Shown one piece after another: positions 1-64,000 of a stretch of DNA of 64,000 nucleotides. Below the pieces are notes generated by a model that searched no databases, was not told the origin of the DNA, and worked only from the letters and a program-made list of their open reading frames with translations. Made by a program: the position numbers and the translations under genes. The stretch is from positions 3,608 through 67,607 of the forward strand of contig UZAN01040752.1 of the NCBI GenBank assembly GCA_900618425.1, in the 5' to 3' direction. This DNA is from Echinostoma caproni (lineage: Eukaryota; Platyhelminthes; Trematoda; Plagiorchiida; Echinostomatidae). Within the stretch, counting starts at the first letter, position 1. Every line of letters starts with the position of its first letter.

Positions 1-120
1 TACCGCTAACCGTGTCACACTCGCTTGTTCCGTTTGCTCGTTATAAACTGTAATCAGTCACATGTTCACATAATTGTTCTGATAGTTGTTTGACACATTT
101 GAAGATTGTGAAAAGTTTGG

Positions 121-205
121 TATCCTCGGTGGGATTCGAACACACGGATGGATGCCGCCTACGCTTTTGTACAGAGCAAGCTGAGCTGCCACGCCACGCC
201 GATAA
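121..205 (-). repeat. tRNA-derived SINE head, minus orientation
   Basis: Read on the minus strand, this segment has a tRNA-like A-box region followed by a B-box-like GTGTTCGAATCCCAC (plus 129-144), the internal RNA polymerase III promoter layout of tRNA-derived SINEs. A second copy of the same head lies about 110 bases further on in the opposite orientation; both share the words GTACAAAAGC and GGCGTCC or GGCATCC between the boxes. No hammerhead-like core was recognised after the B box. It is more likely a SINE than a tRNA gene because no acceptor stem closes. Confidence 0.5.
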
Positions 206-317
206 AACCGATCTTTTCTAAGGAAAACATGTCGGGGCAATCAGCTTACATGCTAACTGATGGATGCCATATGCCTCTGTAAGTTGGATGGGTAATTCGA
301 ACGTGAAAAGATCAGTG

Positions 318-415
318 CTATCGATGTGGCCTCGTAGCTCGGCTAGTACAGCGTGCACTGTACAAAAGCCTAGGTGGCGTCCATACGTGGATTCACATAA
401 CTGTTTGTAAGGTCA
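318..415 (+). repeat. tRNA-derived SINE head, plus orientation
   Basis: This is the inverted partner of the copy at 121-205. The A-box-like stretch (CTCGTAGCTCGGCTAGTAC, about 328-346) is followed by CTGTACAAAAGCCTAGG and a weak B-box-like GTGGATTCACA. The two copies could fold into an imperfect hairpin. Boundaries are approximate. Confidence 0.42.
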
Positions 416-419
416 TCCA

Positions 420-2320
420 ATCGCTGGGACTGCTCGGTATATGGGATGGACATGGGGCAGGGAAGCTTAAGTCCATGCATACAGTGGCATGAGGTGGGCA
501 GACTAACGCCTCCACTGTGGCATGCGAACCTGTCTTGGCAGTCGACCTCGACCCCTATCCAGGGGACGGAATGCTTCGGTCACATTCACACTGTGACTTG
601 ATTCATCTTAGCTGTTTCCCGCGAATCGCATGAGAAGACATGTTTTCAATTGGGCGTAGAAATAAACGCGTGATCAAATGATCAATGAGGTGAGTTGAAC
701 AGGAGCCGATCCAACCTCAGCATTTCCTTCTCAATTCACAGTGTCAGCTTCACAGTGCAAAGTTACGATTTCCTAAATGAAAGTGATAGTTTCCCAAATC
801 GATCTTTAAATTCTGTGGGTATGAAACCGTGACCTAATCGCATCCGCATCTAGCCCTGCATGTTATTGTTCACGGATTCGTCCTGACCATGCGACCTAAG
901 TACAGGAACACGTAAATGAGCATACCCAAAATGAGATCAGCCATTTTGTTCTTCGGTCATTACCACAAGTGGATTTGATATGAACGGAGAATTAGGTGTT
1001 GCTGAAAAGCAGATTTTATTAACAGGTTCGGACGGTCTCCTGTATCTTCCTAGAACAGCACATTGTGATTTTATTGTGATTTATTGGCATGATGACATTT
1101 AGCTGAAAACGAGCTTGTTCACCACTCTCTGTTCTATTTGCTAGATACTGATCACCTTATGCGAGTGGTCTGAGATAGCGATTGGCAGCTTCTTACATTA
1201 TTCAAAAATATCAAGAGCATTCTAGAACAGATAAGTGAATTTAATCTTGTGATAACAGAATTTGCAAACAGGTTTGTAATTGTGTTGACTTCGGTAACCA
1301 ACATCAAGTTGATGTTCCATCGTGAAGCCGAATCGAGAAAGCGGAATACCCTAATGATTCTAGCACTCCTTCCAGTGTTGGACTAGCCTTATTGGTCAAT
1401 TAGATTGTTCGAAATCAGTTTGCAATGACGCAATGCGATCGGTAACAACTGCATGGTCTGGATATTCTGTGTGTTGACATTTATCTCACAAAAGCACCAC
1501 TTCTCGGTATCAGTATTGTACTTGTCGACGTCTTTTAGTGACCTACTTCGATGTCATTATGCGTTCACAAGGTGAGCATGATTGTCAATCACTGAATCAT
1601 CACGGTTGCCAATTGCCTTTCAGAAGTACACGCATTTTCAAACCGAGTTAGGTGAGTGAAGTCCGAAGGGAGGGGGCTATTGTGATCCAGACATACGTGA
1701 CCGCATCCCAAGTACGACCAGATACAGCTTCATATCATCCAATCAGATTTCGGGAAACGGGATCAATGGTACACCGGGCGAACATTACATCAGAGTTCTT
1801 ACATGCGTCTGCACAAACGCTTGCGTGATTGAACGATGATCCTTCAACCAATGATATAGCTTATTGCTTCCTATAAAACATGCTCCATTTCTGTCAGTAA
1901 ACACTGGCACTTGATGCTACCAATTCTTCGTGCATTTCCTTGGTGTCCGCAATTCGGTTTGGAGCCGACCCAGTGCTGAGTATTAGAATACGGGTTCTCG
2001 TACTCCGATATTCAATACTATTCTGCTTACCTCGAGGGTGAAATACGTTTCTCGCGATGACAATTCTGCTGGTTCAAGATATTTCCGTTAACAGTGAAAT
2101 TAATTCGATCAAATTTCATTTGTCGGCTTTCATTCGATTGCTATCCTGAATATTGAAAATGGTGATGATCGTGCATGTTGAAGCGAAGATAATCCGAAAA
2201 CCTACCGGGCTGCAATGCTTTGGTCCAGGAGTGTAAAATATGATAGTTGTGATTATTCAGCACTTAAAGAATAGAAATTCTGCTCGTGCTTCTGGACTAA
2301 TATAATCTATAAGTACTAAA
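420..2320. other. Unassigned, AT-rich, no gene seen
   Basis: No reading frame longer than short chance ORFs and no recognisable domain. Around 1095-1140 there is a copy of the GAAAACGAGCTTGTTC word that recurs beside Penelope relics in this window. About 1380-2180 resembles 5460-6010 in scattered words (for example TTGACATTTATCTCAC against CTGACATTGATCTCAC), so it is probably old dispersed repeat. Confidence 0.4.
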
Positions 2321-2740
2321 CTAACTGTATGTGAATCCGGACAACAAGGACTTGTAATCCATTGTGCATGATTGATTAGTGTCCCATTGTAACCGTTTGA
2401 GATTTAGTACGTGAATCCCATTACCACATTGGTGTAAACGTTGACTCAGGCTTCGTTCGTGCACGACCCAATTGTGTCAGCAGAGCATGCCCCAATATGA
2501 TTTGTGGAGGCTAGAGCGACGAAAACACACCCGACAGATAAGCGTAATAGCAGGATAAACAACCGAGATATTTCATCGGAATTAAGCCGTCTCTCTCCGT
2601 TCCAGGTAGAAGTTGAGAAATCTGTGCTGCGCAGTGCTCATGCAGGCATCAATAGGATGTTTGAACGATGCACGGGCCTAACAGTGCTGATCAGGCCAAC
2701 AAAACAATCTGACAATATGCTAAGACAACCAAACATAATG
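2320..2740 (+). repeat. Dispersed repeat, copy 1 (second copy at 33165-33560)
   Basis: The stretch aligns by eye with 33165-33560 over about 400 bases, with shared words such as AGGATAAACAACCGA and AAGATAAACAACCGA and a matching region around TCAGTGCTG. The 142-residue open frame at 2504-2932 runs through it, matches no family I recognise, and the second copy is not open in the same frame, so it is not called a gene. The element class is unknown. In the second copy the repeat runs straight into a 21-bp minisatellite. Confidence 0.5.
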
Positions 2741-3257
2741 TGGTTTATCCATGCGTTAGCTCTGTTACTCTTAATTAACCCTTCATTTGTCTCCATTTCT
2801 CCAGCCGTCCCGTGTTTGCATACTCATCGCCGTAGGCTTCGTTCTTTTATTTCACCACCCACGACAAAAGTACTGCACCCTACTAGACGTTTGGATTATC
2901 TTCGTTCCCAGATGCACGGTCGTCATTTTTGAAGATGTCCAAGGTAATTGAATGAAATGGTGAAATACCAAATTTTCACAAGAATTTTCAGCATATTCCG
3001 TAGAAGCCAAGTAAAACTATCCTCAATATTTGCCACTTTATAATTACCGTCACCAGTACACGTTTGTGGTGCAGATTCTCACGTATTGATACATCATTCC
3101 TTTGGGAATAACCCAATTGTTTTGTGTTGAGTTAAACTGGGCTGAACCGAGACCACACCGTGATTTTGTTGGCTCTGAATAACAAACAGCATTTTGCTGA
3201 AAACGAATTACGAACAGAAAAAGATACGGTGCTCGAGAATGCTCTCCTTCTGATTAT

Positions 3258-4335
3258 TTGATGCCAATACGCGGATATGTTACTGCTTCAATGTACGAAA
3301 GTATGAATCATAATCTTTGTCTTATACGGTTCAGTTCATTCGTTTGGGCCGTTATTCGAGAAAGCTCTCCTAAATCATCATGGATTTTCGATCGTTTATT
3401 CCTTTACTGCAGTACTGCTTTTCTTTTCAACGATAATTTGAGTGGTGGTTCCGCCCATCGGGCCTATCAATATCAACTTTGTCCCCCTCACTCAGTTCGA
3501 AGAGGGTGACAACTGTCGAGATGGGTACAGCTGTGCAAAAGCATTCCTCGCAACAAAACCTCGCATCTCAGCAGTACTTGAGCGCTTCTAACTCCAAGAT
3601 AAATTGATTGTTTCTGTGGTTTCTTTCTGTGTGTACTTGTTCACCTATTCTTGTGGGACAAATTATATTGGCCAGGTGAGCAAACGTTTATCTGAACTAG
3701 ACAGACCCGGCCCAATGGGTGACATTTGACGGCCGAAACACCAATAATCTTGTGGGGTTTCCAATGGAGTACGATTGGTTGGATTCACTTGAAGTTGCAA
3801 CGGAATCACTTGAAGTTACGGCGGATTCACTTGAAGTTGAAAAGGTATAGTCTACGAGCACCACCTGGTTTGTTGAATAGTGCAGTGATTAGGATTAATA
3901 GTTCAATCGTTTCACACCATAATGGAGTCGAACCAAGTGGTTGATGTTGCCGAGGCGTTTCGACCCATCTACTTAGTTCCCAGCCGTCTACCTAAGGGAC
4001 TAGGAGTCTCCACGGCGGAAGCGATCGGAATCCACCTACATAATTCTCTCACGTTCCCCAAAAGAAATTCGTTAGATCAGTCTGTCTTTCATGACCAACG
4101 CACACGATGCAGTCATCTCCCAACCGTAACTAATGACTCGAACTAATGCGCATATATGGTGACCAGTGTGTGAGCAACATCCTGTCATGCAGGTGTTCAT
4201 TAGTTTTTTTTCATTTTGTCAATATTTCTCCCTCCCTACTAACTTTTTGACATAAATTGTGATGTATTAGCCTGTTGATGAATCACCACAAACGAGCTTA
4301 TTCGCTACTCTGTGTTTTCTAACAATTTGTAATAA
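3258..4335 (+). mobile_element. Penelope-like retroelement relic with GIY-YIG endonuclease, interrupted
   Basis: The translation around 3500-3710 gives the short linker typical of Penelope-like elements (DKLIVSVVSFCVYLF) and then the GIY-YIG endonuclease start YSCGTNYIGQVSKRLSE. Penelope-like elements combine a reverse transcriptase with this endonuclease and move by target-primed copying. The domain breaks off near 3700 and a match resumes at about 3945-4146, where the FPKRN-containing tail matches the Penelope copy at 31.6 kb. The intervening 3700-3940 carries a 21-bp minisatellite. Stops and frameshifts mark it as dead. After the coding end, ACAAACGAGCTTATTCGCTAC (about 4283-4303) matches a motif found at the 3' side of other Penelope copies here. 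Confidence 0.72.
3786..3848 (+). repeat. 21-bp tandem repeat, 3 units
   Basis: Three consecutive 21-base units begin CACTTGAAGTT at 3786, 3807 and 3828. In frame they read HLKLQRN, HLKLRRI, HLKLKRY. The unit resembles those at 33539-33664 and 53477-53581 (consensus start CAACTTGAAATG). It sits inside the disrupted Penelope relic. Confidence 0.75.
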
Positions 4336-4434
4336 TGATATATTCGGAAAAAAAAAGAAATCCGATTCTTCTTTCCACGTTACAGTGTCTCAACCCATTT
4401 TTACAGCTTTTCTGTATTTAAATTTGTTAGAGTT

Positions 4435-5452
4435 ATGCGCCTTCTCATCTTGTACTTAAAGGCTCTGGGGCCAAAATCCTTACTGTTCGCAGATGACGCC
4501 AAAATTTGGAATAGAGAAACGCAACCAACGGGCTCACCTCGCACTCCAAGGAACGTTGAATGCAGCTCATCTGTAGTCCCTTATGAACGATATAGAATTC
4601 AATGTGTCAAAATGCAAGGTTCTATCTCTACGACACAGGAGGAGATTTTCATATTTCCTCGGAAATGAACAACTGCCACACGCCACAAGTGAGAAGGACC
4701 TGGGTATTATCATTCAAGACAAACTTAAGCTGTTCACACAACTGCACCAAGGTGTCCAACGCAGCTGTAAAGAATGTCGGCTTGCTTAAGCGGGTCTTCG
4801 GCCGGTTTGAGTCAGCTTTATTCCCCCGTCTACTATCAGCATACATTCGACCACTCACAGAATACGCTATCCAGGCCTGGAATCCATGGCTACAGCGTGA
4901 TTGCAAGATGCTGGAGCGTCCACAACGGATGGTCACCAAAATGGTCAGGGGGTTGAATCGGTTTTCATACGCAGAGAGATTGAAGTCACTGGGGTTATAT
5001 TCCAAACACTACCGGTGCATCAGAGGAGATATGATTGTGGTATACCAAATAATGCAAAACCCAAGCCATTCGTGTCGCCCGCTTCTGAAATTATCACCCA
5101 ACGTTCATCTTAGAGGAAATCCATTTAAACTAGTGGTCTCAAAATGCCGCTTGGAATGCCGGCGTCAGTCATTCGCAGTCAGAGTGTGTTCGATCTGGAA
5201 CTCTCTACCATCCTACGTCGTCTGTGCTCCAAGCATTGAATCTTTCAAACTGAGACTCGATGAAACATTAGCACACCTTATATTTCAGCATAAGTGAAGC
5301 TGCGTGCAGCAGTGGAAGAAGCACGTATCACGTGACATTTTACACGAAGAATTGTATGTATCACTGTTTCTTACTCCACCGCACGAACCTATGGGACCAG
5401 AAAAGCAGGAGCTTGTAAGTTAATCCTATAATAAATCTTTGAATCTTTGAAT
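4435..5452 (+). mobile_element. CR1/Jockey-like LINE, 3' part, 5'-truncated and decayed
   Basis: The frame starting near 4435 contains LFADDAKIWN, the reverse-transcriptase catalytic motif C (xADD) with its usual continuation. After a frameshift, 4602-5297 encodes a typical C-terminal LINE domain: LSAYIRPLTEYAIQAWNPWL, a VQR-like MLERPQR, then FSYAERLKSLGLYSK and RGDMIVVYQIM, ending with SIWNSLPSYVV. Only the last third of the reverse transcriptase and the tail are present, the usual 5' truncation. The 3' end is well defined: an AATAAA-like signal at 5430-5435 followed by two direct AATCTTTG units (5434-5449), the short tandem tail typical of CR1-group elements. No 5' part or endonuclease was seen. 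Confidence 0.85.
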
Positions 5453-8400
5453 TCATGTTCGCTCTTTCCCCGATTCATGCCTTAAGATGCTTGAAATCAA
5501 ACAGCGTTTTTTTCGCTCAATCCCTGCATAACTGGTTTGTAGGTCCTTCCGCGTCAACTAATGGATGCTATTTCATGTGCGCTGACATTGATCTCACGAA
5601 AGACATCAATTCTGATCCTTGTTATTATTAAACCATAGTTGACAATAGCGTGAAGAGACCACCTTGAATTTCATTGTTTTTTTAACTTCATTGAGAGTGG
5701 GCATTTTTGTTGCTGTCAAGGGGTATCACTTGAGCATAGCCTACACCAATCCGTCGATCATTGTCTCAACAAAGTTCTAGTTGCCACATCGAACTAAAAT
5801 TGTAGGCGGACTAGCACAAAACCTTGTTTGAACCAAATTATATGCATGAGTTCCGTGGACGGCGGACGGGTGGAAAGTTTCGCAGTGGTGAACATCCTAT
5901 TTTTCGACACATTTTCGTCAAGATAAACAATAATGAAGTGAAATTTCGGATTTACATTCAGTCACCGTCACCATTATTCAAACAATGATGATCATGCATA
6001 TATGGGAGCAGAGATAACATAAAAATCGATGAGGACTTGTCATAAATTTGTTGTGGTGTTTAATTTCGCTTTTATTCGGTTACGAGGCAGTCCAATTACG
6101 ACAAACTTCGGAATCGATAGGATTGAAAGTGAACAAGTTTGGTTTATTGGAAAAACTAACGAAGTCCCAGAATCATCAAAGGAAGAAATAAAACATTCAA
6201 AATTTTACTGGATCGCCATGATCTCCCTTTGTTCACTGCGCTATCGAGTAACAGCCTTTTCGTAATACGCAACAACAACGAGAATTGTCGTCCCGATTAT
6301 ATTACTTAACTTTAATAACTGTCTCTCAACTGCTTTTGAGAAGTATCGTTGTTTGTTTCTGACATATTATCTCGCATTCCCTCATGAAGACTGTTATAGC
6401 TGATTCTTAGTGTCTCCATAGTGGTTATTACTTGTTGGTTCAATGTACTTGCTAACCGCGAGCATGTGAAAACATTTCTGCGGTAATGCTTTAGTATTTG
6501 TCGGTTTTTATGCTGCAGTAATTATTCTTACAACGAATATCCGCGTTTACCTTTGCATATATATATACATATATATTGGTATCAAACGGATAGATTTCGC
6601 TCTGTTTTGTTCACGTCTACTGGCTATTGAACGAGGAATGGGAGAGCTATAATGTGGACTGTGGTGGCTACTACATTGTCAAAATTCAGTCCAGTCATTT
6701 AAGTTCGTCCCAAAAACTCCAACGCATCTTGCTCATTAAATAGGCCCATCCACGGGATCAAAAGTGCGTCGTTTGTAATATACCGTAAGTAGTGAACTCG
6801 TCCCTGGTCGTACTTACTGCGGATAATGCGGCTTGAGATATTGTCAATATCCGAGCAACAATGACTAGCCTTGTCTTAGCTGAAGCGCGCAGTAAATACG
6901 TCGTCACTATTTGCTTTTATTGTTTTCCAGTCAGCTTAGCTGTCTCTTCCAAATCGTATGGCTTCACTGACCCAATGAATTGAACTCCGTCAGTGAGCCG
7001 GAAGAAGTGCCGAACTGCTTTGTTTCGACGCAGAAAATGTGTGTGTGGGGGGAGCGAGACAGGTGACCAAACGGGGAAGAAAAATGAACGAAATTGGATT
7101 CAATCACATTATTTCGTTCTCAATTCAAAGTGATAGTTTCTCAAATCAAACTCCGGACCTGTCCCTCGCCCTTACCGGTGTTTGTTAGATTTGGATTCGA
7201 CATTTCCGAAGGTGACAAAAAGATCTGTTTAAAGAGAGAGCATAACAAATCTAAGTTGCACTATTTGTGTCAAGGTAGATTTCACTGTATCTCAACTGAT
7301 AAAACTAGACAGAAAACTACAGATTAGCTAAAGCAGCAACTTAGAAAACACACTACGATAGGAATTCCTTCTATGTACTCTCATCGGTCTCCCACGTATA
7401 ACATTGAACAAGATAGATGAGTGAAGCGAATTAAGAATTAGATTTTATAGTGCTTGTGTGTGTAGTCACACATAACTGATTAATTCTGGTAGGTAAAGAG
7501 TAAAGGTCACGAACGATTTCGTATCAAAATGATCTAAATGTGACAGTCTAACAGTTTATGTTGTTGGGGCAGTATATCAGTTGCACACAACTATGATCTC
7601 CAGTGCCAAGGTGGTGATACCCCGGTTCGAAGAAAAATCTCTTCGCATTTTTCACAGTTGAAGGGGTCTGTTTCTGACATGTTTAGAAATAAGATGTCTG
7701 AATTCTTCGCATGTTTCCCGAAAACTCAGACCTCACGCGTTCAGTCAGAGCCAATGCGTTTTTTCATTGTCCGTTTAGTCAATCTCGCAATGACTGGCTG
7801 ACTTCTTTTTATATGATGAATTCGTCGTGTAAACTAGGCGTGAGCTTAGAAGCTGGGAAGCACATGTTGTTCACAATCAGCGAAAGGTTAGAGCCAAGCG
7901 GCTGGCTTTTCCCACTAGAAACACAAACGATTCAAGAGGGTGTGACTGGACCTGTGATGTGTTTTCACCCATTACCATTTGACGCAGTTTCCCCCAGTAA
8001 AAGTGCAAATGAATCACCGCTGAACTTTCCAATCAGCAGCGAAGACGCTGCTCAGTCAATCATCCGGTAGCTTGACAATTCTTTTTACACAGTCCGGGTT
8101 TCCATGTATACGTATAATTGCAAACGACACAGTGGATAATAAATCAACTGTCGGGTCCGGACAATGATGCATTCTCAAAAGATGTCAAGCGTTAGATGAT
8201 GTGTTGTTTGTGTTCTTGTCTAACGGTGGTTTTTGATAATAGCGCATCGTACGCGCATTGTAGTTTGTGGTGATGCGTACGTGCATGTTTGAGGGGTCAA
8301 GCTGACTTGATCAGTCGACGCCTAACCTAACAGGGGATAGAGCTAGAATGCGTGTCCTTATGCTCAATACACTTGGGTTGACAGCATTGTAAGTGAGCTT

Positions 8401-9240
8401 TACCCAGGTTTCAAACTGCCTTGGGAAACCAGGTTGATGTCGTCGTTTCTAAAGAAAAGGCAGGTTTAGACCGTCTAAGGAACGTCATATACTGCTCCGG
8501 TGTCCGACTGAACTTGTTAAAAAAACTGCATGTGCAACGAGCCTCAACAACAACTGCTTGGAGTGGGCTTAACTGCTCTTGTCATCTACTTCCGGTACAA
8601 ATGTGACAAGCACGATGGAGTAGCACTTTTACTACACCGTGTTTGTACTTAATTGGCATCAAACAACGAAAATGTGGATATGTACCAAACATGTATTAGT
8701 GCGGTATACAATCTAACGAATCGTTTTATTTTGCTTCTTTGTCATGAGACTGTCTAGAATAGCGAGGCGCTTGTCGTCTTCCTCACCCAACGAGAAATAT
8801 ATATTCGAATGGAAAGTGTTCATGACTCGAAATGAAGAAGTTACTTAATGTCATTCTTGTCCTATGATGAGTATATCACTAAAGCATCTAATGTAGATGG
8901 TCCGTGTCACCTTCGTTTTCAACTTATTCATTGATAGGATTACGAGAATGGCCTGAAAAGGCCCGTCAAGCCGTTTATTTGTCGATAAGCTTACTCTTGG
9001 AAACTGAAGCTGATGTCTGATGTGCATAAGAGATGGAAACATTCCAGGTCCAACATTGGTAGCCTAACTTATAGCTTATCCTGCTCGACATACTTACTCT
9101 AAAGTTCATTCGATTATCTCACGTACCGGCAAGTAAGCGAATAGTGATTCGATATACAAAAAAGCCAGGAATTTGTCTTTGATATTCAAATCCCTTAATA
9201 ATTCAACTAGTTGGCAATTGTTCCTAATTACATTTCACCT
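5453..9240. other. Unassigned, mostly repeat-like, no gene seen
   Basis: Contains a short TA/TATG microsatellite (about 6557-6576) and stretches resembling the 0.7-2.2 kb region (for example AAAGTGATAGTTTCCCAAATC near 780 and AAAGTGATAGTTTCTCAAATC near 7130). The 119-residue open frame at 7711-8070 has no family signature and no splice or promoter support I can see. GTTCGAA at about 7624 lies in a weak tRNA-like context but has no convincing A box. Confidence 0.35.
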
Positions 9241-9306
9241 GTTCGCCGAGCTTGGCAATTTGTTTGCAAACGTTTCATCACCAGCCGAGGTGAAATCATC
9301 AGTGCT
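9241..9306 (-). repeat. Dispersed repeat with hammerhead-like core words
   Basis: The minus strand reads CTGATGA (plus 9296-9302), a five-base-pair hairpin TCACC/GGTGA, then GAAAC (plus 9272-9276) and GTTTGCAAAC. The same block occurs on the plus strand at 50371-50436, diverged in the CTGATGA part. The order recalls a hammerhead ribozyme, but there is a U-U mismatch beside the core and no clear cleavage triplet, so only the repeat itself is supported. Confidence 0.45.
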
Positions 9307-9594
9307 TGTGAAGTGTTCTTAATGTTATATCTATAGACATGCAATCCTAAACTGGCTTCAACAGTTGTTCCAACCATTTTCCAGCGTGTATTGTAGAGAA
9401 CTGATCATCAAAATGATGGATTTTTGTGGACTTCCTAGCTTATGTGCGCCAGGGAGGTCATACAAGTCACATCAAGTCAAGTTAGTCTTTGTGCATTCAA
9501 TAGAATGGATGTTCAGTATTCTCGACAAGCTGCAGTGAAGAAAACGTGAACATTAAACTCTTTCTAAATGACAAAAAAAGGATGTGATACAATC

Positions 9595-10903
9595 TCATTG
9601 TGCTTGGTGATTTTCGACGTCAGTAATAACAATTGCTCGATTTACTAAGATTCGAGCAAGGTAAGGAATGACGCTGATTCGGTATGTGATGGTACGTGCA
9701 CAAAGAATCCTAAAGTTGGAACGCGTACTCGGATGAGACAAATTTATTGAGATGGGTATGCAGGCAGTGTTTTTCGTTCGACAGAATATGACTGATAAAT
9801 ATATCACATGTCTGAAATCACTTGTACACAATGAAATCAACCCAAACGGTCTTCGAAATACCAATGCAACGGGAAAGAAGTTTAGGGATCTGGGACAGGG
9901 AATAAAGTCTTTCTGCTTGAGACCGAGAAAAATGGTGTTGAACAGTACAACCAGTGGAAAACAATGCAGGCAGGGGAGCTCCGGGCTTTCTAAGTCTGAA
10001 AGCGTGGAACTTTGATAATGTAAGAAACCTAATATAAATATCTTCAACGTACTTTGACCGAGAAAGATTATGCGACAAAGCAACTCCACAATGTTTGAAA
10101 GAGTCAGCTTTGGGAATGACAGTACTGTTAACACCAAGTTCAGGCTGGCAATTAACTCAGTTTGAAGATGAGTGCTCGATTTAGGGCTCAAAGAAACGTC
10201 CACACCTTTATCGACATTGAGCGTCAAACTTCGGGACGCAGTGCAACTAAAATTTGGTTTACATAGTTCTGAAGTTGGCGAGAACCGTCAGGATCAGTTG
10301 AGAGATATCAATCACCAAATCATCAGCATACTAGATCGCAGCGAATTTGGGAGAGACGATAAGGTTGTTAATGTACAAGAAAAAAAGCAGTGGAGACAAA
10401 ACAGCATCCTGAAAAACCACAGAGTTGATTTCTAGTATGGAGGAAGATTTACCGTTACAAAAGATTAAATCCATCCCATTTGAGAAGTTATTAATTAGAA
10501 AATTCAACACATCAGGTCCCAGGTCACAATCCAAAAGACGTTGAATGATGTCACGTTCTCGCGATCCAAAAGCACTGGCAAAATTAAAAATTTAAAGAAA
10601 GATCTCAGACCCATTATCCACCGAGGATAAAACGGAGTATCTGCGTCCAGAATAGAAAGCGAATGTTTGTAGGCAAAATAAGTAGGGTCGTGAGCAATGA
10701 ACAAGAGAGTCAGCCGGTTTAGAAGCACTCTTGCGAAAACTCTCTTTGGTACTGACGTGCATGCAGTCGATCAAATTTGGGATCCGTGTTATTCAGGTAC
10801 CTATCCCGCATTCCGGGATACTTCTACATGACATGCACAACCTGAAAAAAATTGGAACGAGGTGAAGCAAGTTATTCGGGAGATAATGAATCAGGATCAC
10901 ATA
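9595..10903 (-). mobile_element. CR1/Jockey-like LINE copy A, 3' segment
   Basis: On the minus strand, 10430-10330 gives FQDAVLSPLLFFLYINNL, the reverse-transcriptase motif equivalent to SGVPQGSxLGPLLFxLYIND, and 10227-9595 is an open frame containing LNVDKGVDV (usual LNxxKC) and a C-terminal ARTITYRISVIPYLARILV segment. The latter matches ARTTVYRSSVVLYFARFLV in copy C at 38.8 kb. DNA similarity to 59.9-61.2 kb runs along the whole segment. The element continues at 13763, on the other side of a Tigger insertion. Several frame breaks; not functional. Confidence 0.82.
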
Positions 10904-13762
10904 CAGTCAATCCCCTGCCATGTCACATTCCTCGGGAACTCGAAAAGTGGCTAAATTCCAGGAAATGCGACATAGCATGTTAGTCAGTAATAGACGTTTT
11001 AAGTAGTATGAGAAATCGGCTCGAAGTTTTGTGGAAAAATAAATCGGACCAATGAAAAGTACGTCAATTCCGTTAATTGTTTCCATTGTTTTTAATCATG
11101 CACCGTTTATTTATAACGGATATTCAATAAACTGTCCGACGTATTTTTATGTATCGAAGAAATTGATTTTTTTAGGATGCCCTCAGTCTAATATTAGTAC
11201 ATTGCATCCGGGATTCAGCTCTTTTTTAGTGTGCAAGCGTCTAGTTATCCCGAACCTACTTACCTATCTTCAGAGGAATCTTTTCTAATCAATTCCAGAT
11301 ACTCCTACAGTCCCTTGCAATGTTAGGCTATAATAATCAAAACATCAATATGAACTCATTCGATGAAAACAAGACTGAACCATGTCGAACAGTGAGAAGA
11401 AAGGACCAAAAATCTGATTGGAAATAAGCGAAATATCTACTACAGGGTACGCTCACTGCACTGACATCTTTCGCACATTCCAAACTGGTTGTTCGTTGTT
11501 TATTGTTCGGTACTTACGATGTAGTGGTGAAAAAAGTGTACACATTTACTCATCCGTTCGCTTTTGTTATTGCCAGTGATTGTTCAAACCGACTGATACA
11601 TTCAGTCAGTGTCGGCAGTGACCGACTAAGTTCAACCCGTGATTCACACATTTCAAGTGCATCGCTCAAACGGTCCGTGGCGCGTCAGACCCGGGTTATG
11701 ATGACCTTTGACCATTGACCTGCCTAATTTCATCAGTGTTCTAGCAAGGACAATTGCGATTGTCGTTCAGTCATTCACACCGGCGCGTCCGCGCGACGGC
11801 TTTTATCGATTGCTTTGATCTCCACAACCCCCTGCCAGTCAATCGCGATTGTCGTTCACCCATTGCACGCGAGTGCGACAGTGACCGTCGATAGACCGCA
11901 CGGCCGTGGCTTTGGTAACCACTGCAACAAAAGTCCGCACATTCGAGTGTCTCATAGCATTGCAGAAAAAGCCCTTGAGGCTTACAAAGATGTATTTCTC
12001 GCAGTTATAAGTTGTCGTTTGTTTCAGCTTGGTTCTCCTTTAGAAATTAACAAATGCGTTGTTTAAATCAAATGTACACTCCAATAATGGACCCGAAACT
12101 CGAGCATTAACCGAGGCAAACGGCTTCAATTGACACAGTGATTCTCTAATGGAGATAATTTCTGGCGCATTAAATGCCCCACATTCATCGTTTTTTGCGA
12201 CGCTTTGCTGGATTCGAAACGAATTCGCCTAATGACTCAAAAAGAGACCTGATGCAAAAAATTGAGATAACTCAATTCTTCAGAATCCAATTCCAAACAA
12301 GCGACTTCTTAAGGATGACGTTTATCACGACAGTGAGTAAAGTCTTCAATCAGATCGCATTTACCCTCTGTTGGTGATATAATCGACTGATTCAGTGTTG
12401 GTTTCCAACCAACGTTATGAAAGCGCTGATCAATACGTGCGCATGCACACATATTCAAGCATTTTCGACTAGATGCATGCCCATGAGGATGTCAACATTG
12501 GATTTCATGCTTAACTGATCATCTTCAACCAAAGACAAGCATATTCCAATAAATGTTTCCGAAACGAACACTTGAAGGACTAAATCACACCGTGATCCAC
12601 TGGTTGTAACATTGAAGAACACTTCAGAGGCAGCCGCACCAATTTGACGTTGGAGAATACTGCGGCTTGGTTATGACAAGGTGCGTTGTCCATAAATAGT
12701 AAAATAGGGCGTCTTTGAGAAAGTATTTTGCGGTTGACATCGGACAGCTAACTGTAAAATAACGTGGGAGTCATCCATGTATTCTTTGAAGAATTATAAC
12801 TGACGGAACGCTTTTTCTTTCCATACCTCGGAGGACTCGTGGAGTTCGAAACTCTCCAATCACTAACGGTGATTACTCTTCTCCAGTAGTGCTCCCACAA
12901 AGCAGTAATGTGACCATCTACTTGGATTTCTTGGAGCCAGAAACTCCTTTTCCTTTGAGAGTTAATGTTCTTTCTGGGAGCTGCTTGTTATACAAAGTTG
13001 TTTTATCTGCATTGAAAATAGCACAGTCAGCGTATCCATAGATCAATCCATAGATCCATAGATCAACTACGGTATCTCTGCTTGAAACTCGTCCACTGCA
13101 TCACGTGGTAACGACAAACTCTCCCCACAAACCTATAAAGTACTGCAAATGAGTAGTTACTTGTCTATTACTTTGTAGGATTGAATACCACATCTGTTTG
13201 ACTAAGAGAGAAATCGAAGTTCGCAAACCTTGAAATCATGATGGCGCATTTTTTGTGCTAGCCGGATTGTCTTCTTACAAATGCTGCTATCAGCCATGGG
13301 GTGGTTTGATGGAACATCACAGAGTTAGAAGTTTTTCTTGAAATTATAATTGATTTGGTGACCGAACTACGAGTTGCGCTTGTCTGTTTCAGCATTTCAA
13401 ACACATTCTGACTGATAGGCGCTGGCATATTTTGAAATCAATGGATATTGTCTTCGGTTGTTGGCACCAGTGTCTCACACGCAAAGATTATCCTATCAAT
13501 AACCAGTATCATGTTCTCGTCACACTAGGCGAAACGCCATTGGCTGAGTGCGACATTTCAGGTTGGTTGATCATAGTCATCCCGAACATCGGTCAACGAC
13601 CAAGTGAGTAGGTACAGGGAACTGCGACATATTGAGGAGACGACATTCTATGGTCAGAAACTGCGTTATATGATGCATACGGTTAATTTTGGTTTTCTAA
13701 AATGCGGGAAGATATTGGAAAATGCGACTTCTCAAGGGTGCGAAATAGCACGAGATTGACTG
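10904..13762 (-). mobile_element. Tigger/pogo-type DNA transposon, complete ends, dead
   Basis: This 2859-bp unit begins CAGTCAATC at 10904 and ends GATTGACTG at 13762. The inverted ends stay similar for about 30 bases (TGCCATGTCACATT against TGCTATTTCGCACC). It is flanked by TA on both sides (10902-10903 and 13763-13764), the target duplication of Tc1/mariner/pogo elements. The minus strand encodes a decayed Tigger-like transposase. It sits inside the reverse-transcriptase domain of LINE copy A. The copy at 61.2 kb has the same LINE sequence uninterrupted, which confirms the junctions. The 5' half of the plus-strand view (10.9-12.4 kb) has no recognisable coding content. Confidence 0.9.
12380..13440 (-). 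pseudogene. Tigger-like DDE transposase pseudogene
   Basis: Read on the minus strand, a conserved order of Tigger/pogo transposase pieces is visible. First comes RLAQKMRHHDFK, like the CENP-B-type DNA-binding arm. Next are IFNADKTTLYNKQLP (first catalytic Asp) and TLKGKGVSGSKKSK, then LVIGEFRTPR and SSKNTWMT. PILLFMDNAPCHNQAA follows (second catalytic Asp in MDNAPCH), then LVRLPLKCSSMLQPVDHGV and a C-terminal piece ending in a HLVENAW-like motif. Stops occur between several pieces, for example after SGSKKSK and after DHGV, so no active enzyme can be made. The protein would have cut and pasted the flanking inverted repeats. Limits are approximate because of the breaks. Confidence 0.85.
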
Positions 13763-14500
13763 TATCTTGGTGGATTTAAAAGGACTAGAACACATTCAAA
13801 ATTTCCTTTTCGTTTTAGCACATATATATATATATGGTGCTGCTGAGTTTAGTACAGAAACAATCGCGAATGTAACATTTTACTCCTCAACATCCGGAGA
13901 AAGAGCTACTGCCTGACTTACAGAGATACTTACAGACAGACCACATGTCCTGACAGTTCTTGTTTTTCCGTAAGCGTTTCACTGTGCGCCCAATTTAAGT
14001 GCAGCATTTTCATTTTGACAGATATTTAATAGCAATACACCTGCTAGTTCTGTACCCCCTTTCTCTATCACGACGAATAGGTGAAGATTATCTGTCGGTC
14101 CAAATGTATACAGTCTCATCTGGGCAAGACATATCATAACACAAATTAAGGTAACAGGTAAGATGCTCGAAACTGCATGAGTTATCAGCAGTGGAAGATA
14201 GTGAAATCGGTTCAAGAAACCACGTTCCTAAGTCTAGCTGAGTAGTTATGCCAGTAATTTATCCCTTTCACCATTCTGAAGAAAAAAACGGATCATTTTG
14301 TGCTAAAAATATACACCCTTAATTTGGAAATGTAAAAACAGAGCAATAGTCTAAGTTGCTCATAGGAGAAAACCTTTCAATGACAACGGTTTTCGGAAGT
14401 TCTACCGAAATTTCACCAAGTTGGACAACCAGTAGGGTAGAAAAATTTGTAAGATTTTTCATACCTTAAGCTTTTTTGAGAAAGAAATGTCAAGAGATGT
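13763..14500 (-). mobile_element. CR1/Jockey-like LINE copy A, 5' segment
   Basis: This is the continuation of the LINE at 9595-10903 beyond the Tigger insertion. Plus-strand words match copy B in the same order: GGATTTAAAAGGACTAGAAC against AGATTTAAGGGACTCGAGGA, CATCCGGAGAAAGAGCT against CATCCGGGAAAGAGCT, GAGTTATCAGCAGTGGAAG against GAGTTATCAGCATTGAAAA, and AGAGCAATAGTC. It covers the start of the reverse transcriptase and the end of the endonuclease. It contains a short TA run (13822-13834). Outer limit approximate. Confidence 0.75.
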
Positions 14501-17500
14501 CACCAAATCTGGTCTCATCATGGGTATTCCAAAAATCCCAGTTACAACCCAGTTCCAAAAGTGTAGGGTCAAGCAAACGTGGATCGACTAAGTAAGAAAT
14601 GTGTGGTGTGTATAGGGTTGATCACCGTTTAGACATTTGTCCGAAATGCAGGTTACGTGGTTAACAATGGCGGAAATACACAGTTAGGTTACCGTTAAGC
14701 AGCCCGTTTAGCAGACCCCCACACATCCAGTACCATTGAGGAAACGCCGAAACGTTCTCACGGTGACCGCTGATCCCGATCCATTTCAAATACAAACTGC
14801 GAGAATTCTCAGAGGAAACGTCTGGCAGTAAGATTCATCGATAAACAAAGGAAGAGATTGCACATTGTTTGTTTGTAAAGTGTTTCAATTTGCTAATATA
14901 GAAGGACAAACCCGTGAGTTTTTCAACCGTAATTTGGATATAGGTAGACCAGCTGCGATTACTCCCTTTGATAAAACCATGGCGCTTGATTGTGTCCACT
15001 CTACAAAAGAAACAGCCGTCAGTGCTCGAGGGCTTATTGGGGTAGGTTTAAATCGAACGAGTGAAGATAAACTTCACGCATTTAAATACGTTCAGACTAA
15101 GGTCTGATAGAGAGATGTCTTAAAGTGCAATGAAATTATCAGAACTGACACGTCGTTCCCATCCCTCTACAAGTTCACAATTACTCCAAATTTCTTCTTG
15201 CAAAAAAGCTTACTGGAATTTACCAATACTCTGTCTTGTACGTTTACTGACAAAGAAAAAGAGGGTTACAATGAAGTCTTAATTTTTGACTATGATATGT
15301 CCCGATGAATCTAAACATTTTCCTCATGAAATATGTTCTATTGCACGGTTGGTATATAGAGATTTATCACTGATATGTACGTTTCAGTGCTCGCAAAAGT
15401 TATGATACATACAATATTGTAAAGCAGAAGAATCAGACTGATCAGAAATAGATTGAAATAATACATAATCATTTACCTACTTATTAGGTTGGCAGGTATT
15501 GCAACAGATTAGTTCAAGAACGTCATCACTTCATTTTTAATGTTCCATCACCGTACTTGAGAAGCGCTGGAGAAAGGCCATTTTTTAAATGAGCTTATTA
15601 GCACTTTCTTAAAGATCGGGGTTACCGCAGTTTAGATATAATTCTTGTTGATGAATTATATCACTGTGAATGAAAGGTTTGTTGTTCCCATTGCGTATTG
15701 TAATCAACGCTAAACACAACTGGGCAACGGTAGCCAAAGAGTACGTGAAGAAATTATGAAAACCACAGAAATGACTGTATGGTAATAACTCAGTGGCTGC
15801 ACTTATTGTTTCGTATTCAAGAGCCATAGATCCTTGGAACCATTAGGTTTGACTTTTCCGACATTTATCAAACGAAACTGTGGAATGAAAATGACATCAT
15901 CTTTGTTTGCTTCGCCTTGTTCCTTACCCATCGTTTTAATCTCAGAGTTCAACGAAAGTTTAACACAGAAGGAGAACGTACCTTCAGGATATCTTAAATG
16001 CAGGTAGTCTAATGAGCAAGAAAGAATAGGAACCCCTTCTCAACCGTTTGTGTGCATCTCTCCAACTTGTTCAATTAGGCTGCTTTGTCATTCGAATGAT
16101 CTAGGTATCCGTCGATTCAGAGAATATTCAAGATATATCTGACCTAACGCAACACTATTTCTTGGGAGAAGATTCTTCGAGTTTTCACCACAAAAGTCGC
16201 CATTATATTTGTCCTTAAGTTCTTTGAAACAATTCTGTAGGAATGCATGTACTGATCGCTCCAATTTTTTTTTCGCACTGCAGGCGCGACACTGAGTAAA
16301 ATCATTGTTTTCCGAGGAGCAGCGGGTCCCTCAAAAGTTGTTTAATAAAATAGATGCTCTCATTTACGAACCCAAGGTTGTCCATAAGGCGATTTACTTC
16401 GTACCTAGAATTAGCTGTACACCAAGTTGTTGTCTACAAAACGAAATCTATTTATACACTCTATAGGTAGTAAGAGATTATTATCGTAAATGGACAGGTA
16501 ACAACGAAAGCATTATTAAGCCTACTCCGTCTTATTGTGCATGAATGATTTTGATGCGAAGAAATCGAAAGCTTAATGTGCATCTTAATGAGAGCTCCGT
16601 AAGCCTTTTTGAATAATCCTAATTTATCGGTTGATTGAAGCAAGAAGAATTGGTCAGTTTCAACTAACGTAATCGCAATTTGTGTAAAACCGTCACCATA
16701 AAAATCCCGGCGGGTAATCATCGAGGTAACTAAGACTAGAAACCAAAAACGTTGAGATTGTTACAAATAGTACTGGTCCTTTGATAAATACATAATTTCA
16801 GAAATGCAAACACCTCAACTTTGACCGATTGAGGAATCAAAGCCAGAGTCAAATGTTGGAGAAGGGAAGAACAAGCTTATCATTCGTCTGAGAATAAAGC
16901 AATGTTTTACTTAGCCAATTCGAAAGATGGAGAGAACCGATCAAATCATACAACAGCTACGCAGAAACTGTGGTTTAAATGACTCTGGAGAAAACTGTGT
17001 ATTGCTGCATAATTGGAAAAGTGATAGTAGAACGAGTAATGGAGAACTGGATTTGGGAACGTGGTAAAAAAGTATCGAATCATAACAAAAAACAAACTGG
17101 AAGAAGGCAGATAACCCTAATGAAAAACGCTGAATTTAAGCACATTCGATTGGGCAGTTGTAGATTACGAAATGAGTTAAATAGGCAGACCAGCAGGTCA
17201 CCGAAGAGAAAGCGAACGATAAGGTTAAAGTAGTAAATTTGCAATAAAACAGCGACCTAGTCGGGGTTTTGTGGAAAATGTGACAGTCGTTTGCATCAGA
17301 CGCGTTTTTGAAACGTTTTGTGAAATGCACAAGGCACATATCCTTATCCAACGCTGCCACATTATTTCATTCCTTAAAAAACGTGAATATATTCTTGACG
17401 CTGAAGCTGTATGAAAAGTGTCAAATAGCTTGATGATGCTGACACATCAATCAAAGCTTCTCCAGTCAACATGTGGTGCAGTGTGCAAACCCCACAAGTT

Positions 17501-17511
17501 CTTATTCAAAA
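14500..17511. other. Unassigned, no gene seen
   Basis: Short chance ORFs only (the longest, 86 residues at 16461-16721 minus, shows no family motif). No repeat structure was recognised other than AT-rich sequence. Confidence 0.35.
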
Positions 17512-17706
17512 GAGGAAATTCGTCGTGTATATGTCAAATGAAGGGTGAACGGAAAAGCTAGGAATTGCAGGACAGCTGTTTCTACCTGTTTGGGTCTCAT
17601 CAGCGGTGCGAATTCATCAACCCAACTGGGGATGGAACCCGGGGCCTCACCGGCAGAACGCAAGCATGCTACCCACTAAACCAGCGGACAGCTGATCAGA
17701 CCGTTT
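17512..17706 (-). repeat. tRNA-derived SINE with hammerhead-like ribozyme, minus copy
   Basis: On the minus strand, an A-box-like GCTGGTTTAGTGGGTAGCAT and a B-box-like GGGTTCCATCCCC are followed by GAATTCGCACCG and a hammerhead-like core, then a tail ending in TCATTTGACATATA. The match to the plus copy at 17872-18063 extends from GGTCTGATCAGCT at one end to CGACGAATTTCC at the other, so this is essentially a full element of about 195 bp. Confidence 0.82.
17561..17609 (-). ncRNA. Hammerhead ribozyme-like motif, intact CTGATGA core
   Basis: Minus strand: the conserved CTGATGA (plus 17597-17603) is followed by GACC, a CAAACA loop and GGTA (stem II, with a G-A mismatch beside the core), then GAAA. 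The self-complementary ACAGCTGT forms a short stem III, followed by the GTC cleavage triplet (plus 17571-17573). Stem I is weak in this copy (GCACCG against CTGCAA). The layout, including a stem III of three pairs, is that of the schistosome Sm-alpha hammerhead. Activity untested. Confidence 0.62.
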
Positions 17707-17871
17707 CACATTTTTTGTTTACACGATACAGCACAGTCCATCTTTGCGAGCTTGTTATAGGCCACAGACGTCGCTCACCGCAGCACAACCCTTCGGCGTC
17801 TTGACTCCGTTAGAAACTTTCACAACCTGACCACTTATTTCATGTGACTAAAGGAAGATTTGGTTTAAAAC

Positions 17872-18063
17872 GGTCTGATCAGCTAACCGGTGGCCGGGTG
17901 GGTAGCATGCTTGCATTTTGCTCGTGAAATCCCGGGTTCGATCCCCAGTTTGGTCGATGAATTCGCACCGCTGATAAGACCCAAAATGGTTGAAACAGCT
18001 GTCCAGTGCTTCTAGTTTTTCAGTTAACACTTCATTTGACATATATGCGACGAATTTCCCCCA
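17872..18063 (+). repeat. tRNA-derived SINE with hammerhead-like ribozyme, plus copy
   Basis: The A box GGTGGCCGGGTGGGTAGCA (about 17889-17907) and B box GGGTTCGATCCCC (17934-17946) are close to the polymerase III consensus. The body holds a hammerhead-like motif at 17965-18009 and ends near CGACGAATTTCC. It faces the minus copy across a spacer of about 165 bases, so a transcript through both could form a long hairpin. Confidence 0.85.
17965..18009 (+). ncRNA. Hammerhead ribozyme-like motif with paired stem I
   Basis: Stem I GCACCG (17965-17970) pairs with CAGTGC (18004-18009) at five of six positions. The core is CTGATAA (17971-17977; the usual CTGATGA has one change). Stem II is GACC/GGTT around a CAAAAT loop. 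GAAA lies at 17992-17995, the short palindromic stem III is ACAGCTGT, and the cleavage triplet GTC is at 18001-18003. The type I layout fits Sm-alpha hammerheads. The G-to-A change in the core would be expected to reduce or abolish cleavage. Confidence 0.7.
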
Positions 18064-19680
18064 TTGAAATTGAACCAAATCCTCCGTTACGTGATATGAA
18101 ATTCTTATTTCTTAATTAAGCATTGCAAAATCAACATTTATAGAAAATTTTTTTTCAACATCCCTGACTTCAGAATATTCCGATGATGATTTTTGATCTG
18201 GTTTGCCTACTGCGATGTGACGACAGTTTGTGCGTGGAGGCTAAAGGACTACGGGTCGTGGCTAAAGCATTTTGGGTTTTGAATAAGGATTACGGGTCGA
18301 GCCTAAAGGACTGTGGATTTTCGGCTGAGGCTCGATGGGGCAAGTTGTGGTCACGGCTAGTAATTCCTACTCGAATCAATTAGTTTCAGCTGGTTATAGT
18401 ATATTCAAATGGTATGGTGATTGAGACATTCATAGGCTCGACAAAATGGAATCTCGGCTTTAGGGATTTTGAGTAAACCGTATCTATCATTCTCTAATGT
18501 ATGAAATGGTTGGTGTTATGCGATCCGAAGTTCATTGTTTACTTGTCTTTCTATTTTGAATCCTTTGCATAATCCTTGTGGTTTTTTCTCTCCCCGATTT
18601 GTTGACCGTTAACATTTGCAGCTATTTGTTCTATTATGTTTAGGATGAAAATACATGCTTCCCAAATCGGTTGGCGTGAATGACTCTTAAACCATACTGT
18701 ACCACACTTCCGTTTGCCACAATGTCTTTCAAAATTTCTTTGTATGAAGTCACTTTTTGCTGTTTATTGTATATGTACTGTGAATGACAACCTGGATCAT
18801 CAAACAATAGCTTTCAAATAGAAAAGAATGAAATATCCCTTATTTTGTTTGATGATGGATGAGTACCAATACAATAATTGGGATGACAAAAGACACTCAT
18901 ACTCGTTCATATCTGGCTCTAAAGGTGTTTGTGTGTGTGCAGGTGGGAAATTGATCACGGTGTGGAATACTTAGGTGGTTACAAACGGGTTGAGAACGAT
19001 TTAGTTCGGTAGGTTGAAATGCATGCCTAAGTTTATTCTAAGCACACAAAAGAGATTGTAAACAACGAGATGATATGAGGACAGACCGAAGGAAATACAA
19101 GCCATTATGTCCCCGAGATGTTCATGGAATTTACTCAAACAAGGTTATCGGGTGCACTAAATAGAGCAATACACGTCGCACAAAAAAACTTTGTGTTTTG
19201 ATTGAAGACTAAAGAAACGAATTATGCAGCGACTTTAGGTTCAGACCTATTCATCTGGTTCTGTCATAGAAGCCAGGACCCAAACAGTTAGCATGTGGAT
19301 TCACAATCTCCTTACTGTGTGCCGAATATATTCGTTCAAGCACTCAAATTCTCCTGGCCCACCCAACAGATTATCCGCAACACGCATGAAACCACTTGAA
19401 CATTTTACATCGTGGTCAATTCAAAATGCATGCATATTCAGAGGCAGATGTGGGCGATTGATGACTTAACCTGTTATCCTCCTTTCTTGTGTTTGTAATT
19501 AGAATTAGTGTGTACATCACCAAGATTAGGAACAATTAAACCCGACCTTGCTCACCTCATTGAGTTTCTTTTTATTCTGTTCTGTGGCGCTATTTAAACT
19601 TTTGTTTATTTCAATGATGGTAGAGGATTCAGTTCGGATTAATGAACAGAGTAAATGTATCTTGAACCAAAGAGCTTGCA
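18064..19680. other. Unassigned; imperfect minisatellite at 18230-18350
   Basis: Around 18230-18350 the words CTAAAGGACTACGGGTCG, AAGGATTACGGGTCGAGC and CTAAAGGACTGTGG recur in an imperfect tandem pattern. Nothing else is recognised. Confidence 0.35.
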
Positions 19681-19681
19681 A

Positions 19682-19826
19682 CACTGCCTGCGTAAGTTTT
19701 TCGAGCTGGATGAGTCCCATCAATAATGCGAATTCATCTATCTCACTGGTAATCAAAGCATGGACTGCACAGGTGGAATGGAAGCGTACGAGAAAATTAA
19801 CCGCAGGACAGCTGATCAGACGGTTT
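19682..19826 (-). repeat. Degenerate SINE copy of the 17.5-kb family
   Basis: The minus strand aligns with the 17.5/17.9-kb SINEs. Anchors on the plus strand are GCGAATTCATC (19729-19739), GGACAGCTGATCAGACGGTTT (about 19806-19826) and ATGAGTCCCATCA at the position of the ribozyme core (TTGATGG in minus orientation). Both the tRNA-like boxes and the ribozyme are heavily mutated. Confidence 0.62.
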
Positions 19827-21610
19827 TTGTTTAGCGTATACTTGACGTATCACAGTAAACGTTTTTGACTTATTGCAGGCGTCATATCTCAGCACATCTC
19901 AGTACCAGCATCAAAGTTTGTGATTCAGTTGAAAACAAACGTAACCTGATCATTCTTTGTAATTGGATTTGGTTTTATGGTATTCAGTAGTTACCAGCTC
20001 ATGCTGTATTTAATCTGTACTCAAAAAGATTGACTAACAAATGTTCTAAACAAATGCAAAAATTTCGCTTTTATTAAGTACAGTCTAGGCATTAAAATCA
20101 AGAAAAACTGAGCAATTCTGCTTATAAACTAAACTCGAGTAAAGTTCCAGTTTCGTTTTTAGCAATCTATTCTTGGAATGATTAATTTTGAGGTTATGCT
20201 TTTCATTTCAATAGTATGACAATCAACTTTCTCATCGCAATCTATTAGAACCATGCCAACACAATTTGTGCATCAAACACACCATTGCTTGCGTGCGCCT
20301 AATGACTATTCAAGTGCTTGTTTGAATTTGCCCAGAAAAATGTAACCATTGTTTAGGACTCAAAAATGATAATTCAACCAACTGTCTTTCCAGAATTACT
20401 TGCCTACGTTTGCTTCGATAGTATTGCATGCTATGTATCAATAATATATCACGTGGTCCATTCAGTGCTCAAAATACAGAATCACAATACGAATACGATC
20501 TATATTCCACACTCGCATGCTATGATTGACGGAGGACACCCTGTCGCCAAGTATCTATGTATTTTGGACTTTTTGATTGAACCGTAACTACTAACATGTT
20601 TCCCCACAGGTCAAATTTAAAATTTCTGTGGATGACCGTGATTCACTGATTGCCGACTAGTTGTGTAAATTGATACATTATAACCGCTTATTAAGAATCG
20701 AGTATAGTTGGCACAAACGATCCTAAATATATGCATTTCGCATAGAGCAATTCCGTTTACCCCGTGATTTTTCAGTGTATCTTCCTATTGGAACTGTCAT
20801 TCTATTCTTCTTCGAATTTAACAGTTCTATGAGGTAAGCTGCGAGTGTGACATTTGTGAGATAATTCAAATTGGAAGCTTGCCAATTCGAATGGACTATC
20901 ACATGAAGGGCCACCTCAGATTGAAGTACATCTGCTCAGCCAGTTGCCGTGAAAATGCAGACTTGGCAAGGCTTCTGTTCTGCCAAATTCCGAAGGCACC
21001 AGTTTCTCATTGAAACTGTTCACATTGGCTTTTGTCTGGTAACGTTTTTCTGAGTTTCAGCGATACAAATTATAAACATAGCGATCGGTAAGCTAATTGT
21101 TGGAAAGTTTATGGCCTGTTGGTTGAAAGTCGCTTGCTGGGTAACACGTTCCTGTACTTTATCACAGTATGGCACACATCATGCCCGCTTTTCAAACTAA
21201 ATGAATTATATTAATTCGCCGGGTACAAATTTCTAAACCTGGAATGTACATAATGTAATCATATTAACCAGCCAAACTATTTTTTATGCATTCATAGTTC
21301 ATCAGATTGACGAGTTTTGTGACTGATAGCAGACTTCATCTTCAAACAAAAACTTCAGTTTATCCAGTCAGACGTACACTTGGAAGGGGTAGGACTCGCG
21401 CCTCTCTCTCTCTCACTAGGGCTAGTCACAAGTGCTTCTTTATCACACACATTTTGTTGCTATTTGAAAAATAAAATGGAATTCAGTCCAGATGCCTGAT
21501 AATGCATGAAAGTTCTGAGTTAGTGGTAGGCTTCTATTAGTGTTAACAGAAGTGTTAACGGAAGTTCGTACTGAAATGAAATCGAATAGGTCATTATCGT
21601 TATTCTAACC

Positions 21611-21780
21611 CCAGTTAGTTCACACACTGATAACACACACGCTTTTTGTTCAATAAGTCTGAGGTTCAAACCTGGGAGGTTATTGGATGTGTACCGTAAC
21701 TGAGCTCCAACGAGAATGAAACCCAGGTTTAATGCTTGCCTCGCACAACTGAGGAATATTAGACAGTCGCATCGAATAAC
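21611..21780 (+). repeat. tRNA-derived SINE with decayed hammerhead, second subfamily
   Basis: A B-box-like GAGGTTCAAACCTGG (21660-21674) follows a weak A box (AGTTCACACACTGATAAC). Downstream, CTGAGCTCCAACGAGAAT-GAAAC (about 21704-21726) and TTTAATGC match in order the ribozyme region of the copy at 35.4 kb (CTGATGAGCTCC, GAGC, GAAAC, TAATGC), but the TGA of the core is lost. Confidence 0.6.
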
Positions 21781-22138
21781 GAGTTTATCACATCACTAAC
21801 CACGACTATTTGAGTTGAAAATGGAAAACAGTCAATTCTCAAAGACTATTGCAACTAAAACCCACATTGATGGCATATCGTGTCAAGTGCATCACAAGAT
21901 AAGTTACACTAATCGAGTACAAAATGCAATGTGTCGCAAGATCAAGTCACGTGACAGTAGCAATGCGTATAAGCAAAATTGGTAGCTCGCTGTGCGTTCA
22001 AGATTTTACCAATGAACAAAATATAACCACTTTTAGCAAAACTCAGTTGTCAGCAAATAGAAATTTGCCTTTACTGCTAACTCTAACGCTATTATGAGTT
22101 CTTTATGATGACTACTAAATATTGCAAGCGATTTCCAA
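21781..22138. other. Unassigned
   Basis: No gene, element or repeat recognised. Confidence 0.3.
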
Positions 22139-22559
22139 CAGGTGTTGATCATACTCGTGCAACATCACTTTAACTTTGGAAATATATTTCAGTCTCCAAT
22201 ATCATGCTTGTTTATCGATGGCGGTGGGTAAAGTACATTTATTCCTGATTTTATCTCCCACTTCTATGTTTTCAGTTTTCTTCTGTTACCGTGTGAATTT
22301 GCGCGACCTTGAGTGTCGCGATAAACTTTGTAGTAGTTTGAAAGTTACAGCTCAGATTTGGGAGATACTTCACACAAAGCAGCATGAGAATTCATTCCTT
22401 TTCATAAACGATTCCTTTTGTTTGGGAGTGTTTTGTTAAGTTGAGCACACGCATTCTAAGTTTCTTATCTCTTTTGATTCAGTTCACAGTAAATAAGAAA
22501 GTTAATGAAAATATTCTAACTTGAATAAATTGATTTTGCACGAGTTTGGTCATTACCTG
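22139..22559 (+). mobile_element. Mariner-type MITE, copy 1 (421 bp)
   Basis: This copy begins CAGGTGTTGATCATACTCGT at 22139 and ends with the near-inverse ACGAGTTTGGTCATTACCTG at 22559. The 491-bp copy at 47395-47885 shares both ends and interior words such as CATGCTTGTTTATCGATGG/CATAGTTAAATATATAGATGG and GTTTATTCCxGAxTTTATC. No transposase is encoded. The flanking bases here are AA and CA rather than a clean TA, so the duplication has mutated. Confidence 0.75.
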
Positions 22560-23312
22560 CAAACGCAGTCATAAAGGACACCTGGAACAATGTCTGATAA
22601 GTCGATTTGTGCCGCTTCATTCTACCAGGCATAGTGGCGGTTGCACATTTACCGTCCGGAATCAAGCTGTACTTGAGGTCTTGAAAGTAACTTTACTCTG
22701 CCCCATTTAAGATATGGATAATAACATTTAACTGTTCACTACTACATTCTTTATGCAATATTTCGTGTAAATAATTTTTACAAGTTTTCTTTTCTTCTCC
22801 TTTAGGCACTGAGTATACACACATGTACTGTTAGTTTACAGGAAAGCGGATATGTCCAACTGAAGATAATTTGGGGACACAAGACCGAAAAGAACAGGCG
22901 GCGGTCCTTCGTCTCGAAAACAAAACACTATATCTACTATCCTAAAGAAATCTAATCACCTCACCAAAGCCACCACCCATTTTGGTTCAATTCCTGAAGG
23001 GACTTATTTAATTTGCTATTCCAAACTTTTAAAATTTGACGCCTCAGTTTCTGTACCTACATTAATAAGTCTTGTTGGTAATGGGTTTCATGCTTTTTTA
23101 TTGTCTCCCTCCAGAAATATATATTTTTTGAAGTCCGTCAACTTTACTTAACGTGCATTGAATGTTTAAACTAGAGGAAAACCTTTGGCGTTTATTAATT
23201 TTGGCTGAGGTAATTTAAATATTATGTTTCAACCGCTCCGTGATGTCAGATTATTAGGCAAATATATTTTTCCATTATGGAAACTTCAAAGAATTCAGAA
23301 AAACGGCTATCT
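22560..23312. other. Receptor 1 downstream flank
   Basis: No gene. TTTATT at 23191-23196 is a possible polyadenylation signal (AATAAA in minus orientation) about 120 bases after the stop of the GPCR that follows. A short TA-rich run lies near 23118-23128. Confidence 0.35.
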
Positions 23313-24419
23313 TCACATACACATAGACGCTCCATTTTCCTGTTGACGACATTTCATGACATTTGTTCGTGTCCGTCTTAATCCATTCACAAGGTTTGTT
23401 TTTATCAGCTGTATCGCATGATTGTTCTTCACAGCACAACATCGTTTTGAACAACTCTTCCACTGAGTTCGCATGGAGTATCTCAACTGTTTCATTGTGG
23501 CGATTTGAAGAAACGGGTTCAAACTGGAGCACATAGCTGCAAAAAACAAGAAATACATGCGACATGTAGAATTGAAGCTGAAATTAACCACTTTGGCTGC
23601 ATCCAAAGCGGTTAGGATGATGGTGATTGCCTCTACCGTGATCAGTTCAATCATAATAATTGTGGCACTGAGGAACATTTTCCGTTGCACAGTGACGACC
23701 GCATTCGTTGCAGAGTCTGTGCGCGCGGTCGTTTGCGATTCTTGTTTCCTGCATGGGTGACATTTACAAAAACCGAACACATTGATGATCTTCAATCGAT
23801 GTAATTTGTATATTACCGCAATATTTAGTAAAATCATCACTAGCATTGGTACTGCCAAGCGAAGAACAGTTTCGACAATGTTCAGTGTTTGAGAGTTTAT
23901 CGACAGTACTCTGGGCTTACAAAGCCCGTCGATGAACGTTACGCTTATCAGGCGTATTGCCGCGACCAGGGAAGAGTATATAATGCCGGCAGTGAAACAA
24001 ATTACCATGTACCGTTTTACATACAGGCGGTATGTGTTCGGGTAATGGACAGCCCAAAAACGATCGGCAGCCTGTGCTGCAAAGTTGCACAACATTAGTA
24101 AACGGCACAGTCTAATGGCGAATCCACTTCGTTGCAGAAAACAATCACCGACACTGTTGATAATTGGGAGAGAATTGGGTTGATAGATACCAGAGGCCAT
24201 TGAACTTAGTATGGTTACACAAAGAGCAGCTTCAAGTATATTCTGGACGTACAACAAACACTTCGATAGAGGTGAATTGATTCGCGTACGAATAAAACAT
24301 AAGATAATGAGTAAATTGAGTAACACTCCAAGAGAAATGAATGTACAAATGATGTAGATTCCCAAATCATTGTTAAGAGAATATGCGGTAGTGCTGGAAG
24401 CATTAAGGGTTGTGTTCAT
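23313..24419 (-). CDS. Rhodopsin-like GPCR, flatworm orphan (PROF1-like), copy 1
   Basis: A 368-residue single-exon seven-helix receptor, expected in the plasma membrane and signalling through G proteins. The first ATG in frame is at 24419; the frame runs six bases further to a GTG but has no earlier ATG before a stop. Helix 1 (about 20-44) carries the conserved Asn35. Cys93 before helix 3 and Cys167 in the second outer loop can form the class A disulfide. Helix 3 ends ADRFWAV (119-121 DRF instead of DRY). Helix 5 holds Pro191, helix 6 lacks CWxP, and helix 7 has LNPFLQ (NPxxQ instead of NPxxY). Two N-terminal glycosylation sites (NTT, NAS) are present. The C-terminal tail is Lys/Arg- and Cys-rich. 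It is a paralogue of the receptor at 48.3 kb: 35 of 49 residues match from the helix-3 Cys to helix 4. Ligand unknown; the PROF1 assignment comes from memory of the family, not a search. Confidence 0.9.
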   Translation of the reverse strand: MNTTLNASSTTAYSLNNDLGIYIICTFISLGVLLNLLIILCFIRTRINSPLSKCLLYVQNILEAALCVTILSSMASGIYQPNSLPIINSVGDCFLQRSGFAIRLCRLLMLCNFAAQAADRFWAVHYPNTYRLYVKRYMVICFTAGIIYSSLVAAIRLISVTFIDGLCKPRVLSINSQTLNIVETVLRLAVPMLVMILLNIAVIYKLHRLKIINVFGFCKCHPCRKQESQTTARTDSATNAVVTVQRKMFLSATIIMIELITVEAITIILTALDAAKVVNFSFNSTCRMYFLFFAAMCSSLNPFLQIATMKQLRYSMRTQWKSCSKRCCAVKNNHAIQLIKTNLVNGLRRTRTNVMKCRQQENGASMCM

Positions 24420-25860
24420 TGGCACAAATGATACCTCAATGCGTTTTCAAATCCGGACCACCTATAAATAATCAAATAATCCAACGTCATGCAACGCACT
24501 GTTCGATTTTCCTTGAACTAACTTGCGAAGCATCAAACTGATGGAATGGTATAGGTATAATTTGGCAAGTGCATTTCATTGGTCAATGAGCTGTGGATTT
24601 TGTCCAATAATAATTAACGTCACTCCTTCACTTGCCTTACACTCATTCCATTGTATGCCTAAATGGTCAAGATTATATAAATGGCGAAATGGAACGTTTG
24701 ATTAGTACAAACAGGGTCACACCGATTCTTTGTTGATCCCGCAGCAAATAGAAACGGTATTCCTTAAAATACAGATTAAACACGAAAATGTTTCGTATGG
24801 TGCTGCAGTGAAACAAATAAATTGGAAAGAATTCTGCGTTTTGGTGTACATCTCTTGTTAAATTCTTTGAAACACTGTTTTTGAGAAAACATCCGATATG
24901 CCAATCTGAGGGTTGCAAGAATCCATTCTTCACTCAAGTTAACCGGCAATCTGGAAATTCCTATATCAATTGATGTGTTACATAAGGCTTACCTATTATA
25001 CACGTCGTATGGATGCGTTTAACAGCGAAGTTAACTGATACAGAATAATGACATTATGAGACTGTCGTACTAACAATAAAATCAATACAACCGCCAACAG
25101 AAACAACATCCAGGTTAGCGAAACTCTTTCACTGCTAGCATTTTACCTTACAACCTAAATTAAACTTGTTACCCCGCATATTAATGAACAATCGATTGTC
25201 ATGGGATGGTAACAAGAAAAAAATGAAGGAAAAGTCTCCACAAAAGTTATAACTGAAAATCTAAAAAAGTAATAAAATGTGCTCATCGCAATAGTTGTCC
25301 CTCTCTCACAGAATCTCAGTGCAACCAAACCCAAGGGCATTGATACTATTTCGAAACTGCATGTGTGTGCTGTGATAAAGTATTACAGAATTAACTTGAT
25401 TTTAGTTGATGAGATGTATATTGTATCTCCCGTTTTAACTAAAAAACACGAATAGGTAACTAGTAAGAACAGTATCTCAAATAAAACTGAGTTGGTTACC
25501 TTCACTGTAGTCTGAATAGCAAAGTGAAAACACCGACCACTTTCATTGGAGGGGTCCGCAGAAAAACTCTCGGGTTGGTAGCTGGATATGCAAACTGATG
25601 CACTTATTCCTTCATCAGCGTTTGACTGAATGAATAAACCACAAGCCCTATATGAATATAAAATTTTTAAGACACTCAGTCAAAATCCAGAGCACATCCC
25701 ACAGCATTTCTATCAAGAAACTGAGATAGAATGCAGTATGTATCACAACCGCATAGTTAAAACGGTTAACAGAAAAAAATTATCGATGATTGAATGCGTC
25801 GATGTCTTCAGTAAATGAGAACCGTTTCCTACTTTGTTATTGGTTTGCCAAGAGAAGCTA
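24420..25860. other. Upstream flank of receptor 1; no gene seen
   Basis: CATTGGTC and GTCCAATAA words near 24578-24612 and GATTATATAAATGG near 24669-24682 look promoter-like but face the plus strand, away from the receptor. No coding sequence is recognised. The 86-residue minus frame at 24673-24933 has no family motif. Confidence 0.3.
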
Positions 25861-27545
25861 GGATATATTTGCTGCATTCTTGCATTCTTTTTCCCCCTAC
25901 GAGGTTACAGATTAAATCCACGTCCAGATTGACATTTTTTGGCAAACGTATATCATGAGATGTTGAATGGAATGTAAAGAGGTTCCAGCTGATTGGTGTG
26001 AATCGATGGTCATACCGATTGACAGGAAAGGTGATAGATCCTCCTTTGAAAACCACAGAGGAATTAGTTTATTCAAACTTGCTTCTAAATTACTCGCTGG
26101 GATCATACTCCGGCGATTGTTCACCGCACGTGAAGATTGCATGCGTGAAAACCGGGTTGGTTTTACACCCGGTCGAGGTTGTATAGACCACATCTTCACA
26201 CTCCATCAAATTCAAGAACACAGACACCCCATTCGTAGACTTATCGTCTCTCTCTTCCTCGATCTGAAAGCGGCTTTCGACTCAGTCGACCGCTCTAAAC
26301 TCCGGGCGCTGACCTTTCCTGAAGTGTGTGCCCGAGAAGTTAATTTCAATATTATAAGCACTTTATACTAATAGCCGAAGTCGAGTCCGGGCTTAAGGTA
26401 CTTTTCGCCCGAATTCACCACGGAAAGTGGTGTTCGTCAGGGTTGCCCTCTCTCTCTCCTCTAAATAAAATTGTTATAGATTTCATTTCATTAGGGAAAC
26501 AGCCCTATCCTTGTGCGAGAACAACGGCATCGATTTACTCCCAGGTGACAGATTGTCTGATCCAGAGTATGCAGACGAAATTGTGCTGCTAAGCGAAGAT
26601 GAAGGTAGGTTACAAGCATTTCTGGATAACTTGAGTGTCAGTTTATCCATGTTCCACGTGCGTTTTCCACCTTTAAAGTATAAAATGTGACTGCAAGACT
26701 GGGTTGATCCAGCACCCAGGTTCACTGTAACTGGGTAAGTAATACAGCAAGTGAATCAATTTTGTTATCTGGGCTGCTACATCTCACCCGGTGAACGCAT
26801 CATGAAGGAAGTGTCGGCTCGCATACAGAAGGCTCGGTTGGCATTTGCCAAAGTGAGACATCTGTGGTACCGTCAAGACATCCGGTTGTCTGTGAAGGGC
26901 CGAGTGTAGACTGCAGCAGTTCGGACGCTTCTGCTATATGCAGCAGAAAATTGACCATTAAGGAATCAGGATAAGGATAGACTTTCGGTATTTGAACACC
27001 GCTATCTACGCAGCATTGCACGAATCTGGTGGGGCAGCCGGACAAGCAATGCTGAAGTTAGGTGCCGAGTTTTAGTTGTTTGCGGTCGCCCACTGGAGCA
27101 AATAGTTGACCTCCATTGATAACGTTTATTAGGATACGTGTTACGCATGTCACCAGATAGGTTATCATGGAGAGCGATGACCGCCGAGGCAGTTAGTGGG
27201 TGGAATAATGCCCTGGGTGACCAACCTAAGACCTGGCACGAGGGTATGAAAACCCCAACTAGGAGTCTGGGTCACATAGGTCCCGTTCAGCTCACTGGAT
27301 GGGGACCTTGGGATGGTCGCAACCGATGGTTAGAGACACTGAGTGGCATGGCTGAGTGTCGTAAACAGTGGCGTTGTTGCATCTTCTTAATTTCTTTTCA
27401 ACCTCGGACCACTGAAATTCTCTATTTTCTGTTCGACTCTACATGCAACCTTCCTGTCCTTTTATTCCTCATCCGAGTGGGCAGCCGAAAGACAGTAACC
27501 AAAACTGGTTCACGAAGATGCATTATTAAGGGTTGTAAAGACTGA
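25860..27545 (+). mobile_element. RTE-type LINE reverse transcriptase relic
   Basis: The frame at 25967-26371 reads WCESMVIPIDRKGDRSSFEN, HRGISLFKLASKLLAGIILR, VGFTPGRGCIDHIFTLHQI and SLFLDLKAAFDSVDR, the fingers and motif A region of RTE-clade reverse transcriptases (trematode SR2 type). With frameshifts it goes on as SGVRQGCPLS (26430-26455) and PEYADEIVLLSED (motif C as YADE rather than YADD, about 26560-26600). The connection region FCYLGCYISPGERI and the C-terminal RIWWGSRTSNAEVR and LLGYVLRMSPDRL follow. Stops interrupt the 26.7-27.1 kb part. The upstream endonuclease was not recognised, so the copy is 5'-truncated and dead. Confidence 0.87.
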
Positions 27546-28845
27546 AGTGAACTGAGATGTTAAAATTTCATTGATGGTCCTCTATTTGTACGTGTTCGCC
27601 TCTTAGGATTTACAAACCCAATGTGCTAAATATCTGCTTGTGTAACACTCGGCACCCGGGCCCACCATGTTTCATCGTGAGTACTGATATCTCACTGGAT
27701 CTTTTCGGTTCATGTCGTTTTGTTTGCTTTGCCTTGCTGGTTTTATTTCAACCCCAACCCGAGGAAGACCTGCCTGACAGTGGTTTCTCGCAGACCCGTG
27801 TCCCGCATCCGTACCGCCGCTCCCTGCTGTCGTTCGTCTCCCACTGTGAGAATGCTAGCCGAAAGACATCCTGTGACGCATATGCGTTTACTCCACTGCC
27901 CTGCGAGAGCCCGCAGTGCATTCGTATTACACGTCCTTGTTTTACGTCAGTGACTGAGGAGATTAAACCATATGTTTATATCTTGCGATGGATAAACGGG
28001 ATTCATTGTTTCTGGTTGCTATTTGTCCACTATTGATAACAATTGTGATAGTCTTTTAATCCTTTCATTTTCCTGTGAATATTTAGAGAGAGAACCAGCC
28101 GGTGACTTGTGGTTTGGCCACATCAGTTTCAGGCGCATGTGTTCGGTTCGCGAACAGTAGGAGCATTGCACATATAAAAATGATAGAAAAAATAAACCAG
28201 AAAAGAGCGAGTAGAAGAGTGTTGCAATAGAATAACAGAAAAGATATGGTAAAAGATGGAGAGCAAAACTCGTGTTATATTCATGAATACATGCTACAAA
28301 TCAGGGCCACCCTTGGGTTCCATACCAAATTTGTGCACACCCCCATCATTTCATAAATGCAGTCATCCACCAAAAATGAATTAAAATGTTGTGGCTCTGA
28401 AAACCTGCGGTTTACTCTGAACCACAAATCCTAAAACGGCTGCGTTCGGTGGTCACCGATGATGCTGCATCAAACAGCCTCAACAAGCGTTTCAACTCAC
28501 CACCGCATTACGCTGAACAAATTTGAAATCTTTGAGTTAATTCATTCTACTAAACTTTCAGAGTAGATATTGAAATCACTTGGCATACAGCGTTGAGTTA
28601 ACATGCGATAGAAATGTTTGTGATTGGGTTGGGACTTCAAACCCTTATCTCTGAGATACACGCCTTGTGCGAATGGGTCAATCAAATTTTAGAGTACCAA
28701 ACTTGGATTAGTCCATTCGTTTGTTAAGAGACGCCACGAACTCTTGATGTTCCTGTCTGTGGGTTTCACTCCTTGAGAGATCGTTAATTCCCCACAACTT
28801 CATGCGTTTAAATGCGATAGAAATGACTGTGTTAATCAACAAAGA
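27546..28845. other. Unassigned, includes probable LINE 3' flank
   Basis: Two overlapping open frames at 27623-28036 have no recognisable motif and lie just after the RTE relic; they may be chance frames in a GC-richer segment. Nothing else is recognised. Confidence 0.3.
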
Positions 28846-28890
28846 GCACTGGAAAGTTGTTTCATCCTGTTTGAGACTAGTCAGCAGTGC
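28846..28890 (-). ncRNA. Hammerhead ribozyme-like motif, perfect stem I
   Basis: Minus strand: GCACTG and CAGTGC form a perfect six-pair stem I. The core reads CTGACTA (two changes from CTGATGA). Stem II GTCT/GGAT around CAAACA pairs at all four positions if two wobbles are allowed. GAAA follows, then ACAACTTTC with a TTC cleavage-type triplet. The sequence tracks the Sm-alpha hammerhead (GTCC, CAAATA, GGAC, GAAAC) closely. The core changes suggest an inactive descendant. Confidence 0.66.
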
Positions 28891-28990
28891 GTACTTTTGG
28901 GTCCCTGTCAGGAGTCGAACTGCGAACGTGGTGCCTGGTATCTCTTAAAAAAAGGATAGGCTAACCCAAGCTTGCTACGTTGAAAAATAG
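28846..28990 (-). repeat. tRNA-derived SINE with hammerhead-like motif
   Basis: The minus strand has a B-box-like CAGTTCGACTCCTG (plus 28909-28922) followed by GGGACCCAAAAGTAC and a hammerhead-like module ending at 28846. A weak A-box-like GGGTTAGCCTATC precedes the B box. It belongs to the same general family as the 17.5-kb SINEs (shared GCAC-CTGA and CCAGTGC ends). Confidence 0.68.
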
Positions 28991-31235
28991 CATTGAGTTA
29001 AATTTCAACTCAATCAAAGTTTCCACTTGCTGATGGTTCCCCTTCTGTTTTAAATATCACCCCAAGATTCTGGTGACTATTTGCGAAAACGAAAAATATG
29101 GTGGAGTTCATGGAATAAATTCTCAACTATTCCAGTGAACATCAGGTTTCACGGTGTTAGTATTACAAAATACGTAGCTTTTCCGCAACAAGTTCAACAA
29201 ATAGTATATTACAAGTAGGATACTTCACGCCTAACTTTTCATGGTTTCTCCGAGTTGATTATTATATTCTTGGTCTCTTGTAAACTGCCGATTGTGAATT
29301 CACTGTAACACTATTGAAACAGAACAGAATATTCAAGCTCTTCCAGGCCTTCGGTCAACGTAATTTCATTTATTATTAACGATTGTCTGCAAAAAATCAT
29401 TTGTTTTGAACTTTAACTCAATCACGTTTGGTCAAAACGAAATTATCCACAATTGAGAGCATTGCATGCTGTTACGTCATCTCCGAACTTGCTTTTTGTG
29501 TTGTAATGTTGTTTAAATTGGTCGTTTTGTTTTACTGCATCAATTGCATTTTTGTGATTGGTCCGTACAAGACTGTAAATTTGCCGGCCCGAACAATTTG
29601 ATTGGTTCAGGTTTATATATAAACGCAATGATTCGCTTCCCAAATGTGATTTGTGTCCAATGGACTAGAGAAAATATATTGAGAGCATTTCCTGAAGAAC
29701 CGACTTTTGACACTTTTAACACTTTATTGAACGGAACGACAACTGTTTTTTACTGTGAAGCCTAAGACCACCTACCACCTACCATGAGGTGTGGAAAGTA
29801 AAAAAGCCTGTTATATATTTTTTTAATAAGATAACAAAAATCTGTTGTCTTGTGTTTGTAGCGAGACACTGGAGAATATGTCCCATCATGCCAATTGAAT
29901 CCTGGTTTTGCCTACAAACAGCATAATACTAATCCCTACAAAAATGTTTACAATCAACCAAGCAGCTCAATGGGTATGAGAGGATCGTATTCGGCTTCTT
30001 AAACAGAATTTAGGTGATAATTTAGAGATCATGGTCAAAAGCTTATTTTTATTAGTCCCCATGTAAATGTTCCATGTAGTCTTTTTATTTAATAGGAACA
30101 TAGCAATTCATTTATCTTGATTCCACTGCAAACGTTTAGTTCTTCATTAACTACACCAAGGTGTGATGCCAATCGCCCTTTTCCTCACTCAGAAGAAGTC
30201 CATGGTTCTGGTTCGCTTTTCTGCTTGCTCTATGTAATGCCAACAGAGCGCTTTCTTTTTGAAAAGATCGGAAAGGTCAGTAACTGACTAGTCGCTGTCA
30301 AAAGTTGAATGCCCTTGGTCATTTACCGTGAAGTTCACGTCCGTTTTAGATCTAACCACTAAACCTATTCCTTGACCTCGAACGGACTAGCCTAACGAAT
30401 CTATTTTTCAGTGTTAGGAAGAACCACGACGCGACTCCAATTTGCACTATTATAATTCAGTGACAGTGATGTGTTGTTTCACGTCGTCTTGACCTTCCCA
30501 ACCATGACTTTAAAGACCTAAATTCCCCTCTTACTCTTTGCGATTTGGTCTGAGAATTTTCCGTGATTGCGCCACTCATAATCCGTCAAACTGATACTAG
30601 AGTATATGATCTCCGGTTCCTTATGTATGTGCTACTCTTGTTGTTGCCTGGTGTCCAGGAGTATGATGATAGCATTCCGGCTTAATACACTCAAGATTGG
30701 GGGTAGGGGGGCATTTTAAAGATATGCGGGAAGCAATTTGTCCCACCTGAGTAAGCGTCACGTGGAATGAATCGAGCATGCTACCTCAGCTTCGGCGGAG
30801 AATGACCAGAGGAGACTCAGTTATAGAGCAATGCAGCCTTTAGGAAATTCAGAATAAAAAAGCTTACGCAACTAAGACGTACCAACACCTGACTGGTCCA
30901 TCATACAGGTGCTGTTAATCTAAGCGGGTCTGAAAAACGGATAGCATATTAAAAGCTCGCTGAAATGGTTGAGCATTTTTATACCGGTCATCCAACTTGA
31001 TGGTAATAGGGTAATAATTGGTCAAGGTCCAACCATTTCCTTAGAACTATGGACAAGCTCAGTTATTTATTATTATTGTTATTATTATTATTTGTCCTTC
31101 CATATCCGCAGATGGTAGCAAATAATCACCAGTGAGTCCGTTATCCGTTCCCCTGTTTATCATTTATCCATTGTTATTTACCCCAGTTTACGGTTCTTTA
31201 TTGTGGTTTAGCCGCGTTTCCACTGCGCAAACTCC
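28991..31235. other. Unassigned; promoter-like block near 29.6 kb
   Basis: GATTGGT (inverted CCAAT) occurs at about 29556 and 29598 ahead of TTTATATATAAACGC (about 29610-29624), a TATA-box-like arrangement. ACCACCTACC is tandemly repeated near 29770-29785. No coding sequence follows that I recognise. A short (TTA)n run lies near 31068-31092. Confidence 0.28.
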
Positions 31236-31757
31236 ATGTCGGTTCTTATTCATAAATTCTTAGCCGTAATGCAGAGACACAAAGTGTTCCACAAGAGGAT
31301 CATTGGTGAGAATAAATCTGTGTTGATCTCTTTCATGTTTAAAGGTGACATCTTCTCAGGGATAGAAGGCTATAGAAGGCTATCAGATGCAATCAATAAA
31401 AGGTCTCACGAAGGCAGGCTGCAGACTAGATTTACATCTAGCCCGTTAGTGTGTCTGCGGTTGAAGGAAGAACGACTGATTTTACTGCCTCAATCTGTGC
31501 TTACACTTTTACTTGCTCGTGGGAGCAGAGTATGTTGGCCGCATGACCAGGGGCCCGTCCGGGTGTATTCGTGCGCCTTCCGACCTCTTCATAGCATTAG
31601 AACGGGATGGACTAGACACGTGCGTTTCCGTATCCTAGCTACCACGGAGGTAGTCAGCATCCGTCTCCACAATCCCTCTTTTTGTTTCCCCAAAAGCAAT
31701 TTGGACGAGCAATCAAGCTCTCGTGACCGGACGACCGACAAACGACAGGTCATGTAA
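31236..31757 (+). mobile_element. Penelope-like retroelement relic with GIY-YIG endonuclease
   Basis: The 173-residue frame shows the region that links reverse transcriptase and endonuclease in Penelope-like elements: FMFKGDIFSGIEGYRRLSDA, then RFTSSPLVCLRLKEE. At about 31497-31560 another frame continues as CAYTFTCSW and a GIY-YIG-like stretch (equivalent to YTFTCSCGSxYIGR). The tail VSIRLHNPSFCFPKSNL matches the copy at 4.0 kb. The active-site region is broken by a frameshift. Confidence 0.75.
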
Positions 31758-32169
31758 CATTCTAACCAATTCAGGTCACCCACCTGCATCGTGAGGACCA
31801 ATTATGTTTCATTCTGTTGAATATTTTACTTGCTTTACCTTATGTAACCAGTCATATATATTTTATTGTAATAGTTTGAGTAAGATGTACTATCTGTTTT
31901 ATTGTACCGAGCAGGGAGACTGTTTGCGTGTGCGGTTTTACCCAGAGAGGGTTCGGAGCTATACCGGAAGATATACTGGTGATTTTTGATTTTCAAGCAC
32001 ATGTTTTGTCGGCAGTATTGAAATTGGTAGTTCAACCAGGGAATTTTGATAGTCTGACTATGGGTTGGGGGTGGTCCGAGAGCTGTTGATGTGCCGGTAG
32101 AATAAAATGAACTCACCAACGTCTTTAGTGTGTTGACAGGCTCAGTGTTTTCGTGATGGGGAAAAAATT
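31758..32169. other. Unassigned Penelope 3' flank
   Basis: No gene; probable 3' flank of the preceding element. Confidence 0.3.
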
Positions 32170-32280
32170 GCACTGGTTACCTACTCAGTCCTAACTAGGA
32201 CTCATAAACACTACCGGACGGGGCTCAAACCACGAACCTTTGAGATGGGAGTTGAGTCGCTTATCCGAATACCAGAAAAG
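32170..32280 (-). repeat. tRNA-derived SINE with decayed hammerhead
   Basis: Minus strand: a B-box-like GTGGTTTGAGCCC (plus 32221-32233) precedes TTTATGA-GTCC-TAGTTA-GGAC and, after a degraded GAAA, ends AACCAGTGC (plus 32170-32178). Stem II GTCC/GGAC is perfect and identical in stem to the Sm-alpha form. The core CTGATGA has become TTTATGA. Confidence 0.6.
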
Positions 32281-33164
32281 ATCAAGTGATCATTTTCACC
32301 ATTTCCTTCAAACGTGGAAAACCTTTTTTTAGGTCACTTCCCATGTCACCATTTTCTGTGACTTTCCCTAAGTTCATATAATTTGTATTTGCTCTTAGTG
32401 TTTTGCATTGGGTTACTTGTTGTTCATACACTCATGTTGTATGCACACAGTTAAACGCAAGGGGTCATTTTGACCAGTTTCAAATTTCAGCGTTTTCATT
32501 GGTAATGTATTTGCAAGTGAAACTAATCGACACATCCCCTATAATCAATATAGGTGGAATTCGGTAAAGTTTTCATGAGTTACGAACTTAGCTACTGAAC
32601 TCATCACAAGACACTTAACCGTGATTCATGAAGTAGAAGTGCATCATTTGTAATTTACTATGCAAGGGCCGTGGTAGTTATGATGATCTTTAGCGATTGG
32701 GCAATCGGATTTCATCAAGGCCCCTGAAATCACAACAAGCAGCGACTTGGATATGATTTTATCTATCTATAAACAATTTTGGGTATTTATTCCGTTTTTA
32801 ATTACTCACCTTTCATGTCGGAGATGGACATATAAATGAAAGTGATTCACTTTACGGTGACATATTGAACGGTCTAAATAATTGCACTAATGAGGCTGTG
32901 AAAAAAGAGTTGTAACGAGTACTGAGATCTACAGCAAAATGAGATGTCAGATAAATGGTGTTAGTCTATACCTTTTGCAGGTCAAGGTATGGTCAAAACT
33001 TCCATGATTTATGATTATCCAGATCGTGTGTATTACTATAGAGACTGAGACTAGAGACCGTATATACTCCAATCGTTGGAAATCAAGGAAATCCATAAAT
33101 TAGTTTTGACTGTAAGCTCGTTTCTTTTCAACGATAAGGATCGAGTCGAACAACACGAACGAAC
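32281..33164. other. Unassigned
   Basis: No gene or element recognised. Confidence 0.3.
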
Positions 33165-33560
33165 AAACTGGATGTGAATCAGGTCAAGACTGATGTGTAT
33201 ATCAAGCTTGCATGATCTATTGGTGTCACAGTGCAACCGCCTGAGATGTAGCTTATGAATTCTATTGCAGCATCATGCGTTAGAGATAAGCAATGGCTCA
33301 AGTGTTGATCATGCATGATTCACGGGTATCCACGGAGGGGGACAAACACACACACACAGACATACGCGTACTAGCAAGATAAACAACCGATATGTATATC
33401 ATGGGAATTGAGGCATGTGACCGAAGCCCGTCTCGCAATCGTCCCCCGCAATTCAACGGGAGGTAAAGAAATCAGTGCTGCATGGCGGTCATCCAGACAT
33501 CGTTGGGAGGCTTGTCAGTACTGTTGGGGTCAACGCGACAGCTTGAAATGATCTGAAGAC
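33165..33560 (+). repeat. Dispersed repeat, copy 2 (partner of 2320-2740)
   Basis: Aligns with the 2.3-kb copy, for example TGATCTATTGGTGTCACAGT against TGATTAGTGTCCCATTGTAA and CAAGATAAACAACCGATAT against CAGGATAAACAACCGAGAT. It includes a short CA run (33344-33356) and leads into the 21-bp minisatellite. Confidence 0.5.
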
Positions 33561-33664
33561 ATCTTACAATGGTACTGCGACTACTTGAAATAATCGCCAA
33601 ACATCATGAAATGATGGTCAGACAACTTGAAATGAGTCCCGGATATCTTGAGGGGAAACTTGGG
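33539..33664 (+). repeat. 21-bp tandem repeat, 6 units
   Basis: Six units start at 33539, 33560, 33581, 33602, 33623 and 33644. Typical starts are CAGCTTGAAATG and CAACTTGAAATG, giving a seven-codon period (QLEM-type heptads) with one stop in the first unit. It shares its unit with the arrays at 3786 and 53477. Confidence 0.72.
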
Positions 33665-34854
33665 GAAACTTGACTTTCAAAAGTTATTCATTGGTTAGTT
33701 AGTCTAGACCAATATGCCAAAACGTATGAGATGTTAGTGGACAGTAAATTCATTTATGTCATATCAATGAGTATTTCATTCGTAATGGCTGATAAAAGCG
33801 AATTTTCCACAAATACGAAATTGAATGTTGCCGATGAAAAGCTACTCTCCACGTTGTAGCCACTCCAACCCAACGTTGATCAGGTTACTGATCCTAGAAT
33901 ATCGTAAACTGTAGGTAGTGCTCCCTTCTAGTTGCATCTCGATGTCGTAATGTAGCTTTGAGAAAATGATCAATTTATTTTCAAACTTCACCGCCCTTGA
34001 AAATCCTACCAAATTTTACTAGCTTTCCATCAGATGGCACAACCATCATCAGTAATCATTAACTATTTACGTCAAAGTGTGTTATTGTTTTATTTGATAA
34101 AGAGAAAAGCAGCTCCGAACGCGATACAAGAAGAAATGCCAGCGATTGTTGCAAAAATGGGTTGAAAATACCGTTTGGTCCTTTAAAGGGCATGAATAGT
34201 CAGCCGGGCTTTTCTAATGCTAAGCCACCTGCCACATCCTCAACAACTTAAACTTATGGCCAAAATATCATGACAAGTAAGCTTTGCTATCTGTGAATTA
34301 GCGAGGATGATACAAGAAGAACTAACAAAAGACTTTATTCGTTACACTCTAAGAAATTTCATTGTTGTCCACATATTCAGTATCCCAAGAACAGGTATCA
34401 TCCGTTAGAGAAACTGTTTCGAATTTCTATTTGGTTCAGCGATTGACAAGGAATCAACAACTCACTGGAAACATTACGACACGCAGGTTTCAGCATGAAA
34501 AGTACCGACAGCGTTTGAGAATAGACCGTGCATATGCTGTTTTTTCGAACCCGCATGAAGAAATTTAGAAAGCACAACATCTGATTCTAAATTTACACTG
34601 CAAACTACTTGTAACCGTGTTTAAAACTGAAACTATTCATAACTATTCAATAGATCAGCAGGTTTGTATCCAAATTAGCACATACAACACCGCCCTGTTT
34701 CTTTGGCGGTACGTATCTACGTTGCTTCATAAAACCGATACGTTTCTGCTATCATCAGAACCATCCACAGTTATCCAACTCTTCAAATTGAAAACCCACT
34801 GATAGCAGGCTGTTTGTGGAAGGTAAACCACTTTGTCGTATTTATGAACTTCGC
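33665..34854. other. Unassigned
   Basis: No recognisable gene; ORFs of 60-68 residues overlap on opposite strands and look like chance. Confidence 0.3.
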
Positions 34855-35026
34855 ACTTGACTCACAGTTAATTGTGAGTAGTGATGTGGAATAATTGATT
34901 TTTACTGATTTGAGTTAACATCCTTCGAACTTCACCTTCACGCACAATCCTCAGTTCGTTGATTTTACCATACATTCGGAAGCACTAGACTGGAGTTCCG
35001 CTCATATTGGAGTTTATCAGTAGTGC
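34855..35026 (-). repeat. SINE copy with hammerhead-like motif, minus orientation
   Basis: In minus orientation the ribozyme module (plus 34982-35026) is followed by a tail (plus 34855-34950) whose words TTCGAAGGATGTTAACTCAA match the tails of the copies at 35.1 and 35.5 kb (AAGGATAGTC-CTC-AAATCA). The tRNA-like head is missing, cut off where a second tail fragment begins at 35035. Confidence 0.66.
34982..35026 (-). ncRNA. Hammerhead ribozyme-like motif, perfect stem I (A-T variant)
   Basis: Minus strand: GCACTA and TAGTGC pair perfectly (six pairs). The core is CTGATAA (plus 35014-35020), stem II ACTC/GAGC around CAATAT (three pairs plus an A-C mismatch), then GGAA in place of GAAA, CTCCAG and a GTC triplet (plus 34988-34990). 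The pair next to the core is A-T, against G-C in the 28.8-kb copy. Core substitutions predict poor activity. Confidence 0.64.
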
Positions 35027-35034
35027 ATATCTTT

Positions 35035-35140
35035 AATCTTCGGTTTCTTCGTGTGAGTGAAGGTAAAGTCCGAAGGATAGTCATCTCAAATCAATAAAAA
35101 AACCAGTTATCCCACACCACTGCTCACAAGTAACTGAATT
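35035..35140 (+). repeat. SINE tail fragment, inverted relative to 34855-34950
   Basis: GTGAGTGAAGGTAAAGTCCG, AAGGATAGTC and CAGTTATCCCACACCACTGC are the inverted counterparts of sequence at 34855-34950 (for example GTGATGTGGAATAATTG). Together they make arms of about 85-95 bases around the ribozyme-like module. Confidence 0.6.
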
Positions 35141-35339
35141 CAATGCAATATATCAATCCAGCCTTGTAGGTTTGTTGGCGAATCAGGCCGTAACCTGCAT
35201 GGAAGTCTTGACTTGGTGGGAGGCTTTCGACTTGAGTTAATAGTATGTCATCTGTGTCTCCCTTCATTGCTATCGGGCCAAAATGAACTAACTATCACTG
35301 AAGATGACACCTGGATAAACATGAATTGGTAATTTGGTT

Positions 35340-35530
35340 CAGCCATGGCACGAGCTGGTTGGCACAGTGGTAACGTACAAGCCTTCCATGCGATGGGTCT
35401 GGAGNCTGATGAGCTCCAGTATGAGCGAAACTCGAGTCTAATGCCTCCAAGTGTATGATTGAATCGATGAACTGAGGTTTGAGCGTAAAGGATAGTCAGC
35501 TCGAATCAAAATGAAGTTTTCCCGAACGTT
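35340..35530 (+). repeat. tRNA-derived SINE with intact hammerhead core
   Basis: The A-box-like CTGGTTGGCACAGTGGTAAC (35355-35374) is followed by a tRNA-like stretch to GGGTCTGGAG. The ribozyme core comes next (35406-35438), then TAATGCCTCC and a tail with CTGAGGTTTGAGCGTAAAGG. One ambiguous base (N) lies at 35405, immediately before the core. Confidence 0.72.
35406..35438 (+). ncRNA. Hammerhead ribozyme-like core, canonical
   Basis: All conserved core parts are present and unmutated. CTGATGA is at 35406-35412, stem II GCTC/GAGC (35413-35416 and 35423-35426) surrounds CAGTAT, GAAA is at 35427-35430, the self-complementary ACTCGAGT serves as a minimal stem III, and the GTC triplet is at 35436-35438. 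The weak point is stem I: the 3' arm TAATGC has no matching arm before the core (GGAGN instead). The ribozyme is therefore either degraded on that side or uses GGAG/CTCC with a bulge. Confidence 0.62.
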
Positions 35531-38500
35531 TTTCGTGTCAAATTTTGGTTTATTCAGTTAACAATATCTGTTGAACAATTCTTTCTCTCTCTCTCTGTGT
35601 GTGTGTGTGTGGTCTGACTGACGTTAAACCTAGAAATCTATTCGGTAAACTCCAGGGATGGCATTTTCAATCCTGGCAAATGATAGGTAATTCAGATAAC
35701 TGACTGGTAATGGAGAGAGCTAAGGATACCTTTTGACAAAAAGGGTAGCATTTCTTTCGTATTTGGGGTTGACATCATCGTGTTCCAGCGCGAAAACTTA
35801 AAAGAGGAAACTCACGGCCTAATGACCATCTCCAGCCACCAAATAGATTACCGCTTAATATGAAAGCAGTTTACACATATTGCAGAAATGCAATTTGAAT
35901 GCAAGCGAGAAACGAATATCTCAAAATAGTTGTCTTTTTACGAACAAAGCTCCGTTTTCTATAGTTCACTCAAGCATGTCTGAAGCATGATAAGAATTAA
36001 AAAAATGCGTAATTACAAAGAAAAAAATCATTTACCGCATGTTTTTTCTGCGTCAGAGGTTAACTTCCTTCTCAATTAACCATTTTCTTGTAATAATTAC
36101 GTGAAGTAGCGTGTAAGCATCTTTTACGGGAAATATTTTCCAGGGGAATGAAAACTTTCAGTAGTAATAAGTAACAACCAATTGCAACTGATGTTTTACT
36201 TAAGCAGACAGAAGATTTCATCCACGAACTGTTAAGTCGTCAGTTGGATTATTGATAGTATGAAGCCACCGTGCATCACTCAAGTACGCATTGGCTACCA
36301 GTTCGAAAAGGAATGCTTTGAGTAAAATACCTTCGCATTGAACGTTTTACGTAAAACAGGTGCATTTTAAACTGCTTAATGATCAGCAATAATATAAAAT
36401 ATCTACCGAAAAGTATCTTGCTTCTCGAACTACTATCCTTTCACAACAATCTTGAAATTAAACATCAGACGTAGTCAACTAGAAATATAATCACAACAAA
36501 AATACACTGCAACTTTCAGAGTCGTATATGATAAACCATAGAAGTAAACACAATTAAACTTTAGAAATCACTGTCACAAGCAATAATAATTAACAGAGAA
36601 GAGATCACACGGTATAAATCTTATGACCAGCTACTTAATATACAATTTATTTTAATGCGCGTTGAAAGATTGAAGAATAACTAATGACTGAATGTACATC
36701 TATTGATGTAAAGCATTTCAAAATCCTGTATCAAAAGACAGAATCCAGTAACTCTTCTTGATTAATTGACCAGTGAAAGAAGAAATAACATGCATTCCGC
36801 ACCTGGAGAATAAAGCTGTGGCAGAAGGGCTGCAAGACGAATCTCTGGTCATACCAGAGAACTGGTTCTTCATGGCTTTATGCTGAAACGAACCGAATTT
36901 AAGGCCAGTGTTATCCCCTCAAACAGTAGTCGATACGGAATCAAGTGTTTGCTCTAGAAGATGAAGTTCTGTACGTTTACTTTTTACCTTACGGTGTTGT
37001 CACCCTTTTCTGTAGTTTGTAGCAATTACATTTTCTTTTTAGTTTTGCATGAGTGAACCGTCCTTTACATCACGCTACTCTGTTATCATAGTAACTGACC
37101 ATTTTTCATCGTTTTAATAATTCAATATCACGTCTTTTCTTTTGATTTTTTTCCCCTTTCTTTGAACACCTACAATGTGTTCAGTGTGAACAGGTGCCTC
37201 TTGTTGATATGGTAACACTTTTCTGTGGAATATGTATCTAGTTAAGTCTTGGGTAACAGATGCTGCTATCGGATGGTTAGACTTTGGATATCTGAAGATA
37301 TTTTAGAAGAGAAATGAGTTGAAAATTAAATTTCTCATATTTGAACAAAACTTGATTTCAAAATGCATTGACGGAATTATCCAAATCCCAGCGGTGGAAA
37401 CAATTAAATAAAATGTGCCAAATATTCTGACGAGTTTAGCTGAGGATGTCTACCCAAATGATTGATGTATGATCGAATTCGGTAGATAGCTTTCGTTCGC
37501 AATGAGCCGACAACGAATATTCTCTCTTGGTTTCTGTCGGGCCTCAAAAATCAAAACTGATTGTCAGTAAAGTAGACAACAAAATACAGTTTAACGGACA
37601 CTCCCGGTCAGCTTACACGGTGTCTAAGGTACGGATAGAATAGGGAGCTTTCCAATGTAGACAGCTGAAAACTGGCTGATAACGTGGGAGGTGACTGACA
37701 AGCAGTCGAAATTCGTTTTCGTGCACTCACTTTCACTACACACTTTAGTCAGGATAAGAATTCTGAACAAAAGTGACGACGACTTTTATTTGTGGTGATG
37801 TAACTGATCTAAACCGTATCCAACAATATACCAGCCTCATTGAAGTATCGTCCCAACTAGGTTATTTCCATACCCCAGCAGGTTCAATAACTACCTAGTC
37901 CTTGGTTTTGAGCAAAAAAGCAGTTGTTTTATGCACATCGCTTTGCACTATCAAAAGTAGGCCACATGAGATAATATGATAGTGCAATCTAACAGTTAGA
38001 GAGGAGACAATCGACAGATGCTAACCTAGGACACACGCCTCGTTGGTTTCTATTAAAATTATACTTCTCTATTGCATGACAGTAATAAAGCAATAAAGTA
38101 ATAAAATACAGTCGCTTGGAATAATTTCATACCTTATAGTACTTTGATATTGTCTCAGTACAGGCTATTGCATACTAACCAAAGTAAGTACCGTTATGAA
38201 GATTATTTTGCCTACGATCAACTGTAGAAAAGAAAATAGGTTGCTGATAGAACTATCATGAAGTTATTCAGCAATGCACTTGTTTAATAAAAAATAGGCA
38301 CCCTTAATAAAACACAATCTTGGAAACAGAAATTATCCTAGTCTGTTGAAGTTCATGTGCGATTTCTCATATGTGACTGAAGGACGAAATACATGCAAGC
38401 AATCACGTCAACCGAGAAAAGCCACATTTTTGATAAATATGCACATTCTGTGCACATAAACGTTGTCAGAAATGAGCAAATACTGTGCGTCTGGGTCCTT

Positions 38501-38759
38501 CGCATTCACTGTTTTTGCTTGACCTACAACAACCAAGAAGTATAACAAACAAACCATTCGGGTCCAGGATTCTTATTTTTGTGCATCAACCCCCTCAGAT
38601 AACACAATCATCTGGCAACACTTCTCATATCTTGATAAATCATAAGGTCTATGGCAATGAAGTCAAGTCAAGTATTTGCTTTAGACACCTCGAAAGGTGG
38701 ATATTCAGCACTCAGATAGTCAACCAACAATTATTGAACAAAATTATTAAATTATAAGC
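35531..38759. other. Unassigned, AT-rich, no gene seen
   Basis: A (CT)n(GT)n microsatellite lies at about 35585-35611. No ORF of note, no recognised element. Confidence 0.35.
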
Positions 38760-39700
38760 AATGAAAAAGAAAACAATTTACGAGATGACTGAGATAAGTT
38801 CCGAAGCGATGCGTTCTGGGCTGACAAGAAAACGGGCAAAGTAGAGCACCACAGAAGACCGATAAACGGTCGTACGAGCAAATATACGATTATAGAGGGA
38901 CCGGGTGGAAGAGGAGGACACACATTTAATAACATCTTGATTTAACGGATGTGAAAGGTTGTCTTTGATTTTTGTTGATAACCAAACGCAAGACTTTGTA
39001 TGTTAGGAAATGATGAAGTGACAGATAGTTTTATGGGAAATCCCGCCATTTCTTGATAAATGTGTTAATGATCTCGAAAGAAATTTAAAGTCTTTGTTGA
39101 GCATCCCTGGAAAAATTACTGTGGACCCGTACAACCATAGGGATGAAACACAGACAAAAAGAAAACGTTTAATCAAGAAGCGAGGGACGGATAGTATTTT
39201 TAGTCGTAAGACATAAAATGATAGTTTCCTGACCTTTCCAAATACATAAACAACTTGGTCAGACCAGCATACGTTTCGGTTAATTAATACACCAAGGTAC
39301 TTGACACTTGGAGGTTGGACAATAGTATTATTGCATATGTTTAACCTGGGACAGGATTCCAGGAGATTGGCATAACGATTCCCTCGTTGAAGTGAGAACA
39401 GTATGTCGACACATTTAGAAAGATTGAGAGTTCACTTATGCTCAGTGGACCACTCAGCAAGGTTAGTAAGGCCAAGTTGAAGGGTGGGGGTGACAGATGC
39501 ATCAGGGTGGTCGATAACCTCTCTTTCGAACATTTCAATGCATCCAATTGGATACGGCAGTCGCTTCCAGCTAATATCCTTGCTTTCAAACGGTGATTAC
39601 TGCTCAAGCATTTTTACTCTTTTAAGCATTCGACACTTGTCAATGTGCAGTGAAAATTGCCAACTGACTGACAAGCTAGTACCCCATTGAACGATGGTCT
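38760..39700 (-). mobile_element. CR1/Jockey-like LINE copy C, 3' part
   Basis: On the minus strand the translation gives LTNLAEWSTEHK, TLNLSKCVDILFSLQRGN, PPSVKYLGVLINRNVCWSDQ and GKVRKLSFYVLRLK, the region after the catalytic motif in CR1/Jockey-type reverse transcriptases. It continues to LSHPLNQDVIKC and ARTTVYRSSVVLYFARFLV near the C terminus. It matches copies A and B in order. Stops and frameshifts (for example after STEHK) show it is dead. The catalytic motif itself was not located. Confidence 0.82.
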
Positions 39701-42700
39701 AGCGCAATCCTATCCACGGACGTTTTAAGTTGATTTGCTATACACTGAATATTTTCATCCACATAATCAGCCATGTTTCATTTTTTGTCATTTCACGGCA
39801 GTTTTCTTTTGTCAGTCGAATCTGTACTTCTGCACATTTTATTACGGATTCCCAGATGCTGAGTGAGACGCTTCCAGTTCACTCTCCTTTGGCTTGGTTC
39901 CAATATCCTCCTTCTGGCTTCATCATTAGGGTCCTCATAATACACTGCATTTTTTCTGAAGAGACTATTACCGTGACCAAATGAAATCTATTGAGTTTTT
40001 CTATGTGAGTGTGTGGGGGGGGGTTGACTTGATACGCTCTTCATTGTAACTAACTGTATGCTTGCATTATACAAGATCGAAACGTTGTCACCAACACTGT
40101 GTTTTGGTTTTTCAGTCGTCATGGCTAAGACAAGCTAATTTCTTTTATACTGGAAGCTGTTTGAATAACGGCGAGAAATTCTGTATCTGTTTGATGGTCT
40201 CCATCTCTGAGGTTAATTGTGGAACACCTCAATCTTTGAAAGAAACATTTTTCCATGTTTCACTTCCTGTTCAATGCGTGCGTGATAAATAGATGAAACA
40301 CGATAGTGAGCAGCTGGGACAAAGGCAAAGTAAAGCGTTGAAATGAAATTGTCATCCTATAAATTCACAATTAGTTCAGTTGTCAGATGTTTCCCCCGAC
40401 GGTGTACGTAAAAATCACGAACCGCCGCGTTATTTATTTGTCATATTAGATATTTAGTTAGGTTGTGTATGGTCTTATAGGTTCGTTAAGTGCCTGTTCC
40501 TTATTTGGTATGGTACGACTCGGACACATGTGGAAATGAATTGGGAAAGTGTTGTCAAAATTGTCTGAACCCTGATGAATATAGTGGCGAGTTTCACAAC
40601 ATAACATCTAGATTTTCCAGTGAATTACTTGCCGAAAATTTGAGTCATTCATTTTGTAATGGTGACAGTAACACGGTAACGCAGCAACAACTGAATGACC
40701 AACCCACTGTTCAATAGTATGGATAAACAATGGAATCAATGGGTTAAAACAGCAATGATACAAATCAGTCTAAATGCACTTTATGCAGAAGATAAAAAAA
40801 ATACGGTAATTATATGTGTTCTACACAACGTAGTTCTATAAATAACAGTTTGCAATACAAAATGACTTATGACCAGGTCGAAATTTTGTGCAGTCAAACG
40901 GTGAAAGATCAGAGTAATGGTGTCGCATAGATAAGTGAAAAACGTGAAAGACGAAAAGACAAACGATCTACAGAATATTAACCCTACAGTTACTGTTCGA
41001 GGGATATGAAATATAAATGGGAAATTTACACACTGTGAAAAGACAAGAGGGTTAGAAATATTGGAGAAAATACAAATTTTTGGAAATCATGATGTCACAA
41101 CTGGAACATTAACAAAAGTAGCAGTCGCATTATCCAAAAATGTGAAGAATAAGTTAGTAGACTACATAACTACAGTAATCACTCACGGTTTGTAAGATTG
41201 AAAAAAGGAGATTGTGCTAGGATACAAATCGAGTTATACATACATTCGAACTAGGATAATGTAGTCCGTCAGGTTATCCAGCGTTCCATTACAACAGATG
41301 TACAAATTCAGTTGTTTTGTCGACTCCAAGGGGTTAACAGAAGAGCATATGTGAGTCAGAATCCGGTCAAAGCATGTGAAAACAACTTAATTGGTCTATG
41401 GTAGTACGTTTGAAGTTGCCATGTTTATTTTGAACTATCAGTGCGTACGATATGGAATGCACTCTTTACGATATGCGTGCAAACGCGAAGAGAACCAACC
41501 ACACACGCTGTTTGTTTTGTCTCAAAGTATCTTACATGCGCATTAAACAATGAATCGCTAAAATCTACTCCAAAATTTTACCTAATGGTGAATCTTAATG
41601 AGCTACTTAAACCATTTTAGCAATGATGATCGAATTAACTTTGAGGGAATGCGTTTCTCTTAATCGCTTTTTGTCCTCTGTCCCAAGGCGCATGTAATCA
41701 CTTCTTACCTTGGCCGTGGTTGTAAGACTTTCTCAGTTCGTGCAGTTTGAAACCTGTTTGTCTAAATAAATTTAAACACAGAATGAGACCTAAATCAGTG
41801 ATATTGCAGTACAGTTGTATGTACTGCATAGAGATGGAGAGAGCACTCTTCATTTAACCGCTAGGTGTACTGAAAACATAAAGAAATACGTTATCTTCAA
41901 TTAACCCACCAGTCTCACAGATCACACGTAAAACAAAGCAGGTGTTCTCGAACGGGCTTATTTTCAGCAAAAAGTAATAATGTTACTTAATACTCGATGA
42001 GACTTGTGGTGAAATGGAATAGGCTGGAATTGGATAGATAGACTTTCGGGGTCTTTTAATTTGACGTAATAATAAAATTGTAGACGTGGCCACTCAGTAA
42101 ACTGAATTGACTTGGCGAGACACAACTTTCTTCAGTTGACTTGATTGGGTGATAAAAGAGGTCAAGGTTAATAGAAAATAGCCATTTAGGAGTATTATAA
42201 CTTGGCCTCAAACGGCCCCCATTATCGGGGGAAATACGAGCATTTCACAAACCTGGTTTTCTGTGAACTCTCGTGGTGGACAAGTGGCGTTATGCGTTCA
42301 TTCACATTCAGTGCTATTCAAATTCAAACTCATAGACCGTAACTGAAGAACTATATTTTTGAAAAAGATGCCTAAATTCAAACCTTAAATTTGTGCAACA
42401 ACTGATGTAATTTAGGGTAAATAACTTTTTTGTGTCTGTAGTGTATGACAACCACGGCAGGTTTGATAAACATTTACTCAGTTTCTCATATATATAACAA
42501 TAGTTATTAGCATTCCGCATTACATACCACGGGTTGTGAACTGTATCATTTATTCAAGTGCTGCGTCGTTGGGCATACAATCAAACGGAAAGAATCCTTT
42601 AATGAAAATAGCTGTTTCACAGTACCAGCAGTTTCGACTATGCAATTGATTGTCTATTTTACTGTAGGAGGAGGAACGCACCACACAGAAATAATTAACT

Positions 42701-43590
42701 GTAATTCTTCTGAATATAACTGATGGATATTTTTCTATATCAACGGAAACCGATGATAAACAAAAAAACAACTAATCCCATTCTAGTGAAGCTCATTATT
42801 GTACCCAGTTATTTCATCTTATCCAATCAATACTTGAATTGCAGAAGGATGTTCAAAACGATTAAATCGTGTATTTTGTTTTTCTGATGCCGATCGTAGA
42901 ATACAACCCATCCGCACAGTAAACTGAACACAACTCATAATCATTTATCTGTGATTCGCTTGGACTACGACCCAGATTTCCATGCACTCAAATATGAGCG
43001 GTTATTCATAAATTTCGCGGATGAGTTAATACTACTCAGAAGTAACTCGATTCTCGTTTAAAACAAATTGGTCACCGAGACTGCGTCAGTCGCGTGCGAT
43101 GATTTTACTTTGAAAATGCAAATCCAAGGAATATTCAAACGATACGTAAAACAGTCATTTATCAGAAATCACATAGGTACACTATTTCAAATAGTTTTCC
43201 TGTTGCCTGAGTCGAAGTAACTCCGTGTAGCATAAAACACCAAAAATAATAGTGGAGCTGGTATACGTACACTGTATTTGTAGACGTCGCTGATAAAAAG
43301 GAATTGTGATTTTGTGAGCGTTTTGACGTATTCGGCGAGCCAGACTTCAACAAAGCCAAACTGCATTCTAGATAATAACCTGAATTGATGTCAAATCGTA
43401 GAGTGTCTCCAGAAAAAAGAGGTTCCATGCCCAAGTCGAAAGGCCAGATGGTCCTAACAAGATCCAAATGCGAATAACGTTTCTCTTTGCTCTATTCTGC
43501 GAGTCATGCTTCGTCAACTCCAACCGTTCGTATACTTTATCACATTTAAAATGTCCATTTTTTCTGCACTTTCTGTTGATTTTGATCTTG
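39701..43590. other. Unassigned, AT-rich, no confident gene
   Basis: The frame at 40490-40717 begins after TCTTATAG, a splice-acceptor-like junction, and has four Cys in 25 residues (DTCGNELGKCCQNCLN), but no family match or partner exon was seen. A G-run lies at 40015-40023. A TATATA stretch lies near 42489-42496. Confidence 0.3.
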
Positions 43591-43599
43591 AGCATATTG

Positions 43600-44600
43600 C
43601 GATTTGAGAAGTCAATCTGGCAAACAAGTTCGTTTTCGATGCCTTGTTCACTAACCAAATACAGCACTCTTTTATAGGTCACAAAATCATATAATTCAAG
43701 GAAATATAATAAGCGTAAATAATGTCTGTGTTTGTATGCATGTGTATGGATACCATGGATAATACAGTAAGGGGTGCACGAGAGTTCAAATCATGTCATT
43801 TGTACTGTCGAATGAATCAAATACATAAACGATTTGACGCACATTTAATAACTGCCTTTATGTCACTGTAGCGTTTGTGGCGGGCCATGGTAAATCCAGA
43901 GCTCTGACCGACTGTTTCTGAACGCACGTAGATGGACCTGACCGCTTCACTCATTCTAACACGATGCTCGGTTTCGACCAAATGAGCCGTGATCGCTGTC
44001 CCCCCGGGTCTCATCAATCCGCGACTGAGCCATCTGGGGTGGTGTTCTCGAATGTATTCGGCCAAGCGGCGGGTGGTACGACCAATGTAAGTGGTTCCAC
44101 AGGAATACACAAATTGGTGAATACAGAATGAGGCCATTTCCAACGGTAACTTGTCTTTCATCTGCAATGAGAGAACTGGTTTGGAAGTGTAAATGATGCG
44201 TAAATCAGCGACGTAGTATGTATTTCTGACAGCAGTCTGGAGACGCTTACTTATCATTTAAGAATAAGTGTCACCTTTAAAGCGAATGGATACATAAACA
44301 GGTTTCTTCTTAACCGTCATTTAGGGTTGCACTTTTGTGGTGACCTTCATACATTGTTGAATGATCTTATCCGGATATCCATTTTCTATGAAAGTCGTTC
44401 TAATTTTTCCCAGCTTTTCCTCGCATGTATCAGGCGAGCATATTCGCATCGTCCTGTTCAGCATACATCAAATCAATACCTTCTTTCGCGGTAGAGGTAT
44501 AAAACTGTGATAATTTGTGTACTGTCCTGTTCAAGTCTGCTTTCTGTGAATGCTACGTCGAAGAGACCCGTTTTCACAGCACGCGAGTAAAACATAGAGG
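43600..44600 (-). mobile_element. Penelope-like retroelement relic with GIY-YIG endonuclease
   Basis: The minus frame 44257-43817 reads RNTYYVADLRIIYTSKPVLS, DKLPLEMASFCIHQFVYSCG, TTYIGRTTRRLAEYIREHHP and then ITAHLVETEHRV, with the GIY-YIG endonuclease in good condition (TYIG, and the Arg-rich RTTRRL helix). Upstream of a stop lie IRFKGDTYS and ENGYPDKIIQQCM, the end of the reverse-transcriptase part, so the element extends to about 44600. About 200 bases beyond the stop is GAAAACGAACTTGTTTGCC in element orientation (plus about 43612-43632), the motif seen beside other Penelope copies here. Confidence 0.82.
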
Positions 44601-47394
44601 AACGCCAACCCTTCGGAAGATTCCATTTCTAGCGTGAATCCTATGTTATTATGAGCTTTGTTAAATTGTTATTTATCTAGGAAGCTTTATGAAACGGTTC
44701 ATTCACAGAACCTGTAGGTGCTCACTACATACAAATATAAAAACCTTCATACTATTTTAAATCACCTTTTCATCTTGGTTTCAAGTGAAAACTGCAAGTA
44801 GAATTTTATGTATTGCATTTTTATAACTAAATTCTATTGTTTGGTTTTCTAAACATTCCGAAAACTATTCCAGGGAACATTCTATTAGGCGCAACGCTCT
44901 TATAAAACTGAAACCTTCCTGTCTGAAAATTCTATGCAATTTCTCCTGTATTACATCAATTCCAATATCTGCTGTTTCATTTGCTGTGAATTTTCTAGGT
45001 ATAGGGCTCTCACTGACAAAAATGTACATTGCACATCTACTTCCCATGTTGTCTTTTGGGTTTTTTTATGAAAAAGCTACATTTTTCAATCAAACTGAAG
45101 AATTTCCTTTACTAGAAAATAGTCCAGTTAAGTTATTTGTACACCGAGCACACCGGAAATGTTTCCTTAAATAGTACATTACTTCCTGTGAACGAGGTCG
45201 AACCCCGGGGTAAAGAATTGCACAACGACACTAAAACTGGATGTATCGAGGAGTATCGGAAATCCTGTTACTGTAATACTTAGGCTTGTACTTTATGGTT
45301 GATCTCAATGACCTCACATTCATAAAATTATGCACAAGGTTATAAGTTTTTGATCACATTATTTTGACCTTTCCCGCATTGCAAATATCATTAGTTATTT
45401 AAAATCCGAAATGTATTTCACCACTGATAAATGATCCTTATATTGGCTGTCAACTAAACAATTGATGATAAATAAATAGTAGAACACATACTTATTTTAT
45501 CAATTTTTTTCTTTTACTATAAGTGAAACTATTTACTTTTTTTAGATTTGGCCATCAGATCTAAAACATCCTTCGTTCAAATGCTTTCTTTATAAGTACA
45601 CCGCGGTATATTTATCTGGACTGTGATCACTCCAGGCTCAAATATTAATGGAGAAAACATTTGTTGATTTCTTTGCTTTCCGGTCATTTTCGATAAAGTT
45701 ATCGATCACATGAGCCACCGCAGTCTCGATTTGCACATTGGTAATCGGGAGCTATTTCACCCACTTGACCGGAATAAACAGTTCCCATTCGATCGCACTA
45801 CACCTCGGTAGGACATTTGTATGTTTCCGGCATGCATGTAAGCGTGGACACGGAAGCGCTCAATTGGCAATTCGGTTTTCTATTCCAAAGTTATTCTGCT
45901 TCATGGATTGTGCCTCCAGGACGTCTTTTCCGAAATTGTTCTCGGTTGTTTCTAAATTGCTGCTTATTGACACTACCCGGAACACGGAGGGCCGCTCACT
46001 TAAATCCTTTTTCTTATCTAAATATAATGTCGTTCCTACGTATCTTTCGGTTGATGTTATTTCTAATCGAATCAAATGAATTTAATCGTAAATGTAGAGA
46101 GGTTTATAGCGATTGCAACATATGGAAAACTCCCTCATACAGTGTTTTGAAATTCTTCACCTTTTTGTATTTTCCACTCACTTAGATGGAACAAGGAAAC
46201 AATCACTGGCGGTCATCTCAGACATCGTTTTACTTTGTATTACAGGTTATTCTTTGGGTGTAAAAACCTTGGACTCTGAATTTTTTCGGACAATTTTTGA
46301 TGATAAACTCATGCCTGCTGGCACCCATTTTCCTCTCTTCTCTTCCCACGCTGTTATCCTGGGTTAATGAATGAGGAATGCGATCTCACAATTTGTATAG
46401 CATAAACAGAATGTTTTCTTCCAAAATCACTAATGACATGTAATAGGCTGTGTGATGGAAACGACAGTAAACAAGTTATATATATATACATACATGTATA
46501 TGAGTCATTTTTCACTATTTTGTCACATTTTACGGGTTGGCAATAATTCATTTTTGGGGTATTATCCAAAATAAAACCAGTTTAATCCCAGTGTGAACAA
46601 ACTTCTGTAGTGAATCTCTGCGAATGCAGAACAAATTTTGTGATCTGACCTAAATACCTTTGGAAAGGCAGAGCATAAAAATTTGGAATGCGCTAAAATA
46701 ATTATCGTACATTTGGGATACAATGCCCCCTCTCAAAAGCAAATAGTCAGAACTGTTAGACTTTCTTCTCCTCATGATTAACGTTCTTCATAGAGATTCA
46801 TTCAAACTATGGCGAAGACACAAATAGTGAAGTATTTTCGGATGGTTTCAACTAAACTACTCATGCTGGCCGCACGTAAGAATAAAACTTGAGAAGCATT
46901 TTCTCCTATCACGTATGAATCTAAATGCAATAGTTCCGGAAATGCAGACCAATTAGGATCAATCATATATAGTAGACTTCGCAAGAATATTACCTTCAGG
47001 AATCCTCATAACAGTTTTATTGCTTTTCGATATTGAGGTTGCGTATTGTTCCATATTTTGTGATCCACATAGTCACGGAACTAGTATCATGTAAACGCAT
47101 GCAGTTGCAAATTGTCAGGTTTTGACCACTTTAACCAGAAGTTAGAAATTGTATGATTCATTTTCGTTGATGGATTCTCAGCTTCAGTGGTTGCGTGATT
47201 AAAAAATCTCAAAGTTCCACATTCTTCCACTTGCTCAGACTGAATGAGTTGAGATTTTTTGACTATGCGGTTCACAATTAATTTTAAATGTGAAGAATTG
47301 ACCAGGGCTAATTGAACCACAGGGAAACGGGAATATAATTTTCACCTTGATTAAAGCCACGCAATCTTTATTAATTTTATTAATTATAATATTA
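44601..47394. other. Unassigned, no gene seen
   Basis: Overlapping frames at 45738-46185 lack recognisable motifs. A TATATATACATACATG microsatellite is at about 46482-46500. Confidence 0.3.
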
Positions 47395-47885
47395 CAGGTG
47401 TTAACCAAACTCGTGCAACATCACCCTCATTTTGAAAATCCATTTCAGCTTGCAATATCATAGTTAAATATATAGATGGCTATGAGTAAACTGTATTTAT
47501 TCCCGACTTTATCCTAAAGTGACTGCCTCCAGTGCACAGAAACGAAGAGGATCAAATGGTACATGGATGAGATGAAAGTGAAATACCTGTATAAAGTCTA
47601 TGAGTCATTTTAATAAATAAATTACAGTTACGTTTTCTACTGTGACCTTGTTATCTTACAACTGATGCATTAGCAAAAATCGTTGAAATCGCGAAATTGT
47701 ACATTTTAATGGCATGTGGCTAACAAAAGCAAAGACATAAGTGGATATTGATATTATACCAGATACGTTGCGTCTGATGTGGGGCAATATTATATTCAAT
47801 CCCGTGAATGAGGCTAAAAATCGAAGCATTCAGAGGAACAAATGTGATGAAAATCAGGATTTCGCACGAGTTTGGTCAATACCTG
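47395..47885 (+). mobile_element. Mariner-type MITE, copy 2 (491 bp) with TA duplication
   Basis: The inverted ends are CAGGTGTTAACCAAACTCGT (from 47395) and ACGAGTTTGGTCAATACCTG (to 47885), matching at about 18 of 20 positions. TA flanks both sides (47393-47394 and 47886-47887). There is no transposase. It shares ends and interior with the copy at 22139-22559. It lies about 420 bases upstream of the second GPCR and may have brought sequence into its 5' flank. Confidence 0.85.
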
Positions 47886-48307
47886 TATTATCGGGATATC
47901 AATAATACAGATTTGAATATTTCTGAGTGGCTGACATTCGAATTTTCCGCAGAAAATCTATCGAGAATACTAGTTGAGGTGGCTTGGATTTCAATGATAG
48001 CTTTACTTTTCATACTACACTCTGCTCAATACATATCACAAGTAAATTCTGCAGAATATACTTATCTTCAAAAGAACAACATGGTGGGACATGAAATGCG
48101 TGAGAATTACTATCCTTAATATTATCTTGTTGCCAACGTACACGATTGGATAAGGGTCCGGTAGACCGTGAACCAATCGGCTACAACCTTTTCGTACAAA
48201 ACATTAGTATTGGTCATAAATGTTTGATAACCTGGACCAGTTTCACTTATTAACATCTTCCCATCAAGTTCACCGTCTGCGAAAAGTCGTTTTGTGTGTG
48301 TACAGTC

Positions 48308-49342
48308 ATGGCAGCGTTGTTAAACCAAAGCAATAACATCACAAATCTTGTTCAAACTGACCCGCAGAGTACGGTACCTCAAATAATCATGAGTCTTCTG
48401 TTATCTTTGGGTATTTTATGCAACGCATACGTATTGTACGCCCTAATTAGCACAAAGATTAATTCCCCTTTGTTCAGGTTAACATTGTGTATCCAAGTTA
48501 TATTTGATGGATTTGCGTGTGCCGTGACGTTGAGTGCTATTCTCTCGGGTGTGTATGCAACGAATGCGGCGAACACCGTGATTAATCCAGTGGATTGTTA
48601 TTTGCAACGAAGCGGCTTTGCTCTCCGATGGGGTCGTCTAATGATGATGTGCAACTATGCGACCCAAGCAGCCGACCGATTTTGGGCTGTTTTTTATCCC
48701 GGTACATATCGTGTATACACCAAACGTTACATCACCATTTGCCTGCTGGTCATGGGTTTATATTCCACTGGTGTGGCAACTGTGCGTCCAATAACAGTGA
48801 TTTCGGTTGATGGAAAATGCAATCCAAGGCAACTGTTGTTAGATGGGTCCAAGTTGAATGTCATAGAAACGATACTTAGACTTGCGATCCCTTCCTCATT
48901 CATAGTCGTACTGAATTTTGTGGTCATCCGAAAATTGCATCAAACGGGCATAATCAATCTTAAGATTATTTTCGAATGTGTCACAAAAAGAAAAACGTCT
49001 GGCGGAGACCGGCACGGTGATGGAACTAATACAAATTCGGTAATTACGGTGCAACGCAAGATGTTTCTCTGTGCTGCAATATTAATGGTCGAATTGTCAC
49101 TATTTGAGGCGATTACCATCGTGCTCACAATTTTGGATGCTTATAAACTGGTTAATTTTGGTTTCAGTTCAACCGTTCGCATGTACTTTATGTTCACTGC
49201 TGCACTGTGTTCCGGTCTGAATCCAATATTGCAAGTGATCACAATGAAATCTTTGCGAAAAAGAATCGCGGCACAGTGGACTATTTGCATATCATACATA
49301 CGTGACAAAAGGAATCACTGCCGGTTTAATGTGGTTTGTTAA
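48308..49342 (+). CDS. Rhodopsin-like GPCR, flatworm orphan (PROF1-like), copy 2
   Basis: A 344-residue single-exon seven-helix receptor, paralogous to the minus-strand gene at 23.3 kb. The first ATG is at 48308 (GTCATGG, a good initiation context); the four upstream codons begin with GTG. The N-terminus has two glycosylation sites (NQS and NIT at residues 6 and 10). Helix 1 holds Asn39. Cys97 and Cys171 can form the class A disulfide. Helix 3 ends ADRFWAV (DRF at 123-125). Helix 7 reads GLNPILQ, with Asn305-Pro306 and no Tyr. RKMFLCAAILMVE at the start of helix 6 is nearly identical to the paralogue. The third inner loop is short and Lys/Gly-rich. An AATAAA lies at about 49578. Expected role: membrane receptor coupled to a G protein; ligand unknown. 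Confidence 0.9.
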   Translation: MAALLNQSNNITNLVQTDPQSTVPQIIMSLLLSLGILCNAYVLYALISTKINSPLFRLTLCIQVIFDGFACAVTLSAILSGVYATNAANTVINPVDCYLQRSGFALRWGRLMMMCNYATQAADRFWAVFYPGTYRVYTKRYITICLLVMGLYSTGVATVRPITVISVDGKCNPRQLLLDGSKLNVIETILRLAIPSSFIVVLNFVVIRKLHQTGIINLKIIFECVTKRKTSGGDRHGDGTNTNSVITVQRKMFLCAAILMVELSLFEAITIVLTILDAYKLVNFGFSSTVRMYFMFTAALCSGLNPILQVITMKSLRKRIAAQWTICISYIRDKRNHCRFNVVC

Positions 49343-49884
49343 ACTGATTGATGTATATTGAACAAATAATTGTGCGATGCTATGATGTAACAAAATATAA
49401 GTCGTAATTATTTTGTAAGTGCTTCGTTGTAGTATGGGCATTGTAGGATTAAATACCGGTTTCCATCTCACAGTGCCTCTGGATAGGAAGTAAAAACAAG
49501 AGAGATGCATAAAGCACATAAAGCACACAATTTGAGGGGTTTTCAAATCCACATTTCGTTTGCTCGTTGAAAGCAAAATAAATGTCCCCATGGGTCTGTA
49601 AACGAAGTGAACACACAAGTGAAGCCGAATTCAATTATTTCCAAATTTACTGGAAAATGCAATAAAACCTTCTATTTCGTCAGTAGTGACATGCGTGTAT
49701 GATGTTTACTGTAGGCATGGATACACAATTAAAACAGTCTCGGTTGCTTTGAGCGAAATTTGCATTTTCAAGTCCATATCGACACACTCAACTGGCGCAC
49801 CGCCAACGAGTTTCAACATCGGAGAAACAACTATTCATAGATTCATGGACGATTCCCAGAGGAATACCAAAAGCCAAACTATAT

Positions 49885-50586
49885 AGCGAACAAGCTTGTT
49901 TTCGTAACTTCTTCTTTAGGCCTTTACAATTATGTGTGCCTGTTTATATCGAATGTAGAAATGAATGTGATTCGACCATAGAGGTTAATTATGAAAATAC
50001 AACAAAGGTCTACCAAGTTTAATCAGGGCGAGTGGATAAAATGGCTGTAGTAGTCAAAATCATGAACTTAGCACTGTGCAAACTGAAGAAGATGGTTGCT
50101 GCCCTTTAGCTGCCTTGGCCCCAACCAAACCCACGTGATGACCCAAACCATGATCTCAGCCATGTTGTGATGACGCAATATGACGTGACAAATTGCACGT
50201 GGCAAAAAAGTCACCGGAAATTTCCCCAACTGACTTTCGTTCCCTTCCCCTTCGCCCACTGCTCCCATTTTATTCACTCGTTCTCACTAAACTTCATAGA
50301 CATTGTGGCAGTTTCTTACCCAGCCTCTACGGTCTAATCACATTTATTTGTGGTGTAACTGCAGTTACTGCATTGAGAATGTGACCTTGATTGGTGATGA
50401 AACGTTTGCAATACAATTGCCAAGCTCAGCGAACAACTGAACACCAAGTTATACTACTCGAGCTACAAAGCAACAATCGACACCGTTGTTTACCCAAACT
50501 GTCACATTTATTTCTACATTAGATATAAACATGCACACGCAACTGTAAAAGCCTGAAGACGAAGTTACGAAAACAAGCTTGTTCCT
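49885..50586. mobile_element. Unit with long terminal inverted repeats (about 88 bp), non-coding
   Basis: The left arm (49885-49972) and the inverted right arm (50501-50586) match over nearly their full length: GAACAAGCTTGTTTTCGTAA, then TTTACA-TT/GT-TGTGTGC and GTTTATATC-AATGTAGAAAT. The 530-base interior has no transposase; near 50371-50436 it contains the repeat also found at 9241-9306. TATA-rich bases flank both arms, so a target duplication cannot be defined. It may be a MITE, or a solo derivative of a Penelope element, because the GAAAACAAGCTTGTTC word also occurs beside Penelope relics. Confidence 0.68.
50371..50436 (+). repeat. Dispersed repeat, partner of 9241-9306
   Basis: GGTGATGAAACGTTTGCAA followed by AATTGCCAAGCTC and GCGAAC matches the minus strand at 9241-9306. 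It lies inside the long-inverted-repeat unit. Confidence 0.55.
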
Positions 50587-50769
50587 TATATTATTCATAG
50601 ATTATTGTCAGTAGTAGCAAGCGTTCATTAAAAAAAAAGTTCGGAGAAATAATGAAACTACCAAGGTGTGACATCCGCAGTGTACAGACCCCGGTTCATG
50701 TAAATTTGCATAACCTATTCAGGAAACTTTCTGATGGAATGAAACTTTCTCACATTGGTCTGAGTGTTT

Positions 50770-51990
50770 CCACGGAGAATATTTTGAACAAAAAACCAGA
50801 GTGGCAAACAAGCTCGTTTTCTGTGAATCGTAGGTATGCCATTACATCGAAATATCTGTCACTAGTTGAGAACAAAGTTAATTGGCTCGAAAAAGGCCTT
50901 CCAAGTGGATCGAAAACGTCGTCAACCAAAAATTGTTGTTTTTTGGTTTTCTCTCGTTTTGTCTAATCCAAATATTTCCATACGGATCTAAGAACAAAGT
51001 TATCTTAGGAACATTAAACGAATGATCAACGATTACTAGAATTGATCTCCTTGTGACAAAGGAAGTCGGATTTACAATGATCCCATAGTTGTTTATACTC
51101 TCATTCAATCATCGAGATTACTCGGGATACGGTTTGTGTGTGGGACTCGTCAGGGAAGAATAAGCGCAATAACAAAGTGTTTATGAGCACGCGGAGGGAG
51201 ATTGAGCGGACAAGTTTTCATTTCTGTTGATGTTGGCCAACGACCGACACCGAACGAGTCTTGGTAATCAACTAAGTCCGTTATACAAGGAGCGGAAAGT
51301 CTCGCTCAAACTCACATTGTGATTTGATTCAACGAGGTGTGAAACCACTGAACCGGTGAGTGACTTAATCGTTCCGGTGTTCAGTGACGCAGGGTAATGT
51401 TCACGAATCGGTTTAGACAGTCGCCTGAGCAAATAACCGATATAAGTTATTCCACAGGAACAAGTGCATGTACCAAGTGGGGCTGAAAAGTGGAGAACGT
51501 TATATTTCAATCTTCAGCACTACTGGCCTCAACAAGAATACCAAATGGAGCTTTAACGAATAAAACGCTTTACAAATTGAGTCGGATAATCTCTATCTTA
51601 TGATCTCAGTTTATGTGTCTCCCTTGAAAGAAAAAAAAATGTAAGAGGACTATGTCTTAGCCTCGAGGCTCGGTAAACGTTTCTCTTTCTTCTGAATGAT
51701 ATTTTAACTGAACGTTTCAGATACGCATTACGTGCAAAGATCGATCTTACAAAATAGAGTTCATCGAATGGCGTGTCCTCACTGCTAAGCAACAAATCAG
51801 GTTTTAGTTAAGCTTAGGAAGTGGTCTTTTCATGTTGTTGTTCTACGCATCAAACGATGCGCCGATCCATTTCATAGATGAGTGAAGCCGAAATCCAGGA
51901 ACGGTAATTTGTTAACACATTCCATGTCCAACGTGAATGTCATGTTTTGATGCTCAATGTTAAACCAGCATGATATTTCGGTTAGGTTTG
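50770..51990 (-). mobile_element. Penelope-like retroelement relic with GIY-YIG endonuclease
   Basis: The minus strand encodes ELYFVRSIFARNAYLKR (51795-51598 frame), the end of the reverse-transcriptase part, then LGTCTCSCGITYIGYLLRRL and SKPIREHYPASLNTG, VVSHLVESNHNVSLSETFRS (51510-51268), a GIY-YIG endonuclease with its conserved TYIG. The two parts are in different frames. In element orientation the 3' flank has GAAAACGAGCTTGTTTGCC (plus about 50803-50822), as beside other Penelope copies. Confidence 0.78.
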
Positions 51991-53476
51991 ATGTCGCGTT
52001 AATTATTCAAAACAAGGAATAAAAAATAGACTCATCTTGAAACGGATTCTTTCGTTGTAAGGCCACATGTACTTTGCTATCTGTGATCATTATACTTTTC
52101 TTCAGTATTAAACTAGATGAAACCCAACGATAAGTCGGTAAAGAATTCAAATTCTCGGGATTTGTGAGTAATCGCATTAGAGAAAATTCGGTGGTAAAAT
52201 GAAGAAAATTGCATCGCAAAAAAATCTACCAGACTGTTTGATGATTGTTAAACTTTTGCTACCGGCTGAAAATAATGACTTCCCTCAAAAAGGAATCCTG
52301 CGTTCAAAGTCAAAGCCTGCAATCACGCTGGAGTCTCTTAGATACACCAAATGTTTGCTGCGCGGAATTTTCTTATTTTCTGTTGTAACGGAATTCGGTT
52401 TTTATGCTCCTTTTGGTTGAATCTGCGAATAGTTTGTTGCTCCAAATTTGTCGACAGTTCTCCAATGAGAAAATAACGATTGCTGTTTTCTCATATTCGT
52501 TGCGGTGTTCTGATTCATTTGTCTCGTGGTCGAACTCGCTCAGATCAAGACGAGGTAAATAATTTACACAGCCTCAAATTGATTATTATATAAAGATTCT
52601 TTTCTAACATAAAAATAGTTTTACTTGTTAGATGAGCTCAATAGCTTTAGGTCAAACAGATTTGGAGCTTAACCGTAGTCTCGTTTCCACCGAAAATGTA
52701 CGGATAACCAACTCATCTGAAATTGTGGAGTGTCAAAATGCAGCCCCATGTGAAATAAATTCTTTTTTTCTCTTGGAATTTGTGGGTCCAAGACTTATGA
52801 AAATTGACATCAGAAGTGTAAACTGCAATGACCTAGATGTACGCAGGCATTGGTTTTGTACAACTACTGCTGTTATTATAGTAAATAATCTAATATCGTC
52901 AAGGTTAAGGAGACGAAAAATACAGCTAATGACAGAACGTTGTACTAAAACCCAATTTGGTAATCGAATTTTATAGATCTCTGGCAGCGATAAAAATGGT
53001 GCCGATTTGGTAACGTTACAGATAAGTGAATGATTAAGTTATATGCACAAATCAACCAACAGAAATATCTTAAGTCACAATACATAGATTCATGGTAGTG
53101 AACCACTTGTATAAGTGGTTCACCACCAGAACAAGTCAGATGTTTGTCTAATGAGTTTGAAATCGAGTAGGACTGATTGCAACACAGATTCCACATTCAC
53201 ACATTTGCAGGAAGTCAGTCAGGATTTGCATAGTTGTCCTGACGCAGTGGAATACTACATAACTGGGGTCAACACACAGTCGGACCAACAGACTAAATGG
53301 CTATCATTGATAACGACATTAGAACAAATGGGAGTTGTTGATTCTGGATATCCACGATGTGAGCTGGCTTTACGTACGCCTTCTACGCAATGGACCAGGA
53401 GCTAAAAGCACGGGCGTCAATGTGATTGCGCGAAATAGAGCAACGCTTAATTCTATAATTTTTGCAATTTAGAATG
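51991..53476. other. Unassigned; two ORFs without family match
   Basis: The 114-residue frame at 52632-52976 follows TTTTACTTGTTAG (acceptor-like) and the 96-residue frame at 53115-53405 has balanced composition, but neither shows a domain I know, a partner exon or a promoter. They are recorded as possible exons only. Confidence 0.25.
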
Positions 53477-53581
53477 TCCGAATATCAATTTAAAACATCC
53501 AATTATCAACTTAAGATGTCACAACATCAACTTATGATGTTACAATATCAATTTAATATGTCCGAATGTCAGTTTAAGTTG
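53477..53581 (+). repeat. 21-bp tandem repeat, 5 units, upstream of a TATA-like box
   Basis: Five exact-length units start at 53477, 53498, 53519, 53540 and 53561, each containing ATCAACTTA or ATCAATTTA. All are in one open frame with a QFKM/QLKM-type heptad. A CTATATAAG box follows at about 53591. The unit is related to the arrays at 3786 and 33539. Confidence 0.75.
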
Positions 53582-55016
53582 ATTTGTTGCTATATAAGTA
53601 ATACGATAGTGTGATTGCTTCGTCGTTTCATATTGTCTTGTACTTCACGGCTAACCTTTGCTTTCATGTACAATCCATCCGTGTGGTGACGGTACGTCTG
53701 CTGTACAGTCGAAATTCACTGGGCCTGTTAAAGTCTCGCGGTTGCGGACAAGGTGTGGTTTCCCGCTCGAGTTAGCTCGGCAAGCTCTGGGTCCCTTGTT
53801 GCGGCTGAACTATCGGACCGATCGATAAATGAACTCGATCGGTGGTGTGATTTTAGGGCCCAGTAGAGGAGATGGATAAGTTTTAAAGCAGATGCTGTTT
53901 AAGGGTTGCTTGAGAATCACCACAGGAGGATCAGTCCTGGAGTGATGCTCCATTTGGGAAATTCGGAATGAACAGCGTTCAAGGTATGATGAATCTGGAT
54001 CAACATTTGACGCGTCTAAGATACATGCACTATTTTTCGAAGTGCGGTTGGTAAATGGATAATTATAACTAAACTTTGAACTTGTTTTAAGTACGGACCA
54101 CAATATCCACTAATGTAAATCAACGCAAAACTCCTCTTGGAATTTGACCAACTGGACTTTTTCGTATTGAACAATCTTGCTAACTACGTCGGAGATAGAT
54201 TTCCGGAGGAGATAACAAATATTATGGAAAAAGCATATCTATTTATTCAGAATTGTTCTTTATGTTTTCCATCCTGCTGCTTGTAAGGCAGAATGCGGTG
54301 AATATAGTTTTCCTTCACCTTCAAAATGGTAACAGTTGAAATACTTTAGCACTGATTTTGCTCCTGGATCGTTCTCACTTTAGTGAAGTAGTTGAGTTAA
54401 AGGCCTAATCTTGAGACAAATCAAGGTTTTCCAGAAAGGTTTAAGGGAAGGATAAACATGAAACGGGATTACAGAACCGGTGTTAAGCAACATAACTTAT
54501 ATGTTTTATCGATGTTGTCAAAGTTCAGGAAACAATAACCAACTATGTGACAACTAAAACACCTACCTCACGCCCAATTTCATTCAATAAACATGATCTT
54601 AAATGCAAATTGACGTATGTGGGCTCCCCGAGGACAGTTGGATATGTATTAACCAAAGATATGTTTGAATGTCATTGGATAATATTGGCTGCATGTTCAG
54701 CGTTTGGCAATGCATTCCGGATTGTTCTTTTGATTCCAGGAGCTTCTTCTTCCGGCAGTTTTGGCGTTTTATGTAGACCCTATAATTCACTCCATTTTAT
54801 TTCCTGAACGTGTCCACATTAATCTTGCTCGGCTGGTCCATTAAAAAATGACTTACAGGATTCATCTAAACCACTTTGTCAGTGAAATTCTGGCGAATAA
54901 AACCACTTTCGTCGAGAATTTCCAGTACAAACCATTGAAGTTACCTACAAACATGCTTACGCTCTTTTTGTGTGTCACAAGGCAAAATGGTAATGGGAAT
55001 GTAACGACGGACTGCA
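53582..55016. other. Unassigned; GC-richer block 53640-53870
   Basis: After the TATA-like box the sequence becomes GC-richer (for example CTCGCGGTTGCGGACAAGG) without an evident gene. It could be the end of a long terminal repeat or the 5' region of an unknown element, but no second repeat copy was found in the window. From 54100 nothing is recognised. Confidence 0.28.
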
Positions 55017-55083
55017 TACATACATACATACATACATACATACATACATACATACATACATACATACATACATACATACATAC
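55017..55083 (+). repeat. (CATA)n tetranucleotide microsatellite
   Basis: An uninterrupted CATA array of about 67 bases that runs directly into the assembly gap, so its true length is unknown. Translated frames that cross it (YIHT or VCMY repeats) are not genes. Confidence 0.97.
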
Positions 55084-55738
55084 NNNNNNNNNNNNNNNNN
55101 NNNNNNNNNNNNNNNNNNNNNNNNNNNNNNNNNNNNNNNNNNNNNNNNNNNNNNNNNNNNNNNNNNNNNNNNNNNNNNNNNNNNNNNNNNNNNNNNNNNN
55201 NNNNNNNNNNNNNNNNNNNNNNNNNNNNNNNNNNNNNNNNNNNNNNNNNNNNNNNNNNNNNNNNNNNNNNNNNNNNNNNNNNNNNNNNNNNNNNNNNNNN
55301 NNNNNNNNNNNNNNNNNNNNNNNNNNNNNNNNNNNNNNNNNNNNNNNNNNNNNNNNNNNNNNNNNNNNNNNNNNNNNNNNNNNNNNNNNNNNNNNNNNNN
55401 NNNNNNNNNNNNNNNNNNNNNNNNNNNNNNNNNNNNNNNNNNNNNNNNNNNNNNNNNNNNNNNNNNNNNNNNNNNNNNNNNNNNNNNNNNNNNNNNNNNN
55501 NNNNNNNNNNNNNNNNNNNNNNNNNNNNNNNNNNNNNNNNNNNNNNNNNNNNNNNNNNNNNNNNNNNNNNNNNNNNNNNNNNNNNNNNNNNNNNNNNNNN
55601 NNNNNNNNNNNNNNNNNNNNNNNNNNNNNNNNNNNNNNNNNNNNNNNNNNNNNNNNNNNNNNNNNNNNNNNNNNNNNNNNNNNNNNNNNNNNNNNNNNNN
55701 NNNNNNNNNNNNNNNNNNNNNNNNNNNNNNNNNNNNNN
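55084..55738. other. Assembly gap (655 N)
   Basis: A run of unknown bases bordered on the left by the CATA microsatellite. Three long frames that appear to span it consist mostly of unknown residues and have no meaning. Confidence 0.99.
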
Positions 55739-56280
55739 CACATGAAGCGCTGGGATAAGGTGTCGTGAAAACTGTTTGAAACAATTAGGAATGGTATGAA
55801 CAGAATCTTCTTTGTGAGTTGATTACGTGAACAGTAACTTCCCATTTGGTACACAATTTACACACGAGTGGAGTTTTATTTCCGATCGGAAAGCAATCAA
55901 ACTTCTCAAATGTGGTACTTCTATGGGAAGTCTAGTAACAATTATATAGCCAACGTTATTAAGATTGCACAGAACGCAAAATGCTCGATTCCGTAGATCA
56001 AAATACAAATTAGAACCTCAGCTTTCATCTACAGCTCATCATATATCATGAAAAATACTAATCGGGGTTAGAAGCAATTCAAAATCAAGATGTTGGATAG
56101 ACCTTGATCATCACGATGATAGAAGAGTTTGGAGAGCATGAAAGCAGAGTTACTGAGTTAGGGCGATAATGTGTTTACTTGTGTTCACGTCCCGAACAGA
56201 GTAAAATTAAGCGAGAGTTCCTCTGTTTGATGAAGAATTAAAATGAAAAGTGTATACATGCGGACATCTCAACTACTTTA
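55739..56280. other. Unassigned
   Basis: No recognised content. Confidence 0.3.
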
Positions 56281-56349
56281 GGCGGTGCTGGCCTGGTGGT
56301 AACATTATCATCTCGGAGGATGTGTGTTCAAATCCCACCACTACCGCCT
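56281..56349 (+). tRNA. tRNA-like sequence, probable pseudogene or SINE head
   Basis: The segment opens GGCGGTG and closes TACCGCC, an acceptor-stem-like pairing of six Watson-Crick pairs plus a G-T. It has a D-arm/A-box-like TGGCCTGGTGGTAAC and a T-arm/B-box-like GTGTTCAAATCCCAC with four of five stem pairs. At about 69 bases it is shorter than a normal tRNA, and the anticodon arm is poor (CATC/GATG with a six-base loop). It is therefore a truncated tRNA pseudogene or the head of a SINE; no ribozyme module follows. Confidence 0.42.
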
Positions 56350-59300
56350 GACTCTCTCCATTATGTGTTGTATGGCACCTTTTCGTTTGCCCACTGAAAA
56401 ATGAATCGATCACGGTGACCCAGCAAATGGATAACCAAAATTGTGATGAACGGCTTTGGTAAATGACATTAGAAATTCCTTTCGCTATGTGTGCTTTAAC
56501 ACGTGCTACTCAAAGCACACACTAGAAATTGAGTCTCATTTCTGTTCTACTACTGTATGCAGAACGTGCACAACCTAATCAGCGTATGCTTACGCCATTA
56601 GTCGTTATAATAAACAAAGATCAGTTTATTTTTCCCAAATCAAAAGCATGGTATTGCCAGTAAAAGGATCCACAGCATTATCTGTGAAAAAACGAGGGAT
56701 CAAACGAAGAGTAACGTGCACAGAAGCAACTGACAAGCACGTTTGTTTGACGGCAGTCAATGTATTACATGTCGTGTCTTTGGTTTTCTTTGGCGCGTGC
56801 GGCAAACATTCCAATCTGAGGTGTAACTATCCAGCAGGAGGCAATACCTTACTCATTTGATCTGCACCGACGTATTCTCAAATACTTTTAAGAATTGTGA
56901 CATTGTCTCAAACCCGTCACGACATTTTCGTTGATTAAATGATACCATTTGCGGATAATGTGAAGGCATTGATTTAGAATAAACAAACCACGGAAACGTG
57001 AAGAAAACATGATGAACGATAAAATTGTGAACTTTCATAAAAACACAAACTCGGTTGTATGGACTGTAATTTTGAAGACATTACAAAGAGAAAACGGTAT
57101 ATTTTACTGTGATTTCGTGTGTCACTTTAGTTGATGAAGTGCCTCAGTACAATTATTTAAAACGCTTTTTGGCTTTTACCTCTAGCACCTGGAATAAATT
57201 TTAAACAAATTGTCATAGACTTTATCTACGCTGTTTTACCATGCCTCAAATCCCATGAAGTAAACGTTTGGGAAGTTTTGATGCCCGACCAAAACAACAA
57301 TCAGACAACAGAAACAAACGCCACTGGACATTTCTTTGAATCATCCAATATCTGTGGCACAATATTTTAAGCTTTCACTAAGAAGCATTCTCTTCGTTTT
57401 AATTTCTCTTTTTAGAAGAAATTTGAACACGAGATTCCATAAAGTCAATTTGCATCCTTATTCAGAACAACGCTTCTTAGATGCTTTCGATTACATTAGA
57501 AGTGTCCACTGCTCTGATGATTAATCATGAAGCACATGCGTGAGGTGCTTCACGAAGTCTCGTTTTGGTATTTTTTTGGTCAAAATATTAGGTTAGCAAG
57601 TTCAGGTTGATAGCGAACCTTGGAAAGCTTCAAGAGATGAGGGTGAACACGAATCTGCATCTTAGATTGTCAAAAACCTTTTTAATGTTACAGGTGACAC
57701 CTAGTTAGACAAATATATTCTGTTGAAGTGAAAATGTTCATGTCACGCATTTATGTTTGCTTTCTGCACTTTCATGGAATTAAAGTGCTTACTTAAGATA
57801 GTAAGTGGATTGATTCTAATAATCCTTTTTTATAATATTCATATTCAGGTGCTCTGCAAAACTCTTCACATCAACTATGGACATCGTAAGCTTTCAGTTT
57901 GTTTCCAATCCCGAAGGAATGGTAAAACCGGAGGAATTCAGAGAAACAATTTGTTTGTTTAGATGTATAATGTCAATATCTGAACGAAGGGACTACAAGA
58001 TCAATGAAAAGCGGAAAAAATCAGCAACCGTTTCGGCAATAACAGAAACTCACAATGCAACATATGCAAACGAAGAAATCGATAATCAGCGCAGTTTTGG
58101 CAGACGATCCTGTGGTTTTTACCATTGTTTTTTAATAATGATAGCGTCAGCAGCCATCGGGGTGACTGCCTCTGCATGGTTTTTACCTGCGACTGTGTAG
58201 GCTGCTAGGATGACAACTATGATTCATATTTTCCAACTCAGACAATTCCACGAGTTGTGTGAACTTGACAAGTTGTTGCTCAGCATGCACGCCGAGTGCC
58301 GCGTTGGATTTCCGTTGTATCAGCTCAAATCAACGAGGTCATGCATACCACTAAGTCAATCATTTTGTCATGGCGCTTTTTCGCAAGACATTGAAGTGGG
58401 ATTCGAAAATAACATAACGTCATATCAATTTAAGAATCTCATTTTACACTAAAAAATAATAGTCATTAAAGCGTTAGAAAAATACATTTCAAACATAAAG
58501 CAATAAATAACTCAATATAGTTGTAAAAATCTGGCGTATGCCGAAATATCTGAGCGTCATCAACCAAGCCTTATTCAAATTATGTGTTTGCAGAACCTAA
58601 AACAAAGATATCAAATCACGAAGCAAATGAGATAATTTTTCGAATTTTGTAGTAGTGTTTTTTTAGTTGACAAATGAGGTAACGATATCTTTGAAACAAA
58701 AATGGAGTATTTATTGCTAAAGGACACTTATTAGGCCGGATTATGGTCAGAGTTTGTCCAAAAATATAGTTGAAGAGTTATAAAATGAAGTTAAAAAATA
58801 AATGAGTTTCGACAAGTCCGAAAAAACACAAGACTAAAACTAGACCAACTAAGCAGAAATCAAAACCCAAGTTTAATTTAATAGTCATGGTTTAAATCAT
58901 ACTTCAAAACTAAATTTTCCGTATGCTGGAAGGATCTACGCGTAATCATGAAGGATTCGGTAATACTGGCATGTCAAAATTTCATATTGGTGAACATCCC
59001 CGGAGCACCGTACGGATGTCTGAAAAGATATTTTCATTTCCACTGTACGAATTTTAGGAAATGAAGTTAAACCCATTCACACTACGATGAAGCATCACAG
59101 GGCCTAGCACTAGTCGACATTCTCTGCCGTTTTACTCAAAATCTCACATAACCAGAGATCATAGAATAGTGATCATGCAATGATCCTACATGCAATGATA
59201 AAACATTATTCGCAATTTAACGGAGTTCAAAACCTTAATCATGGACGGGGGTAGCTACACATGGGTTCCCCACGTAATAACCGTCTATAGAAGAATTGGT

Positions 59301-59899
59301 TATGGAAATATCAGGTTATTGGGGAATCACCTTCCGCGTTTTGATACAGAAAAATTGAGTTCCTTGACTGGGTATTCGTTGCATATCCTTCAGCTAAGCG
59401 AACACTGAGGGTTGATTTGAAATCCATATATCAAACACTCATTCAGACTATTCACAGTATCCTCAACGTATAAAATATGCTCTTACCTTCAGCTTCTCAA
59501 ATCAGGTCTTTCGCTATAAATGGATTGAAGTTGGCCGGAGAAAACAAGAACAAACCAGTCCGAAAACGAGCTGGAAAGCAACGGCCATCTTGTTTGCGTC
59601 AAGGATAGCAAGAAGGCCTCCAAAAATGGATTGGCTTACAACAACTCTTAAGGCTTTTGTCTATTCTCGAACGATTCAATTTTCTAGTAGCATTCAAGTC
59701 AACGTGTATGCTCTTTCCAAAACATGTTCATCAAATAACATACTGTCGAGCAATCTGAGATCAACGCTTAGTCGTGTGCATATAACAGATCGCTGGGCCT
59801 ATACAGAAATGTGTGACCTAAACAATCCGGATATTAAAAACACTAGGCTTATTGATTCAGTTACGGATCTTCGCATTACCTTTGGAGGTCATTCGTCAA
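56350..59899. other. Unassigned, no confident gene
   Basis: The 107-residue frame at 57877-58200 has a hydrophobic C-terminal stretch but no family match. No element is recognised until the LINE begins near 59.9 kb. The 106-residue frame at 59590-59910 may lie in the LINE 3' flank. Confidence 0.28.
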
Positions 59900-62400
59900 C
59901 CTTTTTGTAGTTCAGTTCTTCTGAAGCGGTAATTTACATTTCATTTTGATAGTTTCATTGCACAGGCTTTGTTTAAATTTAATTTGTTTAAATTTGGAAC
60001 GTGTACTGGAACGAGACACCGATTTATTGAGATGGGCATACAGGCAGTGTTCTTCATTAGATCGTATATGGCTGATAAATCTGTCGCGTGAAGCAAAATG
60101 CTTGCTCATAACAAAGTCAAACAGATCGGTATTCGAAATGCACTGCAACGGGAAAGATATTTAAGAGATCTGGAGAGGAGAATAAAGTCTTCCTCCTTTA
60201 GACCAGTAAAATATACGAGGGAAGAGTACAACCAATGTGGAAGAATGCATGCAGTCACAAATTTAAGAATTGCATTTGGGGAATGACAAGTCTTTTAAGC
60301 CTAAAAGCGTAGCTTACGAGCACTAATGTAAAGGTTTTCAACATTTCTAGATCAAGAAAGATTATGCGACAAAGTAACTCCAAGATATTTCACAGAATTG
60401 GCTTGGGGATGGTATTACTATTAGCAGAAAGTTCAGGCTTTGATAGTGCGTGCCCGTTTTAAGGCTAAAAGAAACAGCTAAACATTTATCTAAATTGATC
60501 ATTAAAGATGGAGGGGGGTGGACCAAGTAAAATGTTATTAAGATAAACTTGAAGTTGACAGAAACAGTGAGGATAAGTCGAGGGACAACTGATCAATACG
60601 TAATCAGTATACTTGCAAGGGATATAGTTGCTAGGATGGGAAGGTTCTTAATGTACAGTGAAAGAAGAAATGAAGACGAAATAGCTTCTTGAAAAACTCC
60701 AGAGTTATATTCTAGCAGCAAGGAATATTTATCGCTACAAAAAGTGTATTGCGTCCTAAGAGTGAAGCAACTGATTAGTACATTCAACACATTAGGTGCC
60801 AGACTACAATCCGAAAGACGGTCAAATGATCAAAAAGCATTAGCATAATCCAGAAAAATTAAACAAACGTTGCCAACCCCCTTATACAATAAGGATGAAA
60901 CGGAGTGAGCAACGTGAGCAACAGCATCAAGAGTGGAAAGTGAATGTTTGTAAGCAAATTGAATAGGGTCATGGATAGCAGATAAAAGGGTTATCCGTTC
61001 GAATTGCCACTAATGCTGATTTGTAAGCAATAGGTCAGTATTAGGAAGATCCTTCATTGGGGATTGGTGTTATCCGAGTAGCACTCCAACGATCAAGGAT
61101 ACTTCTAGATGACATACACAAATTGAACAACTCGGAAAGTGGTGAAGCAAGTTGTTCAGCACAATCTTTCAGAAAGGAAAGGGGACAACGAATCAGGGCC
61201 GTGTACCTTGTTAGATTTAAGGGACTCGAGGACATTCAGGACTTCCACGGGGAGACAGATTGGTTCTCCCCAGTAAATGTAAGTAAAGGTGGTATTGATT
61301 TCCGTACAGTAGCATATTCGAATTGACGGTTTAACTCGACATCCGGGAAAGAGCTGTTGCGTGATCCACAGAGCTGCTTCAAAGCACATCACATATCACG
61401 GCAGTTCTCATTTTCCATAATAGTTTATATATATATATATATATATCACCTACACGCTGTATTTCCATTTTGCTTAACGGTGATAGATGTTTGACAGCAC
61501 TGGGTGCACCAACCCTGTAAGCCTTTTATTTATCACTACAAAGCTATTTTAGAACAGTTGAAGAAAATCTGTCAGTTCCAATATATAAAGTCTCAACTAA
61601 GCAATACAGATCACAGGAAAAATTAAGATGACATATAAGAGGATCACAACTGGAAGAGTTATCAGCATTGAAAAAGACAGTGAAATCGGTAGGAGAAACC
61701 ATAACTCTAAGTTTGCTTAAGTTGTTAAGAGTGCGACTACTCCTTTCGATGATTCCAGAGGTGGAACGGTTCGTTTGGTGATGAAAATATAAAGCGTAAA
61801 TCTTGGGATAGAAAAAAATAGAGCAATAGTCGGAGCTACCTATGGGAGGTGGCTTATCAATAAAAAAAAGTTATTTACAAAACTCCCGTGGGAGAATTTG
61901 CAAGATTTGTCAGGCCTAAGTTTGCGATGATAAAGATGTTAAACCGATTAAAATCATCAACCGCAAAGCATAAAGACTGATCTAACTCTGTTACAAGTTG
62001 TGAGAAGAAAGAGTCGATAAACAGACGAACATCAGAGGCAGGCGCATCGGGAGGGATGTACATGTGATGAAAGAAACGGAGAAATCGGCGCTTACAATGA
62101 ACAAAAATACAATTTATCGTAGGAATGCTAAATTGAAAACATTGATGAGCTCTCTTGCAACATTTTTCGTTTGACGAAGGTGACCACTCCACTATTCCTG
62201 TGAAGGAAGTTCACATTACGATCACATCGGAATATACCAAATCCATCAAAATACAAGAAGTTGTCTTCAATGTTAGGATGTAGCTAGCTTTCCTGGAGTA
62301 GAATAAGCCCTGCATTCTAGCAATCCTCGAAGTGTATCGTGTTCTTGACATCATCGAGTGTTCCTATGAGCGAAAGAATGTTACATTAGATAATAGACGG
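59900..62400 (-). mobile_element. CR1/Jockey-like LINE copy B, endonuclease plus reverse transcriptase
   Basis: This is the most complete copy. On the minus strand, 62330-61880 encodes an apurinic-type endonuclease: LILLQES, HPNIEDNFLYFDGFGIFRC, YIPPDAPASDVRLFIDSF and FAVDDFNRFN (usual VGDFN), then LTNLANSPTGVL. The reverse transcriptase follows: VLESLKSNKVHGPDSLSPF (61250-61190), LASPLSELFNLCMSS and RWSATRITPIPNEGSS, then NSGVFQEAISSSFLLSLYIKN (60710-60640). The C-terminal part to about 59.9 kb aligns with copies A and C. Multiple stops and frame changes; no intact protein. It contains a (TA)n run at 61426-61446. Confidence 0.85.
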
Positions 62401-64000
62401 AACGGTCAAATTATCAAGAGAACGCTGCCTAATCGCCACAGGTCAGTAAGCATGGTACTTTTGATGGTGTCTTGAACAAACATTTGCTATCATTTGAAGC
62501 GATTTTTCACAGAATGGGCAAAAATCAGAAAATGATGTTTCTGCGCAATAAACTGCAAGGACTTCAAAAACGTTGCGTTGGAGGATAACAAGTGACCTTA
62601 ATAATTTAACGAGTTGATTCAAAAGTGATGACCATGAGTTCCTTCACTGTAACTTCACGCAATAATATTCAAAGATAACAAGGCATGGCCTAATTTAAAG
62701 GCTCCGTCATCACGGTATTGTCTTACAAGACTACGAATAATAATAATAATAATAATGTTTCAGATTCTCACGTAGAATAAGACTAATGTTAATCACCTCG
62801 AAAACATTACCCCCAAAGACAACCCTCAAAACGATCATATAATTGGCTTTTGTTGCTTTCGGCTGATTGTTTGGTGTGTCCCTTGAAATAAATATTGGTA
62901 ATGTTCCTGTGAGCGTTTTGTGTGTTCCGGTGACATAGAAACACCTTATAGTGATGTAGTTTTTTCGGGTTTGGTACACATACCTGAAATGAAATATAAT
63001 TCAGCTAGCAGCTCAATGTTATAACTCTGGTTGAATTAATTAACGAATGGGGTTCACTCACAGAATATTCCATCTTTCGACGTTTCCAAATCTGTGATTT
63101 TGTGAGACATCGTAATCTGTCAGAAGTTTTATTTCAGCACGGGTTTCGCTAAAATGGAATTCATCAATACAGATCCAGAATTGAGGACTAACCTTCAACA
63201 TGATTCAATCAGGAAGCAAAAGCTGTCTCACAGTTGCTTTATGGATCTGGCTGCAAATATAACAAAAGCCATAACCGTCGCACCTTTGCTGGTAGAACAC
63301 AAAAACTCAAGTTAACAAAATTCCATTAAAACACACGAACAAAAGATTTTAAATAAAATAAAACGATATATATATGTACATATCAAGGACACATGTAAAG
63401 GGAATACTCCATATTTGGGTTACTTTTGTCATCCTGAATACTGAATTTAAATACTCACACTGATTCTGATTATATTAAATAAATTGAACATAAATATTTT
63501 GAGTTCAATTGAAATAAACGATTTCACATACAGTTCAACAGAATTATTGTGTAAAATGGGTATACTTTTAGGAGTATGCTTACGGTATCCAAACCAGAGA
63601 TGGTAATTAATTATTATTACATACAAGTATAATGAGTATCTGATAATGGATTCTCTCGATATTTTAATATATGTCAAGTGATTGAAAGCTATTGAAAACT
63701 ATTGAAAACAACTGGGAAGCTCGCAGCCGGAAATCATTATGAGAAATCCCCGTCTCACGTGCCCAGTTCATAAATCACGTGTGGTGAAACGAAAACATCC
63801 CAAATTGTCCTGAATGAAATGAGCAGAACTCTGTTGTTTATGGGTGCACCTGATGGACATCGAGTTCCTATGTGATACACGCAGTCCACACAGAAACAAA
63901 TGATGCCGGGAGAACAAATAGCATTATAAAACTCAGTTTATCTAATTTATATATTCAATAATCTAAAATAAGTATGTGCTGTTTACAATGCGAGTGAGTA
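62401..64000. other. Unassigned; (TAA)n at 62736-62757
   Basis: A short ATA/TAA trinucleotide array and AT-rich sequence, with no recognised gene. A TATATATGTACATAT stretch is near 63366-63381. Confidence 0.35.

What the first reader, a model, noticed from the sequence alone, without database searches (positions are those of the whole stretch)
17512..18063. Head-to-head pair of tRNA-derived SINEs each carrying a hammerhead-like ribozyme
Both copies have polymerase III A and B boxes followed by a hammerhead layout: CTGATGA or CTGATAA, a four-base stem II, GAAA, a palindromic three-pair stem III and GTC. The plus copy has a paired stem I (GCACCG/CAGTGC); the minus copy keeps the intact CTGATGA core. 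Established knowledge: schistosome Sm-alpha repeats combine a polymerase III promoter with a hammerhead. Inference: this fluke has its own family of such elements, and an inverted pair could also give a double-stranded transcript.
Basis: partly seen in the sequence, partly recalled or inferred. Interest (0 to 1): 0.8.

Follow-up and report, generated by a model that had tools for sequence, protein, structure and literature searches.

The report
Two-ended scar of a ribozyme-bearing SINE
A head-to-head pair of short jumping elements, each carrying a hammerhead ribozyme, looks like the decayed scar of a single insertion, and its shape points to Penelope-type retrotransposons as the machinery that moves such ribozyme elements, which has been an open question.

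Summary
In detail: window 17507-18101 is two head-to-head copies of a tRNA-like, hammerhead-bearing element. The new point is that the pair is one insertion.

The arms are one base apart; the 'spacer' is the rest of the minus copy's 363-bp unit, and one 8-bp duplication (TTCTTATT) flanks the whole pair. In this genome (very probably Echinostoma caproni) two such families each have over 1,300 near-exact ribozymes.

In the fetched loci, opposite-strand neighbours were head-to-head in 25 of 25 cases. Outer ends fall at two sites about 32 nt apart. In 12 of 12 scorable pairs of the window's family one arm ends at the near site and the other at the far site; a second family gives 8 of 10. Published Penelope-like element (PLE) insertions have these marks: both cut strands extended, two adjacent start sites, inverted ends, a tail on one of them. 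PLEs are abundant here; both PLE copies fetched carry an inverted end.

Best reading: a metazoan-retrozyme SINE copied by a PLE from a circular or multimeric RNA. The window's own ribozymes look dead. PLE mobilisation of retrozymes was already proposed in print; this is structural evidence for it. Ribozyme activity and circular RNA were not testable.

The parts
17499..17506 (.). left copy of the target-site duplication TTCTTATT
17507..17865 (-). minus arm: one full 363-nt unit, outer end at the near start site (unit about 202)
17566..17610 (-). hammerhead of the minus arm: core CTGATGA intact, stem I unpaired
17629..17683 (-). B box (17629-17639, 1 mismatch) and A box (17672-17683, perfect) of the minus arm
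17867..18101 (+). plus arm: units 2 to 235, outer end at the far start site
17884..17957 (+). tRNA-like part of the plus arm (ARAGORN: tRNA-Ala); A box 17891-17902 (1 mismatch), B box 17935-17945 (perfect)
17965..18009 (+). hammerhead of the plus arm: core CTGATAA (G8 lost), stem I paired with one mismatch
18071..18101 (+). tail, present on this arm only, between near and far start sites
   Evidence: coordinates counted back from unit 235
18102..18109 (.). right copy of the target-site duplication TTCTTATT
28846..28890 (-). hammerhead of a family B copy (long 3' tail, no paired arm seen)
43817..44257 (-). fragment of a PLE GIY-YIG endonuclease frame (possible helper family)
   Evidence: Pfam finds nothing in it
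50877..50991 (+). piece 87% like the 3' end of the PLE copy in L110

Best explanation
The pair is the decayed scar of one retrotransposition event. A non-autonomous element of the metazoan-retrozyme kind (tRNA-like promoter, type I hammerhead, 3' region) was transcribed into a circular or multimeric RNA. A PLE enzyme (reverse transcriptase plus GIY-YIG endonuclease) cut both strands of an AT-rich target. Each of the two 3' DNA ends primed a cDNA on the element RNA, one at the near start site (unit about 203), the other at the far one (unit about 235), and the two cDNAs were joined in the middle. Shown by sequence: short duplications around pairs, two preferred start sites, usually one of each per pair, unequal inner ends, arms longer than one unit, PLEs present. 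Inferred: that a PLE protein did it, that the template was a circle rather than a tandem transcript, and that the ribozyme made the template.
For: Duplications of 9 nt or more at 16 of 50 usable events (of 64) against 0.14 expected from permuted flanks; 8 nt or more at 8 of 20 paired events, where 1.5% of permuted flanks do. Opposite-strand neighbours within 800 bp: 25 of 25 head-to-head (15 family A; 10 family B). Outer ends of 82 arm records: 42 near, 35 far, 5 other. 12 of 12 scorable family A pairs have one near and one far end, chance about 2e-4; 3 of 4 scorable pairs with a small second arm; 8 of 10 in family B. Inner ends more than 15 nt apart in 15 of 15 pairs; 17 distinct arms or arrays longer than one unit. 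For at least one arm in 6 of 14 pairs no other sampled arm is closer than the partner. A PLE was shown to cut and extend both strands and to start at two adjacent internal sites whose interval is the genomic tail, with AT-rich targets (PMC11167929, Main text read). Rotifer PLEs carry inverted pLTRs, a tail on one of them, 8-10 bp duplications (PMC3846280, passages). PLEs abound here (151 matches listed); L110 has RT then GIY-YIG; both fetched PLE copies have an inverted copy of their own 3' end.
Against: No start-site sequence shared between the element and the two fetched PLE copies or the window PLE region was found. Of the two PLE copies, L109 has unequal outer ends, L110 equal ones, and neither shows a clear duplication (best shared words 4-7 nt). 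L059 (A), L037 and L080 (B) do not follow the one-near-one-far rule; L043 and L092 have one end outside both classes. The end classes were drawn after seeing the data. Arms of the window pair are not each other's closest relatives. A TTTT at unit 153 lies before the start sites, so a simple pol III transcript might stop too early. In the published PLE assay a ribozyme-dead RNA inserted as well.
Confidence: 0.74

Rival explanations
1. Two independent SINE insertions that happen to lie head-to-head.
For: Arms of the window pair are not each other's closest relatives in the sample, and the families are numerous.
Against: 0 of 25 opposite-strand neighbours are tail-to-tail; duplications around pairs; near/far complementarity; arms abut.
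Confidence: 0.06
2. LINE-type twin priming: a LINE enzyme reverse-transcribed the RNA and the second DNA end primed inside it, inverting the 5' part.
For: Twin priming also gives an inverted 5' part and a duplication (recalled); a multimeric RNA could put a whole unit in each arm. LINEs are named as possible helpers in PMC11722881 (passage).
Against: The outer end of the inverted arm should lie anywhere in the RNA, yet in 12 of 12 scorable pairs it lies at one of the same two start sites. [quoted passage not shown]
Confidence: 0.1
3. Self-primed fold-back copying (suggested for rotifer PLEs in PMC3846280): the first cDNA folds and copies itself.
For: It yields head-to-head inverted repeats (passage).
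Against: Both arms would turn at the same unit position; inner ends are more than 15 nt apart in 15 of 15 pairs, and the outer ends differ.
Confidence: 0.05
4. A fixed inverted-repeat DNA transposon (MITE-like) with a ribozyme in each arm.
For: Inverted arms and short duplications.
Against: Inner junctions and lengths vary from pair to pair, and single, truncated and direct-tandem copies with the same outer ends are common.
Confidence: 0.02
5. One reading: a functional ribozyme SINE pair selected as such, for example to make a double-stranded transcript.
For: The hairpin potential is real.
Against: The window copies are degraded, and pairs arise as a by-product of insertion.
Confidence: 0.03

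Closest known systems
Metazoan non-LTR retrozymes (PMC7229834, passages)
   Same: Type I hammerhead in a unit of about 170-400 bp, direct tandem copies, duplications larger than 4 bp, no LTR.
   Different: tRNA-like promoter part, and frequent head-to-head pairs with two end classes; 'inverted' does not occur in that paper's main text. Circular RNA was shown there, not here.
SMalpha / Sjalpha SINE-like elements of schistosomes (PMC8490949, passages; original papers not held)
   Same: SINE-like, with a type I hammerhead, many copies, in flukes.
   Different: Another fluke lineage; sequences outside the ribozyme were not compared; paired structure of SMalpha not known to me.
Penelope-like elements (PMC3846280 passages; PMC11167929 Main text)
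   Same: Head-to-head inverted ends, optional tail of 30-40 bp on one of them, short duplications, AT-rich targets, hammerhead upstream of the start sites.
   Different: The element is a 363-bp unit with no helper protein seen, a full rather than minimal hammerhead, and a tRNA-like part.

Membership tests
Type I hammerhead ribozyme (RF00163) | curated score of 34 bits, window copies | tested here: not met
   29.2 and 28.7 bits
Type I hammerhead ribozyme (RF00163) | curated score of 34 bits, family members elsewhere | tested here: met
   49.9 bits in L048, L042, L055; 58.1 and 56.5 in L026
Type I hammerhead ribozyme (RF00163) | self-cleavage | not testable with these tools
   needs an RNA assay
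Metazoan retrozyme | type I hammerhead in a short tandem unit | tested here: met
   363-bp direct tandem in L048; further arms longer than one unit
Metazoan retrozyme | G+C below 50% | tested here: met
   unit 49.6%, borderline
Metazoan retrozyme | expressed as circular RNA | not testable with these tools
   no RNA data; the circular fold of the unit is stable, z -4.7 against 60 shuffles
tRNA-derived SINE | tRNA-like A and B boxes | tested here: met
tRNA-derived SINE | pol III transcription through to the 3' end | tested here: inconclusive
   TTTT at unit 153 precedes the start sites; no RNA data
tRNA-derived SINE | 3' end shared with a LINE | not tested
   no LINE of this genome was collected
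PLE-mobilised element | head-to-head inverted ends with duplication | tested here: met
PLE-mobilised element | two adjacent start sites giving a tail on one arm | tested here: met
   12 of 12, 3 of 4, 8 of 10
PLE-mobilised element | start-site sequence shared with a PLE of the genome | tested here: inconclusive
   not found in two PLE copies and one window stretch; thousands of candidates not examined
SMalpha / Sjalpha | sequence homology outside the ribozyme | not tested

The most novel reading that the evidence does not exclude
Both ends of a double cut are primed on one ribozyme-made RNA circle by a PLE dimer whose two halves each take a different one of the two start sites, so every paired insertion records the division of labour. 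The ribozyme's job would be to make a circle on which two reverse transcriptases can run without meeting an end.
Probability: 0.32. Interest if true: 0.85.

Novelty: new variant of a known kind. Interest (0 to 1): 0.63.

Why it matters
Papers seen here leave open which enzyme moves animal hammerhead retrozymes and name LINEs or, as the stronger candidate, PLEs (PMC7229834, PMC7761336, PMC11722881; passages). The end structure found here discriminates and favours PLEs, and it can be counted in any sequenced genome. It also gives in-genome support for the two-strand extension and the two start sites seen in vitro for one PLE. A tail on one of the inverted pLTRs was already described for PLEs; what is added is a count, in two unrelated ribozyme SINE families, suggesting that the two DNA ends usually use different start sites.

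Tried and rejected
Chance neighbours, LINE twin priming, fold-back copying and a MITE were considered and ranked as rivals. Junction microhomology: 10 of 15 pairs overlap by 2 nt or more, but so do 43% of 400 simulated joins; no claim is made. A shared 3' sequence with PLEs: nothing convincing. Closeness of ribozymes to PLEs on contigs was only glanced at on a few contigs in the lists; no claim is made. Pfam misses the window PLE fragment. The GPCR-like frame was used to try to name the species: 2,031 candidates, none at E 0.001. Papers PMC108972 and PMC4209133 are not held. Paper searches: ('Penelope-like element', 'inverted', 'twin priming') 0; ('hammerhead ribozyme', 'head-to-head', 'retrotransposon') 0; ('Echinostoma caproni', 'hammerhead') 0. 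Absence in print is claimed only for these terms in that library.

Sampling to know: L079 and L080 (two of the ten family B pairs) were fetched because the list already showed two neighbouring places; both are in the counts. L039, L046 and L049 were dropped because they repeat other loci. Four tandem arrays (L048, L064, L066, L074) count twice among arm records.

Full report
WHAT IS THERE. Rfam's Hammerhead_1 model finds 17965-18009(+) at 29.2 bits and 17570-17604(-) at 28.7 bits, E about 2e-4 in a 2.5-kb search, under the curated 34 bits. A third ribozyme at 28846-28890(-) passes the cut-off. ARAGORN reads a tRNA in the plus copy, and A and B boxes are there with at most one mismatch each. 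The plus copy has lost G8 of the core and the minus copy's stem I no longer pairs, so both look like relics (inference).

THE FAMILY. The genome (G000, 426.5 Mb, 12,689 contigs) holds 1,435 places within 3 mismatches of the 45-nt family A ribozyme and 1,378 for family B, 0 in both reversed-pattern controls; the patterns differ at 4 positions, so some places may be counted twice. Natural copies score 49.9 (A) and 58.1 bits (B). L048 holds family A in direct tandem and so defines a 363-bp unit: tRNA-like at 18-92, ribozyme at 100-144, cut after 138, then a 3' region. The stretch between the window copies is this unit continuing: the minus arm is about a whole unit (17507-17865) and the plus arm starts at 17867.

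ONE INSERTION. The window pair is flanked by TTCTTATT on both sides. Of 64 events 50 have usable flanks; 16 of 50 share a word of 9 nt or more where permuted flanks give 0.14, and 8 of 20 paired events share 8 nt or more, which 1.5% of permuted flanks do (the word need not sit exactly at both ends, in data and control alike). So 12 of 20 paired events show no clear duplication. Neighbouring copies within 800 bp: family A 15 head-to-head, 5 same strand, 0 tail-to-tail; family B 10, 1, 0, two of these ten fetched because a list had shown the neighbours. In the list of 100 exact family A places, counted by eye, neighbours within 800 bp are 5 head-to-head, 3 same strand, 0 tail-to-tail.

TWO START SITES, ONE EACH. 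Outer ends of 82 family A arm records fall at units 186-220 (42, commonest 203) and 224-250 (35, commonest 234-235), 5 elsewhere; four tandem arrays count twice. Class limits were set after seeing the data. Of 15 pairs with a ribozyme in both arms 12 can be scored, and all 12 have one near and one far end; the other three are L042 (cut by the contig end) and L043 and L092 (one end outside both classes). With the observed frequencies chance gives 2.2e-4. Ten events (L042 again among them) have an inverted arm found by a looser search; 4 can be scored, 3 complementary, 1 not (L059). Family B, alike in the ribozyme only, gives 8 of 10 if a shared 3' extension of 100 nt or more is called long; L037 and L080 are both short (classes read from the output). 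Both family A ends lie near TGAAA motifs (units 199 and 230); the stretch between them is 73% A+C against 50% for the unit, a level reached by 10 of 363 windows.

MECHANISM. The outer ends are where copying began. Inner ends differ by more than 15 nt in 15 of 15 pairs, so the second arm is not a fold-back copy of the first. 21 of 84 arm records, 17 distinct arms or arrays, exceed one unit, so the template was circular or multimeric; 0 of 73 five-prime ends lie at the ribozyme cut. For at least one arm in 6 of 14 pairs no other sampled arm matches better than the partner; the window pair is not among them, nor are 7 others. This picture matches PLEs. A lizard PLE cuts and extends both strands and starts inside its RNA at two adjacent sites; the sequence between them is the optional 30-40 bp genomic tail; targets are AT-rich and the start lies in an AC-rich stem-loop (PMC11167929, Main text read). 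Rotifer PLEs carry inverted pLTRs, mostly head-to-head, a 31-bp tail optionally on one of them, and 8-10 bp duplications (PMC3846280, passages). Flanks here are 67% A+T against 59% in the background sample. No AC-rich stem-loop stood out in simple folds of this stretch.

THE HELPER. PLEs are plentiful: 151 matches to a PLE endonuclease fragment, 150 scored of 7,567 first-look candidates. Open frames are listed up to 671 aa, plus two far larger values that are probably runs of N (not checked). A Pfam search with GIY-YIG found only 5. Two of these five were fetched. L110 has an RT domain (E 4e-13) followed by GIY-YIG (5e-7). Both carry an inverted copy of their 3' end at their 5' side: L110 108 nt at 94%, L109 65 nt at 98%. 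L109's outer ends are unequal, L110's equal, and neither shows a clear duplication. The window holds a PLE endonuclease fragment (43817-44257) and a PLE end (50877-50991, 87%). No start-site sequence shared between the SINE and these PLE stretches was found: the main gap.

SPECIES. An Echinostoma caproni database protein (P0001) is encoded without a difference over 206 of 206 residues at C10526, so the genome is very probably that fluke; the contig's name could not be checked, and a GPCR-like frame of the window found no homologue.

VERDICT. The elements are metazoan-retrozyme SINEs, a known kind. New is the scar: a recurrent two-ended insertion, usually with one near and one far end, which ties them to PLEs. 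The mechanism is inferred from genome structure alone; no RNA or protein experiment was possible.

Noticed in passing
window 28846-28890 (-): Family B hammerhead above Rfam's cut-off, with the long 3' tail and no paired arm; the only gathering-level RNA match in the window.
   Followed up: partly
window 43817-44257 (-): Fragment of a PLE GIY-YIG endonuclease frame, closest to Echinostoma caproni proteins (69% and 86% identity over parts), missed by Pfam.
   Followed up: yes
window 50877-50991 (+): Piece 87% like the 3' end of the PLE copy in L110.
   Followed up: partly
window 19699-19958 (-): Possible much older family A copy, about 67% alike.
   Followed up: no
window 23313-24446 (-) and 48254-49342 (+): Two long frames that look by eye like related seven-helix receptors; the second has a weak Srx chemoreceptor match below cut-off and no homologue at E 0.001 among 2,031 candidates.
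   Followed up: partly
L109 and L110, PLE 3' ends: TTGAWAAAGGCCTTCCAAGAGGGTCGAAAC looks by eye like a worn minimal PLE hammerhead but is not found by Rfam at E up to 1.
   Followed up: partly
L042 1738-1860: The fresh head-to-head junction folds so well that it matches two microRNA families below their cut-offs: such scars could be mistaken for microRNA genes.
   Followed up: no
units 168-174 of family A: A few arms (L009, L036, L053, L092) end near unit 173-180, close to another CATTTG motif (units 169 and 195): perhaps a rare third start site.
   Followed up: no
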